From positions 1-64,000 of the forward strand of contig JAIYCR010000018.1 in the NCBI GenBank assembly GCA_027487905.1: 64,000 nt of DNA. The letters are read 5' to 3'. Each line of letters begins with the position of its first letter. Position 1 is the stretch's first letter. The notes beneath the pieces were generated by a model. The model saw only the letters and a list, made by a program, of their open reading frames with translations, ran no database searches and was not told the origin of the DNA. Made by a program: the position numbers and the translations under genes. Of the stretch, positions 1 to 64,000 are shown one piece after another. This DNA comes from Rubrivivax sp. Its GTDB lineage: Bacteria; Pseudomonadota; Gammaproteobacteria; Burkholderiales; Burkholderiaceae_C.

Positions 1-195
1 CCGCCCCCGCCTTCCCGCCTTCCATTAGGCTTGCCCCCCTACCATTGCCGCCTGTGCCGTCGACGTGCGTCCTCACGCCTTACCCCCTGCCGATCGTGGT
101 GCCCCGCCTGGTGCGAGGCCGTCCGGTGTGGCCCGGCCACAGCGGTTGCAGTTGCGGTTGCGGTTGCGGCCACCTCACCGTCCAGGCGTGCGCCC

Positions 196-1248
196 ATGAA
201 CGCGTCGTTGATGGGGTCGCTGATGGGGGTCTACGCAGGCGTGGCCGCCGGCTTCGTGCTCGGCCGGCTCGGCTGGCTGGACGCGATGTGGCGACGCGCC
301 GGCCTGGCGCGGCTCGGCGCTGCGGCGGGCCATCCCGTGCGGCTGCTGGCCGCGCTGGCCTTCCTCGTCTTCGTGCCGGCCCTGCTGTTCCGGACCACCG
401 CGCGGCTGGACCCGACCGGCTTGCCCTGGGCCACGATGGCCGCCTATTTCCTTCCGGCTTCGCTGTTGCTGCTCACGGTCCACGCCTATTTCTCGCGCCG
501 TCGCGCGCTGCCGCCCGGGGCTCAGGCGCAGGCGGAAAGCCGCGCACCGCAGGAGCCCGCCGTGCGGGCCATCACCGCGACCTTCGGCAACACCGCGCAG
601 CTGGGCATCCCGGTGTCCACCGCGCTCTTCGGCGAGACCGGGCTGGCCTTGCATCTGGCGGTCATCGCGCTGCATGCACTCACGCTGATGACGCTGGCCA
701 CCGTGCTCGCCGAGGTGGCCGCCGCCCGCCAGGGCCCCGACGGGGGCCGGCGCACCGGGCGCGCGCAGCGCCTGGCGGCCATCGCCGGCGTCACCGCCCG
801 TCGCTCGATCCTTCACCCGGTGGTGCTGCCGGTGCTGGCCGGGCTGGCCTGGAACCTGGCCGGCTGGCCCCTGCCGGCCGCCGTGGATGGTCTGCTCGCA
901 GGCCTCGCCCTCATCGCGGTGCCGCTGTGCCTGGCCTTGATCGGGCTGTCGCTGGCCGAGGCACGGGGGCTGTCGGTGCTGAGGGAGTCCATCGGCCTGG
1001 TGGCCTTCAAGCTGCTGGCCATGCCGGCGGTGATCGCCGCCGTGGCCCATGGCTTCTTCGGACTGGAGGGGCTGCCGCTGGGGGTGCTGGTGATGTGTGC
1101 GGCCCTGCCGGCAGGGGCCAACGCGCTGCTCTTCGCCCAGCGCTACCGCGTGCTGGAGGCCCAGACCGCGGCCGCGGTGGCCGGCTCCACGCTGCTGTTC
1201 GCGTTGACGGCGCCGCTGTGGGTGATGGCGCTGGCGTGGATGCGCTGA
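196..1248 (+). CDS. AEC family transporter (auxin efflux carrier-like permease)
   Basis: Predicted 350-residue inner-membrane permease of the AEC family, whose characterised members export or exchange small organic anions. The start at 196 was chosen because the first predicted membrane helix begins within the next 20 residues; upstream in-frame sequence is Arg-rich and unlike a protein. About ten hydrophobic segments are visible, arranged as two halves around a charged central loop (residues about 110-190). The motif FGNTAQLGIPVS in the first half and LPAGANALLFAQRY near the C-terminus are typical AEC signatures. The 195 bases before it hold a short GGTTGC-type repeat (about 145-170) and no recognisable gene. 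The substrate cannot be told from sequence. A second AEC paralogue lies at 11540-12445. Confidence 0.85.
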   Translation: MNASLMGSLMGVYAGVAAGFVLGRLGWLDAMWRRAGLARLGAAAGHPVRLLAALAFLVFVPALLFRTTARLDPTGLPWATMAAYFLPASLLLLTVHAYFSRRRALPPGAQAQAESRAPQEPAVRAITATFGNTAQLGIPVSTALFGETGLALHLAVIALHALTLMTLATVLAEVAAARQGPDGGRRTGRAQRLAAIAGVTARRSILHPVVLPVLAGLAWNLAGWPLPAAVDGLLAGLALIAVPLCLALIGLSLAEARGLSVLRESIGLVAFKLLAMPAVIAAVAHGFFGLEGLPLGVLVMCAALPAGANALLFAQRYRVLEAQTAAAVAGSTLLFALTAPLWVMALAWMR

Positions 1249-1510
1249 CCGCACCGGCCCGCACCGTTTGTGCGGTATCCGACACGGCAGCAGGCCCTGA
1301 CCGACGTCGATGTGAAAATCCGCTCACGGGTGGACGCGCGGCGGCTTCAAACTCGCCGCTGGCGCTTCGCAGCAGATGGACGACCGCCCCAGGCGTCCTG
1401 CCGGCCCGACCGGACATCGCCGATCCCGGGTCCGGCGAGGCGCCACCCGGCAAAGGGCACCCAGCCTCGCGTCGACCATCGCCCACCCATCCTCGAACCC
1501 TGACCTCCGC

Positions 1511-2791
1511 ATGGCGCTCCTGGACATTCCCCGCTACATGAGCACCCTGGGCCAGGCTGCCCGGGTCGCGTCTCGCCGGCTCGCCGCGTCCAGCACCGCA
1601 CAGCGCAACGCGACGCTGCACGCGCTGGCCGCGCTGCTGCGCGAGGATGCCGGCGCGCTCGCCCAGGCCAACGCACTCGACCTGGACGCCGCCCGCGCCG
1701 CCGGGCTCGCCGGCCCGATGCTTGACCGCCTCAAGCTCACCCCCGCGGCGCTGCAGACGGTGGCCACCGGCTGCGAGCAGCTTGCCGACATGCCCGACCC
1801 GGTGGGCGAGATCCTCGAGCTGCGGCGCCGCCCGAGCGGCATCGCCGTGGGCCGCATGCGCGTGCCGCTCGGCGTGTTCGGCATGGTCTACGAAAGCAGG
1901 CCGAACGTGACCATCGAGGCGGCGTCGCTGGCCATCAAGAGCGGCAACGCCTGCATCCTGCGCGGCGGCTCCGAAGCCATCCACAGCAACCTCGCGCTGT
2001 GGCGGCGGGTGCAGGCCGCCCTGGAAGCCGCGGGGCTGCCCATCGAGTCGGTGCAGCTCGTCGAGACCACCGACCGGGCTGCCGTCGGGCAGCTGATCGC
2101 CATGCCCGATTGGGTGGATGTGATCATCCCGCGCGGCGGCAAGGGCCTGATCGAGCGCATCACCGCCGAGGCCCGCGTCCCGGTCATCAAGCACCTGGAT
2201 GGCAACTGCCATGTGTACGTCGACGCCGAGGTCGACCTGGAGCAGGCGCTGCGCGTCACCGACAACGCGAAGACGCAGAAGTACAGCCCCTGCAATGCCG
2301 CCGAATCGCTGCTCGTGCACCAGCGGCAGGCCGCCGCCTTCCTGCCGCGCATCGGCACGATCCTTGCCGACAAGGGCGTGGAGATGCGGGCCTGCGAGCG
2401 CTCGCTGCCGCTGCTGGCCGCCGTCGCTGGCGCGCGGGTGGTGCCGGCCACCGAAGCCGACTGGTCCGAGGAATACCTGGCGCCCATCCTCAGCATCAAG
2501 GTGGTCGAGCACCTGGACGAAGCCATCGAGCACATCAACCGGTACGGCTCCCACCACACCGATGCCATCCTCACCACCCACCACCCCAGCGCGATGCGCT
2601 TCGTCCGCGAGGTCGACTCGGCCAGCGTGATGGTCAATGCGAGCACACGCTTCGCGGACGGCTTCGAGTACGGACTCGGGGCGGAGATCGGCATCAGCAC
2701 CGACAAGTTCCACGCCCGCGGCCCGGTGGGCCTGGAGGGCCTGACCTCCCTGAAGTGGGTGGTGCTCGGTCAGGGCGAAACCCGCACCTGA
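1511..2791 (+). CDS. proA: Gamma-glutamyl phosphate reductase (ProA)
   Basis: Cytoplasmic NADPH-dependent enzyme reducing gamma-glutamyl phosphate to glutamate semialdehyde, the second step of proline synthesis. The 426-residue product (E. coli ProA has 417) shows the aldehyde-dehydrogenase-like fold. Visible motifs are [24 protein letters not shown] and the catalytic region [14 protein letters not shown], where the cysteine forms the thiohemiacetal intermediate. The C-terminal [20 protein letters not shown] block is also present. ATG 1511 fits the usual family length; ATG 1538 is an alternative. It is followed after 14 bp by a lemA gene and so probably shares a transcript with it, although no functional link is known. 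Confidence 0.96.
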
Positions 2792-2805
2792 CCGCACCCG
2801 ATGCC

Positions 2806-3555
2806 ATGTCGACGAGTTTCTGGTGGATCTTCGGCGGCGTGGCGCTGGCCCTGTTCTGGGCCGTGGGTGCCTACAACCGGCTGTCAGGCCTTCGCGATCG
2901 GGTGGTGCAGCGCCAGGCCGATGCCGACCGCATGCTCAGGGCCCGCCACCAGGCCGTGCTGGCGTGGGTGGCATCCAGCCTGCAGGGCGGCGCCACCGAC
3001 GCTGCGCGACCCGGCGCGCCGGACGAAGCGCTGCCCGGCCTTCACCCGACGCTGCCCCCTGCGCCCGACGACGGCACGGTCCAGCGCGTGCGGCATGCAT
3101 GCGCGCAGGCCGCCGCCGCCGGCGATGCCGTCCGTGCCCGTCCCACCCGCCGCGGCGCGATGGCCAGCCTGAACATGGCCGAGCAGGTGCTCGAGAGCGC
3201 CTTGCAGTCCTTCATGCAGGAACCGGCCGCCGCGCACACGCCTGCCGCCCGTCTGGCGCGATCGGCTTGGATGGCCTGCGAGGTCGAACTCACCGTGGCC
3301 CGTCAAGTGCTCAACGCCGACATCGGTGCCTACAACGCGGGCGTCCGTCAATTCCCCGCGCGCCTGCTGGCCGCGCTGTTCGGAATGGGTGCCACGGAGG
3401 CGCTGCGCGCCGGGGCGGAGCTGTCGCCGCTGATCGCCGCACCCGGGGACGCCCCGACGGCTGCCCCGACCTCAGCTTCGACCGAAGCCGACGCCGGGGC
3501 CCGGGCCGGTGCCGCGCCGGCTGCCGCACCGGCACCGGGGGCGTTGGTGCCGTGA
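2806..3555 (+). CDS. lemA: LemA family membrane-anchored protein
   Basis: A 249-residue protein with one N-terminal membrane helix (residues about 4-20) followed by a mostly helical domain. The segments AYNRLSGLRDRVVQRQADAD and AYNAGVRQFPARLLAALFGM are hallmarks of LemA proteins, where the Phe-Pro and FGM ends close the coiled-coil bundle. The last 45 residues are an Ala/Pro-rich tail not typical of the family. LemA proteins often sit beside M48/HtpX-like membrane proteases. Here the next gene starts on a GTG that overlaps the lemA stop codon by 4 bp, so the two are translationally coupled and probably act together at the inner membrane. The biochemical role of LemA is unsettled. Confidence 0.85.
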   Translation: MSTSFWWIFGGVALALFWAVGAYNRLSGLRDRVVQRQADADRMLRARHQAVLAWVASSLQGGATDAARPGAPDEALPGLHPTLPPAPDDGTVQRVRHACAQAAAAGDAVRARPTRRGAMASLNMAEQVLESALQSFMQEPAAAHTPAARLARSAWMACEVELTVARQVLNADIGAYNAGVRQFPARLLAALFGMGATEALRAGAELSPLIAAPGDAPTAAPTSASTEADAGARAGAAPAAAPAPGALVP

Positions 3556-6500
3556 GCCGCTTCTCCGCATCCACGGCGCGCGACGCCGCACCGGCGTCCC
3601 CGAGGAACGCCCTGTCCGGCCCGGTTGGGGCCGGGCCCTCCACGCCGACACCGGACGATCGCGAGGCTGCGGAAGCCGCGGCCCGCCGGTCGGTCCATCG
3701 CCTCTTCCTTGCCACCGCCGCCTGCGCCGTCGTCTGGCTGGTGCTGTGGGCAGCGGCCGGCTCCCAGCTGGCCTTGCGCCTGGTGCCCGCGGCCGGTTTC
3801 GCCCCGCTGCTGGGCGCTGCGTTGGGGCTGGCGTTAGCGCTGCTCTGGCTGGTCGTCGGCCACGCCGGCATGGCCCGCGCCTGGGTGCGAAGCGACGGGA
3901 CGGGGCTCGCAACCTGGGCGGGGGCCCAGGCGCTCAGCACCGGATTCGAACGCTACGCATCGGCCACCGCCGGTCCCTCGCTCGATGCGCAGGAGGCCGC
4001 GTGGGTGGACATCGTGCGCGACGCGGCGCAGCAGCTGGGCCTTCCCCGCCCCAAGCTCTTCGTCTGGGCGCACGAGCCCGCGATCAACGCGCTGGTGGCC
4101 GGCTGGACGCCTTCGACCTCGGCGCTGGTGGTCACCCGCGGCGTGCTGGACAAGCTGGGCGCGCGCGAGCAGCGGGCGCTGGCCACCCACCAGCTGCTGC
4201 GGGTGCAGTCCGGACACGCCCGCTTCCAGCTGGCTGCGACCTCCCTCATCTGGGGCTTCGCCTGGGTGCGCGTCGCCGGCGAGCACCGCCGCCAGCCCGA
4301 CCCGGCCAGCGGCGAACCGTCCACGCCCTTGCAGCATTTCCTCGGCTCGGTGGCGGCGGCCACGGGCTTGCTGGGGTGGCCCTTCACGCTGACCCTGCAA
4401 GGTCGCGCGGCCACCGGCAGCCAGGAGGCGGCCGACACGGCCCTGGCCGAGACGGGCCCGGACCTGCGCATTCCGATGGCCGCCGCGCTGCAGAAGGTCT
4501 GGTACGAGGTGGACAACAACACGGACGCGCTGCGCACCGCCCGGTGCACGCTGCTGCGCCCCTTCCTGCTGAGCGGACCGTCCCGGGGCTGGGGACGAAC
4601 GCATCCTCCGCTCGACTCGCGCGTCGAGCGGCTGAGCGGCCAACCCGGATTGCCGCTGGCCACCACCGTGCTGGCGAACGGGGGCCTGGGTGGGGGGCTG
4701 GGTGGCGGGCTGGATGGTGTGCTGGGTGGGGGGACGGACGCGGGGCTGCGCCACGCAGGACCGCAGGACATCACGCCCCTGGAGGTCGGTGGGTTGGATG
4801 TCCGCGGCGTGCAGCCCGATTGGCCCGAGCCCGAGGGCGCCAACCCACCCCGGCCGCAGGCCCGGCTCATCGGCCTGGATCCCGCGACCGGCGCGGTGCG
4901 CCCATCAAGCCTGCCGCTGCCCCCCGCCAGCACCGACGCCGAGCCGTGGCTGGAGGCTGCCGCCCCCGGCGAGGCCCAGGGCGACCCCTCGATCCATTTC
5001 GGCCATGCGAGCGCGGGCGAACCGCTGCCCCTGACCCCACCCCTGACCGCACCGCTTGCCCCCACCCTGCCGGCAGCCGACGCGCTCGCCGCCCCGCCAC
5101 GCGAACCCGCGCCCGTCCAGGCGCTGGCGGACGCGCCGGTGACCCTCGCGCCCCCGACCCGCGAACCGACCGAAGCGACGGCGCTGCGCGCGGTGGTGTC
5201 GCCTGCCCGTTGGGCCGCTGCGCTCGCAGCCGCCGACGGCAGCGCCGGCGCTGACGGACCGACCACGGACGACCTGCGGACGGCCGCGGCTGCGCTCGGT
5301 GTGGCACCGGCCAGCGCCTTGCGAGCGACCGTCGCCCTCCCATCCGCCCCGCCCGCACGGGCGACCACAGGGGCGCCGGCGCTGGCCGCCCCGACCGAGG
5401 TGGCCGCCCTGCCCGAGCGGGTCTCCGCACCCGCAGCCACCCACCCACCGCCGTCCCCACCCAGCCCCTCACCGACCCCCACGCCCGCCTTTCCCCCAGC
5501 CGACGCCCCCCTGAGCAGGACGCTCCCGCCCCGACCGATCGTGCAGCGCTCGGGCGCGGAGGCCGGGCCTGCCCGTTTCCTTCCCCTGCCGCCGACGCCG
5601 GACGCGGACAGTCCCGAAGGCCGGGAACTCGCCCGCATCGTCCGCATGGCACTGCCCGCGGCGCTGACGGCGGGGTCTGCATTGCCCTCGGCCAGCCCAG
5701 GTGGCCAGGCGCCCGTGGCGGAACGGGCCAACGATCGGGCCAACGATCGGGCCGGTGCGCCCACCTCCCCGCCCGCAGGAGCAGGGGGCGCGAACGCCGG
5801 CACCGGCACCGGCCGGCGGCCCCAGCGCTGGCGCCGCGCCACGGTCGAGGCCGCAAGCCGGCGCGCACCGCGCCGTGCCGGCGCCGGGAGTGGCCTGGGC
5901 GTTGGCACGGCCGGTACGGACGCCGCAGGCATCCGCCGGCAGGCTGCAGCGGTGAACAGCGGCGCGGTGCCCAGCGGCTTTTCCACGCCGTCGGGCTGGC
6001 ATTCCGGTTTCGATCCCACGTCGGGCTTCGGTCCGATCGCCGACTTCGACCCCTCGGACAACACACCGCTGCCCGACCTCCCGCCCATCCCGCCGCTGCC
6101 GGCCGCCTCAGGCCAGGAGGCTGCGGCCCCATCGACACCGGTAGGGGCTCCGGTCGCCACACCGGCTGCGGCCCCCGCACCCTCCGCGCATCCCGCGTAC
6201 CACCCGGCCTCCGCGCCCGCACCCGAGCCCGCCACCGCGCTGCCGCGTCGCCTGGAAGAAGACGAGCACACGCCGCTGGTGCGCGCCGCGCTGGGCCTGG
6301 AGCCGGCCCGGCGTCTGAAGGCGCGCGCCCTGACGCCAGCGACAACGCCAGCGCCAGCGCCAGCGCCAGCGCCAGCACCGGCACCGGCACCGGCACCGGC
6401 ACCGGCGGACACCATCCGTTCGGGCCCGGCCGATGGCGGCTTCGCGGCCACCGAGTGGATGGCCCACCCGATCACACCGGCATCGGCTTCCGCCTTGATG

Positions 6501-7541
6501 CGTTCCGCCGGGTCCGAAGGGTCTGGCGCTCTCGCGATGCCGCCCACAGCGCCCACTGCGCCCATTGCACCCGTTTCACCCATCCCGCCCACTTCGCCCA
6601 CCAAAACAGGCTCCACCCCCCCGCGCCCGCCCGTGGCCGGCGGGGCATCGGCGGCGAAGCCCGAGCCCCGGCCCAAAGGCCAGGCCGCCTCGCGTGGTCC
6701 GGCCGTGCGCTCGGCCATGGACGCGGCGGACGAAGCGCTGGCGCGCGACGCAGCAGCCCGCCTGGGACGCCTGGCCGGCCGGGACGAGCTGCGGGCAGCC
6801 ATCCTGAGCTTCATGATCGCCACCGACAGTGGGCGTGAATGGGCGGCCTGGCGCACCGAAACCGGCGCCGTCACCGCGCATGGCCGCATCCTCGAGGACC
6901 TGGCGGCCCAACCCCGCGCCGCACGGATGCCGTGGTTCGGCGAGTTCGTCCGCCGCGCCGCATCGGACAGCCTGGACGAGCGGCGCGCACTGGTGGAATC
7001 GGCCCGGCGGGTGATGACCGCCGCCGGTGTCGTCAAGCCACTGGACCGCCTGCGCTGGCTCACCCTCAGGCACGGCCTGGGCGCTTCCTCACGCAAACCC
7101 CTGGCCGCGCCCTCCACGCCGCCGGAAGAACACACGGCCTTTTTCCTGCGTCACCTGAACCCGATCGCCACCTACACCGCCTTCCTCGCGCGGATGATTC
7201 CGGTCTATGCCGCGGACGTGGGCATAGACCCGGTGGGCGAGCGCTGGTATCGCGCCGTGCTGCAGCGCTTCGTGGGCGTGAGCCCGGTGCCGCCCTGCCG
7301 CGTCCCCGACAGCGACTCGCTGGTGCATGCCCTGCGTTCGCTGCAGGGCGTGTCCTGGCTGAACCGGCCGCCGCTGGTCCGCGCCTGGGTGGGGGAGGCC
7401 ATCGGACACGCCGTTGGCTCCGGGCTCACCGCCGACGCGGCCGACGCCCTGTTCATGACCTGCCTGCTGCTGGACTCGCCGATGCCGGGCGAGCTGGCCC
7501 GCTATTTCCCCAGCGTGGCAGTCGCGCCGGCCCGCCGCTGA
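3552..7541 (+). CDS. Giant M48 (HtpX-like) protein with degraded zinc site, long Pro/Ala linker and C-terminal helical domain
   Basis: A 1329-residue protein starting at GTG 3552 (overlapping the lemA stop). Two hydrophobic segments (residues about 55-105) anchor it in the inner membrane. An M48 peptidase-like domain follows (about 130-360), recognisable from the INALVAGW and THPPLDSRVERL blocks. The zinc motif, normally HExxH, reads HQLLR here (H213-Q214-L-L-R217). The catalytic glutamate and one zinc-binding histidine are therefore gone, so it is probably not a working metalloprotease. Residues about 370-1040 are a low-complexity Pro/Ala/Gly-rich region, including a Gly-rich repeat (bases about 4680-4735) and Pro-Ala hexanucleotide repeats (about 6347-6407). 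The last 280 residues form a helical domain of unknown function. The LemA coupling suggests a structural or regulatory partner role. A sequencing artefact is unlikely because the frame is open throughout. Confidence 0.75.
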   Translation: MSRFSASTARDAAPASPRNALSGPVGAGPSTPTPDDREAAEAAARRSVHRLFLATAACAVVWLVLWAAAGSQLALRLVPAAGFAPLLGAALGLALALLWLVVGHAGMARAWVRSDGTGLATWAGAQALSTGFERYASATAGPSLDAQEAAWVDIVRDAAQQLGLPRPKLFVWAHEPAINALVAGWTPSTSALVVTRGVLDKLGAREQRALATHQLLRVQSGHARFQLAATSLIWGFAWVRVAGEHRRQPDPASGEPSTPLQHFLGSVAAATGLLGWPFTLTLQGRAATGSQEAADTALAETGPDLRIPMAAALQKVWYEVDNNTDALRTARCTLLRPFLLSGPSRGWGRTHPPLDSRVERLSGQPGLPLATTVLANGGLGGGLGGGLDGVLGGGTDAGLRHAGPQDITPLEVGGLDVRGVQPDWPEPEGANPPRPQARLIGLDPATGAVRPSSLPLPPASTDAEPWLEAAAPGEAQGDPSIHFGHASAGEPLPLTPPLTAPLAPTLPAADALAAPPREPAPVQALADAPVTLAPPTREPTEATALRAVVSPARWAAALAAADGSAGADGPTTDDLRTAAAALGVAPASALRATVALPSAPPARATTGAPALAAPTEVAALPERVSAPAATHPPPSPPSPSPTPTPAFPPADAPLSRTLPPRPIVQRSGAEAGPARFLPLPPTPDADSPEGRELARIVRMALPAALTAGSALPSASPGGQAPVAERANDRANDRAGAPTSPPAGAGGANAGTGTGRRPQRWRRATVEAASRRAPRRAGAGSGLGVGTAGTDAAGIRRQAAAVNSGAVPSGFSTPSGWHSGFDPTSGFGPIADFDPSDNTPLPDLPPIPPLPAASGQEAAAPSTPVGAPVATPAAAPAPSAHPAYHPASAPAPEPATALPRRLEEDEHTPLVRAALGLEPARRLKARALTPATTPAPAPAPAPAPAPAPAPAPADTIRSGPADGGFAATEWMAHPITPASASALMRSAGSEGSGALAMPPTAPTAPIAPVSPIPPTSPTKTGSTPPRPPVAGGASAAKPEPRPKGQAASRGPAVRSAMDAADEALARDAAARLGRLAGRDELRAAILSFMIATDSGREWAAWRTETGAVTAHGRILEDLAAQPRAARMPWFGEFVRRAASDSLDERRALVESARRVMTAAGVVKPLDRLRWLTLRHGLGASSRKPLAAPSTPPEEHTAFFLRHLNPIATYTAFLARMIPVYAADVGIDPVGERWYRAVLQRFVGVSPVPPCRVPDSDSLVHALRSLQGVSWLNRPPLVRAWVGEAIGHAVGSGLTADAADALFMTCLLLDSPMPGELARYFPSVAVAPARR

Positions 7542-7550
7542 AAGACCTGC

Positions 7551-7625
7551 CTCCGAACAGCCCATCCCTGAACGGCCCGTCTCTGAACGGCCCGTCCCTG
7601 AACAGCCCGTCTCTGAAGGGCCAGC
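7551..7625. repeat. Five-copy 15-bp tandem repeat carrying in-frame TGA codons
   Basis: Five consecutive 15-bp units (7551, 7566, 7581, 7596, 7611) of consensus CCCTGAACGGCCCGT follow the stop codon of the M48-like gene. The last four units carry a TGA in the same frame as that stop. The unit resembles the gene terminus, suggesting expansion by slippage or local duplication. Confidence 0.8.
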
Positions 7626-7641
7626 CCGGCAAGGGCTGGCC
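7619..7641. terminator. Hairpin between convergent genes
   Basis: A perfect 9-bp stem (GGCCAGCCC / GGGCTGGCC) with a 5-nt loop lies in the gap between the M48-like gene and fccB. There is no U-tract in either direction, so termination is plausible from position but not proven. Confidence 0.45.
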
Positions 7642-7652
7642 AGCGCTTCACT

Positions 7653-9017
7653 TCAGGTCCAGCCGTCCGACCAGATCGTGCGCGCCCAGCCCCAGGCATA
7701 GTCGCCCTCGGCTTTCCACAGCCCGCGGTCCTGCCCGGAGAGGCCCCCCGCACCCTGCACCGTGACCATCGTCTTCTGGGCCGGGTCGTAGCGGTGCACG
7801 CTCGCCACATGCACCGCGTTCGCGTTGTCGATGTAGCTGTAGCAGGTGTTGGCCATCATCAGCGGCTCGGGCGTGCGCCCGTTCATCAGCTCGACGATGG
7901 CCGCAGCGGCGGCCTTGCCGTGCTGGTTGGCCATGTGGCCCGACTTGGGCATCAGCGGCGCGGACAGCGTCGCATCCCCGAGCACATGCACGTTCTTCAC
8001 CGCGGTGGACTCCATCGTCACCCAGTCCACGCCGCACCAGCGGTTGTTCGCGGTGATGAGGCCGGCGTCCCGTGCGATGTTGGCCGCCCGCATCGGCGGA
8101 ATGAAATTGAGCACCGCACCGCGGACCTCGTCGCCCAGCTCGGTGCGCAGCGCGCCGGCCCGAGCATCCACCTCGGTGACGTTGGCCGAGTTGCGGTATT
8201 CGATGATGCCCTTGTAGTCCTCGTTGAAGATCCGCGTGAAAAGCGGCTTCTTGGAGACCATGTCCGGGTTGGCGTCGAGCACCACCAGCTTGCTGCGCGG
8301 CTTGCGGGTCTTGATGTAGTGGGCAATCTGGCAGGCGCGCTCGTAGGGCCCCGGCGGGCAGCGGTAGGGCGCCAGCGGAATGCTCATCACCACCACGCCA
8401 CCGTCGGGCATCTCCTCGAGCTGGCGGCGCAGCGCCACCGTCTGCGGCCCGGCCTTCCAGGCGTGCAGCACCGTTCGCTGCGCCTCGGCCGTCCAGGTGG
8501 GCACCTGCTCGAACATGAAGTCCACGCCGGGCGAGACGATCACGCGGTCGAAGGGCAGCGAACTGCCGTTGGCCAGCCGCACCTGCTTGCGCTCCGAGTC
8601 GATGGCCGAGGCCATGTCGTGCACCACGCGGATGCCGCGGGCGGCCAGCGCGTCGTAGCGCAGCGTCAGGTCGTCGATGCTGCGGCTGCCGCCGATGACC
8701 AGGTTGGACATCGGGCAGGAGACGAAGCGCTGGCTGGGTTCGACCAGCGTCACATCGATGCGCCCCTCCGACCACAGGCGAAGGTACTTGGCGGCGGTGG
8801 CGCCGCCGTAGCCGCCGCCGATCACGACCACCCGGCCCAGGGGCGCACCGCCGCTGCCCGGGGTGGCGCAGCCGGCCAGCGCGCTGGCGGCCAGGCCCGC
8901 GGCGCCCAGGCGCAGCACGTCGCGGCGCTGCAGGCCGCTGCTCCGGGTGGCCACAGCGGAAGTGGCGTTCACCGCGTCGAAAGCCTTGCGGGGTGCATTC
9001 ATCGTCGGCGTCCTCAT
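7653..9017 (-). CDS. fccB: Flavocytochrome c sulfide dehydrogenase, FAD subunit (FccB)
   Basis: Periplasmic FAD-binding subunit of flavocytochrome c, which oxidises sulfide and passes electrons to its cytochrome subunit. The 454-residue precursor has a twin-arginine motif (LQRRDVLRLG) followed by a hydrophobic stretch ending LAGC, so it is Tat-exported and may be a lipoprotein. The FAD Rossmann motif VVVIGGGYGGATAA follows. Two redox cysteines sit in SCPMSNLVIGG and NTCYSYID, matching the catalytic disulfide of FccB/SoxF proteins. The C-terminal WKAEGDYAWGWARTIW segment matches the family's end domain. The start ATG 9017 overlaps the stop of fccA (ATGA), giving coupled translation. No other sox genes are visible in the window. 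Confidence 0.88.
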   Translation of the reverse strand: MRTPTMNAPRKAFDAVNATSAVATRSSGLQRRDVLRLGAAGLAASALAGCATPGSGGAPLGRVVVIGGGYGGATAAKYLRLWSEGRIDVTLVEPSQRFVSCPMSNLVIGGSRSIDDLTLRYDALAARGIRVVHDMASAIDSERKQVRLANGSSLPFDRVIVSPGVDFMFEQVPTWTAEAQRTVLHAWKAGPQTVALRRQLEEMPDGGVVVMSIPLAPYRCPPGPYERACQIAHYIKTRKPRSKLVVLDANPDMVSKKPLFTRIFNEDYKGIIEYRNSANVTEVDARAGALRTELGDEVRGAVLNFIPPMRAANIARDAGLITANNRWCGVDWVTMESTAVKNVHVLGDATLSAPLMPKSGHMANQHGKAAAAAIVELMNGRTPEPLMMANTCYSYIDNANAVHVASVHRYDPAQKTMVTVQGAGGLSGQDRGLWKAEGDYAWGWARTIWSDGWT

Positions 9018-9370
9018 TGGGCTTTCTGGCGGGAGAAGAACTCACCCATGAGCTCGAACTGCTCGTCGGTGTAGCCCTTGGCGATCTGGTGCATCAAGGT
9101 GGCGGCGCGCCGGCCATCGCGGAAGTCCTGCATCTGGCGCACCAGATAGGCCCTCGGCAGGCCAGCCAACCCGGGCATCGCGCCGGCGCTTCGGCCGTTG
9201 GTGCCGTGGCAATTGGCGCAGTTGGCTGCGAGGTAGGCCGCGGTGCGAAGCTGGCTTTCGGTGAAGGTCTGCGGTGCAGCGCTGCCCTGGGCCTGCGCGC
9301 TGCTGGCCATGCCGAGCGTGCCCAGAACGAAGGCGAGGATGGCCACGAGGGCCAGGGGCGAAGATTTCAA
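9014..9370 (-). CDS. fccA: Class I c-type cytochrome, FccA-like subunit of sulfide dehydrogenase
   Basis: A 118-residue precursor with a Sec signal peptide (cleavage after about AQAQG, residue 28) and one haem-binding motif, CANCHGTNGRS. The probable methionine ligand lies in the C-terminal half. It resembles the monohaem cytochrome subunit of flavocytochrome c sulfide dehydrogenases and would accept electrons from FccB, with which it is coupled. The start codon is TTG at 9370, supported by an AGGGAGA ribosome-binding site about 7 nt upstream. A 19-bp inverted repeat lies just before that site and may control expression. Confidence 0.82.
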   Translation of the reverse strand: MKSSPLALVAILAFVLGTLGMASSAQAQGSAAPQTFTESQLRTAAYLAANCANCHGTNGRSAGAMPGLAGLPRAYLVRQMQDFRDGRRAATLMHQIAKGYTDEQFELMGEFFSRQKAQ

Positions 9371-9388
9371 GCCGGTCTCCCTGGAAAT

Positions 9389-9407
9389 CGGTGCAAGGCA
9401 TGCACCG
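9389..9407. promoter_or_regulatory. Inverted repeat in the fccAB leader, possible operator
   Basis: CGGTGCA and TGCACCG arms (7 bp, 5-bp spacer) lie about 19 bp upstream of the fccA start. The position suits a repressor or activator site, or a small leader hairpin. No regulator gene is adjacent. Confidence 0.35.
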
Positions 9408-9486
9408 GGCGCGGATTATCGGGGCACGTCGTGCCGTGGCGCCCACCGGCGCGGCCGTACCCCCGCGACAGGCCCGAAGGACGCAC

Positions 9487-10446
9487 TCAGCCCCGCGGGT
9501 GGTGCCGCGCATGCAGCGTGCGCAGCCGCTCGCGGGCCACATGGGTGTAGATCTGCGTCGTGGAGATGTCCGCGTGACCCAGCAGCATCTGCACCGCCCG
9601 CAGGTCCGCTCCGTGGTTGAGCAGATGGGTGGCGAAGGCATGGCGCAGCGTGTGGGGGGACATCGTCACCTCGATGCCCGCGCGGCGGGCGTGCTTCTTG
9701 ACGATAAGCCAGAAGCCCTGGCGCGTCATGCCGGCACCGCGCGCGGTGACGAAGAGGTGGTCGCTGGGGCGTTCGCCCAGCAGGGCACCGCGTCCCTGCT
9801 GGGCGTAGCGCAGCACCCAGGCGCGGGCTTCCTCGCCGAAGGGCACCAGGCGCTCGCGCGCGCCCTTGCCCGTGATGCGCAGCGCCCCTTCCACCAGGCT
9901 CAGGTGGACCGACTTCAAGCCCACCAGTTCGCTCACCCGCAGGCCGCTCGCGTACATCAGCTCGAGCATCGTGCGGTCGCGCAGGCCCAGGGGCGTGGCG
10001 ACATCGGGCGCGGCCAGCAAGGCCTCCACCTGCGCCTCGGACAGGCTGCGCGGCACCCGCAGCGGCGTGCGCGCGCTGCTCAGGCGCAAGGTCGGGTCGG
10101 CCCGGCAACGGCCCTCGCGCAGCGCCCAGCGGAAATAGCGGCGCAGCACGGCCAGCCGCCGGTTGCTGCTGGTGGCCTTGCTGTGGCCGTGGCGCTCGAC
10201 CGAATAGCCGAGCAGGTCGGCCTCGGTGGTGGCGTCCAGGCTGCGGCCGGCTGCGGCGGCAAGCCACCGGGCGTAGAGCGTGAGGTCGCGCCGATAGGCC
10301 GCCAGCGTCAGCCGCGCCAGCCCGTCTTCCAGCCACAGCGCATCCACGAAGGCGTCGATGCCGGCCAGGCTGGCTGCAAGGGCCGCATCCGCATCGGCAG
10401 CCGCAACCGATGCCGGCTCGGCCGCACCGGCCTCCCGGGCGGGCAT
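9487..10446 (-). CDS. xerD: Site-specific tyrosine recombinase XerD
   Basis: Cytoplasmic recombinase acting with XerC at the chromosomal dif site to resolve dimers. The 319-residue product has an N-terminal SAM-like core-binding domain (about 20-110) and a C-terminal catalytic domain. The catalytic set is present: Arg in YASGLRVSEL, Lys in ITGKGARERL, His-x-x-Arg in SPHTLRHAFATHLL, the second His in LLGHADIS and the nucleophilic Tyr in TQIYTHVARERL. The family and length match XerD rather than a phage integrase, and no attachment sites or phage genes are nearby. ATG 10446 is used; a TTG one codon upstream is possible. It lies 7 bp after the tctC-like gene on the same strand and may be co-transcribed with it. 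Confidence 0.93.
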   Translation of the reverse strand: MPAREAGAAEPASVAAADADAALAASLAGIDAFVDALWLEDGLARLTLAAYRRDLTLYARWLAAAAGRSLDATTEADLLGYSVERHGHSKATSSNRRLAVLRRYFRWALREGRCRADPTLRLSSARTPLRVPRSLSEAQVEALLAAPDVATPLGLRDRTMLELMYASGLRVSELVGLKSVHLSLVEGALRITGKGARERLVPFGEEARAWVLRYAQQGRGALLGERPSDHLFVTARGAGMTRQGFWLIVKKHARRAGIEVTMSPHTLRHAFATHLLNHGADLRAVQMLLGHADISTTQIYTHVARERLRTLHARHHPRG

Positions 10447-10453
10447 CAATCGC

Positions 10454-11425
10454 TCAGTCGAGCTTGAGCTTCTGGTCGGCGACGACCTTCTTGTAGACCT
10501 CGAACTCGGCCTTGATCTGCGCGGCGAATTCCGCCGGCGTGTTGCCCAGCACCAGCGAGCCGGTGCCCTCGATGCGCTGGCGCACCGCCGGGTCCTGCAG
10601 CGTCTGGCGGGTGGCAGCGTTCAGCCGGTCGACCACCTCGCGGGGCAGGCCCTTGGGGCCCCACAGGCCATAGAAGGCCATGCGGTTCACCGGCTCGAGC
10701 CTGAGCTCGCCGAAGGTGGGCACGTTGGGCAGCACCTGCAGGCGTTGCGGCGCGGCCACCACGATGGGCACCAGGCGGTTGTCACGGATGAAGGGCAGCG
10801 CCGAGGGCAGGTTGTCGAAGATGATCTGCACCTGGCCGGCCACCGTGTCGTTCAGCGCCGGGCCGGCACCGCGGTAGGGGATGTGCGTGACGAACACGCC
10901 CGCCAGCCCCTTGAAGAGTTCCATCTGCAGGTGGCCGATGCCGCCGGTGCCCGAACTGGCGTAGCTGTACTTGCCCGGGTTCTTCTTGAGTTCGGCGATG
11001 AAGCCGGCGTAGTCGCGGGCCGGAAAGCTCGGGTGCACCGCAATCACGTTGGGCGTGGCCGCGATGTTGATGATGGGCACGAAGTCGTTGATCGGGTCGT
11101 AGGGCGTCTTCGGGTTGATGGCCGGGTTGGACGCGGTGGTCGACACCGTGGCCATGCCGATCACGTAGCCGTCCGGCGCCGCCTTGGCCACGTCGTTGGC
11201 CCCCACGATGCCGCCGCCGCCGGCCTTGTTCTCCACCACCATGGACTGGCCCAGCGGGGCGGTGATCTTCTCGGCCAGCACGCGGGCGATGATGTCGGTG
11301 GTGCCGCCGGCGGCGAAGGGCACGACCAGGCGCACCGGCTTGTTGGGGTAGGCCTGCGCGAAGGCGCTGCCGGAAGCGGTGGCCAGCAGCAGGGCCGAGG
11401 CGGCGAGGGCGTGACGACGTTGCAT
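10454..11425 (-). CDS. Tripartite tricarboxylate transporter (Bug/TctC) periplasmic binding protein
   Basis: A 323-residue periplasmic solute-binding protein of the Bug family, which is hugely expanded in Burkholderiales and binds small carboxylates or amides. It has a clear Sec signal peptide ending SGSAFAQA and the family signatures [30 protein letters not shown] and [13 protein letters not shown] 11425 is preceded by a well placed CAGGAGAC ribosome-binding site. No TctA/TctB membrane genes are in the window, so it is an orphan binding protein, as is common in this group. It is divergent from the AEC transporter at 11540; a shared substrate is possible but unproven. Confidence 0.92.
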
Positions 11426-11539
11426 GGGTCTTTGTCTCCTGGGATGGGCAGGTCGGGCGGGCGCAGGCGCGCCACCGTGGGCGAACCCGCCATTGTGGAC
11501 ACGGCCGGGGCCGCTGCGCTCGACGGGCACACTCCCGCC

Positions 11540-12445
11540 ATGGCTGATGCGTGGCTCCTTCTCCCTGACTTTCTCCTGATCGCACTGGGCTTTGCGGTGT
11601 GCCGGCTCACCGCGCTGAACCGCCCGGTGTGGGACGCGGCCGAGCGGCTGGTGTACTGGCTGCTCTTTCCGGTGCTGCTGTTCACCTCCATCGTGCGCAG
11701 CCCGCTGCAGCCGCTGCAGACACTCAACCTCGCGCTGGTGGGCGTGGCCACGGTGGGGGTGGGCATCGTGGTGTCGCTGTGGCTGGCGCGCTGGCCCGGG
11801 GTGGATCGGCTGCGTCACGCCTCCGGGGCACAGACCGCCTTCCGGTTCAACAGCTACATCGGCCTGGCACTGGCCGATCGACTCGCCGGCGCCGAAGGGG
11901 TGGCCGCCATCGCCCTGCTCATCGCCTTGTGCGTGCCGCTGTGCAACACCGCCGCCGTCTGGCCACTGGCCCGCCAAGGCGGGCAGAACTACCTCAAGGA
12001 ACTGGCGCGCAACCCGCTGATCGTCGCCACCATGGCGGGGCTCCTGTGCAACCTCGCCGGGCTCAGGTTGCCGGAGGCAGCCGCCACCGTGATGCAGCGC
12101 ATCGGTGCCGCCGCGCTGCCGCTGGGCCTGATGGCGGTGGGGGCCGGCCTGCAGTTTGGCGGCCTGAAGGCGGCCTGGCCGCTCGCGGGGGCCTTCATGG
12201 CGCTTCGCCACGCGGTGCTGCCGGCCGTGGCCATCGCGCTGGCGATCGCGTTCGCGCTGCCGCCGGTGCAAGCCCTGGTGGTGGTGGCCTTCGCCGCGCT
12301 GCCCACCGCGTCCAGCGCCTACGTGCTGGCCGCACGCATGGGCGGGGACGGCCCCTTCGTCGCCGGGCTGGTCACCGTCTCGACCCTGCTGGGCATGGTC
12401 AGCGTGCCGCTGGCGCTGGCGGTGTTCGGCCGGCTGTCATCCTGA
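11540..12445 (+). CDS. AEC family transporter (second paralogue)
   Basis: A 301-residue membrane permease with about ten hydrophobic helices. AEC features are [14 protein letters not shown] in the middle, [13 protein letters not shown] and the C-terminal [19 protein letters not shown]. It is close in design to the transporter at 196-1248 but lacks that protein's long central loop. The ATG at 11540 places the first helix at residues 3-20. Divergent transcription from the Bug-type binding protein (114-bp gap) suggests both may respond to a common organic acid; this is an inference from position only. Confidence 0.85.
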
Positions 12446-12446
12446 G

Positions 12447-12477
12447 CCCGGCGAGCGCCGGGCGCACTGGGTGCGCC
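12447..12477. terminator. Twin hairpins in a convergent gap
   Basis: Two adjoining perfect stems, CCCGGCG/CGCCGGG (12447-12462) and GGCGCAC/GTGCGCC (12461-12477), fill the 35-bp gap between the AEC gene and queG. No U-tract follows. They probably insulate the converging transcripts. Confidence 0.45.
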
Positions 12478-12480
12478 GGC

Positions 12481-13650
12481 TCAGGCGGGCTCGCGATGGC
12501 CTGGCGCGGGCGCCTGGGCCAGCGCCCAGTCGATGTGCTCGGTCAGCAGCGCGTCGGCCAGCACCGCCTCGCGCCGGGTTTGCAGCGCGTGGCGCAGGGC
12601 AAGCCGATCGGTGGCCGCCAACGGCGCGCGCAGCGCGTTGCCCAGCGCCACCGCGAGGTTGCGCTGCCAGCGCCGGTGCCCGATGCGGCGCAGCGCCGAA
12701 CCCTGGGTGCGGCGGTCGAACTCCTCGGCTGTCCATTGCCACAGCTCCAGCAGGCGCGGCGAACGAAACGGCTCGCGGACATCGAAGTCGGCCACCACGG
12801 CGCGGCGGGCGAACTTGTTCCACGGGCAGGCCAGCTGGCAATCGTCGCAACCGGCGATGCGGTTGCCCATCGCCTCCCGGAAGGCCACGGGAATGGGGCC
12901 CTCCAGCTCCAAGGTGAGATAGCTGATGCAGCGCCGCGCGTCCAGCCGCCCCGGTGCGACGATGGCCCCGGTCGGGCAGGCCTGCAAGCACGCGGTGCAG
13001 CGGCCACAGTGGTCGTCCACCGCTGCAGTCGGGGGCAGCGGACGGCTCAGGAAAAGTTCGCCGAGAAAGAACATCGAGCCCGCGTCTCGGTCCAGCGCCA
13101 GCGTGTGGCGCCCCCGCCAGCCCAGGCCGCTGCGCACGCCCAGCTCCACCTCGAGCACCGGTGCGGAGTCGGTGAAGGCGCGGTAGCCCACCGGACCCCA
13201 TTGCTCGACGATGCGGTCGGCCAGGCGCTGCAGCCGCTGGCGCAACACCTTGTGATAGTCCCGGCCCCGGGCGTAGAGCGACACCTGGGCGGCCAGCGGG
13301 TCGGCCAGAGCGCGCCACTCGGCGTCGATCCAGTCCGGCGGGGTGTCCGCCGGCAGGTAGTCCAGGCGCGCGGTGACCACGCTGACCGTGCCCGGCACCA
13401 GGGCGGCGGGCCGCGCGCGGGTCATGCCGTGTCGCTCGAAATAGTGCATCTCGCCGGCGAATCCGGCGGCCATCCAGGCCTGCAACCCGGGTTCCGCCGC
13501 CGACAGGTCGATGCTGGCCACGCCGATCTGGGAAAATCCCAACTCGGTCGCCCAGGTTCGCAAGGTCGCCAGTTCGCCCGCGCCCGCCGATGCCTGCGGC
13601 GACTGCCCAGGCGCCCCACCGTCCGCGTCCGCCTTCGAAGCCTGGGTCAT
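12481..13650 (-). CDS. queG: Epoxyqueuosine reductase QueG
   Basis: Cobalamin-dependent iron-sulfur enzyme performing the last step of queuosine synthesis in tRNA. The 389-residue protein has an N-terminal catalytic part (SQIGVASIDLS, GEMHYFERHG, DYHKVLRQRLQRLA, VDTAPVLE-type region read here as TDSAPVLEVELG) and two [4Fe-4S] clusters, in CGRCTACLQACPTGAI and CDDCQLACPWN. The C-terminal helical region (RRIGHRRWQRNLAVALGNAL) also matches QueG. The start ATG 13650 lies only 24 bp from the divergent tsaE start, so at least one of the two promoters must overlap coding sequence. QueG next to TsaE and AmiC is a frequent proteobacterial neighbourhood. Confidence 0.95.
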   Translation of the reverse strand: MTQASKADADGGAPGQSPQASAGAGELATLRTWATELGFSQIGVASIDLSAAEPGLQAWMAAGFAGEMHYFERHGMTRARPAALVPGTVSVVTARLDYLPADTPPDWIDAEWRALADPLAAQVSLYARGRDYHKVLRQRLQRLADRIVEQWGPVGYRAFTDSAPVLEVELGVRSGLGWRGRHTLALDRDAGSMFFLGELFLSRPLPPTAAVDDHCGRCTACLQACPTGAIVAPGRLDARRCISYLTLELEGPIPVAFREAMGNRIAGCDDCQLACPWNKFARRAVVADFDVREPFRSPRLLELWQWTAEEFDRRTQGSALRRIGHRRWQRNLAVALGNALRAPLAATDRLALRHALQTRREAVLADALLTEHIDWALAQAPAPGHREPA

Positions 13651-13674
13651 CCCGGGATTCTAGGAAAGCGTCCC

Positions 13675-14448
13675 TTGACCGAAGCCCGATCGCCCCTTCC
13701 CCCTTCGTTGCCGGCCAGCGCCGCCGCTGCGGACGATGCCACATGCCTGGTCTGGCCCGACGAGGCCGCCTGCGCCCGGGCGGCCGGCCGCCTGGCGCTC
13801 GCCTGGGCCGATGCGGCCGACCCGCAGGCGAGCTCCGGCACGCTCACGCTCGAAGGGCCTCTGGGCGCGGGCAAGACCGCCTTCAGCCGCCACCTGTTGC
13901 GCGCGCTGGGCGTGCGCGGCGCGGTGCGCAGCCCCACCTATTCGCTGGTCGAGCCGTACTCAGTGGACCTGGCCCGGGGCCCGCTCACCGTCGTGCATTG
14001 CGACTTCTACCGTTTCGAGAACCCGGCGGAGTGGGAGGAAGCCGGGCTGCGCGAGCTCTTTGCCTCGGCGCAACTGCGCCTGGTCGAGTGGCCCGCGCGC
14101 GCGGAGGGCCGGCTCGGGCCGGTGGACCTGGCGCTGCGCATTGAACCGGACCTGACCGGCGCTGCAGGTCAGCCGGTTTCAGCGGGTTCCCCGCAAGGCA
14201 CCGATGCGGCCCTGCGCGAGGCGGACGGCGCGCTCACCGAGCCCGACGACCGCCCCCCGCCCCGCTGCGTCCGAGCGCGCGCGATGACGGCCGTCGGAGC
14301 GGCCTGGCTGGCGCGCCTGCGCAGCGTGCAGGCGGCCTGCCAGGGCGAGGGGATGCTGACGGGCACGGGAACGGGCATGGACACGGGCACGGGTCCGGAC
14401 GGGCACGGCACTGCCTCACCCCCCGGGCGTTCGGGTCGGGCGCCATGA
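13675..14448 (+). CDS. tsaE: tRNA t6A synthesis ATPase TsaE with long C-terminal extension
   Basis: ATPase needed with TsaB, TsaC and TsaD for N6-threonylcarbamoyl-adenosine in tRNA. Family motifs are the P-loop GPLGAGKTAFSRHLL, SPTYSLVEPY, HCDFYRF and RLVEWPARAEG. The start is TTG 13675, because no in-frame ATG exists before the P-loop. The protein is 257 residues against about 150-160 normally. The excess is a C-terminal extension of about 90 residues that ends in a Gly/Thr repeat (bases about 14358-14410, a GGGCAC-type repeat). The extension may be unstructured. The stop overlaps the amiC start by 4 bp (ATGA), indicating coupled translation. Confidence 0.92.
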   Translation: MTEARSPLPPSLPASAAAADDATCLVWPDEAACARAAGRLALAWADAADPQASSGTLTLEGPLGAGKTAFSRHLLRALGVRGAVRSPTYSLVEPYSVDLARGPLTVVHCDFYRFENPAEWEEAGLRELFASAQLRLVEWPARAEGRLGPVDLALRIEPDLTGAAGQPVSAGSPQGTDAALREADGALTEPDDRPPPRCVRARAMTAVGAAWLARLRSVQAACQGEGMLTGTGTGMDTGTGPDGHGTASPPGRSGRAP

Positions 14449-15827
14449 ACCCGGTCGAGCGGGCGCGCCGCAGGGCGCTGCGACGGCTGGGGGCGCTGGC
14501 CTTCGTGCTGCCCCTGGCCGGGCCGGCGGGTGCATCGCAGGTCGTCGCCGCGCGGGTGTGGCCGGCACCTGACTACACCCGGCTGACGCTGGAATCGGAC
14601 GGGCCGATCCGCTTGCGCCTGCTCAGCGGGCCGGACCCGCTTCGCCTGGTGCTGGAACTGGACGGTCTGCAGGCCAGCCCCCTGCTGGGCGAGCTGGCGG
14701 GCAAGGTGCGCCCCGACGACCCCTTCATCGCCCGCATCCGTCTGGACACCCCAGCCAGCCCGGCGCCGCCGCGGCTGCTGGTCGATCTCAAGCAGCGCAC
14801 GCTGCCGCAGACCTTCAACCTCGCGCCGGTGGCGGCCTATCAGCACCGGGCGGTGATCGACCTCTACCCGCTGGTCGAGCGCGACCCCCTGCTGGCCCTG
14901 ATCCAGGAAAAACAGGCTGCCGAGCGCCAGGCCCAGGCCTCGGTGCGCGACTCGCTGGGCTCCTTCATCGAGGGGCTGGAGCGAACGGCGCCCGAGCGCC
15001 CGGCCGCTGGCGGCTCGGCAGGCTCGCCCCCGGCAAGCGCCGCTGTCGCGGGCGCCGACCCTTCCCAGGCCACGCCGGCACCGTCGCGGGTGTCGCCGGC
15101 CCTGCAGCGTCGCATCGACCGGCTGATCATCGTGGCGCTGGACGCTGGTCATGGCGGCGAGGACCCGGGTGCCATCGGCCCCACCGGCCTGCGCGAGAAG
15201 GACGTGGTGCTCGACGTGGCGCGGCGCCTGCAGGCGCGCATCAACGCGACGCCGGGCATGCGGGCCTTCATGACACGCGACGCGGACTTCTTCGTCCCGC
15301 TGGGCGAGCGGGTCCGCAAGGCGCGACGCGTGCAGGCGGACCTCTTCGTGTCCATCCACGCCGATGCCTTCTATACCCCTCAGGCGCGCGGTGCCTCGGT
15401 GTTCGCGCTGGCCGACCGGGGTGCGACCAGCCGGGCGGCCCGCTGGATGGCCGACCGCGAGAACGCCGCGGACAGCGTGGGCGGCGTGGGCATCTCCAGC
15501 CCCGATCTCACGCTGGTCCACACGCTGCTGGACATGAGCGTGACCGCGCAGATCAAGGACAGCCTGCAGGTGGGTGGCGAGGTGCTGACGCACATCGGCC
15601 GGGTGGGCCGGCTGCACAAGCCCCGAGTGGAACAGGCCGGCTTCGCGGTGCTGCGTGCCCCGGACATCCCCTCCATCCTGGTGGAGACCGCCTTCATCTC
15701 CAACCCGGAGGAGGAGCAGCGGCTTCGCGACCCGGCCTACCGGGCCGAGCTGGTACAGGCCATCACCGGGGGAATCACCCGCTATTTCGCACGCAACCCG
15801 CCGATCGCCCGGTCGCGGCAGGTCTAG
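14445..15827 (+). CDS. amiC: N-acetylmuramoyl-L-alanine amidase (AmiC type)
   Basis: Periplasmic zinc amidase cleaving the peptide from MurNAc during cell separation. The 460-residue precursor has an N-terminal signal with paired arginines (RRALRRLGALAF), possibly a Tat substrate as known for AmiC. An AMIN domain follows (about 30-130), which localises such enzymes at the septum, then an Ala/Pro linker and an Amidase_3 domain (about 225-450). Zinc and catalytic residues are visible in LDAGHGGEDPGAIG, REKDVVL, SIHADAF and VETAFISNPEEE. It is encoded between tsaE (4-bp overlap) and mutL, a conserved order in proteobacteria. Confidence 0.94.
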   Translation: MNPVERARRRALRRLGALAFVLPLAGPAGASQVVAARVWPAPDYTRLTLESDGPIRLRLLSGPDPLRLVLELDGLQASPLLGELAGKVRPDDPFIARIRLDTPASPAPPRLLVDLKQRTLPQTFNLAPVAAYQHRAVIDLYPLVERDPLLALIQEKQAAERQAQASVRDSLGSFIEGLERTAPERPAAGGSAGSPPASAAVAGADPSQATPAPSRVSPALQRRIDRLIIVALDAGHGGEDPGAIGPTGLREKDVVLDVARRLQARINATPGMRAFMTRDADFFVPLGERVRKARRVQADLFVSIHADAFYTPQARGASVFALADRGATSRAARWMADRENAADSVGGVGISSPDLTLVHTLLDMSVTAQIKDSLQVGGEVLTHIGRVGRLHKPRVEQAGFAVLRAPDIPSILVETAFISNPEEEQRLRDPAYRAELVQAITGGITRYFARNPPIARSRQV

Positions 15828-15878
15828 GCCTGGCGCGCAGGGCGCGGCCCGGGGTCGACCCGGTCCTACACTCCCGCG

Positions 15879-17876
15879 ATGCGGTCACTCCTCCCGGAAG
15901 CAGGACGGCCAGGTGCCGCTCAAGCGCCTGCGGCCGGCCTGCCCAGACGCCCCATCCGCCCCCTCGACGACGAGCTGGTCAGCCAGATCGCCGCGGGCGA
16001 GGTCATCGAACGCCCCGCCTCTGTGGTGCGCGAGCTGGTGGACAACGCGCTGGATGCCGGCGCCAGCGAACTCACCGTCCGCCTGATGGGCGGCGGCGTT
16101 CGCCAGATCCAGGTCGAGGACGACGGCCAGGGCATCCCCGCCGACGAACTGCCGCTGGCGCTGCGTCGCCACGCCACGAGCAAGGTGGCGAGCCTGGCCG
16201 AGCTCGAACGCGTGGGCTCGCTGGGCTTTCGGGGCGAGGCGCTGGCGGCCATCGCCTCGGTGGCCGAACTGCGCCTTTGCAGCCGCACCGCCGAGGCCGC
16301 CCATGCCACGCTGCTGGACGCGCGCAGCGGCGAGATTGCGCCGGCGGCCCGCGGCCGGGGCACCACGGTGGACGTGCGCGAACTCTTCTTCGCCACGCCG
16401 GCCCGCCGCAAGTTCCTGAAGACGGAGAACACCGAGTTCGCCCATGCGCTGGACGCGCTGCGCCGGCACGCGCTGGCACGCCCCGACCTTGCCTTCGCGG
16501 TGTGGCACGACGGCCGCCTGGTGCAGCAATGGCGCCGCGCCGGTGCAGACCCCGACCGCCGCCTGGGCGAGGTGCTCGGGGATGCCTTTCTGGCCGAGTC
16601 GCGCCCGGTGCAGCTTGAGCTGGGCGTGCTGCGGCTGAGCGGCCGCGTGGGCCACCCGCAGTCGGCCACCGCCCGGGCCGACCGTCAGTACCTCTTCGTC
16701 AACGGCCGCCACGTTCGCGACCGCCTGGTCCAGCACGCGCTGCGCTCGGCCTACGAGGACGTGCTGCACGGCGCTCGCCAGCCGGCCTACGTCCTGTTCC
16801 TCGAAATCGACCCCCAGCGGGTGGACGTCAACGTCCACCCGGCCAAGGCCGAGGTGCGCTTCCGCGACGGCCGCGAGATCCACCAGGCGGTTCGCCGCGC
16901 CGTCGAAGCGGCGCTGGCCGAACCGATCGCCGCGGCCCGCGCCTCGGCTGCGGCTGCGGCGGCGGGCGCCGCGTCGCCGGCGCCCGTGGGGTGGTCGCTG
17001 ACTGCAGCCCAGAGGCCGGGGCCCGCGTCGGCCGTGGAGGTCAACCAGGCACTGAACACCACCGCGCGGCTCTGGGGTGATGGCTGGCCGCGGCAGCCCC
17101 AGGCCCAGACGATGGCCGATGCACCGGGCCTGGCGTCCAGCCGGGGGGCCGTGCTTCCATGGGGCGCTGCGCCTGGCCAGCCGGCGGACACCCAGGCGGC
17201 GGCTCCCCTCGTCTCGGACGACATCTCCGAGCGCGCCCAGGCGCAGTGGCGCGCCGCGCTGCCCACTGCGGGCGATGCGCCCGTCGAAGGCCAGGGCCAC
17301 CTCGGCCGCGCGCTCGCGCAGGTGGCCGGCGCCTTCGTGCTGGCCGAGAACGAGCAGGGCCTGGTCATCGTCGACATGCACGCGGCGCACGAGCGCATCG
17401 TCTACGAGCGGCTGAAGACCGCGCTGCAGGACCAGGCCACCGCCGCGCAACCACTGCTGATTCCGCTGAGCTTCGCCGCCCAGGCGCCCGAAGTGGCCTG
17501 CGCCGAGGCCCATGCGGACACGCTGCGCTCGCTCGGCCTGGAGCTCACGCCGCTCAGTGCGGCGTCCATCGCGGTGCGCTCGGTGCCCGCCTCGCTGGTG
17601 GGCTGCGATGCGGTGGAGCTCGCCCGCGCGGTGCTCGCCGATCTGGCCGATGCGCCGGCCAGCGGCGTCGTCGACCAGGCGCGCCATGCGCTGCTGTCCA
17701 CGATGGCCTGCCACGGCGCGGTGCGGGCCAACCGCCGCCTGACGCTGGCCGAGATGGACGCGCTGCTGCGCGACATGGAACGCACCGAGCGGTCCGACCA
17801 GTGCAACCACGGCCGTCCCACCTGGCGCCAGATCAGCCGCCGCGAGCTCGACGCGCTGTTCTGGCGCGGCCGCTGA
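15879..17876 (+). CDS. mutL: DNA mismatch repair protein MutL
   Basis: A 665-residue GHKL ATPase coordinating mismatch repair. The N-terminal ATPase motifs are clear: RELVDNALDAGAS, DDGQGIP, GSLGFRGEALA and KFLKTENTEFAH. A Pro/Ala-rich linker occupies about 350-470. The C-terminal dimerisation domain contains DMHAAHERIVYE (D499 onward), which fits the DQHA(X)2E(X)4E endonuclease pattern apart from Q to M, together with CNHGRPT. This suggests that MutL itself nicks DNA, as expected in bacteria without MutH. The first 25 residues before RPIRPLDDELV are poorly conserved, so translation may start slightly further downstream. Confidence 0.95.
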   Translation: MRSLLPEAGRPGAAQAPAAGLPRRPIRPLDDELVSQIAAGEVIERPASVVRELVDNALDAGASELTVRLMGGGVRQIQVEDDGQGIPADELPLALRRHATSKVASLAELERVGSLGFRGEALAAIASVAELRLCSRTAEAAHATLLDARSGEIAPAARGRGTTVDVRELFFATPARRKFLKTENTEFAHALDALRRHALARPDLAFAVWHDGRLVQQWRRAGADPDRRLGEVLGDAFLAESRPVQLELGVLRLSGRVGHPQSATARADRQYLFVNGRHVRDRLVQHALRSAYEDVLHGARQPAYVLFLEIDPQRVDVNVHPAKAEVRFRDGREIHQAVRRAVEAALAEPIAAARASAAAAAAGAASPAPVGWSLTAAQRPGPASAVEVNQALNTTARLWGDGWPRQPQAQTMADAPGLASSRGAVLPWGAAPGQPADTQAAAPLVSDDISERAQAQWRAALPTAGDAPVEGQGHLGRALAQVAGAFVLAENEQGLVIVDMHAAHERIVYERLKTALQDQATAAQPLLIPLSFAAQAPEVACAEAHADTLRSLGLELTPLSAASIAVRSVPASLVGCDAVELARAVLADLADAPASGVVDQARHALLSTMACHGAVRANRRLTLAEMDALLRDMERTERSDQCNHGRPTWRQISRRELDALFWRGR

Positions 17877-17913
17877 CGCCCCGTTCCTGCACGGCGACGG
17901 CGGGACCACCATG

Positions 17914-17944
17914 AAAAAAGGGCCACCCCTCGCGGCGTGGCCCT
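17914..17944 (-). terminator. Rho-independent terminator of glnK-amtB
   Basis: Read on the minus strand, an AGGGCCAC...GTGGCCCT stem is followed directly by six U residues. This is a textbook terminator, 46 bp after the amtB stop codon. On the plus strand it lies after mutL but lacks a U-tract. Confidence 0.9.
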
Positions 17945-17989
17945 GAATCCGGCGCCAGTCGGCGGCCGGTCTTCCCGTTGCCTCGGAAA

Positions 17990-19486
17990 TCAGTTGTGGT
18001 AGGCCGTCTCGCCGTGCGAGGTGATGTCCAGCCCCTCGCGCTCGGCGTCCTCGCTCACGCGCAGGCCGATCACGATGTCCACGATCTTGAAGGCGATGAA
18101 AGCCACCACCGCCGACAGGATGACGGTGTAGATGACACCCTGCGCCTGGATCCACACCTGGGCACCGATGCCCGGGTGCACGCCGCAGGTGTTCTTGATG
18201 TAGTCGCAGGCGCCCAGGCCGCCCAGCGCCGGGGCCGAGAACACGCCGGTCAACAGCGCGCCGACGATGCCGCCCACGCCGTGAATGCCGAACACGTCCA
18301 GCGAGTCGTCCGCGCCCAGCATCTTCTTCAGGCCGTTCACGCCCCACAGGCAGACGAAGCCGGAGATGACGCCGATCACCAGCGCGCCACCCACGCCGAC
18401 GAAGCCGGCCGCCGGCGTCACCGCCACGAGTCCGGCCACCGCGCCGGACGCAGCGCCCAGCATCGATGCCTTGCCCTTCATCAGGGCCTCGCCCGCCGAC
18501 CACGCCAGCACCGCAGCGGCCGTGGCCACGATGGTGTTGATGAAGGCCAGGGCGGCCACGCCGTTGGCTTCGAGGTTGGAGCCGGCGTTGAAGCCGAACC
18601 AGCCCACCCACAGCAGCGACGCACCCACCATGGTCAGGGTGAGGCTGTGCGGCGTCAGCGCCTCGCGGCCGTAGCCGATGCGCTTGCCGATCATGTAGGC
18701 GCCCACCAGGCCGGCCACCGCGGCGTTGATGTGCACCACCGTGCCGCCGGCGAAGTCCAGCGCACCCTTGGCCCACAGCGCGCCGGCATTGGCCGTCACG
18801 GTGGCCAGCGTCGCCTCGTCGGTGATGGCGTCCGGGCCGTCCCAGTACCAGACCATGTGCGCCACGGGCAGGTAGGAGAAGGTGAACCACAGCACCGCGA
18901 ACAGCAGCACGGCCGAGAACTTCATCCGCTCGGCGAAGGCGCCGACGATCAGCGCCACGGTGATCGCAGCGAAGGTGCCCTGGAAGGCCACGAACACCAG
19001 TTCAGGAATGTAGACCCCCTTGCTGAAGGTCGCGGCGATCGAGTCGGGCGTCACGCCAGACAGGAAGAGCTTGGACAGGCCACCGAAGAAGGGCGTGCCA
19101 GCGGTGAAGGCCACCGAGTAGCCGTAGACCACCCACAGCACCGAGATCAGCGCGAAGATGGTGAACACCTGCATCAGCACCGACAGCATGTTCTTGGCCC
19201 GCACCAGGCCGCCGTAGAACAGCGCCAGGCCCGGGATGGTCATCAGGATGACGAGCGCCGTGGCGATCATCATGAAGGCGGTGTCGCCCTTGTTGGGCAC
19301 GGGAGCGGCGGCGGCGGGGGCCGCTGCGGCTTCGGCCGGGGCTGCCGCAGCGGCAACGGCCGACGCGGCCTCGGCCACGGCGGAAGCCGCCGCCGGCGCG
19401 GACGCCGCGGCGTCCTGCGCGAGCACGCCCGCGCTGAAGCCCAGGGCGGCGACGCCCAGGGCGAGGATGCTGATCAGTTTTCTCAT
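17990..19486 (-). CDS. amtB: Ammonium transporter AmtB
   Basis: Trimeric inner-membrane ammonium channel. The 498-residue precursor has a cleavable signal peptide (MRKLISILALGVAALGFSA...), then an unusual Ala/Pro-rich stretch of about 50 residues before the eleven-helix channel starting at DTAFMMIATALVIL. Typical blocks are PGLALFYGGLVRAKNM, DFAGGTVVHINAAVAGLV, WVGWFGFNAGSN and the C-terminal HGVGGIVGALLTGVF and DISHG-like end (here DITSHGE). The twin histidines of the pore are in the VHINA and GIHGVGG segments. It lies 41 bp after glnK, so GlnK can gate the channel under nitrogen-rich conditions, as known for this pair. Transcription probably starts at the sigma-54 site 20035-20050. Confidence 0.97.
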   Translation of the reverse strand: MRKLISILALGVAALGFSAGVLAQDAAASAPAAASAVAEAASAVAAAAAPAEAAAAPAAAAPVPNKGDTAFMMIATALVILMTIPGLALFYGGLVRAKNMLSVLMQVFTIFALISVLWVVYGYSVAFTAGTPFFGGLSKLFLSGVTPDSIAATFSKGVYIPELVFVAFQGTFAAITVALIVGAFAERMKFSAVLLFAVLWFTFSYLPVAHMVWYWDGPDAITDEATLATVTANAGALWAKGALDFAGGTVVHINAAVAGLVGAYMIGKRIGYGREALTPHSLTLTMVGASLLWVGWFGFNAGSNLEANGVAALAFINTIVATAAAVLAWSAGEALMKGKASMLGAASGAVAGLVAVTPAAGFVGVGGALVIGVISGFVCLWGVNGLKKMLGADDSLDVFGIHGVGGIVGALLTGVFSAPALGGLGACDYIKNTCGVHPGIGAQVWIQAQGVIYTVILSAVVAFIAFKIVDIVIGLRVSEDAEREGLDITSHGETAYHN

Positions 19487-19527
19487 GTTCGCTTCTCGGT
19501 GGTGTTCTTCGGGGCTCGGCGCTCGGC

Positions 19528-19959
<432 letters not shown>

Positions 19960-20034
19960 TCAGCGGACGCTGGGCGCGGGCCTGTCGTGTACATGGTGCG
20001 GGCGGTCGGCAGTGAGGAAGCTCGGAAGTTCCTC

Positions 20035-20050
20035 TGCACCTTCCGTGCCA
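20035..20050 (-). promoter_or_regulatory. Sigma-54 (-24/-12) promoter of glnK-amtB
   Basis: On the minus strand the sequence TGGCACGGAAGGTGCA matches the sigma-54 consensus TGGCACG-N4-TTGCA at all but one core position, with the required GG and GC elements 10 bp apart. It predicts a start near 20024 and a leader of about 160 nt to glnK. This is the key element in the 466-bp glnK-comM gap. Confidence 0.85.
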
Positions 20051-20134
20051 CCGTCGCGCCGTGGCTGCGGTCGGGCCCGGGGGGTCCACCGGCGGTCCAC
20101 CCACGACCTGGCGGCACCCGCCCGCCCACGGGCC

Positions 20135-20189
20135 TGCACCATGAGGAGGCATTCCGTGCCTGCAGGGTGGATGCGCACTGAAACGGTGC
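20135..20189. promoter_or_regulatory. Two NtrC-like enhancer sites upstream of the sigma-54 promoter
   Basis: GCACTGAAACGGTGC (20175-20189) has GCAC-N7-GTGC, the core of known NtrC sites. A weaker site, TGCACCATGAGGAGGCA (20135-20151), keeps the left half-site exactly. They are centred about 120 and 160 bp upstream of the predicted transcription start, the usual enhancer distance. The rest of the 19867-20332 gap shows no gene. Confidence 0.65.
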
Positions 20190-20332
20190 GTTCTGCCCCA
20201 CCCCCGCACGCGGAACACCCGCCACCGGGTGCCCTCGCCCGGGCGATGGCGGCGGCCGGATCCGGCTTCCAGAATCGAACCTTCCCCGACCAGCCCCACG
20301 CCGCAGCCCTCGGGCGCCCGGCATGCACCACC

Positions 20333-22018
20333 ATGTCACTTGCCGTGATCCACAGTCGTGCGCTGGATGGCCTGGCGGCCGCCGCCGTCACGGTCGAGGT
20401 CCACCTCGCCAACGGGCTGCCCAGCTTCACGCTGGTCGGCCTGGCCGACACCGAAGTGAAGGAAGCGCGCGAGCGGGTGCGCTCGGCGCTGCACCACAGC
20501 GGGTTCGAATTCCCCTTGAACAAGCGCATCACGGTGAGCCTGGCGCCGGCCGACCTGCCCAAGGAGTCCGGTCGCTTCGACCTGCCCATCGCCATGGGCA
20601 TCCTCGCCGCAAGCGAACAGGTCGACGCCCGGCGGCTGGAGGGGCATGAGTTCGCCGGTGAACTGTCCCTGGCGGGCGTGCTCAGGCCGGTCCGCGGCGC
20701 GCTGGCGATGGCCTGGGCGGTCCGCCAGGGCGCACGCCGGTCGGCCGGGTCCGGCGCCGAGCCCGGCACCGGACCGCAGGCGGCCTCGGAAGGGACGGCC
20801 CCGCGCACGCTGGTGCTGCCTGCGGCCAGCGCCCGCGAAGCGGCCCACATCCGGGGCGTTCGCGTGCTGGCGGCAGACGATCTCCTGCAGGTCGCGCTGG
20901 CCTTCCAATCGCCCGCCGGCTCGAGCCGACCCGGCACCGCAGCGGCGCTCGGGCCGGGCGCTGCGGCCGGCGCCCTCACCCGCCCGCTCGCACCGCCACC
21001 CGAGCCGCGCGCTCCCGCAGCAGCCGGCGAGGAGGGACTCCCACCGCCCACTGCACCCGATCTGGCCGACGTGCGTGGACACGCGCTCGCCAAGCGCGCG
21101 CTGGAGATCGCCGCCGCCGGGGGCCACAGCCTGCTGCTGTCGGGACCGCCCGGCACCGGCAAGTCGATGCTCGCGCGCCGCCTGCCTGGCCTGTTGCCGC
21201 CGCTGGACGACGACGAGGCGATGGAGACGGCCGCCGTCTCCAGCCTCTCGCGGGACTGGAGCCTCGAGCAATGGGCCCGCCGGCCCTTCCGCTCACCCCA
21301 CCACAGTGCCTCGGCGGTGGCGCTGGTGGGCGGCGGCAACCCGCCCCGGCCGGGCGAGATCTCGCTGGCGCACCACGGCGTGCTCTTCCTCGACGAGTTG
21401 CCCGAGTTCAGCCGCAGCGCCCTTGAATCGCTGCGAGAGCCCCTGGAGACCGGCCGCGTGAGCATCGCGCGGGCATCCCGGCGTGCCGAGTTCCCCGCGC
21501 GATTCCAGCTCGTCGCAGCACTCAACCCCTGCCCCTGCGGCCACCGGGGCAACCCGCTGCAGGCCTGTCGCTGCAGCCCCGAGGCCGTGGCCCGCTACCA
21601 GGCCCGCATCAGCGGGCCTCTGCTCGAGCGCATCGACCTTCTGGTGGAAGTGCCGATGCAAGCGGCCCGGCAGTTCGCCACAGCACCGGCAGCCGACGAT
21701 CGACGAGAGGCCAGCGCCACGGTCGCCCGGCGCGTGGCCGCCGCCCGTGCACTGGCGGTGTCGGCCCAGGGCCGCCCCAACGCGGCGCTGGAGGCACACG
21801 AGACGCTCGCCCGGGCCGCCCCCACCGCCGCGGCGCAAGCCCTGCTCGACGCGGCGGCATCCCGCCTGGGCTGGTCGGCCCGGAGCCTGCATCGGGTCTG
21901 GCGGGTGGCCCGCAGCATCGCCGACCTCGAACAGGCGGCCGCGCCGGGCGGTGGGCTCGCACGCAGGCCGGTGGACGCCCAGCACCTTGCAGAGGCCATC
22001 CAGTACCGACGGGGCTGA
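20333..22018 (+). CDS. comM: ComM-type AAA+ ATPase (YifB / magnesium-chelatase-like)
   Basis: Cytoplasmic hexameric helicase promoting branch migration during integration of transforming DNA. The 561-residue product has an N-terminal Lon-like ChlI domain (LANGLPSFTLVGLADTEVKE, LAPADLPKESGRFDLPIA), then an Ala/Pro insert at about 200-240. The AAA+ domain has Walker A SGPPGTGKSMLARRLPG, Walker B VLFLDELPEF and the zinc-finger-like NPCPCGHRGNPLQACRC. A C-terminal YifB domain (GWSARSLHRVWRVARSIADL) follows. The insert makes it longer than the usual approximately 510 residues. ATG 20333 starts the conserved MSLAVIHSRAL sequence. Confidence 0.94.
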   Translation: MSLAVIHSRALDGLAAAAVTVEVHLANGLPSFTLVGLADTEVKEARERVRSALHHSGFEFPLNKRITVSLAPADLPKESGRFDLPIAMGILAASEQVDARRLEGHEFAGELSLAGVLRPVRGALAMAWAVRQGARRSAGSGAEPGTGPQAASEGTAPRTLVLPAASAREAAHIRGVRVLAADDLLQVALAFQSPAGSSRPGTAAALGPGAAAGALTRPLAPPPEPRAPAAAGEEGLPPPTAPDLADVRGHALAKRALEIAAAGGHSLLLSGPPGTGKSMLARRLPGLLPPLDDDEAMETAAVSSLSRDWSLEQWARRPFRSPHHSASAVALVGGGNPPRPGEISLAHHGVLFLDELPEFSRSALESLREPLETGRVSIARASRRAEFPARFQLVAALNPCPCGHRGNPLQACRCSPEAVARYQARISGPLLERIDLLVEVPMQAARQFATAPAADDRREASATVARRVAAARALAVSAQGRPNAALEAHETLARAAPTAAAQALLDAAASRLGWSARSLHRVWRVARSIADLEQAAAPGGGLARRPVDAQHLAEAIQYRRG

Positions 22019-22103
22019 TGGAGCGCGGCCCCGCTCCGGCGCCGAGCCCGCGACACCACGCCGGCCGCCTGCGCCAGCGCCAGCGCCGGTGCGGTGGCCG
22101 CGT

Positions 22104-25100
22104 TCACGGCCAGGGCAGCCGCACCTCGCGCACCGCGGCACCGCTGCCCAGCGCGCCGAAGTCGCCCGAAACCACCGGGGCACCCCAGTTCACGCCGTCC
22201 GCGCTCAGATAGAAGCGGAACTGCGCGATGGTGCCGTTGGTCATGCCGTCCTGACGGGGCAGGTAGCGCAAGCCGCCCAGCGCCTGGGCACTGCCCAGAT
22301 CCACGGTGAAGCTGTGCGGTGGCCGTGGCGTGGTCCCGCTCCATTGCGTGTGCCAGAGGGTGGTGGTCGATGCATCGATGGCGTTGCCCGCCGCGCCCGG
22401 CTCGCCCACCACTTCCTGGCTGCTCGCACTGGCGATCCAGCCCGCGCGCGGCAGTGGCGCGCCCGTGGGCCCTAGCAGCTGGAAATCGGCCATCGAAGCC
22501 CAGGGACCGCCGTTCACCTCGGTGATCTGCTCCAGGCGGACCCAGCGCGCACTCCGGCCGGCCGACACGGGCGCGGCAGCCACCGTCCAGCCGAAGGCGG
22601 CGGTCGTGGCGGATCCGCCGAACCCATCTGCAACCGTCACTTGAACACTGAAGCCTCCCGGGGCGAGCGGCGCGCCGCTGATGACGCCGGTGGTGGGCGA
22701 CATCACCAGCCCCGGGGGCAGGCCCGTGGCACTGAAGCTCAGGGGCTGGCCGTCCGGGTCGCTCGCCGACAGGGCGAGGCTGGCCGGAACGCCCACCGTG
22801 CCGGTCTGTGCGGCGGGGGTGAGCACGGCGGGGGGACGGTTCGCCGGAGGCGGCCCGACGGTGAAGCGGACTTCCTTCAGAGCCGCCGGCGCCCCGAGGG
22901 CGGAGAAGTCGCCAGAGGCCACCGGGCTGCCCCAGGCCACGCCGTCGTTGCTCAGGTAGAAGCGGAACTGCGCGATGGTCCCGTTGGTCGAGCCGTCCTG
23001 GCGGGGCAGGTAACGCAAGCCCCCAAGGGACTGCGGGCTGCCCAGATCGACGACGAAGCTGTGCGGCGGCCGGGGCGTCGCCCCGCTCCATTGGGTGTGC
23101 CAGAGGCTAGCCGTCGAACCGTCCACCGCATTGGCCGCAGCGCCCGGTTCTCCCACCAGTTCCTGGCTGCTGGCGCTGGCCACCCACCCCGTGCGCGGCA
23201 GAACCGCGCCGGTCGGCGAGAGCAGGCTGAATTCGGCCATCGAGCCCCACGGTCCGCCGTTGACCTCGGTGAGCTGCTCCAGGCGAACGAAGCGGAACCG
23301 GCCATCGCCCGTGCCGGTGCCGGGCGGCGCCGGTGCGACGCTTTCCTCGCTCCCGATCTGCCGCAGGTAGTCCGCCAGCCGCGCGAGGTCGGCTGTGGAG
23401 AGCGCGGCAATGGCCACCGCGTTGGGAACCGTCGCCGCGGTGTGCGCGCGGATGGCCGCCTCCACCGTGGGCGCCGACCCGTCATGCAGATAGGGGGCGG
23501 TCGCCCACAGGTCGCGCAGCGTCGGCGTGTCCAGCCCGGTCAGCGGCTGTCCGAGCCGGCTTCCGCTGGACGCCTTCAGCGTGCCGACATCGGTCAGCAC
23601 AGGCGGCAGGGACGACCGGGCGAAGGTCGCTCCGGCGTGGCAGGAGGCGCAGTTCAGGTTCTGGAAGAGCGTGCGCCCGGCCTGCGCGGAAGCCGTCAGG
23701 CTGCGGTCGGCATTGCGAAGCGGGCTGGGCTCCACACGTTCGAGCGAGGCGACATAGGCGGCCAATGCATCCAGATCGGCACTCACCCCGGCCTTGGCCA
23801 GGCCCAGGGGCTGCGCGCGGGTGCCAGTGGCCAGCGCTGCATCGGCCATCAGGCCCGTGCCGCCGGCGAGCGCGCGGATCTGGGCCTCGAAGTCCTGCAG
23901 CTCGTCGAAGTTGCCGCTCCAGTGCAAGGCGCCGTGGGCCATGCCGGCGCGACCCTGGAGCGCCGCCGTGTTGCGCAAGCCTTCGCCCAGGGAGCTGAAA
24001 TCCCAGACCCGGCCGTCGTGGCCGCCGTCGCGGTGACAGCTCGCGCAACTCATGTAGCTGTCGCGCGACAGGCGCGGGTCGAGCGCGTCGTGGAACAGGC
24101 GCTTGCCGTTGAGAACCTGCGCGCTGAGCCGCTCGGCGCCGACGGTGGCGACACTGGCCAGCACCGGCAGCACCGGCTCGCCGAAGTTCACCAGTCGGGA
24201 CAGATCCACCACGCTGACGGTGCGCTCCATGAAGTTGGACACGTACAGCCGCTGACCATTGGGCGACACCGCCAGACCCTGCGGCGCCCGGCCCACCGGG
24301 ATGCGCAGCAGCTCGCGCCGCCCGACCGGATCGACCACCGCGACCTGCCGGCTGGTTTCCAGCGCCACGAAGAGGTAGGCGCCGCTCGGGTGATGGACGG
24401 CCGCGCTGGCCACGCTCGAGTTGTCGTGGTCGACGCGGGCCGCAGCGTCCTCCAGCGGTGGCCCGGCGGGGGTAAGGTCCAGTCGCGAACTCACCGCGCG
24501 CACCGTGTTCTGGAAGTCCAGCGCCAGGCCGTCGCGCAGGCTGCCGCGGCGGATGTTGTCCTGCTTGGACGGCACCCACGCCGAGCGACCGTCCGGCGCC
24601 AGCGCCACCGCGCCCAGGTAGTTCGGGATGCCACGGCCCTGCACGCTGCTGTCGGGGCGTTCGCTGTGGCGCAGCACCGCGGTGCCCTGCACCGTGAAGC
24701 TGGCGGTCAGCACCGAGACGACCTGGCCACCGCGGGTGGGCGAGACATCCACGGTCGCCGTGCCCTCGCCAGGCAGTGGCGGGGTGATGAAGCGCGACAC
24801 CAGCACCCGCGCACCGTCGGCGGTCACCGACACCTGGCGGGGATGAGGGCCCACCGGCAGGCGAGGCCCGAGGCTGCGATCGGCGTTGATCCGCAGCAGT
24901 TCGCCCGGGCCGTCCAGCGCCACGTAGGCCCGGCCATCGGGCGCGAAGGCAATGCCATGGGGCTGGCTGGCTGGCGGCAGGGCCAGGGTCTGGGCCACGC
25001 TCAGACCGCCCTGGAAGATGCTGATGGTGGCTGCGTCCCGGTTGACCACCCAGACCCAGCCGTTCGGCGCCAGCGCCAGGCTGGCGGGCCCCGCGCCGGT

Positions 25101-28100
25101 GGCGATTTCGGCCAGCCGGGTGTTGGTCGCGGCATCGAGCACCGCCACCGTGCCGTTGTCCGGGTTGACGGCCCACACCCGGGCGTTGCCCGTCGCCCGG
25201 GGCTCGAAGGCCACCGTGCTCGACATCGAGGCGCGGCCTGCTGCCACGGGCGGGCCCACCGCCTGCGTGAACACGCGGGTGGTCTGGGCACCACTGGAGG
25301 CGCGCACCGTGAGGCTCACGGTGTAGAGGCCGGGCGCCGCGTAGGTGCGGCTCGCACTGGCCGAGGCGGTGAAGGCGGTGGTCGGCGAGCCGTCCCCGAA
25401 ATTCCAGGCATAGACAAGCCCGGTGCCGGTGGCGCTTGCGGTGTAGGTCACCGCCGTCCCGGCAAGGGCGATAGGCGCGGCCACCGGCTGGATCACCGGG
25501 GCGCTCGAGGCGGCGATGGTCCACGAGAAGGACGCCGTCGACGCCGTGCCGCCCTGCCCATCGCTGGCGCTGATCACGACGCTGCGCACGCCCGCCGTGG
25601 TCGGGGTGCCGGAGATCAGCCCGGTCGCCGGGGCCATGCCCAGCCCGGGCGGCAAGCCGCTGGCCGACCAGCTCAGGGGCTGGCCGTCGGGGTCGCTCCC
25701 GGCCGGCTGAAGCGACAGGGGCACGCCAACGGTTCCCGACTGCGAGCCCGGCGTCACCAGCACCGGCGGCCGGTTGACCGGCGCCGCGCCGGCGAAGCGG
25801 ATCTCCTTGACCGAGGCAGGCACGCCCAGCGTGCTGAAGTCGCCGCTGGCCACCGGTGCACTCCAGTTGATGCCATCGCTGCTCAGGCGCACCGCGAAGC
25901 GGGCGAAGCTGCCGTTGGGCATGCCGTCCTGCCGCGGCAGGTAGCGCAAGCCGCCCAGCCCCCGCACGCTGCCCAGGTCGACGGTCAACCAGTGCGGCGG
26001 GGCCGCGATCGGCGCCGACCAGCGCGAGTGCCACAGCGTGAGGGGCGAACCGTCCAGCGCATTGGCGGCCAGCCCGTTCTCGCCGATGGACTCCTGGCTG
26101 CTGGCGCTGGCGACGAAACCCGCCCGGGGCATCGGCGTGAAGCTGCCGTCCAGCAGTTCGAGCTCGGCCATCGAGGCCCAGGGCTCGCCGTTCACCTCGC
26201 TGAGCTGCTCGAGCCGGAGGTAACGGGCACTGAGCCCGCCCCCGCCACTGCCGCTGCCGCTGACCCGCCAGATGAAATCGGTGCTCGTGCGGCCGCTCGC
26301 GTTCTGCGCGAACACCGTGACCGAATACGTGCCGCCCGCCGTCGGCACACCGGTGATAGCCCCAGTGGATGCGTTGACCGCCATGCCCGGAGGAAGACCG
26401 GTGGCCGAGAAGGACGACGCGAGCGGGCCGGTCGAGCGGATCGTCGCGGTGGCGGCGATGGCCACAGAGCTCGTCAGATCGGCCATCGGGTCGACCAGGG
26501 GCACGCTGCCGCCGCCGATGCGCACGGTCCGGGCCAGCGAGGGCACGCCTTCGCCGTTCAGGGCGAAGAGCATGTACTGGCCCGGCACCGCGATGCCGGG
26601 GTTGGAAGGGGCGTCCAGCACGTAGCTGTTGCCGCTCGCCGAGCGGATGGTCAGGGGGACTCGCCGCTGATCGTTGGCCACGGTGTGGGTCACCGACGAC
26701 AGGCGGATCAGGACGAAGCTGGCCGCCGGCGAATCCGTGCTCACGTTCAGCGCCGCGCCGAACTCGGCCTGCGTGGGCGCCGCGGTGATCCGCGGCCGAA
26801 CCGCCGGCGTGCCGTCGTCGTTGAGCAGGTAGTGGGGGGTCAGCACCTGGGCTCGCGGCTGGTCGGCCGCGCAGCCACACAGGCCGCTGCCGGCAGACAG
26901 CACGCGCGCGTCGGGCATCAGGATGGCCACGCCGTGGTAGGTGCGCGGCACGCTCATGGGCGGCAGGGGCGTGAAGGTCTCGGTGCGCGGGTTCCACAGT
27001 TCGGGCACGAGGCGGGCACCGTCGTCGTTGAAGGCGTCGGAGCGGTCCTTGCCGCCGATCACCAGCACTTCGCCGGAGGGCAGCACCACGCTGTTGTGGA
27101 ACACGCGGGTGAAGGCCATGCCGGGAACCCGGCGCACACTCAGTTCGGCGCGTGCGTCGATGACGAAGGCGCTGGCGGTGGCTGGCGATGCGACGTACTC
27201 ACGGGCGCCACCGGTCACCAGGATGCGACCGGGCTCGAACATTGCGGCCGAGCCCTGCATCGCATCCACGTCATCGGCACGCCGCCCGGCCGGCGTGACC
27301 AGCCCGTTGCCGGCGGTGCTGATCCAGTGCAGGTTGGCGCTGGGTCCGGCGTGCAACACCCGGCCGTTGCCAGTGGGGAACAACCACATGTGGTTGTCGC
27401 TGCGGTAGGGCCCACCGCTGTCGGCCGTCAGGAAGGGCGCCACCGGAACTCCGGTCAGCCGTCGCCACCCGGCGCCCTCGGTCCAGACTTCACCGTCCTT
27501 GCCACCCACCCCGCCGTTCCACGATCCGCCCAGCGTGAGCACGCCGCCATCGCGCAGCAGCGTGTTCGCCTGGTAGGCGCGCGGCAGGTTCATCGGCGTG
27601 CCGCCGGCCTGGGTCCAGGCGTCGGTGGCCGGGTTGTACAGGCTCGTCACGCGGCTGGTCGAACCGCCGCTCACCAGCAGGCGACCATCGGGCAGATTGG
27701 TGGTGCCGGGGCAGAACAGGGTGTGACCGACCGCCTGGGTCCGCGGCGCCGTGGCCGTTGCTGTGGCCGGATCGAACAAGGCGGTCCAGGTGGGGACGCC
27801 GGGCGAGGTCTCGCCCATCGCGCTGAAGCCGAAGCGGTTCTCCGCCGACCACAGCAGGACCCGACCGGCGCCATCTCCAGAGCCATTGGCCACATTGGCG
27901 GCGGCCGCCGGCACGAAGCCGAGGTCCACCGGGGCGGACCAGCGAGCCTGGGCGGGCACGGCGAGGGCCAGACGCTGCAGTCGACCGTCACCGGAGGCAC
28001 CGGCCGCTTCTGAGGGTGCGTCGGCCCCGCCGCCGCAGGCCGCCAGCACCGACAACAGCAACACAGCCGGGGCCCGCAGCACGGCGACCGGCAGGCGCGC

Positions 28101-28151
28101 GAGCCTGGCCAGGTGTCGAGTCCTCCGGGCGGGCGCCGTTTCGAATGACAT
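22104..28151 (-). CDS. Multidomain lipoprotein: galactose-oxidase-type copper radical oxidase fused to discoidin-like modules, beta-propeller and di-haem peroxidase-like domain
   Basis: A 2015-residue precursor with lipobox LAAC (C39). The start ATG 28151 has an AGGGAG site upstream. Residues about 70-560 align closely with fungal galactose oxidase. The radical-copper set is complete: C147 (LFCPG) and Y193 (PRAYQ) for the thioether cofactor, W211 (GGSWNGG), and copper ligands Y193, Y405-H406 (RTYHG) and H489 (VTHTV). Then follow an Ig-like module, discoidin-like repeat 1 (about 643-786), another Ig-like and a PKD module (to about 970), and a YVTN-type beta-propeller (about 970-1325). A di-haem cytochrome c peroxidase/MauG-like domain has CxxCH at 1369-1373 and 1501-1505 and the TLRDLWATAPYLHDGSA block. 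Discoidin-like repeats 2 and 3 (about 1616-1764 and 1869-2015) flank another Ig-like module. The oxidase would release H2O2 at the cell surface, where the haem domain could use it. The substrate is unknown. Confidence 0.82.
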   Translation of the reverse strand: MSFETAPARRTRHLARLARLPVAVLRAPAVLLLSVLAACGGGADAPSEAAGASGDGRLQRLALAVPAQARWSAPVDLGFVPAAAANVANGSGDGAGRVLLWSAENRFGFSAMGETSPGVPTWTALFDPATATATAPRTQAVGHTLFCPGTTNLPDGRLLVSGGSTSRVTSLYNPATDAWTQAGGTPMNLPRAYQANTLLRDGGVLTLGGSWNGGVGGKDGEVWTEGAGWRRLTGVPVAPFLTADSGGPYRSDNHMWLFPTGNGRVLHAGPSANLHWISTAGNGLVTPAGRRADDVDAMQGSAAMFEPGRILVTGGAREYVASPATASAFVIDARAELSVRRVPGMAFTRVFHNSVVLPSGEVLVIGGKDRSDAFNDDGARLVPELWNPRTETFTPLPPMSVPRTYHGVAILMPDARVLSAGSGLCGCAADQPRAQVLTPHYLLNDDGTPAVRPRITAAPTQAEFGAALNVSTDSPAASFVLIRLSSVTHTVANDQRRVPLTIRSASGNSYVLDAPSNPGIAVPGQYMLFALNGEGVPSLARTVRIGGGSVPLVDPMADLTSSVAIAATATIRSTGPLASSFSATGLPPGMAVNASTGAITGVPTAGGTYSVTVFAQNASGRTSTDFIWRVSGSGSGGGGLSARYLRLEQLSEVNGEPWASMAELELLDGSFTPMPRAGFVASASSQESIGENGLAANALDGSPLTLWHSRWSAPIAAPPHWLTVDLGSVRGLGGLRYLPRQDGMPNGSFARFAVRLSSDGINWSAPVASGDFSTLGVPASVKEIRFAGAAPVNRPPVLVTPGSQSGTVGVPLSLQPAGSDPDGQPLSWSASGLPPGLGMAPATGLISGTPTTAGVRSVVISASDGQGGTASTASFSWTIAASSAPVIQPVAAPIALAGTAVTYTASATGTGLVYAWNFGDGSPTTAFTASASASRTYAAPGLYTVSLTVRASSGAQTTRVFTQAVGPPVAAGRASMSSTVAFEPRATGNARVWAVNPDNGTVAVLDAATNTRLAEIATGAGPASLALAPNGWVWVVNRDAATISIFQGGLSVAQTLALPPASQPHGIAFAPDGRAYVALDGPGELLRINADRSLGPRLPVGPHPRQVSVTADGARVLVSRFITPPLPGEGTATVDVSPTRGGQVVSVLTASFTVQGTAVLRHSERPDSSVQGRGIPNYLGAVALAPDGRSAWVPSKQDNIRRGSLRDGLALDFQNTVRAVSSRLDLTPAGPPLEDAAARVDHDNSSVASAAVHHPSGAYLFVALETSRQVAVVDPVGRRELLRIPVGRAPQGLAVSPNGQRLYVSNFMERTVSVVDLSRLVNFGEPVLPVLASVATVGAERLSAQVLNGKRLFHDALDPRLSRDSYMSCASCHRDGGHDGRVWDFSSLGEGLRNTAALQGRAGMAHGALHWSGNFDELQDFEAQIRALAGGTGLMADAALATGTRAQPLGLAKAGVSADLDALAAYVASLERVEPSPLRNADRSLTASAQAGRTLFQNLNCASCHAGATFARSSLPPVLTDVGTLKASSGSRLGQPLTGLDTPTLRDLWATAPYLHDGSAPTVEAAIRAHTAATVPNAVAIAALSTADLARLADYLRQIGSEESVAPAPPGTGTGDGRFRFVRLEQLTEVNGGPWGSMAEFSLLSPTGAVLPRTGWVASASSQELVGEPGAAANAVDGSTASLWHTQWSGATPRPPHSFVVDLGSPQSLGGLRYLPRQDGSTNGTIAQFRFYLSNDGVAWGSPVASGDFSALGAPAALKEVRFTVGPPPANRPPAVLTPAAQTGTVGVPASLALSASDPDGQPLSFSATGLPPGLVMSPTTGVISGAPLAPGGFSVQVTVADGFGGSATTAAFGWTVAAAPVSAGRSARWVRLEQITEVNGGPWASMADFQLLGPTGAPLPRAGWIASASSQEVVGEPGAAGNAIDASTTTLWHTQWSGTTPRPPHSFTVDLGSAQALGGLRYLPRQDGMTNGTIAQFRFYLSADGVNWGAPVVSGDFGALGSGAAVREVRLPWP
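22107..23305 (-). repeat. Intragenic direct repeats encoding discoidin-like modules
   Basis: Two approximately 440-bp copies (about 22107-22545 and 22865-23305) are highly similar at the DNA level, with long identical runs. A more diverged third copy lies at about 25795-26225. All encode a module starting RLEQ(L/I)(T/S)EVNG and containing GGLRYLPRQDG. They arose by duplication within the gene. Confidence 0.8.
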
Positions 28152-28260
28152 CCTGTTGCTCCCTGGGGGCTCGGTGGCCGGACGGCGGACGATCGAAGTC
28201 ACCGAATCTACGGCCGACGGCACGCTGATTGCCGGGCGGCTCGTTTGTCTGCAGGAGAAA

Positions 28261-28280
28261 CCTCCCCCGAATGGGGGGAG
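28261..28280. promoter_or_regulatory. Perfect palindrome between divergent copper-redox genes, probable operator
   Basis: CTCCCCC and GGGGGAG arms (28262-28268 and 28274-28280) are separated by 5 bp, mid-way in the 200-bp gap between the copper radical oxidase and the cytochrome gene. The arm length, centre spacing and location suit a dimeric activator or repressor serving both directions. No regulator gene is adjacent. Confidence 0.5.
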
Positions 28281-28351
28281 TTACGGTTTGTTGCGATTGA
28301 CATCGACCGACGTTGCGCGAATGGTCCGCGGCGTCTTGTCGCGACCCGTCG

Positions 28352-28963
28352 ATGCCACCCGCCTCCCACCCCGCTTCGGCCGCTGTTCCCCCCTCGCCGC
28401 GCCCCCGGCCCGACGATTCGGGCGGCTTCACGCGCGGGTACAGCGCCCGCCGCGCCTTGGCCGCATCCCTGGCGGTGATGCTCTGCTGGACGATGCCCGG
28501 GCCGACGAAGGCTCAGGCCTCAGCGTCGGCATCGGCATCGGCATCGGCATCGGCATCGGCATCGGCCATCCAGGGGCGCCTGCTCTTCGAAGGCGACACG
28601 CCGCTGAGCGGACGCATCCGGGGCCATGTCGACGCGCTGCCACCGGCCAGCATCAGGTGCGTGAACTGCCACGTCCGAGCGTCCGAGGCCGCCGCGCTGC
28701 GCGCCCGGGCAAACGCCCCCGCCACGACGCAGGGCTTCGGCCCGCCGCTGGACGGGCCCATGCTGGCCGAACCGCGCCCCCGACGCGGCGGTCCGCCCAG
28801 CGCCTACGATGCACGGCGCCTGTGCACCGCCCTGCGCGAAGGGCTGGACCCGAACCATGTCCGCATGGCGCGCAACATGCCGATCTACCAGTTGTCGGAC
28901 CGGGACTGCGACCACCTCTGGGCCTATCTCGCCGGCAGACCGACGCTGCAGGCCAGACCATGA
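28352..28963 (+). CDS. Small secreted c-type cytochrome with hexapeptide-type Ser-Ala repeat
   Basis: About 203 residues from ATG 28352; an ATG further upstream at 28313 or downstream at 28478 is possible. A hydrophobic signal segment (RALAASLAVMLCWTM) is followed by a Ser-Ala repeat, then a domain with one haem motif CVNCH. The C-terminal IYQLSDRDCDHLWAYLAGRP helix is like those of class I cytochromes, with Met residues (RMARNM) available as haem ligand. The gene is coupled to a SCO-type copper chaperone (4-bp overlap) and divergent from the copper radical oxidase fusion. It may be that enzyme's electron partner; this is an inference from position. Confidence 0.72.
   Translation: MPPASHPASAAVPPSPRPRPDDSGGFTRGYSARRALAASLAVMLCWTMPGPTKAQASASASASASASASASAIQGRLLFEGDTPLSGRIRGHVDALPPASIRCVNCHVRASEAAALRARANAPATTQGFGPPLDGPMLAEPRPRRGGPPSAYDARRLCTALREGLDPNHVRMARNMPIYQLSDRDCDHLWAYLAGRPTLQARP
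28526..28567 (+). repeat. In-frame hexanucleotide microsatellite (TCGGCA)n
   Basis: Six perfect TCGGCA units plus a seventh imperfect copy encode alternating Ser-Ala just after the signal peptide of the cytochrome. Unit gain or loss would change linker length without shifting frame. Confidence 0.9.
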
Positions 28964-29583
28964 TGAACCGCCGCCGCTGGGTCGCAGGCGCCGCGCTGGC
29001 TGCGGCAGCCGCGGCACGCAGCCCTGCCCAGGCCCGAATCCCCAGCGCTGAAAGCGCGCAGCTTGCACCGCCCCACGCCGATTTCGGCCCCGTCGTCCCG
29101 CCGCGGCCCGCGCCGGCGTTACCGGTTCGCACGTCCACCTCGCAGGACACCGATCTCCCCCGGCTGCTTGAGGGCAGAGCCTGTGCTGTCCAGCTGATGT
29201 TCACCGGCTGCAGCGCCACCTGCCCCATCCAGGGAGCGGTCTTCGCCGACACGGCCCGCCGACTGTCCGCGGCCGGGCTGGAGGAGCGCTCGGTTCGCCT
29301 GCTGTCCCTGAGCATCGACCCGCTCGGCGACTCACCAGCCGCCCTGCATGCCTGGTTGCGCCAGCATGGGGGGAGCCCTCTGTGGATGGCAGCCGTCCCG
29401 CGACGCGCCGACGGTGGTCGGCGAATGCTCGATTTCCTGAGGGCAGGCCGGCCCGGGCCGGACCCTCACACCGGCCAGGTGCATGTCTTCGACCGCCAGG
29501 GCCGCTGGGTGTTCAAGAGCGCAGACCTGCCGTCCTCGCGCGAGATCGTCGGCTGGCTCGAGCGGGTGGCATCGCAGCGCTAG
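28960..29583 (+). CDS. SCO1/SenC/PrrC-like copper chaperone or thiol-disulfide protein
   Basis: A 207-residue exported thioredoxin-fold protein. The signal begins MMNRRRWVAGAALAAAAAA. The copper/redox motif CxxxC is in FTGCSATCPIQG, and a downstream histidine (PHTGQVHVFD) is placed like the third copper ligand of SCO proteins. It overlaps the cytochrome stop by 4 bp. SCO proteins normally deliver copper to cytochrome oxidase. In Streptomyces, Sco is also needed to mature the copper radical oxidase GlxA. The divergent oxidase makes that second role plausible here. No cytochrome oxidase genes are in the window. Confidence 0.82.
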   Translation: MMNRRRWVAGAALAAAAAARSPAQARIPSAESAQLAPPHADFGPVVPPRPAPALPVRTSTSQDTDLPRLLEGRACAVQLMFTGCSATCPIQGAVFADTARRLSAAGLEERSVRLLSLSIDPLGDSPAALHAWLRQHGGSPLWMAAVPRRADGGRRMLDFLRAGRPGPDPHTGQVHVFDRQGRWVFKSADLPSSREIVGWLERVASQR

Positions 29584-29602
29584 CCCCACGTCTCCTTCGC
29601 TT

Positions 29603-29625
29603 GCGCGCCGGCCACCCGGGCGCGC
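29603..29625. terminator. Hairpin between SCO gene and lplT
   Basis: A 7-bp GCGCGCC/GGCGCGC stem in the 51-bp convergent gap. There is no U-tract, so the call rests on position. Confidence 0.35.
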
Positions 29626-29634
29626 GGGCGCATC

Positions 29635-30912
29635 TCAGTGCTGGTCCGTCCGCGCCAGCGCCAGCAGCCGCTCGACCTCGGTGCCGTGGCGCTGCAGGTT
29701 GCGTCGGTGCCAGCGTCCGATCAGCGTCATCGTTCCGGCCACCACCACGCCGAACACCGTGATGGCCACGAAGGCGTTCAGGCCCACCCGCGTCATGCCC
29801 ACATAGAACGCGCCCAGGAAGAGGATGCAGGCCTGCTCGTTGAAGTTCTGGACGGCGATCGAACGCCCCGCCCCCATCAGGTTGTGACCCCGGTGCTGCA
29901 GCAGCGCGTTCATCGGCACGACGAGATAGCCGCCGATGGCCCCCAGCACGACGAGGAAAGGAGCGGCCACCCAGACGTTGTCGATGAAGACCATCAGGAT
30001 GACCAGCAGGCCCATGCCGATGCCCAGCGGGATGACGTCGGTGGCGCGGTCCAGCCGGCAGCGCACCGACGCCACCACCGCCCCCACGGCCGTCCCGATG
30101 GCCACCACGCCCACCAGCGTGGAGGCCTGCGTGGTGCTGTAGCCCAGCGCCGCGGCCGCCCAGGCCAGCACGATGTAGCGCAGGTTGCCGCTCACGCCCC
30201 AGAACAGCGTCGTGGTGGCCAGCGAGATCTGCCCGAGCTTGTCGTGCCACAGCCGCGTGTTGCACTGCCAGAAGTCCGCCACCAGCACGCCCAGGTGGCG
30301 CGGCACCGGCTGCAGCGGCGCGTGCGTGTCCGGAATGCGCAGGTTGAAGAAGGCGGCGGTGGCGTAGAAAAGGATGATGAAGGCAATCGCCGCTTCACTG
30401 GGACTGTCGATGTGGGTGTCCACCCAGGGCAGGTCCAGGCTGAGCAGCGCCGGCGACAGCAGCGGCCCCACCAGCTGCCCGCCCAGCAGCACCCCGAGGA
30501 TGATCGAGCCGATGGTCAGCCCCTCGATCCAGCCGTTGGCCTTGACCAGCTGCGAGGCCGGCAGCAGCTCGGTGAGGATGCCGTACTTGGCCGGCGAATA
30601 GGCGGCAGCGCCCAGCCCGACCACTGCATAAGCCACCAGCGGGTGGCTGCCGAACAGCATCATCAGGCAGCCGCCCACCTTGATGAGGTTGCTCACGAAC
30701 ATCACCCGGCCCTTGGGCACGGCGTCCGCGAACGCGCCCACCAGCGGGGCGAGGATCACGTAGAACAAGGCGAACATCGGCACCAGGGCCGCACGTTGCC
30801 ATTCGGGTTGGCCGGTGGTTCGCAGCAACTCGACCGCGGCGACAAACAAGGCGTTGTCGGCCAGCGAGCTGAAGAACTGCGCCGACATGATGGTGTGAAA
30901 GCCTTTTTTCAT
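29635..30912 (-). CDS. lplT: Lysophospholipid transporter LplT
   Basis: A 425-residue major-facilitator-superfamily protein with twelve predicted helices, beginning MKKGFHTIMSAQFFSSLADNA, which is nearly diagnostic of LplT. Other family segments are GAFADAVPKGRVMFVSNL and YSPAKYGILTELLP. It flips lysophosphatidylethanolamine across the inner membrane for re-acylation. In enterobacteria it works with the acyltransferase Aas, often fused or adjacent; no aas gene is seen here. It is divergent from alr with a 120-bp gap. Confidence 0.93.
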   Translation of the reverse strand: MKKGFHTIMSAQFFSSLADNALFVAAVELLRTTGQPEWQRAALVPMFALFYVILAPLVGAFADAVPKGRVMFVSNLIKVGGCLMMLFGSHPLVAYAVVGLGAAAYSPAKYGILTELLPASQLVKANGWIEGLTIGSIILGVLLGGQLVGPLLSPALLSLDLPWVDTHIDSPSEAAIAFIILFYATAAFFNLRIPDTHAPLQPVPRHLGVLVADFWQCNTRLWHDKLGQISLATTTLFWGVSGNLRYIVLAWAAAALGYSTTQASTLVGVVAIGTAVGAVVASVRCRLDRATDVIPLGIGMGLLVILMVFIDNVWVAAPFLVVLGAIGGYLVVPMNALLQHRGHNLMGAGRSIAVQNFNEQACILFLGAFYVGMTRVGLNAFVAITVFGVVVAGTMTLIGRWHRRNLQRHGTEVERLLALARTDQH

Positions 30913-31032
30913 GTCTGGCCGGCGCCACCGTCGGGCGGGGCAGCGCCTGACGGCTCGTCTCCTGTTCGGCCCGGGTTATAGCACGCAGGTACAGCCCAAA
31001 ATGGCGGCTCTTCCCCGACTTGCCGGCCCGCC

Positions 31033-32190
31033 ATGCCCCGTCCGATCGAAGCGCTCGTCCACACCCAGGCCCTGGCCGGCAACCTGCAGCGGCTGCGCCT
31101 CGCAGCGGGCGATGCCCGGGTCTGGGCGGTCGTCAAGGCCGATGCCTACGGCCACGGCATCGAGCGCGTCTACCCGGCCCTGATGGGCGCGGACGGTTTC
31201 GCCTTGCTCGACCTGGCCGAGGCCGAGCGGGTGCGCGCGCTGGGCTGGCGCGGCCCGGTGCTGCTGCTCGAAGGCGTGTTCGAACCGCGCGACCTGGAGA
31301 CCTGCTCGCGCCTGCGGCTGTGGCACACCATCCACCGCGAGGAGCAGATCGACTGGCTGGCCGCCCACAAGACCCGCGATGCGCACACGGTAGTGCTCAA
31401 GCTGAACAGCGGCATGAACCGGCTGGGGCTGCAGCCGCGCGCCTTCCGCCAGGCCTGGACGCGGCTCGATGCACTGGCCCAGGTGGAAGCGATCGTGCTG
31501 GCCACGCACTTCTCCGACGCCGACGGACCGCGCGGCATCGCCCACCAGATGGAGGTCTTCGCCGAAGCCACCCGCGACCTGCCCGGAGAGCGATCGGTGG
31601 CCAACAGCGCCGCTCTTCTGCGCCACGGTCGCGCCGACGGTGGCGCGGCCGAGGCCGCAGCCGGGGCCGACCAGGTGCGCTCGGACTGGGTGCGACCGGG
31701 CATCGCCGTCTACGGCTCCTCGCCCGACCACCCGGAGCACACGATCGCGCACTGGGGCCTGTTGCCGGCGATGAGCCTGCGCGCCCGCATCCTGGCCACG
31801 CAGTCGCTGGCGCCCGGGGACACCGTGGGCTACGGCAGCCGCTTCACTGCCCGGGAGCCGCTGCGCATCGGCGTGGTCGCCTGCGGCTACGCCGACGGCT
31901 ATCCGCGCGGGGCCCCGTGCAGCGGCCTGCCTGGCGAGCCCGTCACGCCGGTGCTGGTCAACGGACGCAGAAGCCGCCTGCTTGGCCGCGTGTCGATGGA
32001 CATGCTGACGGTGGATCTCTCCGGCTTTTCGGCGGACGAGGCCGGCGTGGGCAGCGAGGTCACGCTGTGGGGCCGCGCGGGCGACGGCTCGGTGCTGGCC
32101 ATCGACGAAGTCGCGCAGGCCGCCGGAACGATCGGCTACGAGCTGATGTGCGCCCTCGCGCGGCGGGTCACCGTGCGTTGCGTCGATTGA
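31033..32190 (+). CDS. alr: Alanine racemase (Alr/DadX)
   Basis: PLP enzyme making D-alanine for peptidoglycan. The 385-residue protein carries the PLP lysine K35 in [10 protein letters not shown], the substrate-binding region [11 protein letters not shown], the catalytic tyrosine region [11 protein letters not shown] and the C-terminal [12 protein letters not shown] block. An approximately 10-residue insert ([12 protein letters not shown]) lies before [12 protein letters not shown]. The small convergent gap to the LysE-type gene (36 bp) shows no clear terminator. No paralogue is in the window, so whether it is the biosynthetic or the catabolic racemase cannot be told. Confidence 0.95.
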
Positions 32191-32226
32191 CCCTCGGCCA
32201 GCGCGGCAAGGCGCCGGTCGCCCGGT

Positions 32227-32913
32227 TCACTGCGCCTCAGCGCCGCGCTTGAAACCCGCCAGCAACAGGCCGGCGGCCACGAAGAGACCGCCGAACACGC
32301 GGTTCAGCCGGCGCTGATGGCGCGCCGACTTCAAGGCACCGAGCACCCGGGCGGCCAGCAAGGTGTAGCCGGCCATCACCACCAGGTCGGTGAAACCCAG
32401 GGTCAGCCCCACCACCAGGTACTGCAGCAGCAGGGGTTCGGTGAGCTGCAGGAACTGCGGCACGACGGCGAGCATGAACACGGTGCCCTTGGGGTTGACC
32501 GCGTTGATCGTCCAGCCGCGCAGCACCAGGTCGCGCCGGCGGGTGTGCGGCCGCTCGGTGGCTACGGCGAGCGGCGCGGGCAGTTCGGCTCGGCCGCTTT
32601 CATCGCCGACGGACGACGGCGCCTCGCGCACCGGCGCACGCCACTGCTGGACGCCCATCCAGACGAGGTAGGCCACGCCGCACCACTTGACCACCGCGAA
32701 GGCGATGCTGGAGGTGGCGATCAGCACGCCCAGGCCCAGCACCACCACGACGAGCTGGGTCCAGATGCCCAGCACCAGTCCGATGGTCATCCAGTAGCCA
32801 CGGCGGAATCCGTGCTGCAGCCCGGCGCTCATCGCGGCCACGGCGCCCGGCCCGGGCGACAGGCTGATCGCCCAGGAGGCCGCGAAGAAGGCGATCCACA
32901 CACTCGGTTCCAT
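32227..32913 (-). CDS. LysE/RhtB family amino-acid exporter
   Basis: A 228-residue membrane protein with about six helices and the family signature SLSPGPGAVAAMSAGLQHG near the N-terminus, plus NPKGTVFMLAVVPQF in the middle. Family members export lysine, threonine, homoserine or related amino acids. A hydrophilic loop (about 110-140) lies in the middle. It is transcribed in the same direction as, and 25 bp downstream of, an EamA-type transporter, suggesting a small efflux operon. The substrate is unknown. Confidence 0.9.
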   Translation of the reverse strand: MEPSVWIAFFAASWAISLSPGPGAVAAMSAGLQHGFRRGYWMTIGLVLGIWTQLVVVVLGLGVLIATSSIAFAVVKWCGVAYLVWMGVQQWRAPVREAPSSVGDESGRAELPAPLAVATERPHTRRRDLVLRGWTINAVNPKGTVFMLAVVPQFLQLTEPLLLQYLVVGLTLGFTDLVVMAGYTLLAARVLGALKSARHQRRLNRVFGGLFVAAGLLLAGFKRGAEAQ

Positions 32914-32938
32914 GGGTCTTTTACTTTCCAGGTTCGGT

Positions 32939-33838
32939 TCAGGCGACGCTGGGCGCCGGGCGTTGCGTTCGGGTGGCGAACCACAGGCTGGCCAGGCACA
33001 GCGCCATGCCCAGCCACGACAGCAGGCCCGGCCGCCAGCCCTCCAGTGCTGCCGACACCGCCAGTGCCACCACCGGGATGATGATCGAGGTCAGGCTGGC
33101 CCGGGCCGGCCCCTCGCGCTCGGCCAGGCGGAAATAGGCCAGGAAGGCCACCACCGAGCCGAACACCGCCAGGTAGAGCAGCGACAGCCCATAGGACGCT
33201 CGCGGGTCCCAGTGGGGCCCACCCCCGGCCACGGCGCCCGCCAGCAGCAAGGCGCAGCCCCAGGCCATGCCCATGCCGATGACGGCGGCCAGCCCCACGC
33301 CGCGCGGCCGAACGCGCTGCGCCATGCGCAGCGTGCCCACGTTGCCGAGCACGGCAGCCACCACCGCGCCCAGCCCGAAGAGCAAGCCCAGCCCCGCATC
33401 GGCCCGCTCGCTGGCCCCGGCGATCTCCGGCGCGAACACCAGCACCACGCCCAGCACGCCGACCGTGGCCGCCGCGGCGAAGCGACGCGTCACCGGCTGA
33501 CCAAAGAAGAGCGCACCCGTGAGCGCATTGCCGAACACCATCAAGGTGAACAGCACCGCCACCAGCCCGGACGGGATGTAGCGCTCCGCCCAGTACACGC
33601 CCAGGTAGTTCAGGCCGTACTGGATGGCGCCGGTCAGGGCCAGCACCGCATGCTCGCGCGGCGTGAAGCGCAGGCTGCCCCGCTGCAGCAGCACCCACCC
33701 GAGCAGCAGCAGCGCGGCAAGCCCGAAGCGGTAGGCCACCGAATCGACGATGGGCACCGGGCCGAGCTGATAGAGGATGACGTGCCAGGTGGACGCCCAG
33801 ATGAGGGTGGGCGTCCAGAAGAGCCAGCGGGAGGACAT
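32939..33838 (-). CDS. EamA/DMT family transporter
   Basis: A 299-residue protein of the drug/metabolite transporter superfamily with ten predicted helices in two EamA repeats: about 5-130 (IWASTWHVILYQLGPVP, SGLVAVLFTLMVFGNAL) and 150-290 (AVFGSVVAFLAYFRLAEREG, SIIIPVVALAVSA). Members export metabolites or amino acids; the substrate here cannot be assigned. ATG 33838 places the first helix immediately at the N-terminus. It is divergent from radA. Confidence 0.88.
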   Translation of the reverse strand: MSSRWLFWTPTLIWASTWHVILYQLGPVPIVDSVAYRFGLAALLLLGWVLLQRGSLRFTPREHAVLALTGAIQYGLNYLGVYWAERYIPSGLVAVLFTLMVFGNALTGALFFGQPVTRRFAAAATVGVLGVVLVFAPEIAGASERADAGLGLLFGLGAVVAAVLGNVGTLRMAQRVRPRGVGLAAVIGMGMAWGCALLLAGAVAGGGPHWDPRASYGLSLLYLAVFGSVVAFLAYFRLAEREGPARASLTSIIIPVVALAVSAALEGWRPGLLSWLGMALCLASLWFATRTQRPAPSVA

Positions 33839-33970
33839 GGGAAGCAAGCGGGTTCGAGGACGGGCGCGCAGGACCGGTGGCGGCAGGCCATGGAGGGGGC
33901 CGCGATGATGCCCGCGCCCATCCCGCGGCGCTGTCGCCTGCGGCACCTGCGCAGCCGGCCACAATGCCCC

Positions 33971-35368
33971 ATGGCCCGCGACAAGACCGTCTACACCTGC
34001 TCCGACTGCGGCGGCACCAGCCCCAAGTGGCTGGGTCGCTGCCCGCACTGCAGCGCCTGGAACACCCTGGTCGAAGGGGTGAGCGAGCCCACCGGCGGCA
34101 AGGGCCACCGCTTTGCCGCTCTGGCCGGCACCCAGCCCATCGCCACGCTGGCCGACATCGAGGCACGCGACGTGGACCGCCAGCCCACGGGCATCGACGA
34201 ACTCGATCGGGTGCTGGGCGGCGGCCTCGTGGCCGGTGGCGTGGTGCTCATCGGCGGAGACCCCGGCATCGGCAAGAGCACGCTCTTGCTGCAGGCGCTG
34301 GACGCGCTGTCGCGCAGCGTGGCCACGCTGTACGTCACCGGCGAGGAAAGCGGCTCGCAGGTGGCCATGCGCTCGCGCCGGCTGGGCCTGGGGCCGGCCG
34401 GGGGCGAGGACGCGCCCGGCCACGGCTCCAAGGTACGGGTGCTGGCGGAGATCCAGCTCGAGCGCATCGCCGCCGCGCTGGAAGCCGAGTCGCCCGCAGT
34501 GTGCGTGGTCGATTCCATCCAGACGCTCTACAGCGAGCAGCTCACCTCCGCGCCGGGCTCGGTGGCGCAGGTGCGCGAGTGCGCCGCGCAGCTCACCCGG
34601 CTGGCCAAGTCCAGCGGCACCACGATCATCCTGGTGGGCCATGTCACCAAGGAGGGGGCCATCGCCGGCCCCCGCGTGCTCGAGCACATCGTCGACACGG
34701 TGCTCTATTTCGAAGGCGACACCCACTCGAGCTTCCGGTTGGTGCGGGCCATCAAGAACCGTTTCGGCGCGGTCAACGAGATCGGCGTGTTCGCCATGAC
34801 CGAGCGCGGCCTCAAGGGCGTGGCCAACCCGAGCGCCATCTTCCTGTCCACCCACGGAGCACCGGTGCCGGGGGCCTGCGTGCTGGTCACGCTCGAAGGC
34901 ACGCGGCCGCTGCTGGTGGAGATCCAGGCCCTGGTGGACACCGGCGGCCCGAGCCCGCGTCGCCTGAGCGTCGGCCTGGACCGCGACCGCCTGGCCATGC
35001 TGCTGGCCGTGCTGCACCGGCACGGCGGCATCGCCTGCGGCGACCAGGACGTGTTCGTCAACGCCGTGGGCGGCGTGCGCATCAGCGAGCCCGCGGCCGA
35101 CCTGGCGGTGCTGCTGGCCATCCACAGCAGCCTGCGCGGCCGCGCGCTGCCCGAGGGCTTCATCGCCTTCGGCGAGGTCGGCCTGGCCGGCGAGGTGCGG
35201 CCGGCCCCGCGCGGGCAGGAGCGCCTGCGCGAGGCGGCCAAGCTCGGTTTCCGCCTCGCCCTGGTGCCCAGCGCCAATGCGCCGAAGCGGCCGATCGAAG
35301 GGCTGGAGGTCATCGCGGTGGACCGCATCGAGCAGGCACTGGAAGCCTGGCGGGAACGATCCGGTTGA
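33971..35368 (+). CDS. radA: DNA repair protein RadA
   Basis: A 465-residue RecA-like helicase acting in recombination intermediates. The N-terminal zinc finger is CSDCGGTSPKWLGRCPHC. The ATPase core has Walker A GGDPGIGKSTL and the RadA-specific motif KNRFG (AIKNRFGAVNEIGVFAM). The C-terminal domain is Lon-protease-like (GLAGEVRPAPRGQERLREA) without a protease active site. ATG 33971 begins MARDKTVYTC, the typical start. A small DUF1232 gene follows after 56 bp. Confidence 0.96.
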   Translation: MARDKTVYTCSDCGGTSPKWLGRCPHCSAWNTLVEGVSEPTGGKGHRFAALAGTQPIATLADIEARDVDRQPTGIDELDRVLGGGLVAGGVVLIGGDPGIGKSTLLLQALDALSRSVATLYVTGEESGSQVAMRSRRLGLGPAGGEDAPGHGSKVRVLAEIQLERIAAALEAESPAVCVVDSIQTLYSEQLTSAPGSVAQVRECAAQLTRLAKSSGTTIILVGHVTKEGAIAGPRVLEHIVDTVLYFEGDTHSSFRLVRAIKNRFGAVNEIGVFAMTERGLKGVANPSAIFLSTHGAPVPGACVLVTLEGTRPLLVEIQALVDTGGPSPRRLSVGLDRDRLAMLLAVLHRHGGIACGDQDVFVNAVGGVRISEPAADLAVLLAIHSSLRGRALPEGFIAFGEVGLAGEVRPAPRGQERLREAAKLGFRLALVPSANAPKRPIEGLEVIAVDRIEQALEAWRERSG

Positions 35369-35424
35369 TCGGCGGTCCAAGGGGTTCCATCCATCCTGCC
35401 CCCAGGGCACACCGGAGCCTGTCC

Positions 35425-35742
35425 ATGTTCCGTCCGCTCAAGCGCCTGTCCATCCTCGCGTCCGTCGTCCGCGGCGATGCCCGCGTGCTGTGGCATGCGC
35501 TGCGCCAGCCCGGCTCGCCCACCTGGCTCAAGCTGGGCGTCGTGGGCATCCTCGCCTACCTGGTGTCGCCGGTGGACTTCATCCCCGACCTGCTGCCGGT
35601 CTTCGGCATCCTCGACGACATCGTGCTGATCCCCATGGCGGTGGGCTTCCTCGTGCGCCGGCTCCCCGCCGGCCTGCGGGCCGAGGCGCGCCGAAAGGCC
35701 GGTCTGCCGCCCGAAGCGGGCGAAACGGTGGACATGCGCTGA
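35425..35742 (+). CDS. DUF1232 (YkvA-like) small membrane protein
   Basis: A 105-residue protein with the DUF1232 core LVSPVDFIPDLLPVFGILDDI followed by a hydrophobic segment. Such proteins are inner-membrane associated and of unknown function. It lies downstream of radA on the same strand. The 268 bp after it contain only a doubtful 40-codon frame. Confidence 0.85.
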   Translation: MFRPLKRLSILASVVRGDARVLWHALRQPGSPTWLKLGVVGILAYLVSPVDFIPDLLPVFGILDDIVLIPMAVGFLVRRLPAGLRAEARRKAGLPPEAGETVDMR

Positions 35743-35891
35743 GCGTCTGGCGCGCCGGCCCGCCGGCGCACGCCGGGGCCTGGCGGCCTCGACCCAGGGG
35801 AGGTGCTGACGGGCCCGCCGACGGAACTGCTTACGATCCGCCCCTTCGCAAGGGGCCCGTCGGCCCGCCAGCCTGTCCCTCCCACCGCCCC

Positions 35892-36014
35892 ATGCCCGCG
35901 CTTGCTGACCTGCCCGAGTTCCACCCCGCGGCTGCACCGCCGTGCCCGAGGCAGCCCGCCTCGCCTGCGTTCGACGGCCCCGTCCGGCCGGCGCCGCAAG
36001 GGGTGTCGCGGTGA
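35892..36014 (+). CDS. Possible 40-residue leader peptide (doubtful)
   Basis: A short frame MPALADLPEFHPAAAPPC... ends in GTGTCGCGGTGA, whose last four bases overlap the GTG start of the next gene. The geometry resembles the translational coupling seen elsewhere in the window. There is no convincing ribosome-binding site and the composition is Pro/Ala-rich, so it may be chance. Confidence 0.25.
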   Translation: MPALADLPEFHPAAAPPCPRQPASPAFDGPVRPAPQGVSR

Positions 36015-36433
36015 ACCCGCGCATCGGCTGGCTGTTGGCCGCCGCCGCGCTGGTGGCCGGCTATTTCGGTTGGGGCTGGCCCGGGGTGATGCTGGCCTTC
36101 ACCGTGATCGTGTTCTGGCTGCTGCTGCAGTGGGGGCGTGCGATGAGGGTGCTGCGCGCAGCCGGCGAACGACCGGTCGGGCAGGTGCCCAGTGCGGTCA
36201 TGCTGCAGTCGCGGCTGGCTGCGGGCATGACCATGCTGCAGGTGCTGCCGCTCACCCGCAGCCTCGGCCGATCCCTCAGCGAGTCGCCCGAACGCTGGGC
36301 CTGGGAGGACGCCGCTGGCCACCGCGTGGAAACCGATTGGCAGGACGGGCGCCTGGTGCGCTGGCAGCTGCTGCGCGCACCGGATGCGCCGGCGAATCCG
36401 GAGGCACCGTTGGAAGCGGGGCGGGACGCCTAA
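36011..36433 (+). CDS. Conserved small membrane protein of unknown function
   Basis: A 140-residue protein from GTG 36011. Two hydrophobic helices (residues about 6-42) are followed by a cytoplasmic-looking domain with alternating charged residues and a Trp-rich C-terminal part (ERWAWEDAAG, WQDGRLVRWQLLR). It resembles a protein often found upstream of ilvE in Burkholderiales. No function is known. It ends 34 bp before ilvE and may share its transcript. Confidence 0.65.
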   Translation: MNPRIGWLLAAAALVAGYFGWGWPGVMLAFTVIVFWLLLQWGRAMRVLRAAGERPVGQVPSAVMLQSRLAAGMTMLQVLPLTRSLGRSLSESPERWAWEDAAGHRVETDWQDGRLVRWQLLRAPDAPANPEAPLEAGRDA

Positions 36434-36467
36434 ACTCCGCGCTTTCATCTGTTTCCGGAGAGCTCCC

Positions 36468-37391
36468 ATGTCGATGGCCGATCGCGACGGCAAGATCTGG
36501 ATGGACGGTGCGCTGGTGGAATGGCGCGACGCCAAGATCCACGTGCTGAGCCACACGCTTCACTATGGCTGCGGGGCCTTCGAGGGCGTCCGCGCCTACA
36601 AGACCGCGCGCGGCCCGGCCATCTTCCGCCTCCAGGAGCACACCGAGCGCCTGTTCAACAGCGCCAAGATCCTGCGCATGAAGATTCCCTTCACGCTCCA
36701 GCAGGTCATGGACGCGCAGTGCGAGGTCATCCGCGCCAACGGGCTGGACAGCGGCTACCTGCGCCCCCTCACCTGGATCGGCGACAAGAAGCTGGGCGTG
36801 AGCCCCAAGGGCAACACCATCCACCTGATGGTGGCCGCCTGGCCCTGGGGCGCCTACCTGGGCGAGGAAGGCCTGGCCCGCGGCATCCGCGTGAAGACCA
36901 GCAGCTACACCCGCCACCACGTCAACATCACGATGACGCAGGCCAAGGCGGTGAGCAACTACACCAACTCCATCCTCGCCAACATGGAGGCCACGGACGA
37001 GGGCTACGACGAGGCCCTGCTGCTGGACGCCTCGGGCTTCGTCAGCGAAGGCGCGGGCGAGAACCTCTTCATCATCAAGGGTGGCGTGGTCTACACGCCC
37101 GACCTGTCCGCCGGCGCGCTCAACGGCATCACCCGCAACACCATCTTCGCGATCTGCCAGGACCTGGGCCTGAAGCTGGTGGAAAAGCGCATCACCCGCG
37201 ACGAGGTCTACATCTGCGACGAGGCCTTCTTCACCGGCACCGCCGCCGAGGTCACGCCCATCCGCGAACTCGACCGGCTGGAGATCGGCCGCGGCTCGCG
37301 CGGGCCGATCACCGAGAAGATCCAGACGGCCTTCTTCGACATCGTCAACGGGCGCAATCCGAAGTACGCCGAGTGGCTGACGCTGGTCTGA
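36468..37391 (+). CDS. ilvE: Branched-chain amino acid aminotransferase IlvE
   Basis: PLP enzyme catalysing the last step of valine, leucine and isoleucine synthesis. The 307-residue product has the class IV aminotransferase motifs HTLHYGCGAFEGVRAY, the PLP lysine in TQAKAVSNYTNSILA, EGAGENLF and FFTGTAAEVTPIRELD. ATG 36468 follows a CCGGAG ribosome-binding site. A CHCC zinc-finger protein gene follows 20 bp downstream, a conserved pairing in beta-proteobacteria. Confidence 0.97.
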   Translation: MSMADRDGKIWMDGALVEWRDAKIHVLSHTLHYGCGAFEGVRAYKTARGPAIFRLQEHTERLFNSAKILRMKIPFTLQQVMDAQCEVIRANGLDSGYLRPLTWIGDKKLGVSPKGNTIHLMVAAWPWGAYLGEEGLARGIRVKTSSYTRHHVNITMTQAKAVSNYTNSILANMEATDEGYDEALLLDASGFVSEGAGENLFIIKGGVVYTPDLSAGALNGITRNTIFAICQDLGLKLVEKRITRDEVYICDEAFFTGTAAEVTPIRELDRLEIGRGSRGPITEKIQTAFFDIVNGRNPKYAEWLTLV

Positions 37392-37411
37392 GCCCCCCGG
37401 AAGGAGTGCAG

Positions 37412-37618
37412 ATGAACAAGCCCGAGACGGTGGTGGAAGTCGGCGCGAAGGACCTGCAGGCGCCCGGCGTGGTGTTCTGCCCGAATCCGAAGATGCCGCT
37501 GTGGAGCCACCACCCCCGCGTCTTCCTCGACGTGGGCGCCAGCGGCGAGAGCCGCTGCCCCTACTGCGGCACGGTGTACCGGCTGCAGGCCGGCCTCGCG
37601 GCGCGCGCCGGCCACTGA
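37412..37618 (+). CDS. CHCC-type zinc-finger domain protein
   Basis: A 68-residue protein with the zinc-binding set C-x-H-C-x2-C: CPNPKMPLW, HHPRVFLD and RCPYCGTVYRL. This matches the zf-CHCC family, relatives of the NDUFS6 subunit of mitochondrial complex I. Its role in bacteria is unclear. AAGGAG lies 6 nt before the ATG. It is nested in an apparent ilvE-waaF transcript. Confidence 0.85.
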   Translation: MNKPETVVEVGAKDLQAPGVVFCPNPKMPLWSHHPRVFLDVGASGESRCPYCGTVYRLQAGLAARAGH

Positions 37619-37658
37619 GGCGGGGCCGGTGGCGCTGGCGGTGGCGGCGCCGCCCGTC

Positions 37659-38738
37659 ATGCGGAGTCTGGTCGTCGCGCCGCAGTGGATCGGCGATTCC
37701 GTCCTGTGCGAGCCGCTGCTGCGCCGCCTGGCCGAGCGCGGCGAGCGCATCAGCGTGGGCGCGCTGCCGTGGGTGGCGCCGGCCTTCCGTGCGATGGCCT
37801 GCGTGTCCGAGGTGCTCGAATGGCCGTTCCAGCACGGCCGACTCGACCTGGCCCTGCGCTGGCGCCTGGGCAGAAGCCTGGCCGGCCGCTTCGAACGGGC
37901 CTACGTGCTGCCCAACGCCATCAAGGCGGCGCTGCTGCCAGCCTTCGCCGGCATTCCCCTTCGCATCGGCTATCAGGGCGAGGGCCGTGCCGGGCTGCTG
38001 AACCGGCGCCTGCCCAACCCGCCTGGCCGGCCTGCGATGGTGGGCTTCTATGCCGCGCTGGCCGACCTGGCCGCAGCCGGTGGCGGTGGCAGTGGCGCAG
38101 ACCTCACCGCGCCGCAGGCCCACGGGTCGCTGGACGACACGCCGCGGCTGCAGGCCTCGGCGCCCGGGCTGGCCGCACTGCGCGCCCGACTGGACCTGCC
38201 GGCCGGCCCCTATCGCGTCTTCGCCCCCGGCGCCGAATACGGCCCGGCCAAGTGCTGGCCGGCAAGCCATTACGCGCAGCTCGCCCAAGGTCTGATCGAG
38301 CGCGACCACCTGCCAGTGCTGCTGCTGGGGTCGCCCCGCGAGGCCGCGCTGTGCGAGGCCATCGCGCAGGCGCTGCCGGTCGGGCAGCGCGGCGCCTGCC
38401 GGGTGCTGGCCGGCCGGACCACGCTGTCCGAAGCCATCGAACTGATCGGCGGCGCCCGCACGGTGGTGAGCAACGACTCCGGCCTGATGCACATCGCAGC
38501 GGCCTTCGGTGTCGAGCAGGTGGCCCTCTTCGGCTCGACCAGCCCGCTGCACACGCCGCCGCTGAACGCCCGGGCCCGCGTGCTGTGGCTGAAGGACGAG
38601 CTCGGCCTGGACTGCATGCCCTGCTTTGAGCGCCAGTGCCGCTACGGCCACACCCGGTGCCTGGCAGATGTCGCGCCCGAGCGGGTCGCGGGCCTGGTGC
38701 AGGCGGTGGCCGGCCAGCCAGGCGCGGACACCCCATGA
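37659..38738 (+). CDS. waaF: Lipopolysaccharide heptosyltransferase II (WaaF)
   Basis: A 359-residue GT9 glycosyltransferase adding the second heptose to lipid A-core. The N-terminus MRSLVVAPQWIGDSVLCEPL and the C-terminal donor-site block VVSNDSGLMHIAAAFG plus LFGSTSPLHTPPL are characteristic. Cysteines near the end (LDCMPCFERQCRYGHTRCL) are also a WaaF feature. ATG 37659 matches family starts; GTG 37629 would add ten residues. The stop overlaps the start of the downstream histidine kinase gene (ATGA). Confidence 0.93.
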   Translation: MRSLVVAPQWIGDSVLCEPLLRRLAERGERISVGALPWVAPAFRAMACVSEVLEWPFQHGRLDLALRWRLGRSLAGRFERAYVLPNAIKAALLPAFAGIPLRIGYQGEGRAGLLNRRLPNPPGRPAMVGFYAALADLAAAGGGGSGADLTAPQAHGSLDDTPRLQASAPGLAALRARLDLPAGPYRVFAPGAEYGPAKCWPASHYAQLAQGLIERDHLPVLLLGSPREAALCEAIAQALPVGQRGACRVLAGRTTLSEAIELIGGARTVVSNDSGLMHIAAAFGVEQVALFGSTSPLHTPPLNARARVLWLKDELGLDCMPCFERQCRYGHTRCLADVAPERVAGLVQAVAGQPGADTP

Positions 38739-40393
38739 CGCCCGCACCCGCGCCCCGTGCGAAGGATGCCTCCGCGGCGGCGGGGCAGGTGTCCATGCCC
38801 CAGCGCGAGGACATGGACGTCGTCCTGGAGGCGCTGGTCAACGCCGGCACGGCGATGTGGGTGTGGAACCTCAAGACCGACGCGCTCTTCGGCGGCGGCG
38901 GCGCCCAGCAGCTGCTGGGCTACCCCCCCGACGCCGACTTCCACAGCCAGGCGCGCTGGAACACGCTGATCCACCCGGACGACCTGCCGCAGTTCGACCA
39001 CGCCTTCGACGCCTACCTGGCCGGTGCCGTCACCCACTTCGAGCAGGCCTACCGGGCGCGCGCGGCCAACGGGCGGTGGCGCTGGCTGCAGGAACGCGGC
39101 CGCATCGTCGAGTGGGACAGCGACGGCCAGCCGCTGCGCATGGTGGGCATCATCACCGACATCACCGAGCGCAGGCTGGCCGAGCTGCGCCAGCAGGAAC
39201 AGGGCGCGCGGCTGGAGGAGATCGCGCGCAACCTGCCCGGCATGCTGTTCCAGATGGTCACCCACGGCGAGGACAAGCGCTTCTCCTACGCGAGCCAGCG
39301 CAGCCTGGAGGTGCTGGGCGTGCGGGCCGACAGCCTGATGGCCGATGTGCGGGCCTTCGAGGACATCCGCATCCTGGACGAGACGGCCCGCGAGGACCTC
39401 GCCCGCATCGACCCCAGCACCGGCCCGGGCCTGTGGATCACCGAATACCCGATCCGCTGGCCCGAGGGTGCGCAGCGCTGGCTGCGGGTGACCTCCAGCT
39501 CCGAGCTGCGCACCGATGGCAGCGTGCTCTGGCACGGCTACATGGAGGACGTCACCGACCGCCGCGCCCACGAGGCCACGCGCCAGCAGGCGGCCGAGGC
39601 GGTGGCCGCCAGCGCGGCCAAGACGCTCTTCCTGTCGCGCATGAGCCATGAGCTGCGAACACCGCTGAACGCGGTGCTCGGCTTCTCGCAGCTGATGGAG
39701 ATGGACGAAGCCGACCCGCTGTCGCCGGCCCAGGCCCGTCGGGTCGCGATGATCCGCGAGGCGGGCGAGCACCTGCTGCAGATGATCGGCGACCTGCTGG
39801 ACCTCACCCGCATCGAGTCGGGGCATCTGACGGTGAACCCCCAGGCGGTGCCGGTGCTGCCGGTGGTGCGGGACTGCCTGGCGCTGATGGGGCCTCAGGC
39901 CGCGCGCCTGGGCGTGCAGCTGGACACCCGGGAGCTGGCTGACCCCACCCACGCTGCGGCCGAGGGCCATGCGCCCGCGAACGGCGCCCGGGCCCTGGTC
40001 GATCCGACCCGCCTGCGGCAGATCCTGCTGAACCTGCTGGGCAATGCAATCAAGTACAACCGCCCGGGTGGCCGGGTGCTGGTCACCCTCGCGTCGGTGG
40101 GGCCGTGGCTGCGCCTGTCGGTGCTGGACACCGGCATCGGCATCGAAGAGCACGACCTGGCCGAGCTGTTCCAGCCCTTCAACCGTCTGGGGGCTGCGCG
40201 CAGCGGCATCGAGGGCACGGGCATCGGGCTGGCCATCACGCGCGCGCTGGTGCAGGTGATGGGCGGGCGCATCGAGGTGCGAAGCCAGGTGGGCAGCGGT
40301 TCGGAATTCACCGTGCTGCTGCCGCGCCCCGGCGAAGACTTCGCCGCAGCGGCCCTGACGAGCCCCGCCGGCTCCGCCCCGCCGCCTTCCTAG
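38735..40393 (+). CDS. Orphan PAS-PAS sensor histidine kinase
   Basis: A 552-residue sensor kinase without membrane helices or signal peptide, so probably cytoplasmic. PAS domain 1 is about residues 28-150 (ends GIITDITERR, a PAS/PAC mark) and PAS domain 2 about 160-290. The HisKA dimerisation helix has the phospho-acceptor H305 in SRMSHELRTPLN. The HATPase domain has the N-box LLNLLGNAIKYNRPGGRV, the G1 box DTGIGI and the G2 box GTGIGLAIT. No response regulator or receiver domain is nearby, so the output is unknown. Coupling to waaF (4-bp overlap) hints at an envelope-related signal, weakly. Confidence 0.9.
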   Translation: MTPAPAPRAKDASAAAGQVSMPQREDMDVVLEALVNAGTAMWVWNLKTDALFGGGGAQQLLGYPPDADFHSQARWNTLIHPDDLPQFDHAFDAYLAGAVTHFEQAYRARAANGRWRWLQERGRIVEWDSDGQPLRMVGIITDITERRLAELRQQEQGARLEEIARNLPGMLFQMVTHGEDKRFSYASQRSLEVLGVRADSLMADVRAFEDIRILDETAREDLARIDPSTGPGLWITEYPIRWPEGAQRWLRVTSSSELRTDGSVLWHGYMEDVTDRRAHEATRQQAAEAVAASAAKTLFLSRMSHELRTPLNAVLGFSQLMEMDEADPLSPAQARRVAMIREAGEHLLQMIGDLLDLTRIESGHLTVNPQAVPVLPVVRDCLALMGPQAARLGVQLDTRELADPTHAAAEGHAPANGARALVDPTRLRQILLNLLGNAIKYNRPGGRVLVTLASVGPWLRLSVLDTGIGIEEHDLAELFQPFNRLGAARSGIEGTGIGLAITRALVQVMGGRIEVRSQVGSGSEFTVLLPRPGEDFAAAALTSPAGSAPPPS

Positions 40394-40402
40394 AATCGAC
40401 CG

Positions 40403-41332
40403 ATGCCCTCCTCCCCCGTCGAGTCCTCCCCGCCCGCGGCGCGCCCGCGCGAATTCGTCCTCACCCTGTCGTGCCGCGATGCCAAGGGCATCGTCTATGC
40501 GGTCTCGGGCCTGCTCTACCAGGCCGGTTGCAACATCCTCGACTCCCAGCAGTTCGGCGACGTCATCGGCGACGACGCCACGGGCCTGTTCTTCATGCGG
40601 GTGCATTTCGCCGCCCCGCCGCACCTGGCCGACGTGGCCACGCTGGAGGGTCTGTTCACCGCGGTGCGCGAGCAGTTCGGGCTGAAGGCCGCCTTCTTCG
40701 ACCTCGCGCGCCGGCCCCGGGTGATGCTGATGGTCAGCCGCCATGGTCACTGCCTGAACGACCTGCTCTTCCGCTGGCAGAGCGGCACGCTGGGCGGTGC
40801 CAGCGGCGTGGACATCCCGGTGGTGGTGTCCAACCACCCCGACTTCGCCCCGCTGGTGGGCGGCTACGGCCTGGGCTTCGAGCACCGGCCCCTGGCCGCC
40901 GGCTCGGGCGCGGAGGCCAAGGCCGCCCAGGAAGCGCAGGTGCTGCGCCTGATCGACGAGCACCGCATCGACCTGGTCGTGCTCGCCCGCTACATGCAGG
41001 TGCTCAGCCCGGCGCTGTGCGAGCGGCTGGCCGGTCGGGCGATCAACATCCACCACAGCTTCCTGCCCAGCTTCAAGGGCGCTCGGCCCTATGCGCAGGC
41101 CCACGACCGTGGGGTCAAGCTCATCGGCGCGACCGCCCACTACGTCACAGCCGACCTGGACGAAGGCCCCATCATCGAGCAGGACGTCGCCCGCGTGGAC
41201 CACAGCCTGTCGGCCGACGACTTCGCCGCCACCGGCCGTGACGTCGAGTGCGTGGTGCTCGCCCGCGCCGTGCGCTGGCATGTGGAGCACCGCGTGTTGA
41301 TGAACGGGCGCAAGACCGTCGTGTTCCGCTGA
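40403..41332 (+). CDS. purU: Formyltetrahydrofolate deformylase PurU
   Basis: A 309-residue enzyme hydrolysing 10-formyl-tetrahydrofolate to formate and THF, balancing one-carbon pools. An N-terminal ACT domain (FVLTLSCRDAKGIVYAVSG) precedes a formyltransferase fold with VVVSNHPDF, NIHHSFLPSFKGARPY and ATAHYVTADLDEGPIIEQD, giving the catalytic Asn, His and Asp. It starts 9 bp after the histidine kinase. The downstream gene begins 25 bp later with its own strong ribosome-binding site. Confidence 0.96.
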   Translation: MPSSPVESSPPAARPREFVLTLSCRDAKGIVYAVSGLLYQAGCNILDSQQFGDVIGDDATGLFFMRVHFAAPPHLADVATLEGLFTAVREQFGLKAAFFDLARRPRVMLMVSRHGHCLNDLLFRWQSGTLGGASGVDIPVVVSNHPDFAPLVGGYGLGFEHRPLAAGSGAEAKAAQEAQVLRLIDEHRIDLVVLARYMQVLSPALCERLAGRAINIHHSFLPSFKGARPYAQAHDRGVKLIGATAHYVTADLDEGPIIEQDVARVDHSLSADDFAATGRDVECVVLARAVRWHVEHRVLMNGRKTVVFR

Positions 41333-41357
41333 GCCCGCCGGCACCGAGGAGACCGCC

Positions 41358-41840
41358 TTGTCCCCGCCACCGCGAATGCCCCCCTCCGCCCTCGTGCCCG
41401 CCAGTGCCGACGAGGTGGAGCAGCAGTTCTACGAAGCCTTGCAGCGCGGCGATCTGGAGCGGCTGATGGCCTGCTGGCTGGAAGAAGACGGCATCAGCTG
41501 CGTGCACCCGGGCGGGCCGCGCATCCAGGGCTTCGCCGAGGTGCGCTCGGCCTTCGAGGCCATCTTCGCCCACGGCTCGATCGACATCCAGGTGCAGGAG
41601 ACCCGCCGCTGGCAGGCCGACACCAGTGCCGTGCACAGCGTGCTGGAGCGGGTGGACGTGAGTACGGACGACGGGCCACGAAGTGCCTGGGTCATGGCCA
41701 CCAACGTGTATGTGCTCACCGAGCACGGCTGGCGGCTGCTTTGCCACCACGCCAGCCCCGGCACCCCGGCGAGCACAGGCGGTGCCGGCCCTTCGGGCAG
41801 TGCCCTGGGCGGCCCGGCGGCGGGTTCGGTGCTGCATTGA
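41358..41840 (+). CDS. NTF2-like (SnoaL/YybH-type) protein
   Basis: A 160-residue protein with the cone-shaped NTF2-like fold: helix DEVEQQFYEALQRGDLERLM, then strands in CVHPGGPRIQGFAEVRSAFE and a C-terminal WRLLCHHASPG strand. Such proteins may bind ligands or act as small enzymes or adaptors; none can be assigned here. TTG 41358 is chosen because GAGGAG lies 6-7 nt upstream, whereas the in-frame ATG at 41376 has no ribosome-binding site. The stop overlaps the next start (TTGA). Confidence 0.78.
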   Translation: MSPPPRMPPSALVPASADEVEQQFYEALQRGDLERLMACWLEEDGISCVHPGGPRIQGFAEVRSAFEAIFAHGSIDIQVQETRRWQADTSAVHSVLERVDVSTDDGPRSAWVMATNVYVLTEHGWRLLCHHASPGTPASTGGAGPSGSALGGPAAGSVLH

Positions 41841-42916
41841 CAGCGCTGCAAGCGCACCGTGCGCCGGTCTGGCTGCGCGGGTGGGGCGCGGGCGACGGCG
41901 CCTTCGGCGGCAACCTGCAGACCATCGTGTCCGCCCGGCTGTCCCGTTGCGAAGGCCCGTTCGAGCTGCGCTGGCAGCGCCAGCGCTGGACGACGCCGGA
42001 CGCCGACTTCATCGACGTCGACTTCGCCGCGCCTGCGAACGTTGCCGCAGCGCCCGACGTCCCCCGGCTCGTCCTCTTCCACGGGCTTGAAGGCCATTCG
42101 GACAGCCACTACGCACGAGCCTTCGCCACCGCCGCGCTCGAGCGCGGCTGGGCCATCGCCGTGCCGCACTTTCGCGGCTGCTCGGGCGAGCTCAACCTCG
42201 CACCGCGCGCCTACCACTCCGGCGACTTCGAGGAACTCGCGTGGATCCTCGAACGGCTGCGGTCCCGCTGGCGCGCGGACGCTGCGGCGCCGGCCGCCGC
42301 CGGGGGCGCCCCCTTGCAGGCCGTGGGCATCTCGCTGGGCGGCAACGCCTTGCTGCGCTGGGCCCAGGAGTCGGGCGCGAGTGCCGCCTCGACGGTGCGG
42401 TCGCTGGCGGCCATCTCCGCGCCGCTGGACCTGGCCGCGGGCGGCCACGCCATCGCGCAGGGCTTCAACCGCTGGGTCTACAACCGGATGTTCCTCGCGA
42501 CGATGAAGCCCAAGGCGCTGCGCAAGTGGCAGCAGCACCCGGGGCTGTTCGACCGCGAGCGGCTGCTGGCCGCCCGCACGCTGCATGAGTTCGACAACGT
42601 CTTCACCGCACCGCTGCACGGCTTTCGCGACACCGACGACTACTGGGCGCGCGCGTCGGCCAGGCCGCACCTGAACCGCATCCGCGTCCCGGCGCTGGTG
42701 GTCAATGCGCGCAACGATCCCTTCGTGCCGGCCGCGAGCCTGCCGCGGCCCGGCGAGCTGTCGGGGTCGTGGGTGCAGCTGGCCCAGCCCGCCCACGGGG
42801 GCCACCTGGGCTTCGCGGTGGGCGGCCCGCCCGGCGACATGCGGCCCTTCGCACGCGAGGTGTGCGACTGGCTGGCCCAGGCGGCATGCGCCCTGCCCGG
42901 AGATCGACATGGATGA
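41837..42916 (+). CDS. YheT-family alpha/beta hydrolase
   Basis: A 359-residue alpha/beta hydrolase. Family marks are GGNLQTIVSARL near the N-terminus, LFHGLEGHSDSHYARAF, the nucleophile elbow VGISLGGNALLRW (Ser), the acid in NARNDPFVP and His in HGGHLGF. YheT/ABHD-type enzymes act on acyl esters, but their physiological substrates are uncertain. The start is TTG 41837 in a TTGA overlap with the NTF2-like gene. The 3' end overlaps the following gene by 8 bp, so three genes are coupled in series. Confidence 0.88.
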   Translation: MTALQAHRAPVWLRGWGAGDGAFGGNLQTIVSARLSRCEGPFELRWQRQRWTTPDADFIDVDFAAPANVAAAPDVPRLVLFHGLEGHSDSHYARAFATAALERGWAIAVPHFRGCSGELNLAPRAYHSGDFEELAWILERLRSRWRADAAAPAAAGGAPLQAVGISLGGNALLRWAQESGASAASTVRSLAAISAPLDLAAGGHAIAQGFNRWVYNRMFLATMKPKALRKWQQHPGLFDRERLLAARTLHEFDNVFTAPLHGFRDTDDYWARASARPHLNRIRVPALVVNARNDPFVPAASLPRPGELSGSWVQLAQPAHGGHLGFAVGGPPGDMRPFAREVCDWLAQAACALPGDRHG

Positions 42917-43454
42917 GCTCGTTCGCGCGGCGATGATCAAGTGGCCCCGTGTGCCCCACTGCCACGGCTGGCTGGGGCTGGACGCCCGCGGCGACTGGTA
43001 CCTGCGCGATGACGCCACCCAGCAGCGCGGGCCTTTCCCGCAGTCGCGGGGCAGCCGGCTCGAGCACCGCCGCCTCATCGAGTTCATCGAGCGCAACTAC
43101 ATGGCCGACGAGCGCGGCGCCTGGTACTTCCAGAACGGGCCGCAGCGGGTGTATGTCGACCTCGAGGCCGCTCCTTGGGTGCTGCGCTGGCCGGAGGGCG
43201 ACGCCGCGGCGGCGCAGCCACAGCGGGCCTTGGGCTTCGTCACCCACACCGGCCTGCCCACCACGGCGCAATCGGCCTGGCTTGACGAGTTCGGCCGCCT
43301 GTTCGTCCAGACCCCGCTGGGGCTGGGCATCGTGCACACGCAGGACATGCATGCCGTGGCCGATGCGGTGCAGGACGGGCGTCTGTCGCCGGTGGAAACC
43401 CGCTTGGAGTCGCTGCTCGAAGCGGCCGGCGTCGTGCGGCGCCCGCGCCCCTGA
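42909..43454 (+). CDS. Conserved Burkholderiales protein of unknown function (possibly DUF2946-labelled family)
   Basis: A 181-residue soluble protein beginning MDELVRAAMIKWPRVPHC, with Trp- and Tyr-rich motifs (GWLGLDARGDWYLRDD, RGAWYFQNGPQRVYVDLE). It is probably cytoplasmic, with no signal or membrane helix. I recognise the family as widespread in beta-proteobacteria next to YheT-type hydrolases, but its function is unknown and the DUF label is from memory. It ends the purU-downstream gene run and is followed by a stable hairpin. Confidence 0.75.
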   Translation: MDELVRAAMIKWPRVPHCHGWLGLDARGDWYLRDDATQQRGPFPQSRGSRLEHRRLIEFIERNYMADERGAWYFQNGPQRVYVDLEAAPWVLRWPEGDAAAAQPQRALGFVTHTGLPTTAQSAWLDEFGRLFVQTPLGLGIVHTQDMHAVADAVQDGRLSPVETRLESLLEAAGVVRRPRP

Positions 43455-43460
43455 AAGCAC

Positions 43461-43491
43461 GACGCCCGCATCCCTTTCGGGTGCGGGCGTC
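43461..43491. terminator. Strong hairpin between convergent genes
   Basis: A perfect 10-bp stem (GACGCCCGCA/TGCGGGCGTC) with an 11-nt loop lies just after the DUF gene and before the converging cytochrome gene. There is no U-tract, but stem strength and position favour a bidirectional terminator. Confidence 0.55.
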
Positions 43492-43591
43492 GGAGTCGGG
43501 ATCTGGATCGAAATCGGCGTGGCGCGAAGGCTCCGGGCCAGGGCAGCCGGGCCGCTGCGGCTTGGGGCCGCAGGTCCGGGCTGCGCGGCCT

Positions 43592-44449
43592 TCACTTCAC
43601 CGAGTTCACCATGTAAGTGACCACCGCCTTGATCTCGGCATCCGTGCCGGCCGAACCGCCGCGGGCGGGCATCGCGCCCTTGCCCTTGATGGTGCTGGCG
43701 GTCAGGCCGTCGATGCCCAGGGCCAGGCGGGGCGCCCAGGCCGCCTTGTCGCCGGTCTTGGGAGCACCTGCCACACCCACCGAGTGGCATGCCGCGCAGG
43801 CCTGGGTGTAGAGCGCCGGCGCCGCGGCGACGGCCACCGCGGCTGCAGGGGCGGCGGCGGGCGGGGGCGGCACCGCAGCCACCGGCGCGGGCGCTGCGGC
43901 CACCGGGGCCGCAGCCGGGGCGGCGGCGGCCGCGGGAGCCGCAGGGGCCTTGGGCTCGTCGAACTTGCCGCCGGCGTTGTTGACCATGTAGACCACCGCA
44001 CGGCCCACCTCGTAGTCGCTGTACGCCCCGCCACCCTGGGCGGGCATGGCGCCCTTGCCCTTCAGCGCGGAGTTCAGCAGGGCCTCGTAGCCGGTCTTGA
44101 TGCGCGGCGCCCAGGCACCGGCGTCACCGCTCTTGGGGGCCCCGGCCACGCCGGCGGCGTGGCAGGCGGTGCAGGCCGCTGCGTAGACCTCCTGGCCGGT
44201 GCGCAGCGCCGCCGCGCTGCCGGCAACCTTCAGCGACACGCTGCCCACCGGCTGGATGCGCGCGGCCAGCGCCTCGGCTGCCAGCGCGTCGCTGCCGGCC
44301 GGAACCTTCTTGCTGGACGTCACGTAGTTCACCAGCAGCAGGATCACGACGATGGGCACGATGAACGAAAGCGTCACCGCCCAGATCAACTGCTTGGGGG
44401 TCTTGATCGGCCCCTCGTGGGGCGTGGACGCGGGATCGTTCGAAGTCAT
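43592..44449 (-). CDS. Membrane-anchored di-haem cytochrome c5-type protein
   Basis: A 285-residue protein with one uncleaved N-terminal membrane helix (about 23-43) and two homologous cytochrome c5 domains: CTACHAAGVAGAPKSGD (about 90-160) and CAACHSVGVAGAPKTGD (about 215-285). Each has a methionine ligand in a GKGAMPA(Q/R)GG loop. The domains are joined by an Ala/Pro-rich linker of about 45 residues. Such proteins carry electrons between respiratory complexes in the periplasm. GAGGAA precedes the ATG. The CO dehydrogenase locus starts just beyond the divergent tRNA, so this could be an electron outlet for it, but that is speculation. Confidence 0.9.
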   Translation of the reverse strand: MTSNDPASTPHEGPIKTPKQLIWAVTLSFIVPIVVILLLVNYVTSSKKVPAGSDALAAEALAARIQPVGSVSLKVAGSAAALRTGQEVYAAACTACHAAGVAGAPKSGDAGAWAPRIKTGYEALLNSALKGKGAMPAQGGGAYSDYEVGRAVVYMVNNAGGKFDEPKAPAAPAAAAAPAAAPVAAAPAPVAAVPPPPAAAPAAAVAVAAAPALYTQACAACHSVGVAGAPKTGDKAAWAPRLALGIDGLTASTIKGKGAMPARGGSAGTDAEIKAVVTYMVNSVK

Positions 44450-44610
44450 TTCGTTCCTCGGATTGGAAAGCGGCAGTCGCGGGCACGCGCGCGGAACCGG
44501 CGAGCCAGTCCGGCGCGAAACCCCCGACTGTACGAAACGCGCTTGCGCCGTGCTTGCAGCGCGCGGCAGCCGGGGGTGGCGGTGGCGGCGGTGCTACAGT
44601 CGCCGGCTTA

Positions 44611-44686
44611 GCGTCCGTAGCTCAGGGGATAGAGTATTGGCCTCCGAAGCCAAGGGTCGCAGGTTCGATTCCTGCCGGACGCGCCA
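44611..44686 (+). tRNA. tRNA-Arg (anticodon CCG)
   Basis: A complete 76-nt cloverleaf. The acceptor GCGTCCG pairs with CGGACGC, a D-arm contains AGCTCAGGGGAT, the anticodon stem TTGGC/GCCAA encloses CTCCGAA with CCG, and the T-arm is CGCAGGTTCGATTCCTGCC. The CCA end is encoded. It reads CGG arginine codons, frequent in this GC-rich DNA. It lies 68 bp before the predicted rcoM start. Confidence 0.97.
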
Positions 44687-44754
44687 GCCTTCCTGATGTC
44701 CCTCCCGCGGCGCCCCTCGCGCTCGCGCCCAGCCCTGTGCTGCACGGCCTGCGT

Positions 44755-45498
44755 GTGACGTCTCCCGCCTCTGCCTCGCCGCTCTACGCCTTCGAGCGAT
44801 TCGACGTCGGTGTCGTCCTGCTGGACGACGAGCGCCGGGTCATCTCGATGAACGACTTCGCCCGCCGCGTCCTGCCGGTGGACACGAAGCAGCCCTTCGA
44901 CCAGTTCGTGCTGTCCTTCCACCCGGAGCGCTCGCAGCCCAAGGTGGAGTTCATGCTCGACCAGGCCGCGCAGTGCCCGGTGGCGAACCCGCCACCGATG
45001 ACGATGATGATCAGCATCCCGGACCGGATCCTGCTGATCAAGGTCACCCGGGTGAGCAATGGCGACGGCCATCCCACCGGCTATGCGCTGGTCTTCTACG
45101 ACATCACCGAGACGGTGAGCCAGCAGAAGAGCCCGGGAGCGCCTGCGGAAACCCGCCGCCGCCTGACCAAGCTGCCCACCATCGCCGACAACACCGTCGT
45201 CTTCGTCGATGCCGACGAGGTCCAGTGGATCTACTCCCACGGCCACTACAGCCGGGTGCGCACCAGCACCACCACCCGGTTCTGCAACCTGAGCATCGGC
45301 GACATCGAAGCCCGGCTCGATCCGGACGAGTTCCTGCGCGTGCACCGCGGCCACATCGTGCGCCTGCGCAGCGTGCTGCGGCTCGAGCGGGCCGGCGCTC
45401 GCACGCAGCTCGTGCTCGATGGCGTGGACACGCCCGTGCCCGTCTCGCGCGAGCGGGTGGCCGCGCTGCGCGAGCGCCTGGGCCTGGCCAGCGTCTGA
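44755..45498 (+). CDS. rcoM: CO-sensing transcription regulator RcoM (haem-PAS plus LytTR domain)
   Basis: A 247-residue one-component regulator. The N-terminal PAS domain (about 14-120) carries the features of RcoM: a histidine in LSFHPERSQPKVEFM (H56), a cysteine (C74) and the segment PPPMTMMISIPDRILLIK with M84. These match in order and spacing the haem ligands His74, Cys94 and Met104 of Burkholderia xenovorans RcoM. The C-terminal LytTR domain (about 145-245; VQWIYSHGHYSRVRT, FLRVHRGHIVRL) binds DNA. CO binding to ferrous haem activates transcription of cox genes in the known system. GTG 44755 is the likely start; GTG 44737 is possible. It precedes coxM directly, which strongly supports the assignment. 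Confidence 0.9.
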   Translation: MTSPASASPLYAFERFDVGVVLLDDERRVISMNDFARRVLPVDTKQPFDQFVLSFHPERSQPKVEFMLDQAAQCPVANPPPMTMMISIPDRILLIKVTRVSNGDGHPTGYALVFYDITETVSQQKSPGAPAETRRRLTKLPTIADNTVVFVDADEVQWIYSHGHYSRVRTSTTTRFCNLSIGDIEARLDPDEFLRVHRGHIVRLRSVLRLERAGARTQLVLDGVDTPVPVSRERVAALRERLGLASV

Positions 45499-45559
45499 TG
45501 CGCCAGCCGGTGCCGAGGGCCGAAGGCTGCGCCTGACGCGCCTGCCGGCTCCGGCCCGG

Positions 45560-45591
45560 CCCTGCAGGCGCCTGCGGGGGCGCCTGCAGGG
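45560..45591 (+). terminator. Long perfect inverted repeat after rcoM, possible terminator or attenuator
   Basis: A 13-bp perfect stem (CCCTGCAGGCGCC/GGCGCCTGCAGGG) with a 6-nt loop lies 61 bp after rcoM. A T-rich run occurs about 22 bp further on (45613-45619), too far for a classical terminator. It may separate rcoM from the cox transcript or act in regulation. Confidence 0.5.
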
Positions 45592-45683
45592 CACACGGTT
45601 CACCCGCCCCTCCTTTTTTTCGTCATGGCTTTCCCTAGGTCTGGAGCCGACCGGGATGCGGGTGGCGGCCACCCGCCTTGCAC

Positions 45684-45730
45684 TTCAAGCGCCAAGAGCG
45701 CACTTCATGCCCGTGTCCAGGACATTCGTG
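45684..45730 (+). promoter_or_regulatory. Three RcoM-type TTNNNG direct repeats upstream of coxM
   Basis: CACTTCAAGC, CACTTCATGC and ACATTCGTGC place TTNNNG cores at 45684, 45704 and 45725, spaced 20 and 21 bp (two helical turns). LytTR proteins, and RcoM in particular, bind TTNNNG triplet arrays. The array ends 111 bp before the coxM start. No confident -35/-10 pair was found downstream. This is the main content of the 343-bp rcoM-coxM gap. Confidence 0.72.
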
Positions 45731-45841
45731 CAACAAACGAGCGGGTGAGTGGCCTTCTCCCTGTGCCGGCGTAGGACATGCGCCGTTGCGAGCGGCTCTT
45801 CAGAATCGCCGGGCTTCGCGCTCACAACAGGAGACTCGCCC

Positions 45842-46708
45842 TTGATTCCACCCGCATTCGAGTACCACGCGCCCCGATCCGTCGGCGAGGCGCTGCAGCT
45901 GCTGTCCAGCCTGGGCACGGACGCCAAGCTGCTGGCCGGCGGCCACAGCCTGCTGCCGATGATGAAGCTGCGCTTCGCACAGCCTGCCCACCTCATCGAC
46001 CTGAACCGCATCGACGCGCTGCGCGGCATCTCCGAGCAGGGCGGCCAGGTGGTGATCGGCGCGATGACGGTCGAGACGGACCTGCTGAACTCCGAGCTGC
46101 TCAAGGCCCGCGTGCCGCTGCTGCCCGAAGCCGTTCAGTACATCGCCGATCCGCAGGTGCGCAACCGCGGCACCATCGGCGGGGACATCGCCCACGGCGA
46201 CCCGGGCAACGACCATCCGGCGCTGTCGCTCGCGCTGGAGGCCACCTTCACGCTGCAGGGTCCGTCCGGCGAGCGCCAGGTGGCGGCCGACGACTTCTAC
46301 CTCGGCACCTACTACACGGCCCTGGCCGACGACGAGATCCTCACCCGCATCACCGTGCCGGCCTTCGCCCCGAAAACGGGCTACGCCTACGAGAAGCTCA
46401 AGCGCAAGACCGGCGACTGGGCCACCGCCGGCGCCGCGGTGGTGATGCGCCTGGATGCGCAGGGTGCGGTCAGCCACATCCGCATCGCCCTGACCAACGT
46501 GGCCCCCACGGCCATCCGCGCCCAGGACGCCGAGGCCGCCCTCATGGGCCGCCCGGTGAGCGACGCCACGGTGGAGGCCGCGGCACTCGCGGCCGCCGCC
46601 GTCTGCGACCCGGCCGAAGACCTGCGCGGTGACCGCGAATACAAGACCGCGATGGCCGCCGCGATGGTGCGCCGCGCCATCCGCCGCGCCGCCGAGCGCT
46701 GCGCCTGA
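45842..46708 (+). CDS. coxM: Aerobic CO dehydrogenase medium (FAD) subunit CoxM
   Basis: A 288-residue flavoprotein subunit carrying electrons from the Fe-S subunit to the quinone pool. FAD-binding motifs [11 protein letters not shown] and [14 protein letters not shown] are the conserved signatures of CoxM. The start is TTG 45842, giving the sequence [10 protein letters not shown] and the same length as known CoxM; CAGGAGA lies 7 nt upstream. It is the first gene of coxMSL and probably under RcoM control. Confidence 0.96.
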
Positions 46709-46731
46709 AGCCCCTCACACCGGAGACACCC

Positions 46732-47228
<497 letters not shown>

Positions 47229-47232
<4 letters not shown>

Positions 47233-49625
47233 ACGCGCCGGAACGCCTGGCCAACCTGCAGGGCATGGGCGACGCCCGCCTGCGCAAGGAAGACGCCCGC
47301 TTCATCCAGGGCAAGGGCCACTACGTCGACGACGTGAAGATGCCCGGCATGCTGCACATGGACATCGTGCGCTCGCCGCTCGCCCATGCGCGCATCAAGA
47401 GCATCGACAAGACCGAGGCGCTGAAGGTGCCCGGCGTCATCGCGGTGCTCACCGCCGAGGACCTCAAGCCGCTCAAGCTGCACTGGATGCCCACGCTGGC
47501 CGGTGACGTGGCCGCGGTACTGGCCGACGGCAAGGTGCACTTCCAGATGCAGGAGGTGGCCGTGGTCATCGCCGAGGACCGCTACGCCGCCGCCGACGGC
47601 GTCGAGGCAGTGCAGGTGGAGTACGAGGAGCTCACCCCGGTGGTGGACCCCTTCGAGGCCCTGCAGCCCGGCGCCCCGGTGATCCGCGAGGACCTGGCCG
47701 GCAAGACCGAGGGCGCGCACGGCAAGCGCGACCACCACAACCACATCTTCACCTGGGAAGCCGGCGACGCCTCGGCCACCGACGCGGCCTTCGCCGCCGC
47801 CCCGGTGACGGTGCGCCAGCAGATGCACTACCCGCGGGTGCACCCCTGCCCGCTGGAGACCTGCGGCTGCGTGGCCTCCTTCGACCCGATCAAGGGCGAG
47901 CTCACCACCTACATCACCTCGCAGGCGCCGCACGTGGTGCGCACGGTGGTGTCCATGCTGTCGGGCATTCCCGAGTCCAAGGTGCGCATCATCAGCCCGG
48001 ACATCGGCGGCGGCTTCGGCAACAAGGTGGGCATCTACCCCGGCTATGTCTGCGCCATCGTGTCTTCCATCGTGCTCGGAAAGCCGGTGAAGTGGGTCGA
48101 GGACCGCATCGAGAACATCTCGAGCACCGCCTTCGCCCGGGACTACCACATGGACGGCGAGATCGCCGCCACGCCGGACGGCAAGATCCTGGGCATGCGG
48201 GTGAACGTGGTCGCCGACCACGGCGCCTTCGATGCCTGCGCCGACCCGACCAAGTTCCCCGCCGGCCTCTTCCACATCTGCTCGGGCTCCTACGACATCC
48301 CCGCCGCGCATTGCAGCGTCAAGGGCGTCTACACCAACAAGGCGCCCGGCGGCGTGGCCTACCGCTGCTCCTTCCGGGTGACCGAGGCGGTCTACCTGAT
48401 CGAGCGCATGGTCGACGTGCTCGCGCAGAAGCTCGACATCGACAAGGCCGAGATCCGCGCGAAGAACTTCGTGCGCAAGGAACAGTTCCCCTACACCAGC
48501 GCCTTCGGCTTCGAGTACGACTCGGGTGACTACCACACCGCCTTGCAGAAGGTGCTGGACGCCTGCGACTACCCGGCCCTGCGCGCCGAGCAGGCCGCCA
48601 AGCGCGCCGACCCGAACTCGCCCACCTTCATGGGCATCGGTCTCGTCACCTTCACCGAGGTGGTGGGCGCGGGCCCCAGCAAGATGTGCGACATCCTCGG
48701 CGTGGGCATGTTCGACAGCTGCGAGATCCGCATCCACCCCACCGGCAGCGGCATCGCCCGCATGGGCACCATCACCCAGGGCCAGGGCCACCAGACCACC
48801 TACGCGCAGATCATCGCCACCGAGCTGGGCATCCCGAGCGAGGTGATCCAGGTCGAGGAGGGCGACACCTCCACCGCGCCCTACGGCCTCGGCACCTACG
48901 GCAGCCGCTCCACGCCGGTGGCCGGTGCGGCCATCGCGCTGGCCGCGCGGAAGATCCACGCCAAGGCCCGCAAGATCGCCGCCCACCTGCTCGAGGTCAA
49001 CGAGGGCGACCTCGACTGGGACATCGACCGCTTCCGCGTCAAGGGCGACGACAGCCGCTTCAAGACGATGAAGGACATCGCCTGGGCGGCCTACAACTCG
49101 CCCCCGCCGGGCCTGGAGCCGGGGCTGGAGGCGGTGCACTACTACGACCCGCCGAACTTCACCTTCCCCTTCGGCATCTACCTGTGCGTGGTGGACATCG
49201 ACCGCACGACCGGGGAGACCAAGATCCGCCGCTTCTACGCGCTGGACGACTGCGGCACGCGGATCAACCCGATGATCATCGAGGGCCAGATCCACGGCGG
49301 CCTGACCGAGGGCTTCGCGGTGGCCATGGGCCAGCAGATGCCCTTCGATGCGCAGGGCAACCTGCTGGGCAACACGCTGATGGACTATTTCCTCCCCACC
49401 GCGGTGGAAACCCCGCACTGGGAGACGGACTACACCGTCACCCCGTCGCCGCACCACCCCATCGGCGCCAAGGGCGTGGCCGAGTCGCCGCACGTGGGCT
49501 CCATCCCGACCTTCACCGCGGCCATCGTCGACGCCTTTGCCCACCTGGGCCTCACCCACATGAACATGCCGCACAACGCCTACCGGGTGTGGCAGCAGAT
49601 GAAGAGCCTCGGAGTCAACCAGTAA
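47229..49625 (+). CDS. coxL: Aerobic CO dehydrogenase large (Mo-Cu) subunit CoxL, form I
   Basis: A 798-residue catalytic subunit binding molybdopterin cytosine dinucleotide and copper, oxidising CO with water to CO2. The loop AYRCSFR is present (C380 aligning to C388 of Oligotropha carboxidovorans), which defines bona fide form I CODH rather than the uncertain form II with AYRGAGR. Cofactor motifs include [39 protein letters not shown] and the catalytic glutamate in [18 protein letters not shown] overlaps the coxS stop. The next gene starts immediately after its stop codon. Confidence 0.98.
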
Positions 49626-50339
49626 ATGCAAGTCCAACTCGACAAGCGCTTCGAACTCCAGGTCTCGCCCGAGCAGGCCTGGGCCGTGCTCGGCGACATC
49701 CGCGCCGTGGCCGGCTGCATGCCCGGCGCGCAGATCACCGAGCAGGTGGACGAGACCCACTACAAGGGCACCGTCAAGAGCAAGGTCGGCCCGGCCGTGA
49801 TGGCCTTCGGCGGTGACATCGAGGTGCTCGGCCTCGACCCGGCGGCGCGCCGCCTGGAGATGCTCGGCAAGGGCGCGGACAAGGGCGGTTCGTCCGCGTC
49901 CATGAACCTGGCGGCGCATGTCGAGGACGGCGCCACCCCGGGCACGTCCACGCTGGTGGGCGTGGCCACTGTGGTGGTCAACGGCAAGCTTGCCCAGTTC
50001 GGCAGCCGGCTCCTGGTGCCGGTGTCCGACGCCATGCTGGAGCAGTTCGCCAACAACTTCCGGGTGGCCGCGGCGGCGGTGCCCGCACCGGTGGCCGCGG
50101 GCGCGGCACAGCCCGCGTCGGCGGCGCCCGAGGCCGCTTCGGCCGGCACCGTGGCGGACGGTGCCGCCGGGGCTTCGGTGGCCTCTTCATCGACGCCTTC
50201 ATCCCCCGTCGCGGCGCCCCTGAGCGCCGCCCGGCCGCCGGCACCGGTGGCCGCAGCGCCGAAGGAACTCAACGCGCTGGGCCTGATGTGGACCGTCTTC
50301 AAGGGCTGGCTGGCCGGGCTCTTCGGCCGCAAGCACTGA
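49626..50339 (+). CDS. coxG: CO dehydrogenase accessory protein CoxG (SRPBCC fold)
   Basis: A 237-residue protein with an N-terminal SRPBCC/polyketide-cyclase-like domain (about 1-145: EQAWAVLGDIRAVAGCMPGA, SKVGPAVMAFGG). An Ala/Pro linker leads to a short hydrophobic C-terminal segment (LMWTVFKGWLAGLFG). CoxG proteins are thought to attach CODH to the membrane or shuttle quinone; the C-terminal helix fits membrane attachment. It follows coxL with no gap. In many clusters coxG comes after coxF, so its place directly after coxL differs from the Oligotropha order. Confidence 0.92.
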   Translation: MQVQLDKRFELQVSPEQAWAVLGDIRAVAGCMPGAQITEQVDETHYKGTVKSKVGPAVMAFGGDIEVLGLDPAARRLEMLGKGADKGGSSASMNLAAHVEDGATPGTSTLVGVATVVVNGKLAQFGSRLLVPVSDAMLEQFANNFRVAAAAVPAPVAAGAAQPASAAPEAASAGTVADGAAGASVASSSTPSSPVAAPLSAARPPAPVAAAPKELNALGLMWTVFKGWLAGLFGRKH

Positions 50340-50346
50340 GCTCGCC

Positions 50347-51276
50347 ATGGCCCCGGACAGCGACGCGCTGCGCCGCCAGCTGCACCAGGCCGGCTACATC
50401 GCCGATGGCGACCTCGCCACGGCCCTGTGGCTCGCCGGCGAGCTCGAGCGGCCCCTGCTGATCGAGGGCGATGCCGGCGTGGGCAAGACGGCGCTGGCGA
50501 TCGCCCTGGCCAGCAGCGAGGGCCGCACGCTGGTGCGGCTGCAGTGCCACGAAGGACTGGACCTCGGCCAGTCCACCTACGAATGGAACTATGGCCGCCA
50601 GCTGCTGGCCATCCGGCTGCAGGAAGGCGGCGACACCCGGGCCCGCGAGAGCGACCTCTTCAGCCGCGACTACCTGCTGGAGCGGCCCCTGCTGCGTGCC
50701 ATCGCCAGCCCCGAACCCTGCGTGCTGCTGATCGACGAGCTCGACCGTGCCGACGAGGCCTTCGAGGCCTACCTGCTCGAGGTGCTGGCCGACTACCAGA
50801 TCACCATCCCCGAGCTGGGCACGGTGAGCGCCCGCCAGGTGCCGCGGGTCATCCTCACGAGCAACGGCACGCGCGAACTGAGTGACGCGCTGCGGCGGCG
50901 CTGCCTCTACCACTGGCTGGACTACCCCACGCTCGCCCGCGAGGTGGACATCGTGCGCCATCGACTGCCCGAGGCCGAGGGCCGGCTGGTCGAGCAGGCG
51001 GTGGGCTTCGTGCAGCGGCTTCGCCGCGAGGACCTGGGCAAGGTGCCCGGGATCGCCGAGACGCTGGACTGGGTGCGAGCCCTGCACCGCATCGGCTTGA
51101 AGGGCCTGCCTGACGAAGCCGCCGGCCTGATGCACACGCTGAGCTGCCTGCTCAAGACCCGCGAGGACCGCCTTCAGATCGGCGCCGACAAGGTGCTGCA
51201 GGTGCTGGAAGGCCGCCGCGACACCGGCGTGGCCGTCAAGTCGGCATCGGCCTCGGCAAGCCCTGCGGCCGTCTGA
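50347..51276 (+). CDS. coxD: MoxR-type AAA+ ATPase CoxD
   Basis: A 309-residue AAA+ chaperone implicated in inserting sulfur and copper into the CODH active site. Walker A is EGDAGVGKTALAIAL and Walker B VLLIDELDRADEAFEAYLLE; sensor 1 lies in VILTSNGTRELSDALRRRC. The MoxR-type segment HEGLDLGQSTYEWNYGRQLL is typical of CoxD. It starts 7 bp after coxG and acts with the von Willebrand A protein CoxE encoded next. Confidence 0.95.
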   Translation: MAPDSDALRRQLHQAGYIADGDLATALWLAGELERPLLIEGDAGVGKTALAIALASSEGRTLVRLQCHEGLDLGQSTYEWNYGRQLLAIRLQEGGDTRARESDLFSRDYLLERPLLRAIASPEPCVLLIDELDRADEAFEAYLLEVLADYQITIPELGTVSARQVPRVILTSNGTRELSDALRRRCLYHWLDYPTLAREVDIVRHRLPEAEGRLVEQAVGFVQRLRREDLGKVPGIAETLDWVRALHRIGLKGLPDEAAGLMHTLSCLLKTREDRLQIGADKVLQVLEGRRDTGVAVKSASASASPAAV

Positions 51277-51294
51277 CCACCCCGGGGCCTTCGC

Positions 51295-52512
51295 ATGAGC
51301 ACGGCGGCGCTTCGGGCCGAACCCCTGCAGGCCGTGGCGGCCTTCGCCGCCCACCTGCGCGACCACGGCTTCTCGCTCGGCATCAGCGAGGTGCACTCGC
51401 TCGCCGATGCAGCGGTGCGGGTCGGCCTGAGCCCGACCGGCCCGGCCGTGCGGCGCGTGCAGGCTGCCTGGCGCGCCATCGCCTGCCACAGCGAGCGCGA
51501 GTGGCGCCGCTGGCCCGAGCTGTTCGAAAGCTACTGGTTCCCGCAGCGCCTGAGGGGCACGGTGCGCATGAGCGGGCAGACCCGAGCGAGCCGCGACCTG
51601 CGCCAGCTGGTCTCGGCCTTGCAGGGCGGGGACACGCCGCCCGCCACGGGTGGTCGCTCCCGCCCGATGGACACGGCGCTCGACGGCGGCGACGGCAGCG
51701 CAGGCAACGAGCAGGACCCGACAGGCACGCCCCGGGCCCGCGGCGGCGCGTCCCGGGTGGAGGCCCTGCACGACCGCAGCCTGTCGATGTGGCTGCCCCA
51801 GGATCTGAGCCTGCTCAACCGCCTGGCCGAGCGCATCGCGCAGCGGCTGCGGCGTCGCGTCACCCGGCGCTGGCAAGCTGCCGCGCAGCAACGCCGGCTG
51901 GACGTGCGCCGCACGCTGCGGCAGAGCCTGCGCACCGGCGGTGTGCCGGTCGCCCCGGCCTGGCGGGTGCTGCGGCGCGAGCAGCCCCGGCTCTTCATCC
52001 TGGTCGACGTCAGCCGCTCGATGGAGACGCACGCCCAGCTGTTCCTGCGCATTGCACGCGCCTTCGTGCAGGCGGCGCAGGCCCGCGTCTTCGTCTTCCA
52101 CACCCGGCTCGTCGAGGTCACGCCGCTGCTGCTGCGCGACTCCGCCTCGGTGCAGGAAAAGGTCAATGCGGTGACCGCCGGCTTTGGCGGCGGCACCCGC
52201 ATCGCCACCAGCCTGCAGGACTTCCACCGCGTGCATGCGCGGCACCAGCTCGGCCGCTCGGCCCGGGTGTGGATGCTGTCCGACGGCTTCGATGCGGACG
52301 AACCCGGGCGCCTGGGCGAGGAACTCGCTGCGCTGCGCGCCACCGGCGCTCGGCTGCTGTGGCTGCACCCGAGCCCGGGCGTACCGCAGTCGGCTGCGAT
52401 GCTGCAGGCGCTGGGCCGAAGCGGACGGCCGGGTGCGGGCAGCGGCATCGAGGCCTTCGCCCGGCTGCAGTCGCTGGCCGATCTCGAAGCCTTCTCGCGC
52501 ATCGCCCGCTGA
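51295..52512 (+). CDS. coxE: von Willebrand factor A domain protein CoxE
   Basis: A 405-residue cytosolic protein with a C-terminal VWA domain. The metal-ion-dependent adhesion site is intact (ILVDVSRSMETH, then GGGTRIATSL and MLSDGFDADEP). The N-terminal half is helical (EPLQAVAAFAAHLRDHGFSLGI). CoxE partners the AAA+ protein CoxD in maturing the Mo-Cu site of CODH. It starts 18 bp after coxD. A 73-bp Pro-codon-rich gap separates it from coxF. Confidence 0.95.
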   Translation: MSTAALRAEPLQAVAAFAAHLRDHGFSLGISEVHSLADAAVRVGLSPTGPAVRRVQAAWRAIACHSEREWRRWPELFESYWFPQRLRGTVRMSGQTRASRDLRQLVSALQGGDTPPATGGRSRPMDTALDGGDGSAGNEQDPTGTPRARGGASRVEALHDRSLSMWLPQDLSLLNRLAERIAQRLRRRVTRRWQAAAQQRRLDVRRTLRQSLRTGGVPVAPAWRVLRREQPRLFILVDVSRSMETHAQLFLRIARAFVQAAQARVFVFHTRLVEVTPLLLRDSASVQEKVNAVTAGFGGGTRIATSLQDFHRVHARHQLGRSARVWMLSDGFDADEPGRLGEELAALRATGARLLWLHPSPGVPQSAAMLQALGRSGRPGAGSGIEAFARLQSLADLEAFSRIAR

Positions 52513-52585
52513 AATCGGCCGAGCCCCTCCAAGCCCCGACGCCGCCGCCCCCCTCCGGGCCTTGACCCCTCCTTCCCCACCCACC

Positions 52586-53551
52586 ATGACCACCACCACT
52601 GAAACCGTCATCGATGCAGCCCGACGACTGCTCGAATCCGACACCGCCTATGCGCTGGTCAGCGTCATCCGAGCCCTGCCCCCCGCCTCGGCCCGCCCGG
52701 GCGACAAGGCGGTGGTGACCGCCGATGGCCAGCTGCATGGCTGGGTGGGCGGCGGCTGCGCCCAGCCCACCGTGCTGCGCACCGTGCGCCAGGCACTGGA
52801 AGATGGACAGGCGCGGCTCGTGCGCATCGCGCCGGCCGCCGAGGGCGCCGAGTCCGCCGAGCAGGTCGTCAGCGACGTGATGGAGTTCGCGATGAGCTGC
52901 CATTCCGGCGGCACGCTCGAGCTCTTCGTCGATCCGGTGCTGCCGCGCCCGAGGCTGGTGGTCGTCGGCGCTTCGCCGGTGGCCCAGGCGCTGGTGCAGC
53001 TGGCCCCGCGGGTGGGCTTCTCGGTGGTCCTGGTCGCCCCGGGCGTGGACGCTTCGGCCCATCCGGACGCCGCCCAGGTCCTGTTGAGCGACGATGCCTC
53101 GGACGTGCTGCCCCGCGTCGGGCCGGGCGCGTGGGTGGTGGTGGCCACCCAGGGCCGGCGCGATGTCCAGGGACTGCGCCTGGCGCTGGCCCTGCGCGCA
53201 CGGCAGGTCTCCTTCGTCGCCAGCGCCACCAAGGCGGCGGTGCTCAAGCGTTCGCTGATCGATGCCGGCAGCAACGCGGCGGCAGTGCAGGCCATCGTCG
53301 CCCCCGCGGGCTATCCCATGGCCGCCCAGACGCCGCAGGAGATCGCGCTGTCGGTGCTCGCCGCGGTGGTGTCCAGCCGTCGCACCAGGCCCGCCCAGGC
53401 CGAGGTGCCGCGGGCGGCAGAGCCCGTCGATATGGCGCCTCGCGCTGAGGTGGCGCCGGTCGGGGTCGGGGTCGGGGTCGGGGCCGTTGTCGCCGAGGCG
53501 GCCTCGCCCGGCACGGCCGCTGCCCCCCGGCGCAGCTGCTGCGGGAGCTGA
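52586..53551 (+). CDS. coxF: XdhC/CoxI family maturation protein CoxF
   Basis: A 321-residue XdhC-type protein that binds and protects sulfurated molybdenum cofactor for delivery to CoxL. The N-terminal XdhC_CoxI domain (AVVTADGQLHGWVGGGCAQP) is followed by an NAD-like Rossmann domain (LVVVGASPVAQALVQLAPR). A Val-Gly repeat (bases about 53459-53483, GTCGGG hexamers) lies in the C-terminal tail. The protein ends RRSCCGS; a terminal double cysteine recurs in CODH-linked XdhC proteins. The next gene begins 3 bp after its stop. Confidence 0.92.
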   Translation: MTTTTETVIDAARRLLESDTAYALVSVIRALPPASARPGDKAVVTADGQLHGWVGGGCAQPTVLRTVRQALEDGQARLVRIAPAAEGAESAEQVVSDVMEFAMSCHSGGTLELFVDPVLPRPRLVVVGASPVAQALVQLAPRVGFSVVLVAPGVDASAHPDAAQVLLSDDASDVLPRVGPGAWVVVATQGRRDVQGLRLALALRARQVSFVASATKAAVLKRSLIDAGSNAAAVQAIVAPAGYPMAAQTPQEIALSVLAAVVSSRRTRPAQAEVPRAAEPVDMAPRAEVAPVGVGVGVGAVVAEAASPGTAAAPRRSCCGS

Positions 53552-53554
53552 AGC

Positions 53555-54247
53555 ATGGGCTGCATCCTCAAGGGTGGTGGCGGCCTTTATTCGCGCTCGG
53601 TCGTCGGCGCGGTGGTGCTGGCCGCCGGGGCCGGTGAGCGGATGGGTCGGCGCCCGAAGAGCCTGCTCGAGCTGGGCGGCGTGCCGCTGATCCGCCGCAC
53701 GCTGATCGCACTGTCCGGCGCGGGCGTGGACGAGCTGGTCGTGGTGCTCGGCCACCATGCGCCGGCCATCGCGCCGCTGGTCGAGACCTTCCCGGTCACC
53801 GTCGTGCACAACCCCGATCCCGACCAGGGCCAGGTGTCGTCGCAGCGCCTGGGGCTGGCCGCCTTGTCGCAGAAGATCGACACGGTGATGGTGGTGCTGG
53901 CCGACCAGCCCCTGCTCGGCTCGGCCGACCTCACCCAGCTCATCGGCGCCTGGAAGAAGCGGCCCGAAGGTACCGAGGTGCTGCATCCACAGGTCGGGGG
54001 CCAGCGCGGCAACCCGGTGGTGTTCAGCGCCGCCGTCCGCGACGCCATCCTCGCCGGCCAGGCCGATGTCGGCTGCCGCCAGTGGCAGGCGGCCCACCCC
54101 GATCAGGTCCACGCCTTCGAGACGGACAACCGCCGCTTCACCTGGGACGTGGACCGCGAGGAGGACATCACCCGGCTGCGCGAGGCCACCGGGCACGAGC
54201 TGCGCTGGCCGGCGGCCTGGGCGCGCAACCCGCTGACCTCCGCGTGA
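53555..54247 (+). CDS. MocA/MobA-like molybdenum cofactor cytidylyltransferase
   Basis: A 230-residue nucleotidyltransferase with the signature VVLAAGAGERMGRRPKSLLE followed by VMVVLADQPLLG and GNPVVFS. MocA enzymes add CMP to molybdopterin, giving the MCD form that CODH requires. The location at the end of the cox maturation genes fits this activity. The N-terminus MGCILKGGGGLYSRS is unusual for the family. The stop overlaps the next GTG start (GTGA). Confidence 0.9.
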   Translation: MGCILKGGGGLYSRSVVGAVVLAAGAGERMGRRPKSLLELGGVPLIRRTLIALSGAGVDELVVVLGHHAPAIAPLVETFPVTVVHNPDPDQGQVSSQRLGLAALSQKIDTVMVVLADQPLLGSADLTQLIGAWKKRPEGTEVLHPQVGGQRGNPVVFSAAVRDAILAGQADVGCRQWQAAHPDQVHAFETDNRRFTWDVDREEDITRLREATGHELRWPAAWARNPLTSA

Positions 54248-55035
54248 GCCGGCAGCCTGACGCCCGAGCCGCTGCGATGACGCCACGGCCCGTCGAGACC
54301 GCCGGGCTGCGCCAGCTGTGGGCCACCCCGATGGGCGTGCACCACTTCGACGGCGCCGCCGAGGTCAACCCGCTGCTCGTGCGCATCTTCGGCGCGCTGC
54401 GCAGCACCCGGCTGGCCGAGGCGCAGGCTGCGGCCGGCGACGCGCGTGCCGCCGCAGAACCGCAGGCTGCGGCGGGGGCACCCCCTTTCTTCGCCAGCGA
54501 CGACGACCTGCTGCAGCGCATCCGCATCGGCGAGTGGCAAAGGCTGGTGCGCTTCTTCGTCGAGTCGCTGCGCGACACCACCAAGGCGGCGAACGCGGGG
54601 GCCTGGCCGGCCAGCGGCCTGGACCTGCGCATCGCGCTGAACGGGGTGTGGTTCCAGATCAGCTCGGGCGGCGCCTTCCACGATGTGCACACCCACGGCA
54701 ACTGCTCCTGGTCGGGCGTCTACATCGTGCAGGTGGACCCGCCCGAGGAGCGCCGCAGGCATGCGGTGTACGGAGCGGCCAATGGCAGCACGCGCTTCTA
54801 TGGACCCTGGTTCGACAAGCTGGGCGGCGCGCAGGTCGACCTGGGCAACGCCTACCTTCAGCCGCCGCATGTGGACGTCGAACCGGTCGAAGGCCAGCTG
54901 GTGCTCTTCCCCTCCTGGCTGGCGCACCAGGCCATGCCCTATTCGGGCCAGCGCGAGCGGGTGATCGTGTCCTTCAATGCCTCGGTCCATGCCGCCGCGG
55001 GCAGCGACCAGCTCCAGGGCTATGGACCCCGTTGA
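54244..55035 (+). CDS. 2-oxoglutarate/Fe(II) oxygenase of the TIGR02466-like family
   Basis: A 263-residue double-stranded beta-helix protein. The iron ligands are suggested by HDVHTHGNCSWSGVYIV and the later histidine in LVLFPSWLAHQAMPY; Arg in RERVIVSFNAS would bind 2-oxoglutarate. An Ala-rich insert lies at about 60-85. The substrate is unknown; relatives are seen as phage or putative hydroxylases. GTG 54244 in a GTGA overlap is chosen; ATG 54277 is possible. Tight coupling to the mocA-like gene and to a membrane protein (14-bp overlap) places it in the cox transcript, which is not a usual cox gene. Confidence 0.8.
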   Translation: MSRQPDARAAAMTPRPVETAGLRQLWATPMGVHHFDGAAEVNPLLVRIFGALRSTRLAEAQAAAGDARAAAEPQAAAGAPPFFASDDDLLQRIRIGEWQRLVRFFVESLRDTTKAANAGAWPASGLDLRIALNGVWFQISSGGAFHDVHTHGNCSWSGVYIVQVDPPEERRRHAVYGAANGSTRFYGPWFDKLGGAQVDLGNAYLQPPHVDVEPVEGQLVLFPSWLAHQAMPYSGQRERVIVSFNASVHAAAGSDQLQGYGPR

Positions 55036-56293
55036 CAGCGCGCGCGGGGTCGCCGGGCGGCTGATGCTCGCCCGCATGACCGCGTGGACGCTGCTGCTGG
55101 CCGGCTGGCTGGCCCTCGGTGCACTCGGGCGCCAGTGGGCGCCGCTGCTGGTCGCCGGCCTCGCGCCCCTGGTGCTGTGGCTGGCCGTGATCGGCGCGGC
55201 ACTGGCCTCGACCCGCCAGGTGCTGCTGCCGCCCAAGGGGCTTCGCCTGGCGCTGCTCGGGTGCGGCGCCTTCGCCTGCGCGGCCCTGTGGCTGCTGATC
55301 GAAGGGTCTGCCTCGCCGCCCGTGCTGGGCGAACTCAGCTCACCGCGCCGCAGCCTGCTGCTGGTGATGCTGGCTGCGGCGGCATGGGCGGTGCTGCTGG
55401 TGCTGGCGTCCCGGGTGGTCAAGGGCCTGCGGCAGGCGGCACGGCAGCAGGGACTGTGCATCGGCTCGCCCGCCCTGCCGGCGCTGGGCGCCGCGCTGAT
55501 CACCGCCTCGCTGCCGGATCTCTTCGCCCCGCTGCTGGGCGGCCTGCTGCTGCTGAGCGCCTGCCTGCTGGCGGCGCTGGCCGATCGAAGCCGGCCGGCA
55601 GGCGCCTGCGCGAGCGGACTCTTCGATTGCGCCCTTCCTTTCCCGCAGGAGGAATCGTCGGCTTCACAGCCCGTCGCCTTTGCCACCTCGGACGCCGTTG
55701 CAGACCGCCGCATCCGCAGGCTCGCCCGCTGGACGATGCTGCCGATGATGGCCTCGCTCGCCTGGATGGTCGAGCTGTGCGCGGGCGCCGGCCTGTCGAC
55801 GCACGCGGTGACCTGGATCCACCTGCTGGCCATGCTCGGACCCGCTGCCGCCCTGGAGATGAAGGCCCTTGCCCGCCGGGCGTCGCCACCCCGCCGGGTG
55901 GGCCTGGCCGCAGCCGCTTTGGTTGCCGGCGGCGTGGCCCTCGTCTCCGCCGAAGGCGTGCAGGCCTGGATGCTGGCCTCGGTGGCGCACGCGCTGGCCT
56001 GGGGTCTGGTGTGGAGCGCGGGTCTGGCCGCCGCGAGGCCCGGGGCCGCGACGCGCCCGGCGGCGCTGCCCATCGGGCCGCCGCCCGGACGGCGGTCGGG
56101 GGCGGGCCCGAGGCGCAGCCTGGCCGCTCTCGTGCCGGCGGCGCTGGTGCTGCTGCTGGGGGCGGCCATCGAGGCCTGGGGCCTGGCGGCCCTGGGCGCC
56201 GTGCATCTGGCGCTGGCCGGCGCCGCGGCCTTCGCCTGCGGGGTATTCGCCCTGCGCCTGCGCGGGGGGCGCGCGGCGCTGGCGGGCGGCTGA
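55022..56293 (+). CDS. Unknown multi-pass membrane protein at the end of the cox gene run
   Basis: A 423-residue protein with about eleven hydrophobic segments, Leu/Ala-rich, interrupted by a hydrophilic loop (about 195-235). No family is recognised; it is not obviously CoxC, CoxH or CoxK, nor a known transporter. It overlaps the preceding oxygenase gene by 14 bp and so is probably cotranslated with it. It could be a membrane anchor, a transporter or a component linking CODH to respiration; none of these can be shown from sequence. It converges on a PACE-type efflux gene. Confidence 0.7.
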   Translation: MDPVDSARGVAGRLMLARMTAWTLLLAGWLALGALGRQWAPLLVAGLAPLVLWLAVIGAALASTRQVLLPPKGLRLALLGCGAFACAALWLLIEGSASPPVLGELSSPRRSLLLVMLAAAAWAVLLVLASRVVKGLRQAARQQGLCIGSPALPALGAALITASLPDLFAPLLGGLLLLSACLLAALADRSRPAGACASGLFDCALPFPQEESSASQPVAFATSDAVADRRIRRLARWTMLPMMASLAWMVELCAGAGLSTHAVTWIHLLAMLGPAAALEMKALARRASPPRRVGLAAAALVAGGVALVSAEGVQAWMLASVAHALAWGLVWSAGLAAARPGAATRPAALPIGPPPGRRSGAGPRRSLAALVPAALVLLLGAAIEAWGLAALGAVHLALAGAAAFACGVFALRLRGGRAALAGG

Positions 56294-56355
56294 AGGAGCC
56301 GGCTGAAGAAGGCGGTTGAAAAGGATCGCCGAAAAGGACCGCTGAGAAAGTCGGC
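56292..56355. repeat. Degenerate 13-14-bp tandem repeat after a stop codon
   Basis: About five imperfect units of the form GGCTGAAGAAGGC run from the stop codon of the membrane protein gene into the convergent gap. They resemble in position the 15-bp repeat at 7551-7625. The copies are too degenerate for certainty. Confidence 0.45.
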
Positions 56356-56368
56356 CGCGCTGAGCGGC

Positions 56369-56803
56369 TCAGGTCGGCGGCAGGGGACGCGCGGACTGCG
56401 GCAGGCCGAACACTCGGTCGAAGGTCCAGGTGAAGGCGATGCCGTAGACGAAGAAGAAGGCGAGGATGCCCAGGTCGGCCACGAAAGCCTTCCACAGCGT
56501 GGTGTCCAGCCACCAGGCCATCACCGGCACCAGCATCACCACCAGGCCGCCCTCGAACAGCGCTCCATGGGCGAGCCGACGACGCCACGAGCGCCCCTTG
56601 ACCGCCTGGCGGGCTTCCCAGCGCTCGAAGGCGGTGTTGAAGGCGTAGTTCCAGGCCAGGGCGATGCCCGACATCAGCACGGCCAGCCCGAGGGTGGAGC
56701 TCACCGGCTGGTCGAACATCCAGGCCATGGCAGGCGCCACGACCGACACGGCGATGCCTTCGAAGAGGATGGCCTGCACGACGCGGCGGGTCAGGGGGGA
56801 CAT
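56369..56803 (-). CDS. PACE family efflux transporter
   Basis: A 144-residue membrane protein with four predicted helices in two tandem bacterial transmembrane-pair repeats: QAILFEGIAVSVVAPAMAWMF and HGALFEGGLVVMLVPVMAWWL, with the Trp/Asn motif ALAWNYAFNTAFERWE. These match proteobacterial antimicrobial compound efflux (PACE) proteins such as AceI, which export chlorhexidine and polyamines by proton antiport. ATG 56803 gives the family length; a start 17 codons upstream is less likely. Confidence 0.9.
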   Translation of the reverse strand: MSPLTRRVVQAILFEGIAVSVVAPAMAWMFDQPVSSTLGLAVLMSGIALAWNYAFNTAFERWEARQAVKGRSWRRRLAHGALFEGGLVVMLVPVMAWWLDTTLWKAFVADLGILAFFFVYGIAFTWTFDRVFGLPQSARPLPPT

Positions 56804-56914
56804 GGAATCGGCAGCAGGAGGAAGCCCCGTCGCAGGGCCGGCAAGGCCCTGCATTGTCAGGGGCTCTGCGTGCTGCCGCAGCCGGCGCCGTCGGGCCGGC
56901 GCCGGCCTCAGGCC

Positions 56915-59104
56915 TCAGAGGTCGAGCGAGGCCTGCAGCCCCACCGTGCGCGGCGAGCCGTAGATGACGCGGGGCTGCTGCAGCGCGTTGGTCGCGTTGA
57001 CCGTCGAGTACTCCTTGTTGGTCAGGTTGCGCACCCACAGCGCCACCGACCAGCGGCGCGCCTCGCCGCCCTCCAGCGCGACGCGCGCGTTGAGCAGCTC
57101 GAAGCTCGGGATGCGGTTGACCGCCGCGCCGTTCGCGTTGCTGGTCTGCTCGCCGGTGTGGGTGTAGCCCAGCGACGAGCGCAGCTCCAGCCCGCCCACC
57201 GGCATCGTGTGCTCCACCGACAGCGCAGACTTCAGGCGCGGTGCGAAGGGCAGCCGGTTGCCGTCGAAGTTCACGCCCACGCCGCCGCCGTTCTTGAAGC
57301 TCAGGAAGGTGGCGTCGGTGTAGGCCAGCCCCCCCCGGAAGGTGATGGACGCGCTGGCCCGCGCCTGCAGGTCGAACTCTAGGCCGTCGATGCGCACCTC
57401 GCCCGCGTTGGTGATGGTGGCCACCGAGGTGCCGTTGGGCTGCAGCACGAACTGCTGCACCTGGTAGTCCTTGCCATCCATCCGGTAGAGCGAGGCGTTC
57501 GTCCGCAGGCGGCGCTCGAGCCACTCGGCCTTCAGGCCGAGCTCGAAGCTCTCGACCTTCTGCTTGTTGAATCGCAGGTCGACCGACGGGTTGCTCACCG
57601 CCGAGCCGATCAGGTCCATGTTGTAGCCGCCGCTCTTGAAGCCCTGCGTGTAGAAGCCGTAGGCCATCAGCTGGGGCGCGATGAACCAGTTCAGCCCGAG
57701 CTTGGGCGACAGGTCGCTGTCGCTGACCTGGCCGCCGAATTGGGGGATGTTCGCGGCCAGGCCCGGGATCGGGGTCTGGCTCAGCGTGATGTCCTTGGTC
57801 TCGCGGGTGGCGCGAAGGCCGCCGGTGAACTGCAGCCGCTCGGTGAGCCTGACGTTGCCGTGCGCGAACAGGGCCACCGACTCGCCCTGCATCGAGCCGA
57901 TGCTGGTGGTGGTGAGCCGGCGCAGAGGTGCCACCGGGAAAGCGGCGCCCGTGCTGAGCGCGGCGACCTGATCGCTGTCCTGCTTCATGTAGAAGAGGCC
58001 CAGCAGCCAGTCGGCCGCCGGGTCGGGCGCGCTCGCAATGCGCAGTTCCTGGGTGAACTGCTTGTTCTTCGCGGTGTTGTTGCCGAAGTAGATGTCCAAC
58101 GGCGCCATGTCGTCGTCGTTGCTGTAGAAGTTCGTCGCGGTCTGCGCCGAGGTGATGGAGGTCAGCCGCAGGCCCCGGCCCAGGCCAGCCTCCACCGTCA
58201 CCGAGCCGCCGTCCTTGTCCACCGTCTCCTCCGAGCGAGCGTCGGTGGCGGTGGTGCGCGAGCCGGGCGCGAGGGCCGCCAGCGGCGACGGCGCGACCGC
58301 CTCGCCGAACAGCGGCACGCCCTTGTAGCGGTAGTGCCAGAGCGCCGCATCGACCTGGGCGTTGCTGCCCGGCTTGACGCGCAGGAAGGCCCGCGCGGTG
58401 GTGCCATCGCCGCTGCCCGGGCGAACGTCCGGGCGGGTCAGGTTGTCGATCCAGCCATCGGTCTTCTCCTGCGCGACCGACACCGAGGCCTGCACCGTGC
58501 CCGGCACCACCGCGCCGCCCAGCCACGCCCCCAGGTTGCGCGTGCCGAAGCTGCCGCCCTCCACGTTGGCGCTGGCCTCGAATCGGTCGGTGGGCTTGCG
58601 GGTGGTGAGGTTCAGCGCACCGGCGACGGTGTTCTTGCCGAACAGCGTGCCCTGCGGGCCGCGCAGGATCTCCAGGCGTTCGATGCCGGTCAGGCCCAGC
58701 GAGGTGGCTTCGGACCGGCCCGCATAGACCCCGTCGACGTAGACGCCCATGCTGGCGTCGAAGCCCGGGTTGCGTGCGAAGTCGTTGATGCCGCGGATGC
58801 CCATGCGCGCGCCCAGCGTGCGGTTGGACTGGCCGCCGGTCACGCTGGGCGACAGGTCGCCCAGGTTGAACAGATCCTTGACGCCGGCACGCTCGAGGTC
58901 GCCGGCCGACACCGAGTCCACCGAGACCGGCACGACCTGCAGGTTCTGGTCGCGCTTCTGGGCGGTGACCACCACGGGTTGCAGCGCTTCGGTGGGCGCG
59001 CCTTGCGCCCGTGCGGGGCTGGTCACCGCCGCGGTGGCGCATGCGAGGAGCGCGGCCTTCGCGACGAGCGTCAAGGGTGGGCGGCGCAGGAAGGGGGCGG
59101 GCAT
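56915..59104 (-). CDS. TonB-dependent outer-membrane receptor
   Basis: A 729-residue receptor with a signal peptide (cleaved near SPARAQG). A TonB box-like region (LQPVVVTAQKRDQNLQ) is followed by a plug domain (GIRGINDFARNPGFDASMGVYVDGVY, LEILRGPQGTLFGKNTVAGALN) and a beta-barrel ending in aromatic GLQASLDL. The AQKR plug type is common in receptors for plant-derived or aromatic substrates. AAGGAGA lies 8 nt before the ATG. The adjacent TetR gene reads in the same direction 158 bp upstream, and a solute-binding protein and peptidase-like genes lie beyond, suggesting a shared import pathway. Confidence 0.93.
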   Translation of the reverse strand: MPAPFLRRPPLTLVAKAALLACATAAVTSPARAQGAPTEALQPVVVTAQKRDQNLQVVPVSVDSVSAGDLERAGVKDLFNLGDLSPSVTGGQSNRTLGARMGIRGINDFARNPGFDASMGVYVDGVYAGRSEATSLGLTGIERLEILRGPQGTLFGKNTVAGALNLTTRKPTDRFEASANVEGGSFGTRNLGAWLGGAVVPGTVQASVSVAQEKTDGWIDNLTRPDVRPGSGDGTTARAFLRVKPGSNAQVDAALWHYRYKGVPLFGEAVAPSPLAALAPGSRTTATDARSEETVDKDGGSVTVEAGLGRGLRLTSITSAQTATNFYSNDDDMAPLDIYFGNNTAKNKQFTQELRIASAPDPAADWLLGLFYMKQDSDQVAALSTGAAFPVAPLRRLTTTSIGSMQGESVALFAHGNVRLTERLQFTGGLRATRETKDITLSQTPIPGLAANIPQFGGQVSDSDLSPKLGLNWFIAPQLMAYGFYTQGFKSGGYNMDLIGSAVSNPSVDLRFNKQKVESFELGLKAEWLERRLRTNASLYRMDGKDYQVQQFVLQPNGTSVATITNAGEVRIDGLEFDLQARASASITFRGGLAYTDATFLSFKNGGGVGVNFDGNRLPFAPRLKSALSVEHTMPVGGLELRSSLGYTHTGEQTSNANGAAVNRIPSFELLNARVALEGGEARRWSVALWVRNLTNKEYSTVNATNALQQPRVIYGSPRTVGLQASLDL

Positions 59105-59262
59105 GTCGGGTGTCTCCTTGTGTCGTGTTGTCAGGGGCGTGACCTGGAAAGGCCGGGTCACTCGGCCGTGGGTGACCCGCCGGGGAGCGGGTCGGGAAGC
59201 GGGGCGGGAAAGAGTGGGGCCGGGCCTCCGGGTGCTCAGCGAGCCCAGGAGCCTGAGGGCGC

Positions 59263-60018
59263 TCACGATGAGGCGCAGGACGAACCGGTGGGCGGCGGCG
59301 CCTCCGGCGAAGCCGGTGCCGCTCGGCGGGTCAGGTGGGCGCTGGCGATTTCGCTCCACAGGGCCATCACCCGCTCGGTGAGGCCGGGATCGGAAGCCGC
59401 CTCCATCGAGGTGGCCAGGCCGCGCAGCACGCAGGCGTTCAGCGACAGGAAGGTGGTCAGCTCGGCGGGGTCCTTCAACGGAATGGACTTCGCGAAGGTC
59501 GCGTCCCGGCTGGCGATCCATTCCCGGACCGCCTCGCGCAGCCTCTGGTGGAGGGCATGCTGATGCCGCGACAGCAGCACCACCTCCAGCGCGGCCAGGT
59601 AGTCAGGGCGGCCGAAGATGTTCTTCCACAGCGCGTGCTGGAGTTGCTCGAGCGCCTGGCTGCCCACGGCGGCGCTGGCGTAGGCCGGTCGCTCGGCTTC
59701 CCATTCCCTCAGCAGGTGCCGGATGGCCGCCACGACCATGTCGTCCTTGCTGGGGTAGTGGTGTGCCTGTGCCCCCTTGGACACACCCGCCCGTTCGGCG
59801 ATCTGCGCGGTGGTGACGTTCGCATAGCCCACTTCGGTCAGCAGCTCCACCGCCGCCTGGCACAGCCGGCGCTGGGTCTCGCTGCTGCGCATGGCCTGGG
59901 TGCGGCGCTCACGGGTGGCAGGCGCAGCCGCGCCGCTGTCGGGGGGCTTCGAAGCGGAACCGGGCACCGCCTCGGACGGGCCGCCGGCATTCCGGTTGGA
60001 AGAGGACTCGGGATTCAT
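59263..60018 (-). CDS. TetR family transcriptional regulator
   Basis: A 251-residue regulator. The N-terminal 45 residues are a low-complexity extension. A helix-turn-helix follows (about 48-95: AAVELLTEVGYANVTTAQIAERAGVSKG, AQAHHYPSKDDMV), then a ligand-binding helical domain. It resembles repressors that control efflux or catabolic operons. A short TTCAT-N4-ATGAA inverted repeat (60014-60027) overlaps its start codon and might be an autoregulatory operator. It is divergent from the solute-binding protein gene (105-bp gap). Confidence 0.9.
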   Translation of the reverse strand: MNPESSSNRNAGGPSEAVPGSASKPPDSGAAAPATRERRTQAMRSSETQRRLCQAAVELLTEVGYANVTTAQIAERAGVSKGAQAHHYPSKDDMVVAAIRHLLREWEAERPAYASAAVGSQALEQLQHALWKNIFGRPDYLAALEVVLLSRHQHALHQRLREAVREWIASRDATFAKSIPLKDPAELTTFLSLNACVLRGLATSMEAASDPGLTERVMALWSEIASAHLTRRAAPASPEAPPPTGSSCASS

Positions 60019-60123
60019 ACGGATGAACAAATCGGGCAGTCGGATTGTAAAGTTGCCGCCCCGGACGTCGGCAGTGGATACCCGAATCGGCGCGCCAGCG
60101 AAGGCCCCCGCAGCCCCCATGAC

Positions 60124-62046
60124 ATGACACGCTCTCCCCTGGCCGCACTGGTCCTGCTGATCGGCCTGGCCGCCCCCGCGATGCCGGCCGTGGGCCAGGC
60201 GGGGGTCGCCGCGCCCAACTCCGCGCCCGTTGCCGCGCCGGTTGCCGCGCCCGTCTCCACACCCGTCTCCGCACCGGCGGGCGGCTCCATCCAGCCGCGC
60301 GCGAGCGCCCTCCCCACCGCGCCCAAGGTGCTCCGCTATGCCTTCCCGCTCGCGGAGACCGGCTTCGACCCGGCGCAGATCTCCGACCTGTACTCGCGCA
60401 TCGTGGCGGCGAACCTCTTCGAGGCGCCGCTCACCTACGACTTCCTCGCCCGACCGGTCCGGCTGGTTCCGCAGACCGCCGCCGCGCTGCCCGAGGTCAG
60501 CCCGGACTTCAGGCGCTGGGTGTTCCGCATCCGCCCGGGCATCCATTTCGCCGACGACCCGGCCTTCAAGGGGCGGCGCCGCGAACTGGTGGCGGCGGAC
60601 TACGTCTACTCGATCAAGCGCCACTACGACCCGCAGTTCAAGAGTCCGGCGATGTTCCTGTTCGAGAACGCCCGAGTGCTGGGCCTGTCGGCGCTGCGCC
60701 GGAGGGCGCTGGAGACGAAGCAGCCCTTCGACTACGACTCCGAGGTGGCGGGCCTTCGCACGCTGGACCGCTACAGCTTCGAGATCGTGCTGGCCGAACC
60801 GGCCCCGCGCTTCGGCTTCGTGATGGCCGATGGCGCGGTGGCGGGCGCCGTGGCCCGCGAGGTCATCGAGGCCTATCCGGGCAAGTCCATGGAGCACCCG
60901 GTGGGCACGGGCCCCTATCGGTTGACGCAGTGGACGCGCTCGTCGCGCATGGTGTTCGAGCGCAATCCCAACTTCCGCGAGCAGGTTTTCGATGCCGAGC
61001 CCGCCCCGGACGATGCAGCGGGCCGGGCCATCCTCGCGCAGATGAAGGGGCGGCCGCTGCCGCAGGTCGACCGCATCGAGATCACGGTCATCGAGGAGGC
61101 TCAGCCGCGCTGGCTGGCCTTCCTCAACGGGCAGCTTGACCTGCTCGAGCGCCTGCCCAACGAGTTCGCCACGGTGGCCATCCCGAACAACCAACTCGCG
61201 CCCAACCTGCGCAAGCAGGGCATCCGCATGGAACGCGTGCCCGCGGTGGACGCCACCTTCACCTATTTCGCGATGGAGCACCCGGTGATCGGGGGCTATG
61301 CGCCAGACAAGGTGGCGCTGCGGCGGGCCATCGGCCTGGCCTTCGACAACCGGCTGGAAGTCGATCGCGTGCGGCAATCCCAGGCCATCGTGGCCCAGGC
61401 CATCCTGCCTCCCATGGTCAGTGGCCACGACCCGCAACTGAAGACCGAGATGAGCGAGCACAGCGTCGCCCGGGCGCGCTCGCTGCTCGATCTCTTCGGC
61501 TATGTCGATCGCGACGGCGACGGCTGGCGCGACCTGCCCGACGGCCAGCCGCTGGTGCTGGAGTACGCGAGCCAGCCCGACCAGCTCAGCCGGCAGCAGC
61601 AGGACCTGTGGCACAAGGCGATGGCCGCGATCCAGCTGCGCATCGTGTTCAAGATCGCCAAGTTTCCCGAGCAGGTCAAGGCAAGCCGCGCGGGCAAGCT
61701 GATGATGTGGGGCGTGGCCTGGAACGCGCCCAGTCCGGACGGCACCCTGTTCCTGGACCTGATGTACGGGCCCAACAAGGGGCAGGCCAACCACGCCCGA
61801 TTCGATCTGCCGGCCTTCAATGCGCTGTATCAGCGCCAGCTCGTCCTGCCCGACGGCCCCGAGCGGGAGGCGCTGATGCGCGAAGCCATGCTGCTGGGCG
61901 TGGCCTACATGCCCTACAAGGTGCATTCACACCGGGTCATCACCGACCTGGCGCATGCGCAGGTCCAGGGCTACCGCCGCCACCCCTTCGCGCGCGACTT
62001 CTGGCGCTACGTCGACATCGACCCGCCCGGCCGCCCTGTCCGCTAG
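60124..62046 (+). CDS. ABC transporter solute-binding protein, family 5 (peptide/nickel type)
   Basis: A 640-residue periplasmic binding protein with a signal peptide (ends about AVGQAG) and an Ala/Pro-rich spacer (about 25-60). The SBP_bac_5 domain then starts KVLRYAFPLAETGFDPAQISD. Family blocks include FRIRPGIHFADDPAFKG, HPVGTGPYRLTQW and a C-terminal MWGVAWNAPSPDGTLFLDLMYGPNKG. Members bind oligopeptides, opines or similar compounds. No permease or ATPase genes are in the window. The nearby TonB receptor and two hydrolases suggest a peptide-like substrate. Confidence 0.9.
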   Translation: MTRSPLAALVLLIGLAAPAMPAVGQAGVAAPNSAPVAAPVAAPVSTPVSAPAGGSIQPRASALPTAPKVLRYAFPLAETGFDPAQISDLYSRIVAANLFEAPLTYDFLARPVRLVPQTAAALPEVSPDFRRWVFRIRPGIHFADDPAFKGRRRELVAADYVYSIKRHYDPQFKSPAMFLFENARVLGLSALRRRALETKQPFDYDSEVAGLRTLDRYSFEIVLAEPAPRFGFVMADGAVAGAVAREVIEAYPGKSMEHPVGTGPYRLTQWTRSSRMVFERNPNFREQVFDAEPAPDDAAGRAILAQMKGRPLPQVDRIEITVIEEAQPRWLAFLNGQLDLLERLPNEFATVAIPNNQLAPNLRKQGIRMERVPAVDATFTYFAMEHPVIGGYAPDKVALRRAIGLAFDNRLEVDRVRQSQAIVAQAILPPMVSGHDPQLKTEMSEHSVARARSLLDLFGYVDRDGDGWRDLPDGQPLVLEYASQPDQLSRQQQDLWHKAMAAIQLRIVFKIAKFPEQVKASRAGKLMMWGVAWNAPSPDGTLFLDLMYGPNKGQANHARFDLPAFNALYQRQLVLPDGPEREALMREAMLLGVAYMPYKVHSHRVITDLAHAQVQGYRRHPFARDFWRYVDIDPPGRPVR

Positions 62047-62069
62047 GCCCTCCCCGACACACCGACACC

Positions 62070-62939
62070 ATGTTCATCCAGCTTCAGCAGCAGCGGCTTT
62101 TCTTCGACGTCATCGGAGAAAAGCTCAGGATCGACGGCCCCCGGCTGGTTGAAAAACCCACGCTGGTCGCGCTGCATGGCGGACCGGGCCTGGACCACAC
62201 CCGCTTCCGCCCGGACTTCGATGCGCTGGCCGACATCGCGCAGATCGTCTTCGTCGACCACCGGGGCAATGGGCGCAGCCAACCCAGCGACCCGAGCACC
62301 TGGACGCTCGATCGGTGGGGTGACGACGTCCGCGACCTGTGCAATGCCCTGGGCATCGTCAAGCCCATCGTCTTCGGTCACAGCTTTGGCGGCATGGTCG
62401 CCCAGTCCTACCTCACACGGCACCCGGGCCATGCGGCGGGTGTCGTCCTGTCGTCCACCGCAGCGCACATGGACTTCGCCTCGATGTACGAAGCCTTCGA
62501 GCGCAAGGGCGGCACGCCCGCCCGCGACGCGGCCGAACGTTTCTGGACACGCATGAGCGATGAGGACTTCCAGGACTACGCCCGGCTGTGCCTGCCGCTG
62601 TACTGCACCCGACCGCCGCTCGACGCGCACCAGGCCGCGCGCGCGATCCTGAGTGGCGACGTCATCCGGCACTTCACGCTGTCGCCCGGCGAGATCCGCC
62701 AGATGGACTTCCGCCCTCGCCTGCAGGCCGCCCGCTGCCCGGTGCTGGTGCTTGGCGGAATGGAGGACCCGGCCACTCCGCCCGCCTGCAGCCGAGAGAT
62801 CGCCGCCCACCTGCCGCGCCACCTCGCCGAGCTGCGGCTCTTCGAGGGCTGCGGACACGGCGTCTACCGCGACGACCCCGAACATTTCTGGCCCCTGCTG
62901 CGCGAATGGATCGCCCGGCTCGGCTCGGCGGCGGCATGA
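62070..62939 (+). CDS. Alpha/beta hydrolase, proline iminopeptidase-like
   Basis: A 289-residue hydrolase with the oxyanion motif LHGGPGLDHTRFRPD, the D-H-R-G-N-G-R-S sequence of proline iminopeptidases and related enzymes, the nucleophile elbow FGHSFGGMVAQSY (Ser), the acid in LGGMEDPATPP and His in GCGHGVYRDDP. No signal peptide, so it is cytoplasmic. It could cleave N-terminal proline or an amide or ester of the imported compound. It is 23 bp after the binding-protein gene and overlaps the next gene by 4 bp. Confidence 0.87.
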   Translation: MFIQLQQQRLFFDVIGEKLRIDGPRLVEKPTLVALHGGPGLDHTRFRPDFDALADIAQIVFVDHRGNGRSQPSDPSTWTLDRWGDDVRDLCNALGIVKPIVFGHSFGGMVAQSYLTRHPGHAAGVVLSSTAAHMDFASMYEAFERKGGTPARDAAERFWTRMSDEDFQDYARLCLPLYCTRPPLDAHQAARAILSGDVIRHFTLSPGEIRQMDFRPRLQAARCPVLVLGGMEDPATPPACSREIAAHLPRHLAELRLFEGCGHGVYRDDPEHFWPLLREWIARLGSAAA

Positions 62940-64000
62940 ACACGGTCGACGCGGCGTTCTCGCAGACCTACGCAGAGGCGCGGGCCAAGTTCCTGCACGC
63001 CGCCGTCGCCGCGGGCCTGGCGGTGCAGACCCACGGCCTGGACCTGCCCGGGCGCGACGGCGAAGCCCTGGCAACGGACGTGGCGCGGCTGGGTCCGCGC
63101 GACGCCCGCACGCTGCTCGTCATCAGCAGCGGCTGCCACGGCGTGGAAGGCTTCTGCGGATCGGGCGTGCAGATAGCGCTGCTGCGCGACCCCGCCTGGC
63201 ATGCCGCGGCCGCAGCGGCGGGCGTGGCCTTGCTCTATGTGCATGCGCTCAATCCCTGGGGCTTCTCGTGGTGGCGCAGAAGCACGCAGGAGAACGTCGA
63301 CCTGAACCGCAACTTCGTCGACTTCGGCCAGCCGCTTCCGGTCAATGCCGGCTACCGGGCGCTTCACCACGCGCTGCTGCCACCCCGCTGGCCCCCGCCG
63401 CAGGAGGCTGAAGAAGCCATCTCCGCCTTCATCGCCACGCAGGGCCTTCGCTCCTTCCAGCAGGCCGTCAGTGGCGGACAGCACGAGGAAGCGGAGGGCC
63501 TTTTCTTCGGCGGCCATGCGCCCTGCTGGAGTCATCGCACCTGGCGTTCGGTGCTTCGTGAGCATGGACGGCACTGCGGCCACCTCGCCTGGATCGACCT
63601 GCACACCGGGCTTGGGCCGGCCGGACATGGCGAGCGCATCCTGTGCTGCCGCGACGACGACGGCGCCTGGGCGCGGGCCCGCGCCTGGTGGGGAGATGGC
63701 ATCACCTCCATCGACGACGGAAGCTCGGTGTCGGCCCGTCTCTCGGGCATGGCCTTCGAGGCGGTCCACGAAGAATGCGCGCAGGCGCTCTACACCGGCA
63801 TCGCCATCGAATACGGCACCCTGCCCATGCAGGATGTGCTGCAGGCCCTGCGCGCTGACCAGTGGCTGCAGAACCATCCCGACGCACCGGACACACTCAG
63901 GCAGGCGATCAAGTGCCAGATGCGGGACGCCTTCCATGTCGACACCACCGAATGGAAGGAAGCGGTGGTGCGGCAGGCCCGCGAAGCCGCGCTGCAGGCG
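62936..64000 (+). CDS. DUF2817 (M14 peptidase-like) protein, truncated by the window end
   Basis: The first 355 residues of a protein starting at ATG 62936 (ATGA overlap with the hydrolase). Recognisable DUF2817 segments are VISSGCHGVEGFCGSGVQ, YVHALNPWGFSWWRR, ENVDLNRNF and WIDLHTGLGPAGHGE. His and Glu of HGVE and the later His resemble the zinc ligands of M14 carboxypeptidases. Its role next to the iminopeptidase-like enzyme suggests stepwise hydrolysis of an imported peptide or acyl-amino acid. No stop codon is reached before the window ends, though the family length suggests the end is near. Confidence 0.85.
   Translation, partial: MNTVDAAFSQTYAEARAKFLHAAVAAGLAVQTHGLDLPGRDGEALATDVARLGPRDARTLLVISSGCHGVEGFCGSGVQIALLRDPAWHAAAAAAGVALLYVHALNPWGFSWWRRSTQENVDLNRNFVDFGQPLPVNAGYRALHHALLPPRWPPPQEAEEAISAFIATQGLRSFQQAVSGGQHEEAEGLFFGGHAPCWSHRTWRSVLREHGRHCGHLAWIDLHTGLGPAGHGERILCCRDDDGAWARARAWWGDGITSIDDGSSVSARLSGMAFEAVHEECAQALYTGIAIEYGTLPMQDVLQALRADQWLQNHPDAPDTLRQAIKCQMRDAFHVDTTEWKEAVVRQAREAALQA

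Follow-up and report, generated by a model that had tools for sequence, protein, structure and literature searches.

A copper radical oxidase and a di-haem peroxidase-like domain on a single bacterial lipoprotein

Background

For full activity, copper radical oxidases depend on a one-electron oxidant. In the laboratory this is usually supplied as horseradish peroxidase, and to our knowledge little has been established about what takes its place in bacteria. In one described system a peroxidase oxidises and thereby activates a copper radical oxidase (PMC9770985), and in another the maturation of GlxA at low copper requires the haem peroxidase DtpA together with Sco (PMC4736821). Here we describe a protein encoded within a 64,000-nucleotide stretch of DNA from Rubrivivax sp. 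(the window), in which an oxidase of the galactose oxidase type (AA5) and a di-haem domain lie on the same chain. An earlier note, made from the sequence alone, knew of no characterised enzyme with this order of domains, and this statement stands: a search of the open-access literature found no description of a fusion between AA5 and a di-haem domain.

Domain architecture of the protein

The gene (22104..28151, minus strand, as are all features of the protein given below) encodes a lipoprotein of 2015 amino acids. It lies in a single open frame that runs from a GTG over positions 22104-28223 of the minus strand; the in-frame ATG at 28151 is the start from which the earlier note numbered its residues. 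The chain begins with a signal sequence (28035..28151) ending in the lipobox LSVLAAC (residues 33-39, with LAAC closing on Cys39), and a lipobox-like motif is present in 50 of 76 relatives as well. Pfam models for GO-like_E_set, Kelch, F5/8-type-C (three copies), He_PIG (three copies), PKD, CCP_MauG and Cytochrom_C all match above their curated cut-offs, giving the order AA5, Ig, discoidin, Ig, PKD, propeller, di-haem, discoidin, Ig, discoidin. The three discoidin-like modules noticed earlier are therefore confirmed by Pfam, with the refinement that the first of them (about aa 641-790, 25782..26231) comes after the oxidase and ahead of the propeller; the others occupy about aa 1619-1765 (22857..23297) and aa 1866-2015 (22107..22556). 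An Ig-like domain of the He_PIG/Big_9 type (about aa 793-871, 25539..25775) and a PKD domain (about aa 883-961, 25269..25505) were likewise placed by Pfam. Binding of glycans through the discoidins is plausible.

The AA5 copper radical oxidase domain (aa 69-545, 26517..27947) is defined by Pfam, by homology to solved structures and by a check of individual residues. Solved galactose oxidases align to it from end to end (E = 1e-160 to 1e-133), with 51.7% identity to the enzyme from Pseudarthrobacter siccitolerans (9g43), and this full-length homology supports a seven-bladed fold followed by a C-terminal E-set domain. All six active-site residues of galactose oxidase, C147 (in HTLFCPG), Y193, W211, Y405, H406 and H489, are exactly where the earlier note had put them. 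The two residues expected to form the Cys-Tyr thioether (C147, Y193) and the copper ligands (Y193, Y405, H406, H489) are invariant in 76 of 76 fused relatives, and the position of the stacking Trp W211, equivalent to Fusarium W290, is conserved in 33 of the 76. Among the residues that contact galactose in the Fusarium enzyme, D324, R330 and F464 are kept in the window protein and Q326 and Q406 are not; R330, although kept here, recurs in just 12 of 33 relatives, and the two Fusarium Gln residues are apparently missing also from the galactose-binding bacterial enzyme 9g8h. The score against the GlxA equivalog of NCBIfam (108 bits) falls below its cut-off of 800. For a relative of the T24 type, the model of the AA5 domain matches 5c86 (TM 0.85) and 1gof.

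The second redox part consists of a YVTN β-propeller (about aa 985-1323, 24183..25199; AF2 model with pLDDT 88.4 and pTM 0.91) and a CCP/MauG-like di-haem domain (about aa 1344-1605, 23337..24122) recognised by Pfam, alignments and conservation. The best Foldseek match of the propeller is hydrazine synthase β (5c2v_B), in a ranking of the propeller-haem model that is governed by the propeller and not by the haem domain. The succession of propeller and di-haem domain is that of hydrazine synthase β-γ; the NCBIfam model for the hydrazine synthase fusion subunit gives 59.7 bits, below its cut-off of 1250. The C-terminal haem part has both RoxA-like and MauG-like similarity. As the earlier note had said, two CxxCH motifs lie in a CCP/MauG-like domain that the propeller separates from the oxidase: CASCH at 1369-1373 (haem 1, 24033..24047) and again at 1501-1505 (haem 2, 23637..23651). 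Both motifs, H1556 and E1390 are conserved in 85 of 85 relatives, and the candidate bridging Trp, W1411, in 84 of them. The alignment to CcpA places neither a CcpA-type Met nor a MauG-type Tyr as sixth ligand of the C-terminal haem. H1570, which lies 14 residues past the His of YxHDG, aligns instead to the Met of CcpA and is His in 82 of the 85 relatives; the Tyr ligand of MauG appears to be replaced by His, and haem 2 is predicted to be bis-His. The pocket of haem 1 seems to be open and of the peroxidase type, judging from the invariant HW..NF.E.QDFE and from a Glu that a manual alignment sets at the place of the distal His71 of CcpA. Candidate distal residues, named from their sequence positions, are Q1419 (77/85) and E1417 and E1422 (each 85/85).

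Recurrence of the fusion and neighbouring genes

The earlier note had called for a search for the same architecture across bacteria. With only the propeller-haem part as query, a genome-wide search yielded 80 loci, and AA5 is present in the same chain at all of them except those that end at a contig edge before reaching the upstream part; the AA5 residues were then checked one by one in 76 fused relatives and the haem motifs in 85 sequences. The carriers belong to Burkholderiales, other Proteobacteria and Verrucomicrobia. In the phylum sample the module occurs in two genomes, both of which encode AA5 in one frame with it, and a plasmid collection holds one annotated full-length relative, labelled only "discoidin domain-containing protein". 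Recurrence across phyla and in isolates rules out a fusion made by chance or by assembly, and since no copper ligand or proximal haem ligand has been lost among the relatives, neither domain can be regarded as degenerate. Dozens of other bacteria have the pair, so that it resembles a natural two-enzyme machine, so far undescribed, more than a fusion that arose by chance.

Of the 36 strong module matches in the window's family, 33 adjoin PF09118 (34 if a gene split by contig ends is counted), and 35 of 63 PF09118 genes carry the module. As about half of the AA5 genes in this family are without it, the module is not essential for AA5. Nor is it exclusive to AA5: a sister module, the LVIVD form, is found without AA5. 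The genomes with free-standing modules (L026, L124) hold separate AA5 genes. The AA5-linked modules form one clade (100*), and the AA5 parts of the fused proteins fall into three or four clades with unfused AA5 interspersed. AA5 of the T24 type is carried on modules nested among those of the GO type, so that within the AA5-linked module clade one AA5 has apparently been swapped for another, the replacements being other AA5 types and not unrelated enzymes. The parts that stay constant across relatives are just AA5 and the propeller-haem part; the remaining modules differ, with accessory carbohydrate-binding modules that vary among discoidin, PA14 and AbfB.

Upstream of the gene, a divergent gene (28313..28963, plus strand, start tentative) encodes a secreted monohaem c-type cytochrome (CVNCH). 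Its product has no match in Pfam and belongs to a conserved family found beside GO-type AA5, with the consensus C.NCH ... MPry ... C..LW. Overlapping its 3' end is the start of a gene for a copper chaperone of the SCO1/SenC type (28960..29583, plus strand; CSATCP; PF02630, E 1.8e-7). Among proteobacterial GO-type loci whose sequence continues past the gene, 28 of 28 have Sco alongside, as do 16 of 17 T24-type loci, with CxxxCP in 44 of 44 Sco neighbours; no Sco was found near 8 AA5-less LVIVD modules, and no monohaem cytochrome gene was seen to adjoin loci of the T24 branch. Genes for the cytochrome c and for Sco are also found beside GO-type AA5 that has no haem module (L147, L148, L149, L151), so that neither one points specifically to the peroxidase, and the case for the cytochrome as a dedicated donor to the di-haem domain is weakened.

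Possible functions of the fused domains

We consider it an evenly balanced proposition that the protein is secreted, is attached to the surface and combines a copper radical oxidase with a di-haem peroxidase of its own. The neighbouring Sco would deliver copper and the Cys147-Tyr193 cofactor would form in the AA5 domain, which would then reduce O2 to H2O2 while oxidising a primary alcohol or an aldehyde; a glycan bound by the discoidins would probably carry this group. The H2O2 would react at haem 1, the oxidising equivalents being shared with the predicted bis-His haem 2. The resulting high-valent iron could oxidise the copper site by one electron and so maintain its active Cu(II)-radical state, could be re-reduced by the secreted cytochrome c with removal of H2O2, or both; activation and H2O2 disposal together are the likeliest use. 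The earlier note had suggested that the haem domain consumes the H2O2 or helps to form the cofactor. The retention of the fusion across genomes, the conserved catalytic residues of both halves, the adjacent Sco and the precedents for peroxidases that activate or mature such oxidases strongly support a link between the two redox domains; the roles in H2O2 use and cofactor formation are ones that we infer. For a compact homologue, the full-chain model reaches a pTM of 0.53, so it predicts no confident oxidase-haem interface or fixed AA5-haem contact, and by this model the copper and haem sites may be far apart.

Electrons might also flow the other way, the haems taking them from the reduced copper site and passing them to the secreted cytochrome c, which would make the enzyme a copper-radical alcohol dehydrogenase and not an oxidase. 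Cytochrome fusions turn other enzymes into dehydrogenases, as in cellobiose dehydrogenase and the quinohaemoprotein alcohol dehydrogenases; the monohaem cytochrome goes with GO-type AA5 also at loci that lack the di-haem module, and a sixth ligand of haem 2 predicted to be His, not Met, suits a bis-His electron-transfer haem. The seemingly open, peroxidase-type pocket of haem 1 (HW..NF.E.QDFE) and the T24 branch, which has no such cytochrome gene alongside, make this unlikely. A broader and more speculative picture, which we find improbable, has two haems connecting a copper-radical enzyme to cytochrome c. The enzyme would then either run as an alcohol dehydrogenase with haem acceptors in place of O2 or have its radical restored by a bis-Fe(IV) di-haem centre of its own chain through long-range hole transfer.

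It is decidedly unlikely that AA5 serves as a peroxide generator for a haem domain acting on another target, such as lignin-like aromatics, proteins or metals. The RoxA-like and MauG-like character of the C-terminal haem part would fit such a role, and the varied carbohydrate-binding modules suggest solid substrates, but no conserved substrate site was recognised and no catalytic role is known for the propeller next to the haem domain. Alternatively, the di-haem domain could help to build the Cys-Tyr crosslink, in the manner of DtpA or of MauG, which itself makes a protein-derived cofactor, and be idle later. For the crosslink of galactose oxidase copper and O2 alone suffice, half of the AA5 genes in the window's family do without the module, and a His apparently stands in place of MauG's Tyr ligand; a function confined to maturation is accordingly very doubtful, even with the dependence of GlxA on DtpA and Sco at low copper (PMC4736821) in its favour. 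The long flexible Ig/PKD linkers, the low whole-chain pTM of the compact homologue and the LVIVD modules without AA5 would be expected if independent domains shared a scaffold merely for co-secretion onto the same surface. The constancy of AA5 and the propeller-haem part amid otherwise varying modules, and the replacement of AA5 by none except other AA5 types in the AA5-linked clade, render this highly improbable.

Returning to the oxidase with a built-in peroxidase, nature's answer to the activation of copper radical oxidases appears, in several bacterial lineages, to be a di-haem peroxidase on the same chain. If this is true, the activation question would become directly testable on one polypeptide, which would also offer a self-sufficient biocatalyst.

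Comparison with known systems

The bacterial (9g43/9g8h) and Fusarium (1gof) galactose oxidases of AA5_2 resemble the window protein in the six active-site residues and in their discoidin modules and differ in having no haem domain, propeller or lipobox. The Gox genes of Burkholderia lie beside sco, as does the gene in the window, and the main text of their description (PMC4736821) mentions neither a haem fusion nor a cytochrome c gene. With the di-haem family of CcpA, MauG and MbnH the protein shares two predicted covalent haems, a conserved Trp that is a candidate for the bridging residue, and the TPTLRD..APYLHDGS signature; unlike them, it has His at the place of the Met275 ligand of CcpA and carries a propeller and AA5 in the same chain. 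Hydrazine synthase β-γ (5c2v_B/C) also sets a YVTN propeller beside a di-haem CCP/MauG domain, but it has no AA5, its propeller is only 18% identical and its chemistry is different. In the GlxA-DtpA-Sco system of Streptomyces, a copper radical oxidase, a haem peroxidase and a Sco copper chaperone likewise act together, although as separate proteins and with a mono-haem DyP rather than a di-haem CCP/MauG peroxidase. The tandem AlcOx-peroxidase pair of Colletotrichum and Magnaporthe is fungal and consists of two proteins, the peroxidase being a class II haem b enzyme, and there too a dedicated haem peroxidase activates a copper radical oxidase by one-electron oxidation.

Architecture of the window protein

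On the reverse strand, positions 22104–28223 form an open frame in which an in-frame ATG at 28151 gives a protein of 2015 amino acids, in the numbering of the earlier note. The six galactose oxidase active-site residues claimed there (C147, Y193, W211, Y405, H406, H489) are all present in the translation, the two CxxCH haem motifs are both CASCH (at 1369 and 1501), and each domain named is supported by Pfam, which adds a PKD and three Ig-like modules. From the N-terminus, a lipobox, LAAC (Cys39), is followed by the copper radical oxidase domain (AA5, residues 69–545), by Ig, discoidin, Ig and PKD modules in that order, by a YVTN β-propeller (residues ~985–1323) with the di-haem domain (~1344–1605) C-terminal of it, and by discoidin, Ig and discoidin modules. 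Solved galactose oxidases align with the AA5 domain over its full length (best E 1.5e-160), 240 of 464 aligned positions being identical in the Pseudarthrobacter siccitolerans enzyme (9g43). D324, R330 and F464, which contact galactose in the Fusarium enzyme, are retained, and Q326 and Q406 are not; since the R330 position is variable among relatives with a similar AA5 (GO-type), their substrates probably vary.

The propeller-haem part was modelled with AlphaFold2 from 51 sequences, with a mean pLDDT of 88.4 and a pTM of 0.91. The model's closest PDB match is the hydrazine synthase β propeller, and in sequence its haem domain has matches in hydrazine synthase γ, CcpA-type peroxidases, MbnH and MauG; the second half of the protein thus has the β–γ domain order of hydrazine synthase, although it scores far under the cut-off for that family. 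In the aligned CcpA-type chain 3o5c, a Met lies 14 residues past the His of the signature PTLRN..YPYFHDGS; we take it to correspond to Met275, the axial ligand in Pseudomonas CcpA, which likewise follows His261 at a distance of 14. The equivalent step in the window protein leads to H1570, a position occupied by His in 82 of 85 relatives, most exceptions having a small insertion and a nearby His. In a manual alignment, Glu1390, conserved in 85/85, comes close to the position of His71 in CcpA, a placement that suggests that haem 1 would be five-coordinate and accessible to H2O2.

Conservation and evolution of the fusion

The earlier note had proposed a search across bacteria for the same fusion, and the architecture does recur. 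When 84,980 species genomes were scanned with the propeller-haem alignment alone (query A1, seven of nine sequences fused), AA5 was found upstream in the same frame, among the 80 top-scoring of 575 confirmed matches (relatives that are not independent), at every locus whose contig reaches far enough; at L051, a stop codon breaks the frame farther downstream. These 80 loci belong to Burkholderiales, Steroidobacter, Methylophilaceae, the alphaproteobacteria Methylopila and Methylobrevis, Pseudomonadales, Verrucomicrobia and one Polyangiaceae MAG. The AA5 residues C, Y, Y, H and H are invariant in 76/76 fused relatives compared, and the CxxCH pairs are present in 85/85. Conservation settles that the fusion is not due to chance.

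Further samples were drawn by genome, not by score. In Burkholderiaceae_C, the family of the window, 33 of 36 strong module matches adjoin an AA5 gene (PF09118), one more is divided between two contigs, and the module is present on 35 of 63 AA5 genes. Fusion to AA5 was found for two of nine matches at the order level and for both at the phylum level. Some unfused order-level modules are LVIVD forms, a sister module without AA5; others are free-standing lipoproteins (L026, L124), from three congeneric genomes, all with separate AA5 genes.

In the AA5 tree, unfused AA5 lies between the separate clades of fused domains, which are GO-type, Verrucomicrobial GO-type, T22 (the type of locus L022) and T24 (that of L024). 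In the module tree, AA5-linked modules form one clade (100*), with LVIVD forms outside and T24 modules nested among GO-type modules, several deep forks being weak. The two trees are most simply explained by a single module lineage that retained an AA5 partner, AA5 itself having been swapped for another AA5 type. The carbohydrate-binding and Ig modules differ freely between relatives, so that AA5 and the propeller-haem part are the two constant parts.

Several variants were observed. L026 and L124 lie inside the AA5-linked module clade, and their genomes hold 2–3 unlinked AA5 genes. Nine loci (L115–L119, L121–L123, L025) encode an LVIVD-repeat domain, Ig (Big_5), PKD, propeller and di-haem domain, with neither AA5 nor Sco. 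A 2568-aa fusion of one AA5 with two tandem propeller-di-haem modules and four CxxCH motifs was seen (L070 and G404:C1:318447-324005), and also a set of three consecutive AA5 genes (L126 and G404:C2:505479-512717). As only the last of the three is fused, the haem module could act in trans on neighbouring AA5 proteins. Verrucomicrobial fusions (L097, L102, L107, L109) span 1800–2900 aa and have, directly upstream on the same strand, an extra separate di-haem MauG-like gene with Tyr at the position of the sixth ligand (L097 reads APYMHDG...EHYNG).

Neighbouring genes and possible function

Divergent from the window gene are genes for a monohaem c-type cytochrome and a Sco protein; just past the signal sequence of the former, a hexamer repeat, (GGCATC)n, at 28530–28568 encodes Ala-Ser repeats. 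The pair adjoins 28/28 proteobacterial GO-type fusions with sequence beyond the gene. At 16 of 17 T24-type fusions, and at some of the T22 type, Sco is the neighbour without the cytochrome gene. Sco proteins near fusions contain CxxxCP (44/44); none was found near LVIVD-type modules at the eight loci examined. In Burkholderia, Paraburkholderia, Cupriavidus and one relative, GO-type AA5 that is not fused also has cytochrome c and Sco genes beside it; both genes therefore go with the copper oxidase rather than with the haem module. L147, L148, L149 and L151 are GO-type AA5 loci of this kind, and in Paraburkholderia sprentiae the AA5-cytochrome c-Sco group adjoins an exopolysaccharide locus. The AA5-Sco link in Burkholderia has already been noted in a paper whose main text has no mention of the cytochrome gene or the haem fusion (PMC4736821), and the AA5-cytochrome c link may be undescribed.

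Copper radical oxidases produce H2O2 and reach full activity only with a one-electron oxidant, a role played through contact by a dedicated fungal peroxidase (PMC9770985); maturation of Streptomyces GlxA requires a haem peroxidase and Sco (PMC4736821). Since the window protein shares the ingredients of these systems, we favour, by analogy, an oxidase-peroxidase unit, in which H2O2 made by AA5 would oxidise the di-haem centre, and this centre would re-oxidise inactive copper sites and/or be discharged by cytochrome c. In the main rival explanation, electrons would pass from the copper site via the haems to cytochrome c. For a compact relative (L093, 1200 aa), a model of the whole chain reaches a pTM of 0.53, too low to fix either the contact or the distance between AA5 and haems. 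No paper on the AA5-propeller-haem fusion was found in the open-access literature. In the plasmid record that comes nearest, the annotations read 'discoidin domain-containing protein', then 'hypothetical protein', then 'SCO family protein'. Both halves are known as families, and so is the oxidase-peroxidase partnership; unlike the Streptomyces and fungal systems, however, the favoured oxidase-peroxidase unit would employ another peroxidase family within a single chain, and this widely conserved single-chain version with a CCP/MauG-type partner is, as far as checked, new.
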